Shown: positions 1 through 28,721 of the stretch, one piece after another
Layout of the letters: each line of letters opens with the position of its first letter
How positions within the stretch are numbered: position 1 is the stretch's first letter
Source: Candidatus Undinarchaeales archaeon
GTDB taxonomy: Archaea; SpSt-1190; JASMDC01
DNA: 28,721 nt
Assembly (NCBI GenBank): GCA_030753015.1
Contig: JASMDC010000031.1
Location: 13,843 to 42,563 of the forward strand
Reading direction: 5' to 3'
The notes under the pieces: generated by a model
The model's input: only the letters and a program-made list of their open reading frames with translations
What the model was told of the DNA's origin: nothing
Database searches by the model: none
Position numbers and translations under genes: made by a program

Positions 1-701
1 TCTCGCCAGTGAGACCAGGCAGTGAACCCCGTGTTCAGGCCGATGTTTACATCATAGAGTCTTACACCGAACTCTTTTTCAAGGTCCTCCCCTACACCAA
101 GCAGCCGACCTTGTCCAAAAAGGTATACCAATTCATCATTGAGGTGCTCTCCGTTTTCATCGAAATACAGTACATCGATGATGTGACCCGTATTTGTACG
201 GTTTCTCTGTTCGAGGGTGAAGACGGTCTTTTCCGCTGCATCCTCGGAAACCCTCTGGTTGTACCATTCATTACCGATCTTAAAACGGTTGTATTCGGAT
301 AGCCTAGGATGCTCCGCAGAGGTGATATAGAAGTACTCGGATCGCGGTATATAGGTGAATCGTGTTGGAGGCTTGAGCTTCCCATATACCCATCGCTTGA
401 CGTCCGCTTTATCATCCGTACCGGAAGTATTCACCATTGGGGTCATTACCGTAATGGTATGCTTGCCCGGTTCAACGTCCAGATTTATCAATCCGGGCAC
501 GGTCTTTTTTTCCTCGGTAACTAATGTGTTGTACTCACTGACATACTTCACATAATCATCATCAACCTTGACGACGACCTTGATATCGTTGAATTCTCCG
601 AACCTATCCCCGGCATAGCTCCATATTTGAATTGGAATTGTGACCCCAAGACCTAAGGATAGGATCACTAGCAGTACCGTAAAAAGGTGCAAGTACCGCA
701 T
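1..701 (-). CDS. Truncated secreted/membrane-anchored protein of unknown function
   Basis: The reading frame opens at ATG 701 and runs off the left edge without a stop, giving about 233 visible residues. Residues 1-25 are a hydrophobic signal peptide or signal anchor (MRYLHLFTVLLVILSLGLGV), so the product is probably exported. The rest looks beta-rich and soluble: a stretch with VVVKVDDDYVKYV, then VEPGKHTITV, which resembles an Ig-like or PEGA-like strand pair, then an alpha/beta part (FGQGRLLGVGEDLEKEFGVRL). I recognise no family. The start is supported by a TATA-like element (725-732) centred about 27 bp upstream, the leaderless spacing used throughout this window. The gene is clearly AT-richer than its neighbours, which could mean recent acquisition or relaxed selection. 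It is divergent from the phosphohexomutase. The coding call is firm; the function is unknown. Confidence 0.7.
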   Translation of the reverse strand, partial: MRYLHLFTVLLVILSLGLGVTIPIQIWSYAGDRFGEFNDIKVVVKVDDDYVKYVSEYNTLVTEEKKTVPGLINLDVEPGKHTITVMTPMVNTSGTDDKADVKRWVYGKLKPPTRFTYIPRSEYFYITSAEHPRLSEYNRFKIGNEWYNQRVSEDAAEKTVFTLEQRNRTNTGHIIDVLYFDENGEHLNDELVYLFGQGRLLGVGEDLEKEFGVRLYDVNIGLNTGFTAWSHWR

Positions 702-724
702 ACTATAGAGGAGTACGGACAAGG

Positions 725-732
725 ATATAAAT
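725..732. promoter_or_regulatory. Shared TATA-like element for divergent genes at 701 (-) and 754 (+)
   Basis: ATATAAAT is centred at about 728.5. That is about 27 bp from ATG 701 on the minus strand and about 25 bp from ATG 754 on the plus strand. Archaeal transcription usually starts about 25-27 bp from the TATA centre, so both transcripts would be leaderless. No other TATA-like sequence lies between the two genes. Confidence 0.6.
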
Positions 733-753
733 GTGACTACGGACATCGACCCT

Positions 754-2106
754 ATGGCCTTTTTCGGAACGGCGGGCATACGCGGCCCACTCTCCAAGGT
801 ATCCCCCGAGCTGTGCATGAACGTGGGAATGGCTCTCGCCACATACCTCGGCAACGATGGTAAGGTAGTAGTGGCCCGGGACGGACGCGTGACAGGTCAG
901 ATGCTCTTCCATGCTCTAACCTCCGGTATCATGGCCGGAGGGATCGATGTGCTCGATGCGGGTTGTCTTCCGACGCCCCTGTTAGCCTTTGCGTCCTATA
1001 ACTATGTTGTCGATGGCAGCGTGATGCTCACTGCGTCCCACAATCCTGCCTCGGATAACGGCATCAAGCTGTTCACCTCCGAGGGAAGCGAGTTCGACCT
1101 AACTGCTGAGAAGCAGATCGAGGGGCTTGTGGGTGACGCAAGCTTCAACCTCGCTCGGTGGGACGAAATAGGTATGCTCAGAACTCTGGACACGGTGATC
1201 GAGGAGTATATCGACTACCTCCTCGGCTTCGTGGAGATGGAACGCGAGCTGCGGGTTGTAGTGGATTGCGCCAATGGTGTGGGCGCACTCGTGGCCCCAC
1301 GTGTACTCCGCCGCATGGGGTGCAAGGTCATTACCACCAACTCCCAATTGGACGGCTTCTTCCCGGGACGACCTGCGGAACCTACCCCCGAGAACATACG
1401 CGAATTCACCCGGGTAGTACGCTCTACGGGAGCGGACATTGGATTTGCATTGGACGGTGACGCAGACCGGGTTGCTGTTGTCGATGGTGACGGAACGATC
1501 GTCCAGGACGATGCTCTCATAAATCTCTTCGCCCGTCTTGCCGTGGAAGAGAAAGGGAGCGGTACAGTAGTGACCTCTATCAACACATCACGGGCCATCC
1601 AGGAGACCGTGGAGACAGCAGGCGGCAGCCTCAAACGTGTGCGCCTCGGTGCGCTCCATGAAGGTATCCGGGAGACCGGTGCCGTGTTCGGTGCGGAGCC
1701 CTGGAAACTTATATTCCCCGAGTTCGGTGGGTGGATCGATGGAATATTCTGCGCTGCACGCATAGCTTCCCTGGTGAGCCATGAAGGTACGCTTGCGGAC
1801 CTCGTGCCACCGGTCCCCGCCTACCCGCTGATCCGCAAGAACGTGTATGTCACACCCGGGACGCAGCCACAGATAATGTCCCATGTTCACGAACGTATGC
1901 TAACATCCTTCTCCGATGTGGAGAGCATGCTGGATATCGATGGATTGAGGCTGGACACATCTGACGGATGGTTGTTGGTCCGCGCCTCAGGGACCGAGCC
2001 CAAGATCCGAGTGGTTGCCGAAGGGCGGACCGACCGCATCGCAAACGACTACTTCACCAAGGGAATGGGTTTCGTCGAGGAAGCGCTCGCCAAGATTGAT
2101 AAGTAG
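754..2106 (+). CDS. glmM: Phosphoglucosamine mutase / phosphomannomutase family
   Basis: This is an alpha-D-phosphohexomutase that isomerises a hexose or hexosamine 6-phosphate to the 1-phosphate via a phosphoserine. It probably feeds UDP-GlcNAc or nucleotide-sugar synthesis in the cytoplasm. The protein is 450 aa, normal for the family. All four family motifs are visible: N-terminal FGTAGIRG, active-site loop TASHNP with Ser at about residue 95, metal loop DGDADR at about 234-239, and C-terminal phosphate loop RASGTEPKIRV. The sugar-recognition loop reads GAEPWKLIFPEFGGWIDG, close to the archaeal GlmM pattern but with WKL where Cys-Gly-Thr-type residues are common, so GlcN versus Man/Glc specificity is not settled. 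An in-frame GTG at 733 would extend the protein by 7 residues. ATG 754 is preferred because it falls at leaderless distance from the TATA element. Confidence 0.9.
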   Translation: MAFFGTAGIRGPLSKVSPELCMNVGMALATYLGNDGKVVVARDGRVTGQMLFHALTSGIMAGGIDVLDAGCLPTPLLAFASYNYVVDGSVMLTASHNPASDNGIKLFTSEGSEFDLTAEKQIEGLVGDASFNLARWDEIGMLRTLDTVIEEYIDYLLGFVEMERELRVVVDCANGVGALVAPRVLRRMGCKVITTNSQLDGFFPGRPAEPTPENIREFTRVVRSTGADIGFALDGDADRVAVVDGDGTIVQDDALINLFARLAVEEKGSGTVVTSINTSRAIQETVETAGGSLKRVRLGALHEGIRETGAVFGAEPWKLIFPEFGGWIDGIFCAARIASLVSHEGTLADLVPPVPAYPLIRKNVYVTPGTQPQIMSHVHERMLTSFSDVESMLDIDGLRLDTSDGWLLVRASGTEPKIRVVAEGRTDRIANDYFTKGMGFVEEALAKIDK

Positions 2107-2117
2107 CTGGCCCCGAT

Positions 2118-2127
2118 AGTTATATAT
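2118..2127 (+). promoter_or_regulatory. TATA-like element upstream of the solenoid protein
   Basis: GTTATATATT lies in the short gap after the phosphohexomutase stop and about 34 bp before ATG 2157. It suggests that the large surface protein has its own promoter with a very short leader and is not only read through from upstream. Confidence 0.45.
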
Positions 2128-2156
2128 TGATTGACGGGTGTCAGTCCCTTGAGCAG

Positions 2157-5018
2157 ATGGTGGAGCGGACGGGGTCGATTGTCGGGGCACTAGTGCTCAC
2201 TCTATTCATTGCCTTCGCACCCGGTCTGGGTGAAAAGATAGTGGAAGGTGAGGGGACCGTCACACTCGATATTGACTTTCGCTCCACCGAGGATATCATC
2301 GTTAAAGATAGTGCCACCCTGATTCTCCGGGACATGGAGCTTGACATGAACCAGGCCTATGATGACGAATTAATCATCAGGGTTGAGGAGCAAGGGAAAC
2401 TCATCCTCTCGAACGTTCAGATTAGCTCGAACAAGCACATCGTGCTCAGTGTGTTGGAAGGGGGGTCCCTCGAGGCCACTAACAGCACGATAATCGTCGA
2501 CGAACTCCTGACCGATACGACCGGAACCATAGCATTCACCGACTCGAGTGCACTGGGTTTCCTTACGCTGAAGGCAGATCGGGTAACGATGCTCCGTAGT
2601 CGGATACTCGCTCAACGGCTCGATATCCAAGCCATGAGTGAGGCAAAGATCGATGGCTGCCCGGATATTCAGAACCTTCACACACTTGACGCCCCATATT
2701 TCAAGATTATAGACTCGGTGATCGTGAGCCAAGAGACGCTCGAGCTCAAGGGCACATCGACGAGCTCTGTGGTATCCAATCTTACAGCCACAGCCCCGGA
2801 GATCCGTATATCGTCGGGATTCGAACTTGAAGTGCGCGACTCTTGGTTGAGTGCCAAGGAGCCCGAAGGATTGACCCTCATCCATCTCATAGCACCGACA
2901 CTCCTGGTTTCCACTTCAAAGATGGAGGTCGCCGAAGGTCATCGGGCCGGCATCCTTCTGCGTGGGACTAATGTTGACGCCAGGAACCTCACAGTAACGG
3001 GAAGCTGTGACGTGGGCTGTGCCAACATCACGCTTGAGATCAAGGGCAAGACGCTCATCCTCCACTCGATCATGGCCAACCTCAAGGGGGGCTCGGCCCC
3101 TGATGGCACTGGTGGGCATGGCGCGAACGCCACCATCATCATCGCAAGTGACCGTATGACCGCTGCAGACCTCACCTTCACTCTCATTGGGGGATACGGA
3201 GGCGATGGACGGTTCATTGGTGGGAACGGTGGTAATGCCACCGCTTTGTTCCTCAGTGATGAGACATCCGTGGACCGCGGACTTGTCTCGCTTAACGGTA
3301 GTGAGGGGGGTGACGGGGGATTCGATCCCGGTGTGGAACTCCGGCTTGGAGGCAATGGTGGACACTCGTCAATGATGGTGCGAGCCAAGACTGCGACCCT
3401 TAGAGACATGACCTATAATGGCCTGGGCGGCTTCCCCGGGGACGCTGGGAAAGGGCCAGGATTATGTGGTGATGATATCATTACAATCGAAGCGGACAAG
3501 GTCACGGTCATCGGTACGGTCATGAACAGTAATGGTGGTGAGGGACGAGAACCTAACTACCAACGTAAGGACAGTCACGGATGTGATGGGCGGGTGACTC
3601 TCACGGGGAGGACACTTGTGATCGAGCACGACACGTTCCGGGCCACTGGCGGCGACTGTGCCCCGTCCACCGAGTGGGCCGCTGTAGGCGGGAACGGCCT
3701 CGTGACCGTCACAGGTGAGCAGGTGAACATAATGGACTTCACGGTCCGAGCGAACGGGGGCTCGGGTGGCATCGGGAAGGAGCATCCATCGTTCCGGACT
3801 TCTGGATGGGCGAACCTGACGCTAGAAGGCTCTACCGAGCTCTCTGTACTCGACTTCGACATTACAGCTGATGCCAGAATTGAGTCAAAGGCCGGCACAC
3901 TTCGCGATCTGACGTTGAAGGGCACACCCCTCATCGGCGGTACCCTCTCACTTATCAATCCCCGCCTCAACGACGCCCGGTCACCTCTTCTAGATGCGGT
4001 TCAATTCCCATCCAATGACCGCTATCTCCTCAAACTTGATGTCACGTACTACCTTGACGTCACAGTCAAGGATAAGGAAGGGAAGGCCTTCCCGGGAGCG
4101 CGCGTTGCACTCTACGAGCCCCTCGGCAGCGAACCTGTCTATGTCGCACACTCGGATAGCGATGGTCATACGCGAATCGAGGCTCAAGCGGAGCAGATTA
4201 CGCGGAGCAAGGATAATTTCCAAGGCAACTTCCGAGTAGTGGCGACCGCCTTGGGTGCGAAGGCCGAGAAGGGGCTCATCCTAGATACATCGAAGGCTTT
4301 GACGCTCACTCTTGACGCCGTCTATCAGCCCGAGCCGACGGTCCCGGTCGAGCCGGGTCCTGACGAGAACGTGACCGGCGGGACGCCCGGTACCACACCG
4401 GTTCCCGAGTTGGTAGTTCCTACGCCCTTCCCCACACCAACACCCCATCCCGTGACTGCTATCCGGGCGACGCCACCGCCCGATCCCGCCGACATGGCCG
4501 CAAGAGCCCGGGCACTTGTCAAAACCCAGCCGTTCAGAGCACTGGTAATGGCGGACGAGGCCCTAGCGGTCGATCCTTCCAACAAGCGGGCCCGACTTCA
4601 ACGAGCCACGGCTCTCGAAGCGCTGGACCGGTACAAAGAATCGCAACTGATGTACGAGCTTGTGCTCATCGATGATCCCGGCGACGCGGAAATACGTGCT
4701 CGTGTCGACGAGGTCAAAGTGAAAGCCGAGGAGATTGCAGCCAAAGCCGCGACCGGAGATGCAACGGAGACGACAACTGGTGACCTCACTTGGACCATCA
4801 TCAAGGTCCTTGTGGGCCTGCTGGTCGTAGTGTTCATCATCGGTGTTGCGATGGTAATCATGTCGAATCCCGCCCAACAGGACCGTGAGACGGAGGCTAT
4901 CCGCTCTTTCACCCTCCAATGGACACAGCAGGGGTACACTCCCGACCAGGTCCGTGAGTACTTACTTGGTATGGGATACCCGTCTGAGAAGATCGAGGCC
5001 GTAATGATCGGAAAGTAA
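2157..5018 (+). CDS. Large membrane-anchored beta-solenoid surface protein
   Basis: The protein is 953 aa and unusual in domain order. An N-terminal signal peptide (VGALVLTLFIAFAPG) is followed by about 600 residues of repetitive short beta strands with Gly-rich turns (GGYGGDGRFIGGNGGNA and similar), which look like a right-handed beta-helix or solenoid. Next comes a domain like the carboxypeptidase regulatory/Ig fold (DVTVKDKEGKAFPGARVALYE, about 635-720), then a Pro/Thr linker (about 725-770). A helical TPR-like pair follows (ARALVKTQPFRALVMADEAL onward), then one TM helix (about 878-902, IIKVLVGLLVVVFIIGVAMV). The last 50 residues form a cytosolic tail with a UBA-like helix pattern (QGYTPDQVREYLLGMGYPSE). 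Several N-x-T/S sequons lie in the outer part. In-frame TTG 2127 is an alternative start. Likely a cell-envelope protein; ligand unknown. Confidence 0.75.
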   Translation: MVERTGSIVGALVLTLFIAFAPGLGEKIVEGEGTVTLDIDFRSTEDIIVKDSATLILRDMELDMNQAYDDELIIRVEEQGKLILSNVQISSNKHIVLSVLEGGSLEATNSTIIVDELLTDTTGTIAFTDSSALGFLTLKADRVTMLRSRILAQRLDIQAMSEAKIDGCPDIQNLHTLDAPYFKIIDSVIVSQETLELKGTSTSSVVSNLTATAPEIRISSGFELEVRDSWLSAKEPEGLTLIHLIAPTLLVSTSKMEVAEGHRAGILLRGTNVDARNLTVTGSCDVGCANITLEIKGKTLILHSIMANLKGGSAPDGTGGHGANATIIIASDRMTAADLTFTLIGGYGGDGRFIGGNGGNATALFLSDETSVDRGLVSLNGSEGGDGGFDPGVELRLGGNGGHSSMMVRAKTATLRDMTYNGLGGFPGDAGKGPGLCGDDIITIEADKVTVIGTVMNSNGGEGREPNYQRKDSHGCDGRVTLTGRTLVIEHDTFRATGGDCAPSTEWAAVGGNGLVTVTGEQVNIMDFTVRANGGSGGIGKEHPSFRTSGWANLTLEGSTELSVLDFDITADARIESKAGTLRDLTLKGTPLIGGTLSLINPRLNDARSPLLDAVQFPSNDRYLLKLDVTYYLDVTVKDKEGKAFPGARVALYEPLGSEPVYVAHSDSDGHTRIEAQAEQITRSKDNFQGNFRVVATALGAKAEKGLILDTSKALTLTLDAVYQPEPTVPVEPGPDENVTGGTPGTTPVPELVVPTPFPTPTPHPVTAIRATPPPDPADMAARARALVKTQPFRALVMADEALAVDPSNKRARLQRATALEALDRYKESQLMYELVLIDDPGDAEIRARVDEVKVKAEEIAAKAATGDATETTTGDLTWTIIKVLVGLLVVVFIIGVAMVIMSNPAQQDRETEAIRSFTLQWTQQGYTPDQVREYLLGMGYPSEKIEAVMIGK

Positions 5019-5037
5019 GACTGCACCTCGAAATTGC

Positions 5038-6456
5038 TTAGCTTCCGACCACATCGTACACGTCTATATCGTCCCCCTCGCGAACAGCGGCGAGCTCACG
5101 GGTGATTCCTTCATTGTTCTCAAGATTGACACTACCGCTATCAAGGTCGAGGCCGACCTGAACCCATTTGTCCCCGGAGACTAGTCTGAATCCGTCCTCT
5201 CTCATCACGACTTCGGCATCCGTCACCCAGTCGGCGTTGAACGTTTCCTTGATATAGTTACGAATGGGTGCATAGCCTTGTTTGGCTAAGGACCCCCAGG
5301 AGAATAGGAATGTCTTAGAGAGGGCGTCGAGTGTGACCTTTTCGGTCATCTGCTCGAAGTTCACCCTCCCGCGCCAAGCAAGGCACGGCGCATCCAGCCG
5401 TGCGCTGTGGAGGAGGACGCGCGCTCTTAGCCAGGGGATGAACATGAGCCCCTGAGTGAGCGTTTCAGGGACCACATAGGTAATGGTCTCACCGGGAGGG
5501 AGGCTCTGGGGAAGGCAGTCGGGGCACGCGGTTAGACGACCACAGGCGCCCCTTCGTGTGCGCACTCCTAAGGACGATGTCTTCGGAACGATACGGCCCA
5601 GGAGCGAGTCGATCACAACGAATGGTTCGAGGAGCGTTTCGCGAGAAATGTGGTCACTACCTGTGTTCCTCAGGGTGATGACAAGGGCCGGGCGTTCAAG
5701 GCGGCATGCTCTGGCAGAAGCATCCGATGCTAAGCTCATAGAATCGCAGGTCACTGCTATAGTGGTGTCAGGGGAGCCCTCGGACGCGGAGAGATCCCAT
5801 ACCACAAGGCAGAGCCCGACACTGACCATCGCGATCAATACCGTCACCGCAATGGCCATACGCCCAAATCCCCCCTCAGTTTCATCGATGTCCACGGATA
5901 TTTGCTCACCTTCTCCCTCGACGAAGTCGCGTAAGAGGTACTCGCTGGACGGTGCGATCTCACCACGTCCCCGGGCCCATATCGCAGCGAGGACGACGAG
6001 CCCGCCAAGTACGAGTCCGATGACGATCTGCCAACGGCCGATACCGGACGATGAGGGTGCCAAGGCCACAGGCTTCGACCTGAGTGGACAGACATCTGGC
6101 CAGGTGATGACCATCTGGGCCGATGATGGTGTGGCTGCACACTCATCACACCTCTCGATGTTCAACGTCCCAAGCGGGTGTGCCCACGAGAAGGGCTTGG
6201 CACTTTTCCCATAGGGCACGAGCAGAGTCGTACCGACATCCTTGCTTAGTGTATCGACCAAGATGAGTGAGGCCGCGTGTCCGCCCGTGATCTGATCACG
6301 GGTAACGCTCGCCAGGGTCAGCGTCATGTCGCAGAAACGGCGGCGCGTACCGGTCGTGAACATGACGCGCTTCTCTTGGGCAATTACAGTCGTGATGAGT
6401 ATGAGGAGAGTGAGAATGATGGTCGCTACGCACCACCTCGTCCTGGAACGTGTCAT
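5038..6456 (-). CDS. Three-TM membrane protein with duplicated Cys-containing ectodomain
   Basis: The protein is 472 aa and I recognise no family. TM1 (10-26) leads into an outer domain with paired cysteines (FCD, ERCDEC, DVC). TM2 (142-161) returns the chain to a short acidic cytosolic loop (REFs near DFVEGEGEQISVDIDETEGG), and TM3 (199-221) leads to a second outer domain. The two outer domains look like copies: each starts with a CD...LAS stretch, has a hydrophobic strand, and ends with a C-x2-C followed by strands (CDEC...QMVITWP versus CPDC...TITYVVP). The C-terminal 100 residues (after about 370) look like a separate alpha/beta domain. The start is ATG 6456, only 5 bp after the stop of the Cys-repeat lipoprotein gene, so the two are one operon. 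An upstream in-frame extension would overlap that gene and lacks a TM-compatible sequence. Confidence 0.7.
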   Translation of the reverse strand: MTRSRTRWCVATIILTLLILITTVIAQEKRVMFTTGTRRRFCDMTLTLASVTRDQITGGHAASLILVDTLSKDVGTTLLVPYGKSAKPFSWAHPLGTLNIERCDECAATPSSAQMVITWPDVCPLRSKPVALAPSSSGIGRWQIVIGLVLGGLVVLAAIWARGRGEIAPSSEYLLRDFVEGEGEQISVDIDETEGGFGRMAIAVTVLIAMVSVGLCLVVWDLSASEGSPDTTIAVTCDSMSLASDASARACRLERPALVITLRNTGSDHISRETLLEPFVVIDSLLGRIVPKTSSLGVRTRRGACGRLTACPDCLPQSLPPGETITYVVPETLTQGLMFIPWLRARVLLHSARLDAPCLAWRGRVNFEQMTEKVTLDALSKTFLFSWGSLAKQGYAPIRNYIKETFNADWVTDAEVVMREDGFRLVSGDKWVQVGLDLDSGSVNLENNEGITRELAAVREGDDIDVYDVVGS

Positions 6457-6461
6457 TCCTC

Positions 6462-8687
6462 TCAGCACCAACGGTCCCGGATGGTCCCGTCGAGCACATC
6501 GCAGGCAGCGAGATCTCCCACGACTTCTGACAGGCACCAAGCTCGGGACTCGCCGGCCAGGCTGTCGCACAGCTCATGGTTGCCAATGGTTGTGGCGAGG
6601 TAGAGGACACATGCGTCCCTGGTAGAGTTGGTAGCGATGAACGCGCACACGTCCGCATCTGCTCTGGCCTGGGCGCAGTGGTAGAGGCAAAGGTCCTGTG
6701 CCCATTCAACTGTGAGGGCGGTGCAGGGCTCGGTGCACTCCTCGTTCGCAAGGGCCTTGCACCAGTTCAGCTCAAGTGTCGTGGGGATATCGTCACAGAT
6801 GCTCGGATCATCGAACGCTCGGGCGATGAGGGCTATGCACCGTTGGCGCGGGAAGCGGGCCTCGATCTCACGACACTGCTCCGCATTCCGGGTCTGGACA
6901 GCGAACAATGATGTGCATTCGCCCCGGAGACGGGTATTGACGATGTCATTACAGGGGAACACGCTCCGGGATGCTTCCGCGACCCTCGCTAGACAGTCGT
7001 CCCGGAGGGCGGCCAGGCCAATCTCCTTACACACGGTGTCGTCCTTTGTGTACACGGCGAGGTCATGCATGCAGCGGTCGCGGACCATGACCAGCTCGAT
7101 GCTGGAACAGTCTGCCTGCTCCCCTCGCGCGCTGACGGACAGGACGCACGCAGCCATGCACTGTGAGCGCATCCACGGCAGCGATAGGTGGTCTGAGAGG
7201 CAACGCTCGCATGAGCCGGAGGAAACGGCCTGGCACCATGTGCGTGAGCTCCCCTCGGGGAGCGCGTCGCACAAGGCGGGCTCAACAGCCGCTGCAGCGA
7301 CGGCTAGGATACATGTCGTCCACATGTTTGACGAATCGATCGCGGAGCACACCTCAGGTTCAATGCGACGTCCGGCCAGATGGACTGTGCATGCTCCGGT
7401 GACATTCTTTGTGACTATGTCCGAGGGGCAGGCAGTTACGTTCTTCCCACTCCTCACCCCGGCCAGTACGCACTGTTCCCTGAGCGTGAGCGGATGCTCG
7501 TTGGCAATCGGCCCGCAGAGGACCAGAGGGGCAATCCCCGGGAGAGCCTGAGAGGCGCAGGCCTCGCGCTCGGGGCCCTTGGGAAGAACGTCACACACCG
7601 ACGGATCGCTTGTGGCCGCTGCTACTGCATGGACACACAGTCCTTTCGTAGCCTCCCCGAGCTGATTAACACAAATGTCGACATCGCCTGTCGCGAGTGC
7701 GACACGGATGAGGCAGGATTCGCGAGTCGTTTTGTCGGCCATGTTCGAACATGCATCAACCGCAGGAATATACGGTACGAATGCCTCGAGGCAGCGGTCA
7801 TTGGACCGGGGATTCTGGACATTGGTGCACGCAGTCGCGTCCCATCCTCGGATCCCGATCCCTAAATAGCACTCGTCCGCGATGGCAGGATCGGCGATCA
7901 GAGCGCAAAGGGAGATGTCCGCTGTAGCGATCGCTATCGGTGAGAGGCAGGAGTCCTTGGCGAAGCTGCTGAGGATGGGATCGCAGATCGAGGGATCATT
8001 ACGCTCTATGGCGACGGACCGGTAGCACCAGTCACGGTCCTTCTCCGCAGGGATGAGCTCGCACAGTGCCATATCTACCAGAGAGCGGGCCACTGCAGCG
8101 ATACATGTGCCCTTCACCTCATCAGTAGCGATCTGTTCGCAATAGGTACTATTACCAGAGCGCTCGGCCAGCGAGGAGAAGCAGTCGTCCCGCAGCCCAC
8201 CCGCGTCCAGCGCTGTGCACAGACCCTCGGTCCGTTGCTCCGGGAATCTGGCCAGACATGCGTTCCTGACGCCCGCGTCCTCGATCCACCGGCATCCGTC
8301 AGCGTCGTCGATCGTCGCAGCGAGGTCCCGGTAGCAGGAGCGTCGGAGTGGTTGGGCGTCGGTGTCGGTACGAACTCGCGCGCATAGCGTCATGTCGCCC
8401 TTCTCCTTCGCGGTCGCCACCACACACTTGTCCCGGGAAATGTGGACAACGCACCGTTCGCACACGCTCACGTCACCGAACGCTGGCACCGTTGCGATGT
8501 AGCACGAGTCGTGGAGCCCGGAATCGGTGATGGCCGCGCACAGGCCCGGATCGTTACTACTCAGAGCATTGTTCTTGATATCCTGCGCCTCGTCCACTGA
8601 CTGCCCCCCGATGCATCCTGCAAGGAGCAGTGCGATGATGAGCAGCGACGGTAGCGTGCCGTCGCCCAGACCATTCTTCCTTCCCAT
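6462..8687 (-). CDS. Cys-pair tandem-repeat lipoprotein (about 27 repeats)
   Basis: The protein is 741 aa. It begins with a lipoprotein-type signal (LPSLLIIALLLAGCIGG; lipobox LAGC). Almost the whole mature part is a run of about 27 repeats of roughly 24-30 residues. The pattern is D-x3-C-x2-I-x5-[KR]-[DG]-x-C-[LYI]-x2-[VL]-A-x5, for example DPSICDPILSSFAKDSCLSP and DISLCALIADPAIADECYLG. Two Cys per repeat, about 11-12 residues apart, suggest one disulfide clamping each helical hairpin, so an extracellular disulfide-rich alpha-solenoid is likely (inference). Units around residues 500-540 carry extra CxxC pairs. The start ATG 8687 has a TATA-like element about 30 bp upstream. It is the first gene of an operon with the duplicated-ectodomain membrane protein. 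A shorter paralogous array occurs at 13514-14281. Function unknown; a protein-binding scaffold is plausible. Confidence 0.8.
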   Translation of the reverse strand: MGRKNGLGDGTLPSLLIIALLLAGCIGGQSVDEAQDIKNNALSSNDPGLCAAITDSGLHDSCYIATVPAFGDVSVCERCVVHISRDKCVVATAKEKGDMTLCARVRTDTDAQPLRRSCYRDLAATIDDADGCRWIEDAGVRNACLARFPEQRTEGLCTALDAGGLRDDCFSSLAERSGNSTYCEQIATDEVKGTCIAAVARSLVDMALCELIPAEKDRDWCYRSVAIERNDPSICDPILSSFAKDSCLSPIAIATADISLCALIADPAIADECYLGIGIRGWDATACTNVQNPRSNDRCLEAFVPYIPAVDACSNMADKTTRESCLIRVALATGDVDICVNQLGEATKGLCVHAVAAATSDPSVCDVLPKGPEREACASQALPGIAPLVLCGPIANEHPLTLREQCVLAGVRSGKNVTACPSDIVTKNVTGACTVHLAGRRIEPEVCSAIDSSNMWTTCILAVAAAAVEPALCDALPEGSSRTWCQAVSSGSCERCLSDHLSLPWMRSQCMAACVLSVSARGEQADCSSIELVMVRDRCMHDLAVYTKDDTVCKEIGLAALRDDCLARVAEASRSVFPCNDIVNTRLRGECTSLFAVQTRNAEQCREIEARFPRQRCIALIARAFDDPSICDDIPTTLELNWCKALANEECTEPCTALTVEWAQDLCLYHCAQARADADVCAFIATNSTRDACVLYLATTIGNHELCDSLAGESRAWCLSEVVGDLAACDVLDGTIRDRWC

Positions 8688-8713
8688 GTTGCGGGAACGA
8701 ACACGGCTAACCT

Positions 8714-8722
8714 TGATAAAAC
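8714..8722 (-). promoter_or_regulatory. TATA-like element for the Cys-repeat operon
   Basis: On the minus strand this reads GGTTTTATC, centred about 31 bp before ATG 8687, so the transcript would have a leader of only a few bases. Confidence 0.45.
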
Positions 8723-8749
8723 CTTGGTCGAGGATCCGGTGTCCGAACC

Positions 8750-8758
8750 CTATATAAG
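8750..8758 (+). promoter_or_regulatory. TATA element for the small zinc protein
   Basis: CTATATAAG is centred about 33 bp before ATG 8787. It is separate from the TATA of the divergent lipoprotein gene; these starts are 99 bp apart and do not share an element. Confidence 0.5.
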
Positions 8759-8786
8759 GTTGGGCGGAGATGAAGGAGCAGATCCC

Positions 8787-8945
8787 ATGGAGAAGCTGAA
8801 GCGGAGCCTGTTCTCTTGTGAGGGTTGCGATGAGCGAGGATGGAAGAACGACACCAGCAAGCGGCTCCACGAGCAGATAGGATGCGATGCCTGCAGGCCA
8901 CGTCTCAATCTCTCGAAGCTCGGCCCGACAGAAGAGGATGAATGA
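8787..8945 (+). CDS. Small double-CxxC putative zinc-binding protein
   Basis: The protein is 52 aa and has two CxxC knuckles (C11/C14 in SCEGC and C33/C36 in GCDAC) separated by 18 residues, which fits a single Zn-ribbon or treble-clef site. The basic N-terminus (MEKLKRS) and acidic C-terminus (PTEEDE) are notable. ATG 8787 is chosen because the TATA element CTATATAAG lies upstream at near-leaderless distance. An in-frame upstream extension to 8724 would overlap that promoter. It converges with the coiled-coil/winged-helix gene (stop at 8961). It could bind nucleic acid or a protein partner; the family is not recognised. Confidence 0.65.
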   Translation: MEKLKRSLFSCEGCDERGWKNDTSKRLHEQIGCDACRPRLNLSKLGPTEEDE

Positions 8946-8960
8946 TCACATCGAGCAGGT

Positions 8961-9683
8961 CTAAATGAGCCCGCCCATGAGCTCGGACCCGAAGTCGAAC
9001 CTGTAACCGATATCCCCCTCGAAGGCCGCCTCTTCGTCGAGGCCCACCAGTTCGGTCGGAGTGAGCTCGTCCGAGACGTCTGACGGATCGTTGCTGATGA
9101 TGTCCACATCATCCTCGTCCGTCCCATCGACCTCGGTTTGCTCCTCTTGAATCCCATCTGCCTCTGTGGTCCGGACCTTTTTGCTCTTCTTCCGGATCGG
9201 GGCGCGACGGCGCTGATCGAACCGAGCGACCTTCTCGCGCACGAACGCCACCATGTCGCCTTCGCTAAGTGTGAAGCAGCGCTCCCCATCGGATCCGTGG
9301 AGGCAGACGCGCAGGATCCCAAGATTGGACAGGTCCCGTGTGACGCGTGTGATCTGGGACCGCGTGGAGAAGCTGGCCTGCTCGAAGATCTCGGCAGCGG
9401 TGATGTTCTCGTTACCGTTACGCACCAGGGTGGCGATGACCTTCTGCTCGTTGCGTGACAGGCGGTTCCAGAGGAACTCCATGAGGCGGCGCGCCTGCTC
9501 GTCACGTCGAGCCAGCTCGCGTGCGTGGAGCTCAGCCTCGCGGCGGGCCTTCTCGGCAGTCTCTCGGAGGCGCGCCTCTCGCTTGCGCTGTACTGAGATG
9601 AGCTCGGTACGGTCGGCCCGCAGGGCGTCGAGCTCTGCGAACACTCCGGGTGCAAGCAAGAAAGCCAGCCGTCGCAGCACCAT
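8961..9683 (-). CDS. Coiled-coil plus winged-helix protein with acidic tail (MarR-like HTH)
   Basis: The protein is 240 aa. A hydrophobic start (LAFLLAPGVFAEL) is followed by a charged coiled coil (about 16-68, rich in R/E/A). A winged helix-turn-helix spans about 74-145 (SRNEQKVIATLVRNGNE, then AAEIFEQASFSTRSQITRVT and a wing ending CFTLSEGD). This is the arrangement of archaeal membrane-associated or dimeric MarR/ArsR-like regulators. A basic patch (RRRAPIRKKSKK) precedes an acidic low-complexity tail (about 172-228). ATG 9683 has a TTTAAAAA box about 29 bp upstream. It is divergent from the 15-TPR gene. A transcription regulator is the most likely role; its target is unknown. Confidence 0.65.
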   Translation of the reverse strand: MVLRRLAFLLAPGVFAELDALRADRTELISVQRKREARLRETAEKARREAELHARELARRDEQARRLMEFLWNRLSRNEQKVIATLVRNGNENITAAEIFEQASFSTRSQITRVTRDLSNLGILRVCLHGSDGERCFTLSEGDMVAFVREKVARFDQRRRAPIRKKSKKVRTTEADGIQEEQTEVDGTDEDDVDIISNDPSDVSDELTPTELVGLDEEAAFEGDIGYRFDFGSELMGGLI

Positions 9684-9706
9684 GCATTCTGAGTTGGCCC
9701 TTTCAT

Positions 9707-9716
9707 CATTTTTAAA
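9707..9716 (-). promoter_or_regulatory. TATA-like element for the winged-helix gene
   Basis: The minus strand reads CTTTAAAAAT, centred about 29 bp before ATG 9683, consistent with a leaderless or near-leaderless transcript. Confidence 0.5.
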
Positions 9717-9748
9717 GTTCGCAGGGGGGCGAGGCGATAGCGGAACTT

Positions 9749-9758
9749 GGATAAACCT
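9749..9758 (+). promoter_or_regulatory. TATA-like element for the TPR gene
   Basis: GGATAAACCT is centred about 25 bp before GTG 9778. It is the main reason for choosing that GTG over far-upstream in-frame starts, which would lie inside the antisense gene. Confidence 0.45.
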
Positions 9759-9777
9759 TGGCTGCAGTATAACGCTC

Positions 9778-11313
9778 GTGGGTGACGAGGAGGAGGCATT
9801 CGCCCGTGGGGAAGGAGACTTTGCTTATGGCAAGTACTCCGAAGCGGCCGAGGCCTTCGCTTCCGTAGCTGATGAGCGGCCCGACATGGCCGCGGCCTGG
9901 GTGAACAAGGGTGCAGCCCTCCTCAAGGCGGGGGACGTCGAGGGGGCCCAGGCAGCCCTCGAGAAGGGATTGGAGCTAGATCAGAAGTCGTTCGAGGCCC
10001 TCCTCGACCTCGGTATCGTGTACAACCTTCGTGGCGAGTTCGCCCGTGCACGGGATCTCCTCCAGCGGGCAACGGCCCTCTCTCCCGATGATCCCGATCC
10101 CTGGCTCGCACTGGGGACCAGTGCCAACATGCTCAAGGATCTTGACCTGGCGGAGAGCAGCCTGCGCCGCGCTCTCGGGATACGCGATGATCCGAATGTA
10201 TGGATGCAGCTCGCCTCCGTGTGCAAGAGTAAGGGGAACACCAAGGAGACGGCCACCTGCCTGACGAAGGTGCTGGCGGCCGAGCCCAAGAACACGATGG
10301 CCCTCAAACGCCTTGGGTTACTGGCAGCGCGCTCAGGGAAGATGGAGAAGGCGGCCGAGTGCTTCTCCAAGCTCGTGGAGCTGGAGCCCGGGGACGTGGA
10401 CGGCTGGACGAACGGTGGGCGGGCCTTCATGCAGATGAAACGCACCGAGGAGGCCACCCGCTACCTCACACGTGCACTCGAACTGCGACCCGGGCACGTC
10501 GCCTCGAGGACCATCCTGGCCCGTGGGCTCATAGAAATGGAACGGTATGCCGAGGCCATCCCCCACCTGGAGATGGCCGCTCAGGTCGACTCCCAGAACC
10601 ATGATGTTGTCGGCGCGCTCGCCGATGCTTTCGAGCACACGGGCGACAATGCACGGGCCATCGAATGGCTCGGCAGGTTGTCGGCGCTCCGGCCAGAGGA
10701 CGCAGCGATCCTCTCCCGTATGGCGAGGGCCTACCACCGTATGGGTCGCATGAACGAGGCCGTGCACTACTATGGCCGTGCCGTGACCGCCCGCCCGGGC
10801 GATTTGAAGTCGCGGGAAGCACTCGCGGATATCGCCTTGGGACAGCAGGACCATATGACCGCAGCAGGCCATCTCAAGTCCCTTCTCTCAGATGATCCGA
10901 AACGCCTTGACCGCTGGCGTCAGCTCGTGGCATGCTACCGGACCATGGGGGAGCTGGGGAGGGCAGCGGATGCACTTGACCAGCTCGTGGGGCTCGACGG
11001 GCAGAATGCGGACGCATGGATCCAGCTCGCAGAGCTTCGCACGACCCGACAGGAATGGTCCAAGGCCGCCAAGGCACTGGAGCGGCTCGCCGATGTCCGG
11101 CCCTCCCCCGCCACGACCGCTGAGCTTGGGCGGGCGCTCGCGAAGGCCGGGAACGATGAACGGGCGTTCGAGGTGCTCATCCATGCAACCAGCGGCGGAG
11201 CTAAGGATCCGCTTGCATGGCGTGCCCTGGGTGACCTCTACAAGAAGCGGGGCGACCACGACAAGGCCATGGAGTGCTTCGTCAAGGTAGTCGAACTGGA
11301 TCCCGGCGCCTAA
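9778..11313 (+). CDS. Tetratricopeptide-repeat scaffold protein (15 TPRs)
   Basis: The protein is 511 aa and consists wholly of 15 consecutive 34-residue TPR units, each with the usual W/L-G/A-Y/A-A-P spacing (for example AWVNKGAALLKAGDVEGAQ and AWRALGDLYKKRGDHDKAME). There is no signal peptide or TM helix, so it is probably a cytosolic protein-protein scaffold. The protein stops directly at the end of the fifteenth repeat (VVELDPGA) with no capping helix. GTG 9778 is chosen because the reading frame upstream is antisense to the winged-helix gene and a TATA-like box sits about 25 bp before the GTG. The frame has no enzymatic domain, so no client can be named. Confidence 0.85.
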   Translation: MGDEEEAFARGEGDFAYGKYSEAAEAFASVADERPDMAAAWVNKGAALLKAGDVEGAQAALEKGLELDQKSFEALLDLGIVYNLRGEFARARDLLQRATALSPDDPDPWLALGTSANMLKDLDLAESSLRRALGIRDDPNVWMQLASVCKSKGNTKETATCLTKVLAAEPKNTMALKRLGLLAARSGKMEKAAECFSKLVELEPGDVDGWTNGGRAFMQMKRTEEATRYLTRALELRPGHVASRTILARGLIEMERYAEAIPHLEMAAQVDSQNHDVVGALADAFEHTGDNARAIEWLGRLSALRPEDAAILSRMARAYHRMGRMNEAVHYYGRAVTARPGDLKSREALADIALGQQDHMTAAGHLKSLLSDDPKRLDRWRQLVACYRTMGELGRAADALDQLVGLDGQNADAWIQLAELRTTRQEWSKAAKALERLADVRPSPATTAELGRALAKAGNDERAFEVLIHATSGGAKDPLAWRALGDLYKKRGDHDKAMECFVKVVELDPGA

Positions 11314-11386
11314 ACATCCTGCTGCGTACTCCGAAATGACAGCTCACGCTGGATGTTATCCTACGTCCCGGAGATGACGGACGGCC

Positions 11387-12247
11387 TCAGATGGTGATGT
11401 CGATGATCTCGACACCCTCGTTCCGGAGGATGCTCTCCACCCGGTCCTTGTGCCAGAGGTGCATGACCACGATCATGTTTCCATCTGAATGTCGCTTCTT
11501 GAGCGCGGTCAGCTCCTTGTCGATGGACTCGGCCATCTTCTCTTCGCGCTTCTTGTCGAACTTGTGGAGCACGGAGAACACGCGCTTATCGTGCTCGCTA
11601 TGGAAGCGCTCGCTGAACCAGGCATAGAAGTTATGGAAGAACCTCTCGTACTTGACACCCCAGTGACAGACACGGCAGTGGGGCGGGTGGTGGAACGGAT
11701 TGTCGGCCGGCTCGTGGCCGATAACGATCTCGAACCAGTGGAACGGCTTGTGGATTAGCTCGGCGAACCCCATCACGTGGGAGGGCACCTTCTTGGTTAC
11801 CATTATGTCCTTGCCCTTGTTGATGAGGTTGTCCTTGTGGTCCTGCTCGATGGCCGTTAGCTCCTCGGCGACCTCTTCCTCGATCTCGTGAAGGGGCACG
11901 TCGATGGCAAGGATGTCCGCGTCGACCTCCTTGGCGGCCTTGAGGATGTAGAAGAAAGAACCGTCCGGTTCGAAGTCCTCCAGTTCCTCGGCATCGATCT
12001 CGTTCTCGAGGAACTTCTGAACGAGCTTCTCGTCGAGATCGATCTCTTTCCCAACGAAGTCAAGGATGAACTCCTTGAGCTTTGCGTCCTTGAGCTTGCC
12101 TGCCCTGTACTTGTCTAGCTTCTCCTGAAATGGATCGCGGGGAAGCTCAAGCGCAACGGCTTTGGGCTTCTTGTCCATGATGTACCTCGCGGTCCATATT
12201 GCATGGGGAGTATCATACCTGCGTTGGCCTATGACGACGACGGTCAT
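11387..12247 (-). CDS. Divergent TraB/TIKI-superfamily-like protein with CxxC insert
   Basis: The protein is 286 aa. It opens with a strand and helix like TraB/PrgY/TIKI proteins (VVVIGQRRYDTPHAIWTARY, then KPKAVALELPRDPF). A middle strand follows (DADILAIDVPLHEIEEEV) and a final strand-helix with His (MIVVMHLWHKDRVESIL). In TraB proteins the first motif is usually GTAHVS and the last GxGHxxG; here the first is GQRRYD, so the metal-binding His may be lost or shifted. The centre has a His/Cys-rich segment (NPFHHPPHCRVCHWG) with CxxC that could bind zinc. Most of the C-terminal part is charged helix. No TM helices are evident, unlike many archaeal TraB proteins. It is divergent from rfcL. Family assignment is tentative. 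Confidence 0.5.
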   Translation of the reverse strand: MTVVVIGQRRYDTPHAIWTARYIMDKKPKAVALELPRDPFQEKLDKYRAGKLKDAKLKEFILDFVGKEIDLDEKLVQKFLENEIDAEELEDFEPDGSFFYILKAAKEVDADILAIDVPLHEIEEEVAEELTAIEQDHKDNLINKGKDIMVTKKVPSHVMGFAELIHKPFHWFEIVIGHEPADNPFHHPPHCRVCHWGVKYERFFHNFYAWFSERFHSEHDKRVFSVLHKFDKKREEKMAESIDKELTALKKRHSDGNMIVVMHLWHKDRVESILRNEGVEIIDITI

Positions 12248-12277
12248 GTAGTCACCGTGCTGTGCTGTGACTCGAAG

Positions 12278-12287
12278 CTTTAAAAAC
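12278..12287. promoter_or_regulatory. AT element between TraB-like gene and rfcL
   Basis: CTTTAAAAAC is centred about 27 bp before ATG 12309 (plus) and about 35 bp before ATG 12247 (minus). It is the only TATA-like stretch in the 61-bp gap, so it may drive both genes, leaderless for rfcL and with a leader of a few bases for the other. Confidence 0.5.
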
Positions 12288-12308
12288 TTTTAGCGAACTT
12301 GACGTTTT

Positions 12309-13517
12309 ATGCGCGAGGCGCCGTGGGTGGAGAAACATCGCCCACGCCGGCTCAAGGACGTTCTCGGGAATCCTTCCGTTGTCAAGAGGATGAATGGATG
12401 GCTGCTCAACTGGAAGGGTGAACGCCACAAAGCATTGCTCATCCATGGCCCTGCTGGATGCGGCAAGACCACGGCCGCATACGCCCTTGCCGAGGAACAT
12501 GACAGGGAGGTAGTGGAGCTCAATGCCTCCGACTTCCGGCGCAAGGTCGATATCAACGATATAATGGGTAACGCCGCGACCCAACAAAGCCTGTACCGGC
12601 GCGAGCGCATCCTACTGCTGGATGAGGTCGACGGGATACATGGCACCGCCGACCGGGGCGGCCTCCCTTCGCTGCTCAAGATCATACGGACCACCGCCTA
12701 CCCCGTGATCCTCACGGCCAACGACATCTACCAGCCCAAGCTCAGGGCTCTGCGGCTCCTATGCGAGGTCGTCCCGTTCCGCAAGCCCGCGGTCGTTGCG
12801 GTGAAGAAAGCCCTGCGTCGTGTGGTCGATACCGAGGGACGAGACGTCGAGGACGAGCTCCTCTCCGACATCGCAAGCCGTTCCGGGGGAGATATCCGTG
12901 CCGCCATCAACGACCTTCAGACCGCTCTCGCAGGAGGTATCCCCCTCGCGGACCTGGAGGCGCTTGGGAACCGGGACCAGACACGCTCGCTCACGGAGGC
13001 CGTGCGCATCGTGCTCAAGACACGGAACATCCAGCATGCCCTCGAAGCGACGGACAACCTCACCGAGGATCCGGACACGGTGTTCACCTGGATAGCCCAC
13101 AATGTCGCGCTCGAGTACGACGAACCTGAGGACCTGGCCCGGGCCATGGACCGGCTCTCCCGGGCCGATGTGTTCCGTGGACGCATATTCCGGTCACAGA
13201 ACTGGCGGTACCTCGTGTACATGCGCGACCTCATGACCGCCGGTGTTGCCCTGGCGAAACGCGACAAATACCGCAAGTTCGTCAAGTACGGGTATCCCCA
13301 GCGTATCATTAGGATGGGGCGGAGCAAGGAGCTTCGCGCCACGCGTGACGAGATCGCCGAGAAAGTGGCGCGGCGGTGCCATACATCGCGTCGTGTCGTT
13401 ATAGACGAGTACCTTCCTGTCCTGGTCCGTGTCCTTCCCCGTTCGCCCGAACTCGCTGAGGGACTGGGGCTCACTGAATCAGACGTAGCGTTCCTTGCGG
13501 AGTTCTTGCGCCGCTAA
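12309..13517 (+). CDS. rfcL: Replication factor C large subunit (clamp loader)
   Basis: RFC-L is an AAA+ ATPase that, with RFC small subunits, loads the PCNA clamp at primer-template junctions. It starts WVEKHRPRRLKDVLGN, the RFC box. Walker A is GPAGCGKTT (47-55), Walker B LLLDEVD (about 102-108), sensor 1 TAND (about 136-139) and sensor 2 region GGDIRAAINDLQ. The collar domain follows (to about 390). The protein is 402 aa, shorter than the usual archaeal 450-500, and ends SDVAFLAEFLRR. The canonical C-terminal PCNA-interacting peptide (QxxLxxFF) and the Lys-rich tail are not visible. ATG 12309 is about 27 bp from the TATA-like element. The stop overlaps that of the convergent Cys-repeat gene by 4 bp. 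Confidence 0.93.
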   Translation: MREAPWVEKHRPRRLKDVLGNPSVVKRMNGWLLNWKGERHKALLIHGPAGCGKTTAAYALAEEHDREVVELNASDFRRKVDINDIMGNAATQQSLYRRERILLLDEVDGIHGTADRGGLPSLLKIIRTTAYPVILTANDIYQPKLRALRLLCEVVPFRKPAVVAVKKALRRVVDTEGRDVEDELLSDIASRSGGDIRAAINDLQTALAGGIPLADLEALGNRDQTRSLTEAVRIVLKTRNIQHALEATDNLTEDPDTVFTWIAHNVALEYDEPEDLARAMDRLSRADVFRGRIFRSQNWRYLVYMRDLMTAGVALAKRDKYRKFVKYGYPQRIIRMGRSKELRATRDEIAEKVARRCHTSRRVVIDEYLPVLVRVLPRSPELAEGLGLTESDVAFLAEFLRR

Positions 13518-14281
13518 CCGGAAGTCTCAGCTTCCATCTCGTTACCGGTCACGTTCGCGGGTGATGGGACACCGGACGGCCCCGTGACGTTGGCCGGTTG
13601 CGGCGTCGCCGTAGCGTTGTCCAACTCGGTGACGTTCACATCGGGTAAGTGGGGTGCGTCAGTAGCGTTGCCGGTGGTCGGGTTCCCCTCGCCGGTCACG
13701 TTCATGTCCACGATAACGTTCCCGTCCAGAGGCACGATCCTCTCGGCCGGTGGGGGGAGAGGTGAGGCGGCCGCGTCACGTTCGCATCGCTGGCGGAGGG
13801 AATTGATGGCCAGGGCGGTGCACAGGGTGGGGTCCTGGGCAGCGCGCGCACGGCATCGGACCCGCCAGTCCTCGCTCGTCATCCGGTCGCACACCTCTGA
13901 GTCAGACGCTCCCGTGTCATAGAGGCAACGATCGCGCATCCCAGCGGACGTACCATCACAGATGGAATGATCACCGACAGCCTGGGCCCTGGCGATGAAA
14001 CACTCGTCCCGCTCGATCCCCTGGGGGCGGTCCATGCATGGTGCGGTGACCCCACCGCCCCTTAATGAGGCAAAGTAGAGGAGCGAACCCAGGACTATTA
14101 CCGTGAGGGCCAGTGCCCACAGAGGGATGTGTGTCGTCTCCGGCTCGGGGGACGCCTCCCAGTGCCCGGTCTGCTGCCAGGGTTCACCGTACCCTTCCTG
14201 ATAGGTGTACCCTTCCTGCGGGTCAGCGACGGTCTGCTCGTATCCGGCATTCTCGGTACCCTCCCAGGAGCCCGGGTCCAC
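13514..14281 (-). CDS. Single-TM Cys-repeat surface protein with N-glycosylation sequon tail
   Basis: The protein is 255 aa. Residues 1-51 are a cytosolic low-complexity segment rich in Gly, Glu, Gln, Tyr and Trp (EGYTYQEGYGEPW), residues 53-72 are one TM helix, and 80-170 hold four Cys-pair repeats (C82/C94, C108/C119, C131/C143, C154/C166) of the same type as the lipoprotein at 6462-8687 (for example DHSICDGTSAGMRDRCLYDT). The C-terminal part (about 185-250) is disordered and has six N-x-T sequons, N194, N205, N216, N222, N231 and N243, suggesting a heavily N-glycosylated outer stalk. The start is GTG 14281, about 27 bp from a TATA element shared with the plus-strand neighbour. The stop overlaps that of rfcL. 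Topology and glycosylation are inferred. Confidence 0.75.
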   Translation of the reverse strand: MDPGSWEGTENAGYEQTVADPQEGYTYQEGYGEPWQQTGHWEASPEPETTHIPLWALALTVIVLGSLLYFASLRGGGVTAPCMDRPQGIERDECFIARAQAVGDHSICDGTSAGMRDRCLYDTGASDSEVCDRMTSEDWRVRCRARAAQDPTLCTALAINSLRQRCERDAAASPLPPPAERIVPLDGNVIVDMNVTGEGNPTTGNATDAPHLPDVNVTELDNATATPQPANVTGPSGVPSPANVTGNEMEAETSG

Positions 14282-14303
14282 GATACTTGGGGGACGGACT
14301 AGC

Positions 14304-14312
14304 CTTATAAAG
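14304..14312. promoter_or_regulatory. Near-palindromic shared TATA element (14281 minus / 14337 plus)
   Basis: CTTATAAAG reads as CTTTATAAG on the other strand. Its centre (14308) is 27 bp from GTG 14281 and 29 bp from ATG 14337. It is the only TATA-like sequence in the 55-bp gap, so one TBP-binding site probably serves two divergent leaderless genes. Confidence 0.65.
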
Positions 14313-14336
14313 ATAGAGGGGTCCTCCGCACAGCCG

Positions 14337-15182
14337 ATGACCGACCACTACCATACGGTGCTCCCTGCCGGTTACGTCGTGATAAAGGCAAAGGCGGACG
14401 GACGGCGAACACTCAGCTTCCGCTACCGCGGGATGGCACAGTTCGTGCAACGTCTGTTCGCCGCGCTCGCGCGGCTCGAGGACTCGTACAATGTGCGGCT
14501 CCGTGACCCGCTCTCCCTCGTTCTCGAGTCGAGGAACGTCCCCTCCCGGGACATCCCACGCACGGTGTTCGGCATCAAACCATCACTGGTGACCATTGGC
14601 GTGGACGAGGAGGTGCGCGATATATCCGCCGGGTTCGAGGTGGGTGAGTTCATCGACGCTGCTCTACTCGTGACCCACATCGCCCGGACCCTGCGCCAGG
14701 CGACCGCGGTCACCGCGGAACAGATGCGCAAGTTCACCCGCAAACACTATGCGCCGGTCGTGCGGGGGAACATCAACTACCGGCTGAGCGTCCAGGCCGG
14801 GCTCCTAGATGCGATGGAGACTGCGGGGAACGAGCTCATGACCGCGACGATGGAAGCTTGCCGGGGACCTGGCCGTACTCTCGATGAGCTGGCAGCGGAG
14901 CTGTCGGCCCCACGCGACGATGTGGTCCGTGCCGTGCTCACCATGGAGCGGTGCGGGCTCCTGGACCAGCTCGGACGCGAGGACGGTGGGCGCTACCGGG
15001 CCCCGACGCCGGAAGGGGCCGAAAGCCCTGCGGATTCTTCATCCACATCAGGGACGAAGGACTTGGTGTCTACGAACGAATCGGTCGAGAGGAATGAATC
15101 CGTCCCCGAGAAAATCGACGATACGGGCAAGGGACCCAAGGAGTACGGTCTGAAGCGTGCTGATGGCGGGCCCCGTTCCTAA
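14337..15182 (+). CDS. Uncharacterised protein with C-terminal winged-helix-like region
   Basis: The protein is 281 aa. Residues 1-170 are an alpha/beta region I do not recognise (HYHTVLPAGYVVIKAKADG, then RRTLSFRYRGMAQFVQRLF). About 175-230 looks like a small HTH (GRTLDELAAELSAPRDDVVR, then AVLTMERCGLLDQLGRE), which suggests DNA binding or protein dimerisation. The last 55 residues are Ser/Glu/Lys-rich and probably disordered. ATG 14337 is at leaderless distance from the shared TATA element; an in-frame extension upstream would run through that promoter into the divergent gene. The stop codon overlaps that of the convergent YbjN-like gene within CTAA (15179-15182). A transcriptional role is a guess. 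Confidence 0.6.
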   Translation: MTDHYHTVLPAGYVVIKAKADGRRTLSFRYRGMAQFVQRLFAALARLEDSYNVRLRDPLSLVLESRNVPSRDIPRTVFGIKPSLVTIGVDEEVRDISAGFEVGEFIDAALLVTHIARTLRQATAVTAEQMRKFTRKHYAPVVRGNINYRLSVQAGLLDAMETAGNELMTATMEACRGPGRTLDELAAELSAPRDDVVRAVLTMERCGLLDQLGREDGGRYRAPTPEGAESPADSSSTSGTKDLVSTNESVERNESVPEKIDDTGKGPKEYGLKRADGGPRS

Positions 15183-15595
15183 ATCATCCCGTCCTGGACG
15201 AAGTGCGCGATCTGCTTCTTGAACTTCTCGAACCCGCCAAGTGTGTTGATGATGCCGTCCTTGAACTCCCGGTAATCGATGCAGGCCATGTCGAAGTCCG
15301 TGTCGAAGGCGAGGGTGTCCCCGTGGAGGGATGCCTTCATAAGGTTCATCTGACCTGAAAGCTCCAAGAGGCGCTGGTAGAGCATCTCGCGTCGTTCCGT
15401 CGAGATCTGATTGACGTTCCCAAGGATGAGCGAAACGCGCATGAACTTTTCACCGGGGATGATGATCATCTTCGGCTTGAGGTCGATGAGGATGACCTCT
15501 GGATTGTCCGGTGGTGTCGAGTGAGGGAGCCCGATCTTCTCGATCCACTGCTCGACCACCTTCCGGTTCACAACAGCGGGTTCGTCTCCTACCAT
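15179..15595 (-). CDS. YbjN-like / chaperone-like small protein, copy 2 of a tandem pair
   Basis: The protein is 138 aa and clearly paralogous to the gene just upstream. Both share an N-terminal helix (VVEQWIEKIG versus EIEEWIKRMG), an IDLKP/IDIKP strand, a long helix with RR/SRER..LYQRLLEL versus RFFKQLLE, then N-x-M-K and a final helix (REFKDGI versus FDEFKDGF). The overall alpha-beta-beta-beta-alpha pattern resembles the YbjN/type-III-chaperone-like fold, small proteins that often bind partners; this is a fold-level guess. ATG 15595 lies 6 bp after the preceding stop, with GGTGA as a possible Shine-Dalgarno, so it is the second gene of an operon. The gene ends in the CTAA overlap with the convergent gene. 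Confidence 0.6.
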   Translation of the reverse strand: MVGDEPAVVNRKVVEQWIEKIGLPHSTPPDNPEVILIDLKPKMIIIPGEKFMRVSLILGNVNQISTERREMLYQRLLELSGQMNLMKASLHGDTLAFDTDFDMACIDYREFKDGIINTLGGFEKFKKQIAHFVQDGMI

Positions 15596-15601
15596 ACCGT
15601 C

Positions 15602-16042
15602 TCACCCGTACATGGCGTTCGCCATGTTGTCTGACTCCTGGCCCTCGATGAGCCGTTTGTACTCGTCGTGCGCTACCGCTAGCGCCTTGAACCCATCCTT
15701 GAACTCGTCGAAGCTCAGCGAGTCGAGATCGAAGTCGATCTTGATACCGATGGTTCGGAACATGATGACGAACTTCATCAGGTTCCACTCAGCGTTGGTC
15801 TCTAGAAGCTGTTTGAAGAACCGCTCGCGAGAAGGTACATCGATCTTGGCCAGCGGTTTGAGCAGCGTCATTATATGGGAGTACCGCATCTCGTTCGAGA
15901 AGTACACGATGATGCGGGGTTTGATATCGATGACCAGGCCGTTGTAGTCCTTGAGCTCGGGATCTACGAAGTACCGGAAGCCCATCCGCTTGATCCACTC
16001 CTCGATCTCGACCGGTGTGATACGGTCCATGTACTGCTCCAC
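15602..16042 (-). CDS. YbjN-like / chaperone-like small protein, copy 1 of a tandem pair
   Basis: The protein is 146 aa and paralogous to the downstream gene (see that entry for shared positions). It has the pattern EIEEWIKRMGFRYFVD, LVIDIKPRIIVYF, a long helix RERFFKQLLETNAEWNLMK and an ending FDEFKDGFKAL. The tail (ESDNMANAMYG) is extra. GTG 16042 is taken as the start because it lies about 25 bp from the TATA element that also serves asnS; an in-frame ATG at 16030 would leave 12 extra leader bases. The pair probably forms a homo- or heterodimer. The molecular role is unknown. Confidence 0.6.
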   Translation of the reverse strand: MEQYMDRITPVEIEEWIKRMGFRYFVDPELKDYNGLVIDIKPRIIVYFSNEMRYSHIMTLLKPLAKIDVPSRERFFKQLLETNAEWNLMKFVIMFRTIGIKIDFDLDSLSFDEFKDGFKALAVAHDEYKRLIEGQESDNMANAMYG

Positions 16043-16062
16043 CCTCCCCTCGTGTGCGAGTT

Positions 16063-16070
16063 TTTATATA
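16063..16070. promoter_or_regulatory. Shared TATA element for YbjN-like operon (-) and asnS (+)
   Basis: TTTATATA is centred at about 16066.5, that is 26 bp from ATG 16093 and 24 bp from GTG 16042. The gap between the two starts is 50 bp. A second weaker AT stretch, TTTTATCC, follows at 16072-16079. Confidence 0.65.
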
Positions 16071-16092
16071 CTTTTATCCGACCCTTGCCCGC

Positions 16093-17379
16093 ATGGAGTG
16101 GCTCCAGGTTCGCGATGTGCTCGCTGGTGACGGCGCTGGTGAGAAAGCATGCATCCGGGGGTGGATCCACCGCAAGCGCCAGTCCAAGAAGATTGCCTTC
16201 CTCGTCGTACGCGACGGAACGGACGTCATCCAGACGACGGTACGCGCGGGTACCGAGCCCTTCCCAGAGGCTGAAAAAGTCACTATCGAGTCCTCAGTAG
16301 AGGTGGAAGGGACGGTGCACGCCGATGCGCGAGCCCCCGGGGGCAAGGAGCTGCGCGTGGAGAAGCTCAGGATCATTGGACTCTCAGATACCTTCCCCAT
16401 CACAAGGGACCAGAGCACCGAGCTCCTCATGGACCTGCGTCACCTGTGGGTACGCAGCGTTCCTATGAACCGGGTAATGCGCCTGCGTGCAGCCGTCTTC
16501 CAGGCCTCCCGCGAGTACTTCGACACCATGGGGTTCGTAGAGGTCCATCCGCCCATGTTCATCACGGCCGCCTGCGAGGGGGGATCGACCCTCTTCAAAG
16601 TGCCATATTTCGGCAAGAAAGCCTACCTTACACAGAGCTCGCAGTTCTACTTGGAGGCCCTCATCACAGGACTGGAGCGGGTGTATTGCGTAGCACCTTC
16701 CTTCCGCGCGGAGAAGTCGCGGACAACGCGCCACCTCACCGAGTTCTGGCACATCGAGGCCGAGGAGGCCTTCTGCGGGCTCGAAGGGACCATGCGGACC
16801 CAGGAGGATCTTGTCGCCCACATCTGTCAGACCATCGCCACGCGATTCCCCGAGGAGCTGCAGGCCATGGGCCGGGATCCGGAGGTCATCGCTGGCGTGA
16901 AAGCGCCTTTCGAACGCATTTCCTATGACAAGTCCATCGACATCCTCCAGGGCAGGGGCGTCGACATCCCCTGGGGCGCGGACCTGGGCACGAAGGAGGA
17001 GCGGGAGCTCACGATGGAGTTCGAACAGCCGTTCTTCGTCTACCATTACCCCGCCGAGGCGAAGGCGTTCTACCACCGGCTCGATCCCGAGGACTCCTCC
17101 AAGGTGCTGTGCGCCGATATGCTGGCGCCCGAGGGCCACGGGGAGATCGTCGGTGGCGGCGAAAGGACCTGGACCATAGAGGAGATCATGTCACGCATCA
17201 ACGAGGAGGAGCTCGATACCACCGACTATGAGTGGTATCTGGACCTGCGCCGGTACGGTGGCGTGCCCCATGCCGGTTTCGGTCTGGGGGCTGCCCGACT
17301 CATCAAGTGGATCTGCGGCATGGAGCACATCCGGGACGCTCTCCCCTTCCCTAGGACCATGAACCGTATCTATCCCTGA
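16093..17379 (+). CDS. asnS: Asparaginyl-tRNA synthetase
   Basis: AsnRS charges tRNA-Asn with asparagine. The protein is 428 aa and fits the archaeal class IIb form. An N-terminal OB-fold anticodon-binding domain (about 15-105) is followed by a class II catalytic core: motif 1 region FDTMGFVEVHPPMF, motif 2 FRAEKSRTTRHLTEFWH (about 204-220) and motif 3 FGLGAARLIKWI. LTQSSQFYLEA and the ending PFPRTMNRIYP are AsnRS hallmarks and separate it from AspRS. One residue pattern worth noting is GGGERTWTIEE, where AsnRS often has GGSxRE. The ATG at 16093 is chosen over one 39 bp upstream: the upstream start would put the TATA box inside the coding region. Its presence means direct charging of Asn is likely in this organism. 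Confidence 0.93.
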   Translation: MEWLQVRDVLAGDGAGEKACIRGWIHRKRQSKKIAFLVVRDGTDVIQTTVRAGTEPFPEAEKVTIESSVEVEGTVHADARAPGGKELRVEKLRIIGLSDTFPITRDQSTELLMDLRHLWVRSVPMNRVMRLRAAVFQASREYFDTMGFVEVHPPMFITAACEGGSTLFKVPYFGKKAYLTQSSQFYLEALITGLERVYCVAPSFRAEKSRTTRHLTEFWHIEAEEAFCGLEGTMRTQEDLVAHICQTIATRFPEELQAMGRDPEVIAGVKAPFERISYDKSIDILQGRGVDIPWGADLGTKEERELTMEFEQPFFVYHYPAEAKAFYHRLDPEDSSKVLCADMLAPEGHGEIVGGGERTWTIEEIMSRINEEELDTTDYEWYLDLRRYGGVPHAGFGLGAARLIKWICGMEHIRDALPFPRTMNRIYP

Positions 17380-17407
17380 TCGTATCATATTCACGAGGTT
17401 ACTCACT

Positions 17408-17551
17408 ATGTGTGCAAAATGTTCGGTATGCGGCGCGGACGTCGACCGCCTCTCGTTTAGGACCCCTGACGGCAAGAAGGTCTGCTCGGTCATCTGTGCC
17501 CAAGGGAAGCGGGAAGAGGTCAAGAAGAAGCAGTCCTTCGGAGTGTACTGA
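17408..17551 (+). CDS. 47-aa putative zinc-binding protein
   Basis: The reading frame ATG 17408 to TGA 17549-17551 encodes 47 residues: MCAKCSVCGADVDRLSFRTP and on to the ending KKQSFGVY. Cys5 and Cys8 form CxxC, and Cys26 and Cys30 form CxxxC (KKVCSVIC), which together fit a small treble-clef or ribbon zinc site. A Shine-Dalgarno-like GAGGT ends about 8 bp before the ATG. It lies 28 bp after asnS and 79 bp before the UbiV-like gene, so it may be co-transcribed with either. Small zinc-binding proteins of this kind are common in archaea and rarely characterised. The coding call rests on the Cys pattern, the SD and the basic C-terminal helix. Confidence 0.6.
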   Translation: MCAKCSVCGADVDRLSFRTPDGKKVCSVICAQGKREEVKKKQSFGVY

Positions 17552-17557
17552 GGCAGG

Positions 17558-17607
17558 GGCCCGAACCCGGGCCTGAGGGGAAGGATATCCACGACCCCAT
17601 ACGGGGT
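17558..17607 (+). terminator. Two GC-rich hairpins between the small zinc gene and the UbiV-like gene
   Basis: GGCCCG-AACC-CGGGCC at 17558-17573 is a perfect 6-bp stem with a 4-nt loop, and ACCCC-ATAC-GGGGT at 17594-17607 is a 5-bp stem. There is no T-run, so a classic terminator is not supported. They could pause transcription or mark a processing site. The call as terminator is weak. Confidence 0.3.
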
Positions 17608-17630
17608 GAACCGGAACTGTGCGAGGTACC

Positions 17631-18428
17631 ATGGAGCGAGCAGTGTACGTAGCTAGGGCGGCGAGCCTGCAGCTCGCCGAGGGTGACTATACCCGTCTCT
17701 ACTTCGGTGCCGAGTTCTGCCAACGTCTCGTCCCAACAACGAAAGAGCTGGGCAAGGCGATCGACCACGCCGCTGCCCACGACATGACCTTCACTCTCAT
17801 GACCCCTTACGTCACGGGGGAGGGCCTGGCGAGTCTGGAGCCGCTCCTCGACGTCCTTGCGGACCGGGTACCGGATGCCGAGGTGGTCATCAACGACTGG
17901 GGGACGCTCCACCTGCTTGAGGAGCGGTCCGATGCGCTCACACCGGTCTTCGGAAGGTTGCTCACCAAGCAGAAGCGCGGGCCGCGGGCCGTGAAGCTCG
18001 TGGGGAAGGTGCCCGACACGATGCTCGATCCCCTGCGCTCAATCGGAGTGACAGCGCCCCTCTTCAGGAGGTTCCTCGCCACCCATGGCATAGCTCGTAT
18101 GGAGCTCGACAATCCCCTGCACGGGCTCAATGTGGACCTCGCTGCGGGTGATCCACCACTGGTAGGCTCCCTGTACACCCCGTATGCCTACGTCTCCACG
18201 ACCCGAATGTGCCTGACGAACGCCTGCGATCGGACCCGTGAGGCAGTTGGGATACGCCCTTGTGGGCGGGAGTGCGATCGCTTCACGTTCACCCGGACCC
18301 ACCCGTCTATGCCCGTCCCGCTCATCCTGCGGGGGAACACCCACTTCGTCCGCAATGATGTCCTGCCAGAGTCACTCGAGGAACGCGGTATCGACCGCCT
18401 TGTTGTGGAACCGGAGGTGCCGCTCTAG
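17631..18428 (+). CDS. UbiV-like U32-family protein
   Basis: The protein is 265 aa with the U32 barrel pattern. The N-terminal motif LYFGAEFC (Cys30) matches UbiV YLGE-V-C-type sequence, and a later cluster C194, C199, C211, C215 (TRMCLTNACD, then RPCGREC) mirrors the UbiV spacing (one Cys, about 12-13 on another, 4 on the last). In UbiV these four cysteines bind a 4Fe-4S cluster (established for E. coli UbiV). UbiU/UbiV-type heterodimers perform O2-independent hydroxylation. The next gene is the UbiU-like partner, starting at the base after this stop. A GAGGT lies just before ATG 17631. Substrate in this archaeon is unknown; the alternative is a U32 protein for tRNA/rRNA modification. Confidence 0.7.
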   Translation: MERAVYVARAASLQLAEGDYTRLYFGAEFCQRLVPTTKELGKAIDHAAAHDMTFTLMTPYVTGEGLASLEPLLDVLADRVPDAEVVINDWGTLHLLEERSDALTPVFGRLLTKQKRGPRAVKLVGKVPDTMLDPLRSIGVTAPLFRRFLATHGIARMELDNPLHGLNVDLAAGDPPLVGSLYTPYAYVSTTRMCLTNACDRTREAVGIRPCGRECDRFTFTRTHPSMPVPLILRGNTHFVRNDVLPESLEERGIDRLVVEPEVPL

Positions 18429-19415
18429 ATGAGCCCCCGTTCGATGCACGTGCTGGCGCCCATCAGTTCTCCCGATGACGTAGTGCCGCTGACGGAGGCC
18501 GGTGCTGACGAGTTCTACTGCGGCCTGCTCCCTACCGAGTGGCTCGAACGCTACGGCCTCGTGGGCTCCATCAACCGTCGCTATGAGATGGCGGCACAGA
18601 TGACCGATTCGTCCGAGCTGGCACGTGCGATCAAGCTCGCTCATGACCGCTCTACCTCACTATTCGTCACGCTCAACGCCCACTACTATGTCCCCTCCCA
18701 GTACCCATTCCTCGCACGTGTCGTGGACGACATAGTCTCGGCCGGGGCCGATGGCCTGCTCGTCGCCGATCCGGCGTTCATGCTCTGGGTGCGCGAGCAG
18801 GGGCATGACATCCCTCTCCATCTCAGTGGAGGAGGTGCCGTGCTCAATCCGCGGGCGGCCTCGTTCATGTGGAGAGCCTTCGGTCTGTCCCGCATCGTCC
18901 TCCCCCGTCATCTCACTATCGCGGAGATCACAGAGCTCGTGACGTCCCTGCCCGACATCACATTCGAGGTATTCATCATCAACGAGCCGTGCATCAACGT
19001 CGACGGCTTGTGCACCTTCCAGCATGGGCTGACGGATATAACTGGTGACGACCTCAACTGCTGCGACATCCCGTGGAACCTCTCACTTGGATCGGACGAC
19101 GCAGATCCTGTTGCCCTGCGCACCATCAGGTCCCATGTCGCTTCTGGACGGCGGGGGAGCGGTGCGTGCGGTGCGTGCGCCCTCCACGACCTCCAGAGAG
19201 CCGGTGTGGGTGCGGTGAAGGTGGTCGGCCGCGGCCTTCCGATAAAGGACAAAACACGTGATGTCGCTTTCATCGCTGGCCTGGTCCGGTTCCTTGAAGA
19301 GGAAGGTCCTGACCGGGATGCTTTCATCACCGAGGCCAAGCGGCGTCATGCACGTGAGTACCGGACGCTGTGCAAACCGCGGCTTTGCTATTACCCCGAG
19401 CCCGCTCCCCGCTGA
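18429..19415 (+). CDS. UbiU-like U32-family protein
   Basis: The protein is 328 aa. The opening is the U32 pattern (HVLAPISSPDDVVPLTEAGA, then DEFYCGL) with RIVLPRHLTIAEI in the middle. Cysteines C188 and C195 (EPCINVDGLC, seven apart as in UbiU C169/C176), then C211/C212 (NCCD, 16-17 on, as for UbiU C193), then C247/C250 follow the UbiU iron-sulfur pattern. Two extra cysteines (315, 320) lie near the C-terminus. ATG 18429 immediately follows the UbiV-like stop, and GGAGGT lies about 10 bp upstream. A 4Fe-4S heterodimer with the upstream product is the natural inference. Hydroxylation of a small molecule or RNA modification are both possible. Peptidase activity, the old name of U32, is not supported by the iron-sulfur layout. 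Confidence 0.75.
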   Translation: MSPRSMHVLAPISSPDDVVPLTEAGADEFYCGLLPTEWLERYGLVGSINRRYEMAAQMTDSSELARAIKLAHDRSTSLFVTLNAHYYVPSQYPFLARVVDDIVSAGADGLLVADPAFMLWVREQGHDIPLHLSGGGAVLNPRAASFMWRAFGLSRIVLPRHLTIAEITELVTSLPDITFEVFIINEPCINVDGLCTFQHGLTDITGDDLNCCDIPWNLSLGSDDADPVALRTIRSHVASGRRGSGACGACALHDLQRAGVGAVKVVGRGLPIKDKTRDVAFIAGLVRFLEEEGPDRDAFITEAKRRHAREYRTLCKPRLCYYPEPAPR

Positions 19416-19420
19416 AGCAG

Positions 19421-19430
19421 CCTTTTTATT
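19421..19430 (+). promoter_or_regulatory. TATA-like element for the flavoprotein gene
   Basis: CCTTTTTATT is centred about 27 bp before ATG 19453, and it starts just after the UbiU-like stop. This supports a separate leaderless transcript for the flavoprotein and fixes its start. Confidence 0.5.
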
Positions 19431-19452
19431 CATTGGCCTCCTGATATGGGAC

Positions 19453-20085
19453 ATGAAGGTCGTGGTCGTCAGTGGCAGTATGCGCCCTGACGACATCGTG
19501 GAGAAGCTCATCGAGAGCTGCGAAATGGGCCTTAAGGCCGCGGGTGAGCCCATGGACGTGGAACACGTCGTGCTCAGGGAGGAGGAGATGGGATTCTGCA
19601 CCGCTTGTCTCCAGTGCATGGAGAAGGACGGCCTCCCCCTGGGAGTCTGCTCGCTCCATAGTGACCGGATGCATGACCTCCTCATCACGATGCGCGATGC
19701 CGACCGTGTAGTTATGGCCACGCCCCTCATGATGGGAACGGTGACCTCTCTAATGAAGCGGTTCCTCGAGCGGTGCGCACCGCTCACCTTCAACACATCG
19801 CGGGGGCGACGTGCAAGGGTCAAGAAGCACAAGGGGAAGATGGGGGCGATCATTCTCGTCCACTCGTTCTTCCCGGTGCTTTCCCGGATCGTGGGCAAGG
19901 ACCGTGGCGCTCGGGCGATGCTCAAGCTAATCCTCCGCGCCGCCGGTTGTGAGAAGGTAAAGATCCTCTCGATCCGCATTCCCCGGATCAAGCCCTACCG
20001 GGTGGACCGGGTCCGCGGCCGCGGATTCAACCTCGGTCTCGCCCTTGCCAAGCCCCGTATGAAGAAGGCTCAGCACGGCGCCTAA
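19453..20085 (+). CDS. Iron-sulfur flavoprotein (NADPH-dependent FMN reductase-like)
   Basis: The protein is 210 aa with the flavodoxin-like fold: KVVVVSGSMRP is the FMN phosphate-binding loop, and ATPLMMGTVTSLMKRFLERC is the second flavin segment. GFCTACLQCMEKDGLPLGVC has the compact C-x2-C-x2-C...C cluster motif of archaeal iron-sulfur flavoproteins, so a 4Fe-4S cluster plus FMN is likely. Such proteins shuttle electrons between ferredoxin-like donors and acceptors. ATG 19453 is chosen because the TATA-like element lies 27 bp upstream; a start at 19258 would overlap the UbiU-like gene. The C-terminal 60 residues are Arg/Lys-rich (RIKPYRVDRVRGRG). Proximity to the U32 pair suggests it could deliver electrons to them; this is inference. 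Confidence 0.8.
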   Translation: MKVVVVSGSMRPDDIVEKLIESCEMGLKAAGEPMDVEHVVLREEEMGFCTACLQCMEKDGLPLGVCSLHSDRMHDLLITMRDADRVVMATPLMMGTVTSLMKRFLERCAPLTFNTSRGRRARVKKHKGKMGAIILVHSFFPVLSRIVGKDRGARAMLKLILRAAGCEKVKILSIRIPRIKPYRVDRVRGRGFNLGLALAKPRMKKAQHGA

Positions 20086-20098
20086 CTTTTTATATCCT
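20086..20098 (+). promoter_or_regulatory. TATA element for aroC
   Basis: CTTTTTATATCC is centred about 25 bp before ATG 20117, the leaderless spacing. It overlaps nothing else except the end of the preceding gene's downstream flank. Confidence 0.55.
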
Positions 20099-20116
20099 CG
20101 TTCCCACAGTGATGCC

Positions 20117-21187
20117 ATGGACACCTTCGGGAGGAACCTGCGGACTACGTGCGCGGGAGAGTCACACGGCCCTGCAGTCGGGGTCATCGTGGACGGGGTA
20201 CCCCCTGGCCTGCTTCTCCGAACGGAGGACGTCCAGCGCGCGCTGGACCACCGGCGCCCCGGAACTGCTCCTTGGACCTCGCCTCGTCGTGAGCCCGACA
20301 CCGTGGAGGTACTCTCCGGCGTGCTGGAGGGAATGACCACAGGGATGCCCGTCATGATGGTGGTCCGTAACGCAGACGCCCGTGATGAGGACTACCCCGA
20401 GGGCCCTGTGCGTCCATCCCACGGCGACCTTGTGTACCGACAGCGGTTCGGCGTCGTCGCCCCGGGCGGAGGTCGGTATAGCGGACGGGAGACCGTCTCG
20501 CGGGTTTGTGCAGGTGCCGTAGCACGTGCAGTGCTCGCTCCCATGGGCATCATCATCCGGTCCCACATCGCCGCCATCGGCACCGTGAAGGACCCGCTGG
20601 ACATGGACGGGCTCGATAAGCTCACGACGTTCGGAACCCATACCGAGGAGGTCGCTCAGGCCATGCAGGCCGAGGTGCTCTCGGCCAAGGACGAGGGCGA
20701 CTCCGTGGGCGGCGTCGTCGAGGTGGTGGTCACGAACGTCCCACTGGGGCTTGGTTCGCCCGTCGCGGGCAAGCTCGACGCCGATCTCGCATCTGCCTGC
20801 ATGTCGATCGGTGGAGTCAAGGGCGTGGAGCTGGGAGCTGGTTTCGCCGCCACCCGCATGCGCGGAAGCGAGCACAACGATCCTTACCGCCTCGTGAACG
20901 GAGAGATGTGCCCTGCCACCAACAACGCAGGTGGTGTGGTCGCAGGCATCTCCACGGGCGCCCCGCTCGTGGTCCGCCTGGCGGTGAAACCGACGGCGAC
21001 CATCGCCAAACCTCAGGACACCATCGACCTGACGACCGGGGAGGAGACCTCCGTGACCTTCGGTGGACGTCATGATCCGTGCCTGGTCCCGCGCTTGCGG
21101 TACGTAGCCGAGGCCATGGCCGCGCTGGTGCTGGCCGACCACGTGCTCGACCCGGTGTGGCAGCGCACGAGCTCTAGAAACGAATAA
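20117..21187 (+). CDS. aroC: Chorismate synthase
   Basis: This is the last enzyme of the shikimate pathway; it converts EPSP to chorismate and needs reduced FMN. The protein is 356 aa, slightly short for the family. Signature motifs are present: GESHGPAVG near the N-terminus, RPSHGDLVY, GGGRYSGRETVSRVCAGAVA, and GFAATRMRGSEHND. The usual RPxHAD appears as RPSHGD, a small deviation. The C-terminus ends soon after the RYVAEAMAALVLADHVLD helix. The gene stands after the flavoprotein gene with its own TATA. The flavin requirement could make the neighbouring flavin/iron-sulfur protein relevant, but co-location alone does not show that. Chorismate feeds aromatic amino acids and prephenate. Confidence 0.95.
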   Translation: MDTFGRNLRTTCAGESHGPAVGVIVDGVPPGLLLRTEDVQRALDHRRPGTAPWTSPRREPDTVEVLSGVLEGMTTGMPVMMVVRNADARDEDYPEGPVRPSHGDLVYRQRFGVVAPGGGRYSGRETVSRVCAGAVARAVLAPMGIIIRSHIAAIGTVKDPLDMDGLDKLTTFGTHTEEVAQAMQAEVLSAKDEGDSVGGVVEVVVTNVPLGLGSPVAGKLDADLASACMSIGGVKGVELGAGFAATRMRGSEHNDPYRLVNGEMCPATNNAGGVVAGISTGAPLVVRLAVKPTATIAKPQDTIDLTTGEETSVTFGGRHDPCLVPRLRYVAEAMAALVLADHVLDPVWQRTSSRNE

Positions 21188-21310
21188 TCCGTGCACGATT
21201 CGAATAATTGAGCGTGGAAATCGATTTAAATCGGAATAAAACGGAAAAATAGTTGTTTATAACTTCTATTAAGCTATAATATTCGTTTTTAGAAACTCAT
21301 AAACCGAAAC
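21188..21310. other. AT-rich intergenic island with short inverted repeats
   Basis: This gap contrasts with the GC-rich surroundings. It holds CGATTTAAATCG (21222-21233, a perfect 12-bp palindrome), ATTCGAAT (21198-21205, palindromic), a repeated CGAATAAT (21181, overlapping the aroC end, and 21201), and AT stretches such as TTATAACTT. It lies just upstream of the TATA element for the GT2 gene. An operator or a regulated-promoter region is possible. Confidence 0.4.
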
Positions 21311-21321
21311 CCATATAAAGG
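21311..21321 (+). promoter_or_regulatory. TATA element for the glycosyltransferase operon
   Basis: CCATATAAAGG is centred about 27 bp before ATG 21344, so the first gene of the operon should be leaderless. Confidence 0.6.
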
Positions 21322-21343
21322 ATCGAGAGACCTTTCAATCCAG

Positions 21344-22588
21344 ATGGCCCTCTTACAGCAGATAGCTATCCTTGAGATATCCATCCTCATAGCCATCTGT
21401 ACGTTCTGGATCCTGCTCTATTTCTACCTCAAAGCAGGCTCCAAGAAGAGCCCGTTACCGCTGGACGAGCTACCGCCCATCACCGTCATCGTCCCGGCCC
21501 ATAACGAGGAGGGGAGCATAGGCAGGACCCTAAAGCACGTCCTGGACGCGGACTATCCAGACAAACATGTCATAGTGGTGAACGACGGCTCCACCGATGG
21601 GACGGCCGCGCAGATCGCCCTCTACGCCGATCAGGTCACCCTCATCACCCATGAGACGAACCTCGGGAAGGCCGCGGGCCTCAACCATGCCATCGCCGAT
21701 GCCACGACGGACATAATCATCACCGTTGACGCCGACAGCCTCATCGCCCCGGATTCGTTGCGCAACATCGTCCGGCACTTCGCCGACTCCGACGTCGGTG
21801 CCGTTGCGGGCTGCGTCAAGGTCCACAACAACGAATCCATTTTCCAGAGGATCCAGGACCTGGAGTACCTCCAGTGCTTCTTCCAGCGCGAGATCCAGGA
21901 CATGCTCAACGCCGTCACCATCACACCAGGTCCGCTCTCAGCCTACCGGAAGGACGTGCTCACCGCCCTGGGCGGCTTCAAGGACGACACCCTCGTCGAG
22001 GACTTCGACATGTGCATCCGCATCCACCGCCTGGGTTACCGAGTCCGCTCCGACGTGGAGAGCGTTGTGCACACCGTGGCCCCTGGCCTATCGGGTTGGT
22101 GGCGGCAGCGCACACGTTGGTTCCGTGGTGGTATCCAGCTGCTGCGCAAGCACTCGGACATGGTGTTCAACCAGGACTACTCCTTCCTGGGCATGGTCAT
22201 GTTCCCCATGGCAATCTTCTGGCTCTTCGTGCCGGTCGTCGCTATCCCGACCATCATCCTCAACTCCCTCCCAGAATGGGCGCTGGTAGAGGCCAACCTG
22301 GATATCCTGCTGTCCCAGGGGTTCATGGCGCTCCTGGCCGCCCAGGTGGCGACAGCGAGCGCAAGCCTCTACACCCTCGGCAAGCTCACGCTCTTCAAGG
22401 CCCTCTCGGCCCTGTCCATGGTGCTCGGTTTCGTCTACATCTACCTGTCTATCCGTGTCTCCCGGGAGTCGCTGGCCACCTACCTAGTCATCCTCCCGAT
22501 CATTGGCCTATACTCGTGCCTGCTCCTCACCGTGTGCCTCAAGTCCGTGGTGGAAGAGCTCTTTGTGGCCAAAGGGTCCGAATGGTGA
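21344..22588 (+). CDS. Membrane GT2 glycosyltransferase (cellulose/hyaluronan-synthase-like)
   Basis: The protein is 414 aa. An N-terminal TM helix (about 8-30) precedes a GT-A catalytic domain with VIVPAHNEEGS, VVNDGSTDG (D81), VDADS (D129/D131), VEDFD (E219/D220) and the processive motif QRTRW (Q255, R258, W259). Four TM helices follow (LGMVMFPMAIFWLF, then LLAAQVATASASL, ALSMVLGFVYIYL and TYLVILPIIGLYSCL). This is the layout of inverting, membrane-embedded synthases that polymerise or transfer sugars from nucleotide-sugar or lipid-linked donors. It is followed by the GT-C-like gene 6 bp downstream. The product is probably a surface polysaccharide or glycan precursor; the sugar is unknown. 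The family assignment is firm. Confidence 0.9.
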   Translation: MALLQQIAILEISILIAICTFWILLYFYLKAGSKKSPLPLDELPPITVIVPAHNEEGSIGRTLKHVLDADYPDKHVIVVNDGSTDGTAAQIALYADQVTLITHETNLGKAAGLNHAIADATTDIIITVDADSLIAPDSLRNIVRHFADSDVGAVAGCVKVHNNESIFQRIQDLEYLQCFFQREIQDMLNAVTITPGPLSAYRKDVLTALGGFKDDTLVEDFDMCIRIHRLGYRVRSDVESVVHTVAPGLSGWWRQRTRWFRGGIQLLRKHSDMVFNQDYSFLGMVMFPMAIFWLFVPVVAIPTIILNSLPEWALVEANLDILLSQGFMALLAAQVATASASLYTLGKLTLFKALSALSMVLGFVYIYLSIRVSRESLATYLVILPIIGLYSCLLLTVCLKSVVEELFVAKGSEW

Positions 22589-22594
22589 GCGCCG

Positions 22595-23932
22595 GTGCGG
22601 CGTGACCTCCTCGTGCTCCCGCTGCTCCTTCTGTGCGGCCTGCTACGGTTGGCGCCAGCGGTCGGCGCTATCGCTCCCCTCGACAGTGACGGGTTCTACC
22701 ACGTCCGCATGACCGTGGCGGTCCAGGACGATCTGATGGTGGGCCTCACGAGCCCCTATCCCCTATTCCACCTCCTCCTGGGGCTCATGTCCCGGGTGAT
22801 GGATCTGGACGCCTTGGTCGTCGTGCGCCTGGTCCCTGCCGTCCTAGCCTCCCTGGGCGTGGTCACTCTATACGTATGTGTCCGGGACCTCGCCTCGTAC
22901 AGGGCAGCACTGCTGTCGGCGTTCTTCTACACGACAACACCGCTCCTCATCCAGACCTCCTATGGGCCCTTCTCTTTGGTCCACCTCTTCCTCCCCCTGC
23001 TGGCACGCGAGCTTGTCCGACAGCGGAGCAAGCGGGCCATCGGTGTGCTCACGTTCGCCTTGGCCGCCACCGGCGGGTTCGCGGTGTGGCTTGCCGTGTT
23101 CGTGGTCTATTCGTTCACTTTCGGGTATGGGGTCCACAGACTTCAGGTCGTGCGCCGGGCCGTGGTCATCGGGCTCGTGCCGATAGCGCTGATGACATGG
23201 TTCGCAGGCACCCTTGTCCCCGAAGCGTCCACGGTGGGCCCTGGACGGCCGGACATCGGCATCCCCTCGGTGGGCATAGGTCTCCTCTTCCTCCTCCTCT
23301 TCCTGGAGTCCTTCGAGGAGGGGCCGCGCTTGGCCCGTTTCCTCATCATCCTGGCAGGCACCTGCTTCTTCGGTTACCTGCTGGGACGCGCCTTCCAGCT
23401 CGAATTCCTGGTCACTTTCGCCGTCGCTGTTGTGATGATGGAGGCAATTGGTGCCCATTTCTTCATCGGACGGGGCACGGCCGTCATCTACAGAGCTACC
23501 ACCATGGTGGCCATCCTTGCCTTTGCCCTGCTCCACGCGTGGAACGTGAGCGATGCTATCCAGCCATCCCTCACATACGAGGAGTACACTGCCGCCAAGG
23601 GTATGACCGACCTTCCCGCTGACGCCGTGATCCTCTCCGACGAGGTCAATATGGAGCTGCTGGCGACCGTATCGCCGGTGGACGTGATGTTGACCCGAGA
23701 GGTGTTCGACCGCAAGCATTGGACGGATTTCCACCTCCTCATGGCCACCAACAACATCACCTGTGAACTGGTGCGTCGGCATAACATCACCCATGTGTTC
23801 CTATCTTCCCGGGTCCAGCGCCGGTTCCCCTATGCGCTCAAGTTCTCGGGCCTCCCTGCCGTGACAGATCACCGGATATCGGACAATCTCAAGCTCGTGG
23901 AGATCAAGTCGTACTGCCAGCACAGGGTGTGA
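22595..23932 (+). CDS. Multi-TM GT-C/STT3-like membrane protein lacking the WWDYG motif
   Basis: The protein is 445 aa starting at GTG 22595, six bases after the glycosyltransferase stop. It has about 10 hydrophobic segments in the first 320 residues, and the first loop contains LDSDGFYHVRM (30-40), a good match to the Asp-containing first loop of STT3/AglB (for example D-x-Y-x-H-x-R). A C-terminal soluble domain of about 120 residues follows (DLPADAVILSDEVNMELLAT and DVMLTREVF). The catalytic WWDYG motif of oligosaccharyltransferases is not visible. GT-C glycosyltransferases of other families keep the first-loop acid without WWDYG, so a transferase using a lipid-linked sugar is plausible. 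Together with the GT2 gene it points to surface-glycan synthesis. Function is inferred. Confidence 0.6.
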   Translation: MRRDLLVLPLLLLCGLLRLAPAVGAIAPLDSDGFYHVRMTVAVQDDLMVGLTSPYPLFHLLLGLMSRVMDLDALVVVRLVPAVLASLGVVTLYVCVRDLASYRAALLSAFFYTTTPLLIQTSYGPFSLVHLFLPLLARELVRQRSKRAIGVLTFALAATGGFAVWLAVFVVYSFTFGYGVHRLQVVRRAVVIGLVPIALMTWFAGTLVPEASTVGPGRPDIGIPSVGIGLLFLLLFLESFEEGPRLARFLIILAGTCFFGYLLGRAFQLEFLVTFAVAVVMMEAIGAHFFIGRGTAVIYRATTMVAILAFALLHAWNVSDAIQPSLTYEEYTAAKGMTDLPADAVILSDEVNMELLATVSPVDVMLTREVFDRKHWTDFHLLMATNNITCELVRRHNITHVFLSSRVQRRFPYALKFSGLPAVTDHRISDNLKLVEIKSYCQHRV

Positions 23933-23936
23933 GATC

Positions 23937-24599
23937 ATGGAGAGCGTCGCAGCCACAGTGAGACAACTGCTCGCCGCAGATCCCCTTCTCACCTACTGCC
24001 TTGCATCGGGGCTCATGAACGTCCGGGCGGTGGCCCGGTCCATCAGACCACGCGTGGAGGCGCGGACGGGAGCACCTGTACGCGATGTCGCCTCGATCGT
24101 GAACGCCGTGCTCCGGTACCGGGACCACCCGTCCACCCGTGCCGCCCTGGCCGATGTTCGCGAGGGAGCTGCCGGCGCACGCATCTCTGCCACTTCGGGC
24201 ATTGTCCGTGTCACGTACCCATTGGCCGAGGGAACCCTCCGCTCCCTGGACTCCCTCAGGGCCCGGGGCGAACCGGACGCCGTGTTCCAGCTGGCATCCG
24301 CAGGGGGTGAGGCGACGGTCGTGGCCGACCGACGGTATCTGACGGCGTTGCGCAAGCTCGAGCCTGGGGACCTCGCTGAGGGTGAGGCCGTGGTGACCGT
24401 CTCTCTGGACCGCGGACCCCTCCCGCCCGCACTGGTGCCAACGGCACTGGCACTACTGGCACGCATCGGCCTATCGGTTCCCTGCTGGGCCGCCACGCCA
24501 CGGGGGCTCTGGTTGTGCGTCGCCGAGGAGGACCTCGCCACAACTGTGGCGGCGCTCCGCTCACTGGCCGCGTCGCCCGAGGGACCAGCTGACGTTTGA
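23937..24599 (+). CDS. Putative ACT-domain regulatory protein with N-terminal HTH-like region
   Basis: The protein is 220 aa and starts 4 bp after the GT-C-like stop. The N-terminus (LLAADPLLTYCLASGLMNVR, then AVARSIRPRVEARTG) resembles the short helical region of archaeal proteins that pair an HTH with ACT-like domains. The rest has two beta-alpha-beta-like halves (ARISATSGIVRVTYPLAEG and EGEAVVTVSLDRGPLPPALV) with predicted ligand-binding strands. ACT domains usually bind amino acids or other small molecules to regulate enzymes. I cannot name the ligand. Position at the end of the glycosyltransferase operon may be incidental. The family call is tentative. Confidence 0.45.
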   Translation: MESVAATVRQLLAADPLLTYCLASGLMNVRAVARSIRPRVEARTGAPVRDVASIVNAVLRYRDHPSTRAALADVREGAAGARISATSGIVRVTYPLAEGTLRSLDSLRARGEPDAVFQLASAGGEATVVADRRYLTALRKLEPGDLAEGEAVVTVSLDRGPLPPALVPTALALLARIGLSVPCWAATPRGLWLCVAEEDLATTVAALRSLAASPEGPADV

Positions 24600-24627
24600 A
24601 CGTAGGTCCTTCCGAGAAAATGTGATA

Positions 24628-24649
24628 TTTCTGATAAGCTTATCAGAAA
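24628..24649. other. 22-bp perfect inverted repeat between convergent genes
   Basis: The half-site is TTTCTGATAAG with its exact reverse complement following directly (centre AAGCTT). CTGATAA recurs at 24653-24659. It lies 29 bp after the ACT-like gene stop and 31 bp from the Dph2 stop. With no loop, RNA would form only a weak hairpin, so a dimeric protein-binding site or a bidirectional transcription end are the two candidates. Confidence 0.5.
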
Positions 24650-24679
24650 ACTCCTGATAACTCTCGTGCCCTGCCCGGA

Positions 24680-25657
24680 CTACCCCGGCCCCCGGAACGG
24701 CGGCGTCCAGTCATCGTACGTCCGCAGCCCTAGTGCGATCTCGGCCTCGTCGGGAGTGAGCACGGGGAACGGGTAGTTCATGCCGTCGTCCACGGCCACC
24801 CGCGGGCAGGCACAGCTCACCAGTGCCTCCAGGTGGAAGGGGAGGAGCGCAGCAGGCGACACGTCGTCCATGGCGATCAGGATGGCCTCCCTCCCCGCGC
24901 CCTCGACGGCCTCCAATAGCCCGATGGCCCGGTCGCGTCGGCCCTGGCCGGACTTGGTGGAGATGTACACGCCCCATTTGCGGGCGTCAAGTGCCCGGGC
25001 GATGGCAGCGAAGCGCTTGCGCTGGAAGCGCTCGGCCTCCTTGCGCCCGACCTCCTCCACCATACCGAGCTCGAGATCGAGCACGAGCACGGGACGACCG
25101 GTGGCCAGTGCCGCTCCCAGAGGATGGAACCGACCGGTGCCCAGGTACACCAATACCCGGTCCTCCGGGGCCGCCACGGCGGCGGACTGGTCACACCCGC
25201 TCACCTGGCCCGGGGCGAGGGCGCCCTGGGGGATGACGACGTCGTCAAGGGCTTCACGGAGCCGGGGGAGGAGCGGCAGGTACTGGACCGTTGAGATGAG
25301 CGCTGCAGGCCGGTCACCCAGTCGCTCGCGCAGGTCGGCCACAAGATCGTTCGGTAGCCCCCCCTCGTACTCGATGGAAAGGAAGTGCACCGGCACAGGT
25401 CGCTCGCCTCCGGGCAGGGGCGTGTGGCCGAAGTGGAGGACGGCGTCGACCAGAGGTGCCGCCTCGTGCTCGTGGAGGTCGCACGGCCCCCAGCATGTCC
25501 CGCCCCATACTATGGCGACACACCTGGTCTCCTGGCGGATGCGGTCGGCAAGGACCGCCGCCCGGTCGCGCACACCCTCGGGCACCTCGAGCAGGATGGT
25601 GCGGTAGCTGTGCTCCCGCACAACGGAGAGGGCACCCTCCTCGTCCAAGGCGTGCAT
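24680..25657 (-). CDS. dph2: 2-(3-amino-3-carboxypropyl)histidine synthase (diphthamide biosynthesis Dph2)
   Basis: Archaeal Dph2 uses a 4Fe-4S cluster and SAM in a radical reaction to add the 3-amino-3-carboxypropyl group to the EF-2 histidine, the first step of diphthamide synthesis. The protein is 325 aa, normal length. The three cluster cysteines of the family are present: WGPCD (C59), SGCDQ (C155) and ACPRVAVDD (C284), with further neighbours C55 and C282. LLEVPEGVRDRAAVLADRI and GVYISTKSGQGR fit family motifs. ATG 25657 lies about 26 bp from a TATA element shared with the SRP RNA gene. It converges with the ACT-like gene. The EF-2 gene itself is not in the window. Confidence 0.93.
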   Translation of the reverse strand: MHALDEEGALSVVREHSYRTILLEVPEGVRDRAAVLADRIRQETRCVAIVWGGTCWGPCDLHEHEAAPLVDAVLHFGHTPLPGGERPVPVHFLSIEYEGGLPNDLVADLRERLGDRPAALISTVQYLPLLPRLREALDDVVIPQGALAPGQVSGCDQSAAVAAPEDRVLVYLGTGRFHPLGAALATGRPVLVLDLELGMVEEVGRKEAERFQRKRFAAIARALDARKWGVYISTKSGQGRRDRAIGLLEAVEGAGREAILIAMDDVSPAALLPFHLEALVSCACPRVAVDDGMNYPFPVLTPDEAEIALGLRTYDDWTPPFRGPG

Positions 25658-25679
25658 GGGGCGGGATGCTAGAGAAAGG

Positions 25680-25687
25680 TTTATAAT
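25680..25687. promoter_or_regulatory. Shared TATA element for dph2 (-) and SRP RNA (+)
   Basis: TTTATAAT is centred at about 25683.5: about 26 bp from ATG 25657 on the minus strand and about 22-26 bp from the predicted SRP RNA 5' end at 25706-25710. A second AT stretch (CTTAAAAG, 25698-25705) is close and could shift the plus-strand start. Confidence 0.5.
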
Positions 25688-25705
25688 CGCATCCCCCCTT
25701 AAAAG

Positions 25706-26014
25706 GGGCGGTGGGCTAGGCCGGAGGGCTAGGGGTCCTCTGTTACCGCAAACCCTCTATACGGTAGGGCCGAAGTTCACGGGGCGGACAGAACAATCCG
25801 TCCCGACCCCGTTCATCGGTGTCGAAGCCACGTCCCGGTTGGTGGGCGTTGGCGGGCCCTTCGGGGCAACCGCCTTCGCTTGGTGAACCCGTCAGGCCTT
25901 GATCGGAGCAGCGGTAGTCGAGGCGTTCCACGCTTCCGGGGTTGCGGGGTGGAGCCTGAGCGGGACCTCCGGGACGGTGCGGGACGTTCCACCCGAGGAC
26001 GTGTCCACCGCCTA
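25706..26014 (+). ncRNA. Archaeal SRP (7S) RNA
   Basis: The 5' stretch GGCTAGGCCGGAGGGCTAGG, then GTCCTCTGTTACC, is the archaeal SRP Alu-domain pattern. The S domain has GGTGAACCC...TCAGGCC...GGAGCAGCGGTAG (25882-25917), the conserved SRP54-binding helix 8 sequence. The ends pair as helix 1: GGCGGTGG (25707-25714) with CCACCGCC (26005-26012). The length of about 309 nt matches archaeal 7S RNA. The ends are estimated from helix 1 and the TATA position. The RNA assembles with SRP19 and SRP54 to target secreted and membrane proteins. tRNA-Ser follows 13 nt downstream and may be co-transcribed. Confidence 0.92.
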
Positions 26015-26027
26015 TTGGAAAACGCGT

Positions 26028-26115
26028 GCCGAGGTAGCAAAGCCTGGACTAACGCGCCAGCCTGGAAAGCTGGTGGTCTTCACGGACCGCAGGGGTTCAA
26101 ATCCCCTCCTCGGCG
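26028..26115 (+). tRNA. tRNA-Ser (GGA)
   Basis: The acceptor stem pairs GCCGAGG (26028-26034) with CCTCGGC (26108-26114); discriminator G at 26115 is the serine identity base. The anticodon stem CCAGC/GCTGG encloses loop CTGGAAA with anticodon GGA (26064-26066). A long variable arm (GGTC-TTCAC-GGACC, about 26074-26087) marks a class II tRNA. The T-arm reads AGGGGTTCAAATCCCCT. No intron is seen. CC but not A follows the discriminator (next base T), so CCA is not fully encoded. It ends 15 bp before the convergent permease gene. Confidence 0.95.
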
Positions 26116-26130
26116 CCTATCCCTTCTTGC

Positions 26131-27984
26131 TCAGAGCGTGACCTCTTCCATGCCCTTCAACAGGAGGACAACGTCACGCAGCTCCTCCGGCTCCCTGGCG
26201 AGCAACCACTCCCCGTCAAAGATAGTCTCCTCGACGACCTCGGTGATCCACGTGACCGAGTGGAGGTAGAACGTATGCTCGTCGTGGGAGGAGGCAATGA
26301 TGAAGAGAGCATAGACCGGTGGAGAACCCTTCCCAAGGGATATGCCTTCCTTGCACCTGATCATGACGATCTCGAATCCGCTGTGCCCCTTGATAGGGAC
26401 GGACAGAACTGCGCTCCCGGGCTTGATCTGCCTGATGTCCCGCTCCTTATGTTCCATCAGGAGTTGGTAGAGGTCGTTCACCCGCATGTCCACGCGTGGT
26501 GCCAGGGCCCGCGCCACGGAGCGCGAGAACGAGCTCGGTGTGTGGGACCTCGGTAGGTCGAGCACCACTGCGTTCTCCATCAGACGATTGAACCGTGCAT
26601 CGCTCACGTCGTCACGCACCATCAGGATCTCCCGCAGTTCCTCGTCGAGGAGGTAGGTGGTGGTCCTGATCCCGACGATCCGCTCCACCATGTGGAGGAG
26701 CGCGTACTGCCGGTCGATGGTGCCGCGGGCGTAGAGGAGGTACCACAGGAGGGACACGGTGACGAACCCTGCCACGAGGACCAGCTGTGTCAGGCCCATG
26801 AATCCGATGAGAAGTCCGTAGCACACGATACCGATGATCTGGACCCACGGGTAGCCCGGGGAGCGGAACTTGGGGCGGTAGTACTGCACGTTGCTCTCCC
26901 GCATGAGGATCACTGAGAGGTTCACCAGCATGAACAGCATCAGCGCGAGGGTGGACGCCGTCTTGACCAGGGTGGGGATGTCGAGGAACAGGATCACGGC
27001 CACCATGAACCCGGCGGTAGCGAGGATGGCGACCCACGGGGTGCCCCGGGCCGATACCCACTCGAAGCACCTGGGGATGAGCTCATCCCTGCCCATGGCC
27101 ATGGCCGTCCGCGACGCGGCGAGGATCCCTGCGTTGGCGGTGGTGATGAAGGCCAGGATGGCGGCGATGGCCATGACCGCGCTACCGCTGAATCCCACGA
27201 GGGCGTCGGCACCCTGGGAGATCGGCGTGAGGGAGCCCGCAAGCTCCTGGCCGTCGACGAGCCCCACGGTGACGAACAACACCGCAACGTACAGGAACGA
27301 CACCAGTGCCCACGATATGAACATCCCCAGGGGAAGGTCGCGCCCGGGGTCCTTGACCTCCTCGGAGACGCTGGCCACCTTCGTGAGGCCGCCGAACGAG
27401 ATGAAGATGACGCCTGCGGTCGCGAGGACCGAGCCAAGGCCGTGGGGCATGAAGGGTGTGAAGCGGTCCATTTCCACCGCCCGGGCGCCGAGGCCCAGGT
27501 AGGTGAAGAGGAGCAGGATGAGGACGGTCACCATGGTGGTCTGGAGCCCTCCCGTGAGCTTGATACCCTCGATGTTCACTGCCGTGAAGAACAGGCAGCA
27601 GGCGATGGCGGCCACCTTGATATGCGTGACGGGGATGCTCGGCTCCAGCAGCACGAACATCACACCCATCCCCAGGAGGGCGAAGGCGCTCTTCAGGGCC
27701 AGTGCGAACCACGAGGCGAACCCGGCGATGGTGCCGAACCGGGGCCCCATGCTCCGGTCGATGAAGAAGTAGACGCCGCCGGCCTTGGGCATGGCGGTTG
27801 AGAGCTCGGCCTTGGAGAGGAGGGCCGGGATCACGAGGAGGCTGGCCAGGGCATAGGCAAGGATGATCCCGGGTCCCGCTTTCGCGAACATCAGCCCGGG
27901 CAGGACGAAGAGGCCCGAGCTGATCATCGCCCCCGAGGCGATACTGACTAGGTGGATGAGGTTCAGCTCTTTCTTGAGCTCCAT
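26131..27984 (-). CDS. APC amino-acid permease fused to a degenerate PTS EIIA-like domain
   Basis: The protein is 617 aa. The first about 430 residues form a 12-TM APC-superfamily transporter (GAMISSGLFVLPGLMFAKAG, the TM1 motif, and SKAELSTAMPKAGGVYFFID, TM2-TM3). The last about 150 residues (468-617) have the length and order of a PTS EIIA type-2 domain: VVLDLPRSHTPSSFSRSVAR, then VNDLYQLLMEHKERDI, AVLSVPIKGHSG and GSPPVYALFIIAS, ending REPEELRDVVLLL. The phospho-histidine motif (A-x-PHG) is replaced by SVPIKG, so phosphorylation at the usual site is not expected and the domain is probably a sensor or lock on transport. The substrate is not predictable. ATG 27984 is chosen because a TTAATAAG box lies about 28 bp upstream; the ATG at 27996 would lie inside the promoter spacing. 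Confidence 0.85.
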   Translation of the reverse strand: MELKKELNLIHLVSIASGAMISSGLFVLPGLMFAKAGPGIILAYALASLLVIPALLSKAELSTAMPKAGGVYFFIDRSMGPRFGTIAGFASWFALALKSAFALLGMGVMFVLLEPSIPVTHIKVAAIACCLFFTAVNIEGIKLTGGLQTTMVTVLILLLFTYLGLGARAVEMDRFTPFMPHGLGSVLATAGVIFISFGGLTKVASVSEEVKDPGRDLPLGMFISWALVSFLYVAVLFVTVGLVDGQELAGSLTPISQGADALVGFSGSAVMAIAAILAFITTANAGILAASRTAMAMGRDELIPRCFEWVSARGTPWVAILATAGFMVAVILFLDIPTLVKTASTLALMLFMLVNLSVILMRESNVQYYRPKFRSPGYPWVQIIGIVCYGLLIGFMGLTQLVLVAGFVTVSLLWYLLYARGTIDRQYALLHMVERIVGIRTTTYLLDEELREILMVRDDVSDARFNRLMENAVVLDLPRSHTPSSFSRSVARALAPRVDMRVNDLYQLLMEHKERDIRQIKPGSAVLSVPIKGHSGFEIVMIRCKEGISLGKGSPPVYALFIIASSHDEHTFYLHSVTWITEVVEETIFDGEWLLAREPEELRDVVLLLKGMEEVTL

Positions 27985-28004
27985 TCGGGGCCTCATTTGC
28001 CGTT

Positions 28005-28016
28005 CAAGCTTATTAA
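28005..28016 (-). promoter_or_regulatory. TATA-like element of the permease, overlapping the DUF3786 stop
   Basis: On the minus strand GGTTAATAAGC is centred at about 28012, 28 bp before ATG 27984. It overlaps the TAA of the upstream gene (28013-28015), so the promoter lies in the 3' end of that gene. Confidence 0.45.
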
Positions 28017-28615
28017 CCGTTCGGGCTTGCGGCGGTGACCAGCGCGCTTCGGACGAGCTTCATACCGGCCCAGAGAGCGTCGAGCTGGAAATGTTTGCTA
28101 GCGGTGCGGTCCACGAGCATGGTGGCCCGTGCGGGGAACTCCTCGTCCTCCAACCAGAGCAGGACGGCGATTGGGAGACGGGGGAGCAGGAGGAAAGAGA
28201 AGGCCGCGTCCGCGTATTGCTCGGGCCGGCCACCGAGCGTCTTGCAGGCCTCCTCGAAGGCGCCCCTGTCGCTCCCGAACCGCTCGACGATCCTGTTGAC
28301 GGGCACCTCGTGGGGTCTAATGAAGAACTCGCGTCCTCCAATAAGGTCACGCGGGCCCACCCATTCGCCGGACGGAGGGATCTCCTCTGCACCCAGCAGG
28401 TATGAGACTATGACGGTATTGCGCATGAAGTCGGATTTGGACGGAGCTGGCGGCTCGGTCCGGGCGACCTCGCGTTTACTCGGATCAACGCGATAGACCT
28501 CGTTCAGCACATAGATCTCGTATGCGCCGTCTCCATCGAGCCTCACACCGGCCCGGCGGGCGACCTCAGCGGGCTCCAGAGCAACCAGCCTTTTCCACAG
28601 CTCGGCACATACCAT
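28013..28615 (-). CDS. DUF3786 domain protein
   Basis: The protein is 200 aa and matches the DUF3786 pattern: GEWVGPRDLIGGREFF in the middle, VNRIVERFGSDRGAFEEACK, and the C-terminal segment YADAAFSFLLLPRLPIAVLL, WLEDEEFPARATMLVDRTAS. DUF3786 proteins occur mainly in anaerobic bacteria and archaea and are often found near corrinoid or methyltransferase genes, but no biochemical function is established to my knowledge. The ATG at 28615 has a GTTAAAAC box about 31 bp upstream. The neighbouring permease is transcribed in the same direction but probably from its own promoter. Confidence 0.8.
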   Translation of the reverse strand: MVCAELWKRLVALEPAEVARRAGVRLDGDGAYEIYVLNEVYRVDPSKREVARTEPPAPSKSDFMRNTVIVSYLLGAEEIPPSGEWVGPRDLIGGREFFIRPHEVPVNRIVERFGSDRGAFEEACKTLGGRPEQYADAAFSFLLLPRLPIAVLLWLEDEEFPARATMLVDRTASKHFQLDALWAGMKLVRSALVTAASPNG

Positions 28616-28639
28616 CTTTGAGGGCTCGTAGTGACCTCC

Positions 28640-28650
28640 AATGTTTTAAC
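28640..28650 (-). promoter_or_regulatory. TATA-like element for the DUF3786 gene
   Basis: On the minus strand AGTTAAAACAT is centred about 31 bp before ATG 28615. A T-rich run (28653-28660 on the plus strand) lies just beyond. Confidence 0.4.
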
Positions 28651-28694
28651 TCTTTTTTTGTTTCGACGGGAAGTCCCCTTACGAGAGGGAGGGG

Positions 28695-28721
28695 ATGGAG
28701 TCGAAAGGGAAATCTGCATGG
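28695..28721 (+). CDS. Possible start of a further gene, cut at the window edge
   Basis: ATG 28695 opens nine codons (MESKGKSAW) before the sequence ends. GGGAGGGG lies directly before the ATG. Nothing more can be said from nine codons. Confidence 0.25.

Follow-up and report, generated by a model that had tools for sequence, protein, structure and literature searches.

The window, the stretch of 28,721 nucleotides that was analyzed as a whole, carries on its minus strand a gene for a cysteine-rich lipoprotein, herein named P0001 (6462..8687). The open reading frame runs from an ATG at 8687 to a TGA at 6464-6462 and encodes 741 residues, 60 of which are cysteines. A putative TATA-box-like sequence, CTTATATA, was read directly from the sequence ~64 nt before the ATG (8751..8758, minus strand). 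The N terminus bears the signature of a secreted lipoprotein, meaning a hydrophobic stretch, LLIIALLLAGC, that is closed by the lipobox LAGC (8613..8624, minus strand) with Cys25 as the presumed lipidated residue. An array of Cys-pair units spans 6465..8552 on the same strand. A first-pass annotation of this DNA, made from the sequence alone, had described a lipoprotein of about 27 such repeats at 6462-8687; the unit-by-unit reading yields exactly 27 and leaves the coordinates unchanged. The same annotation saw a lipobox and no other domain, which agrees with the database searches: P0001 matched nothing in Pfam (E up to 1), NCBIfam, PHROGs, or the PDB sequences, profiles of enzyme families included. 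A Pfam search of 19 relatives likewise returned no match.

The stop codon of P0001 is separated by only 5 nt from the start of a downstream gene (5038..6456, minus strand), the operon partner. It encodes a membrane protein of 472 residues with three hydrophobic segments, two Cys-bearing ectodomains, and the motifs CDEC and CPDC. Hence, the proposed operon with a membrane protein bearing CxxC motifs is borne out, but the proposed duplication of its ectodomain is not detectable, as a BLASTP comparison of the two ectodomains gives an E value of 2.4. The partner has no Pfam match and shows no thioredoxin fold. Its C-terminal domain of ~90 residues (about 380-468) recurs in four other proteins of the same genome (the host genome; contigs C29, C20, C95, and C68) and belongs to no known family. 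Upstream of P0001 lie a gene whose product has only subthreshold winged-helix matches and a divergent TPR gene. The contig also encodes the replication factor C large subunit and asparaginyl-tRNA synthetase and is, therefore, archaeal. A second, shorter paralogue with a transmembrane anchor and about four Cys-pair units lies in the same window (13514..14281, minus strand).

The basic building block of P0001 is a unit of mostly 26 residues with one cysteine pair, usually C-x11-C. The family consensus reads [DN]-P-[ST]-[LI]-C-[ED]-[KR]-I-x-[DN]-x3-[RK]-D-x-C-[YLI]-x2-[VLI]-A-x4. The two cysteines are 12 residues apart in 23 units when unit 24 is counted, much as first described (about 12 residues, in units of 24-30). 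The distance is 16, 15, 13, 14, and 11 in the irregular units 3, 14, 15, 18, and 26, respectively. Unit 18 (7122..7214, minus strand) contains an extra cysteine pair, C493/C514, and unit 24 (6660..6737, minus strand) another, C651/C671; both units are probably double staples, as far as can be read from their sequences. The 60 cysteines are thus accounted for by 54 in the 27 pairs, four in the extra pairs, the lipobox C25, and a lone C79. The array opens and closes with a 12-spaced pair, and the last residue of the protein is the second cysteine of the final unit. This spacing is far beyond chance: consecutive spacings of 12/14 or 14/12 occur 31 times, whereas 2000 residue shuffles contain 0.10 on average and two at most, and a Cys-spacing DNA pattern that is present six times in the gene never arose when the window was dinucleotide-shuffled 100 times. 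No tandem array was detected in the DNA of the gene; the units have diverged.

From an in-register alignment with 19 relatives, AlphaFold2 modeled the nine units 5-13 with a mean pLDDT of 93.8 and a pTM of 0.78. In this model, each unit consists of two helices with one cysteine on each: a short one of only 4-7 residues, at about residues 2-6, and then a 15-residue one at 11-25. The full mature chain, whose prediction had been suggested as a check, is all-helical as well (pLDDT 78.1), with weaker values where units are irregular; because of several low-confidence stretches, the overall shape of P0001 is not fixed by this model. A Foldseek search of the PDB with the P0001 model gave nothing at E ≤ 0.001. 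A VIA search returned helical superhelices, mostly TPR, with Z up to 8.8, a level common among helical repeats. That neither search listed a confident fold match does not by itself make the fold new. An α-solenoid of short units is nevertheless well supported by the models, and the alternation of a short and a long helix with one cysteine on each fits the disulfide-staple solenoid of helical hairpins that the first-pass annotation had envisaged, the bonds themselves being deduced.

The likely pairing of the cysteines can be appreciated from runs of cysteines in 131 related proteins; since these sequences are related, nominal p-values overstate the following differences. Of the run ends, 135 fall on a 12-spacing and 26 on a 14-spacing; for the starts, the counts are 106 and 36, respectively. 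The number of cysteines is even in 122 runs and odd in 50. Array ends and parity, hence, favor the 12-spacing as the disulfide-bonded one, within the unit. On these sequence statistics, each hairpin is probably held by its own intraunit disulfide. With the 27 pairs and the two extra pairs, up to 29 disulfides are possible in P0001. As to the machinery that might introduce them, the suggested partnership with DsbA/VKOR-like oxidoreductases holds in one half: VKOR has no match in the host genome, and DsbA-like thioredoxin-fold domains are present with nine matches, seven of them strong and located in four open frames. Across the archaeal genomes, VKOR occurs in 17 of 66 with the repeat and in 11 of 231 without it; this association looks significant, but it rests on a single family (f9), and p rises to 0.11 once that family is removed.

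The first-pass annotation expected similar proteins in other archaea, and the search widened this to bacteria. At a threshold of E ≤ 1e-6, a profile of the repeat hits 66 of the 297 archaeal genomes searched and as many as 18 times in a single genome; the three genomes that had contributed rows to the profile are bound to match it. The Cys-spacing pattern occurs in at least 113 stretches of named genomes. Among the matches listed, most are in Woesearchaeota, Micrarchaeota, Altiarchaeota, Diapherotrites, Pacearchaeota, and Nanoarchaeota—mostly DPANN—and some in CPR bacteria, namely Falkow-, Lipton-, and Komeilibacteria and Paceibacterota. Of 286 genomes searched in one CPR phylum, to which the Liptonbacteria genome belongs, 16 match. 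Binning errors are unlikely for some loci, namely those that reside on closed or long contigs (CP010424 and CP058998; 327 and 375 kb in CPR). The few pattern hits in ordinary bacteria (Clostridiales, Prevotella, Mycolicibacterium, Ruminococcus, Actinomycetes, and others) lie in open frames without the consensus and were set aside as seemingly due to chance. No match was obtained in phage or plasmid collections, and no close relative turned up in viral contigs, whether the query was P0001, a consensus protein, or a synthetic alignment. One IMG/VR viral contig carries genuine-looking Cys-pair units (L045, 10624..10905); this stretch may belong to the edge of a provirus or to cellular DNA. No description of Cys-repeat surface proteins in DPANN or CPR was found in open-licence papers. 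Going by sequence, the repeat is a large, so far unnamed family, mostly of DPANN archaea with some CPR bacteria.

Within the host genome, at least nine loci have clear Cys-pair units, and the number rises to about sixteen when weaker ones, read by eye, are included; the shorter paralogue in the window is one of these loci. Two of the nine, L005 (41% GC) and L008 (50% GC), differ from the other repeat loci (about 60%) and may come from the 5% contamination of the assembly. The profile found no match in nine other genomes of the host's class. The host assembly measures 3.85 Mb as compared with 0.6-1.1 Mb in these nine, and part of it may be contamination, as the 41% GC of the L005 region suggests. 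Two host paralogues, L186 (950..2929, contig C56) and L188 (1449..2894, contig C11), have longer Cys-pair units of ~32-36 residues and no Pfam match; they are a possible link between the 26-residue family and repeats of Sel1/TPR length.

The evolution of the array is best seen in a relative from Liptonbacteria (L048), the DNA of which is a 78-bp tandem of 13.7 copies. The 26-residue unit is, hence, also the unit of evolution. The number of repeats differs widely among the relatives of P0001. Over 378 residues, L048 shares 48% identity with a protein of Diapherotrites (L134), a likeness that suggests transfer between domains, although convergence on a strong consensus or misbinning of small contigs may also account for it.

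A lipobox or an N-terminal hydrophobic segment is present in 110 of 121 members with a visible N terminus, and some of the others show weaker signals. Export and membrane anchoring of the family members are, on these predicted signals, well supported. No oxidoreductase recurs among the neighbors at 82 operon-like flanks of relatives, and these neighbors share no function outside one arrangement in Micrarchaeota. In this arrangement, a DHH-family gene adjoins a Cys-repeat membrane protein (L046, L057, L067, L071, L076, L138, and L143), and a second recurrent gene adjoins the repeat gene in five loci (L067, L076, L098, L138, and L144). Five KaiC-type ATPase matches are found among the neighbors. 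The DHH-type arrangement is conserved in Micrarchaeota and one Marsarchaeota bin.

Several known repeat proteins resemble P0001 in part. TPR proteins consist of 34-residue units without Cys staples and are usually cytosolic. P0001 shares the generic two-helix repeat with TPR superhelices such as LGN and O-GlcNAc transferase (VIA Z 7 to 8.7); however, the rmsd is 9-12 Å and no TPR profile matches P0001, whereas a neighboring gene does match TPR in Pfam. In LRV repeats, whose units are short, a short helix alternates with a long one; to our knowledge, they lack a two-Cys staple. P0001 is like the LRV protein (1lrv) in its short units and helix alternation (VIA Z 6.3, rmsd 6.0 over 205 residues), but it has the Cys pair and shows neither sequence similarity nor an LRV profile match (Pfam, E up to 1). 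Sel1 repeats are about 36 residues long. With its unit of 26 residues, its short first helix, and the lack of a Sel1 profile match, P0001 differs from Hcp and other Sel1-like proteins, with which it shares the exported α-solenoid of helical hairpins and, as predicted for P0001, one disulfide staple per unit. In Hcp, the disulfide links the end of a repeat with the beginning of its successor (PMC3851747); in P0001, the sequence statistics would place it within the unit. In COA7, which shares this general design, disulfides were modeled between cysteines 9 or 11 residues apart (PMC6505684), and 11 residues lie between the paired cysteines of P0001. Periscope proteins (SasG, Rib, and Sgo_0707) use folded domains to project a terminal ligand-binding domain (PMC8201768). 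They resemble the present family in being surface-anchored tandem repeats that grow by unit duplication, as seen in L048; unlike them, P0001 has diverged units, no tandem in its DNA, and no terminal domain.

Taken together, P0001 is probably an oxidatively locked, surface-anchored α-solenoid that acts as a stiff binding or spacer scaffold, a role that we infer from its architecture. The protein would be secreted and lipid-anchored outside the cell membrane. A bond between the first cysteine on the short helix and the second on the long helix would staple each hairpin, and about 29 disulfides would lock the stacked hairpins into a stiff rod or superhelix, roughly 20-27 nm in length if the rise per unit is typical. 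The variable residues, which lie between conserved Cys, Ile, Arg-Asp, and Ala, could then serve as a recognition surface or as a spacer, and P0001 probably acts together with the neighboring membrane protein. The presence of several paralogues per genome suits diversified surface receptors or spacers.

The regular pairing of 60 cysteines in 741 residues might also be read as a means of binding metal ions (e.g., Cu, Zn, or Hg), which would make P0001 an extracellular metal buffer or chaperone. This is improbable: the protein contains only nine His and nine Met, neither of which appears in the unit consensus, the run ends and parity of the cysteines fit pairwise disulfides, and the members are exported, where Cys pairs usually oxidize. 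Still less credible is that the pairs form a redox store or a substrate of thiol exchange for the CxxC-bearing neighbor, an idea prompted by the CDEC and CPDC motifs of the partner; that protein lacks a thioredoxin fold or a Pfam match, and no oxidoreductase recurs beside the genes of the relatives.

Two other readings concern the repeat itself. P0001 could be a divergent Sel1-like (Hcp-type) or TPR protein instead of a member of a separate family, given that TPR-type superhelices come closest to it in structure (VIA Z of at most 8.8), that Hcp is disulfide-stabilized, and that COA7 was modeled so (PMC3851747, PMC6505684). The absence of a Sel1 or TPR profile match in P0001, its 19 relatives, and the long-unit host paralogues, a unit of 26 and not 34-36 residues with a first helix of 4-7, the lack of a Foldseek match at the threshold used, and Z values that are common among helical repeats render this unlikely. 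More weight, while still clearly the lesser part, is given to a passive spacer or envelope-building element—a periscope-like stalk or wall material without a specific ligand. Some relatives are nearly pure repeat with tandem arrays at the DNA level, repeat number varies widely among them, and periscope proteins provide a precedent (PMC8201768). The diverged units of P0001 without a DNA tandem are, however, unlike length-variable stalks, and some relatives add domains such as PAAR, whereas P0001 has none to project. The locked scaffold, hence, is the preferred reading of P0001. For the family as a whole, it is conceivable, albeit doubtful, that disulfide-locked solenoids are common to ultra-small DPANN and CPR organisms, have moved between the domains of life, and serve contact with host or partner cells.

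The cell-contact machinery of uncultured archaea and CPR bacteria is poorly known, and the repeat is absent from Pfam and NCBIfam even though roughly one in five of the archaeal genomes sampled carries it. Its consensus and the confident model offer a way to annotate "hypothetical" surface proteins in these organisms. The family also points to heavy extracellular disulfide folding in DPANN/CPR lineages, and a short, stapled helical repeat may serve protein design.

Other Cys-rich and modular proteins were encountered alongside. In the host genome, a 1681-residue frame (L185, 3713..8755, contig C51) contains many other Cys-rich modules and a membrane segment near its C terminus, and a second Cys-rich protein adjoins it; surface proteins of the Cys-rich kind seem to be abundant in this host. 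A small contig labeled Izemoplasma (L117, 1870..3153) encodes a lipoprotein in which Cys repeats precede a PAAR-motif domain (E 9.5e-17). Its repeats are 57% identical to a Komeilibacteria protein, and the contig is possibly misbinned, judging from this identity. A 41-residue "GY" domain with the pattern xLxxYIxxxxxQGYDxxxIxNxLLxYGYxxxxIDxAI occupies the C-terminal 40 residues encoded at 2127..5018 (plus strand) in the window as well as the N terminus of L006 and the C terminus of L182. Two of its carriers were searched in Pfam and gave no match. This apparently cytosolic domain has 18 matches in the host genome, on membrane proteins, and it is also found on Cys-repeat proteins of Woesearchaeota, in which an N-terminal domain of the GY type (41 residues) is followed by a membrane segment, a further region, and then the repeats.
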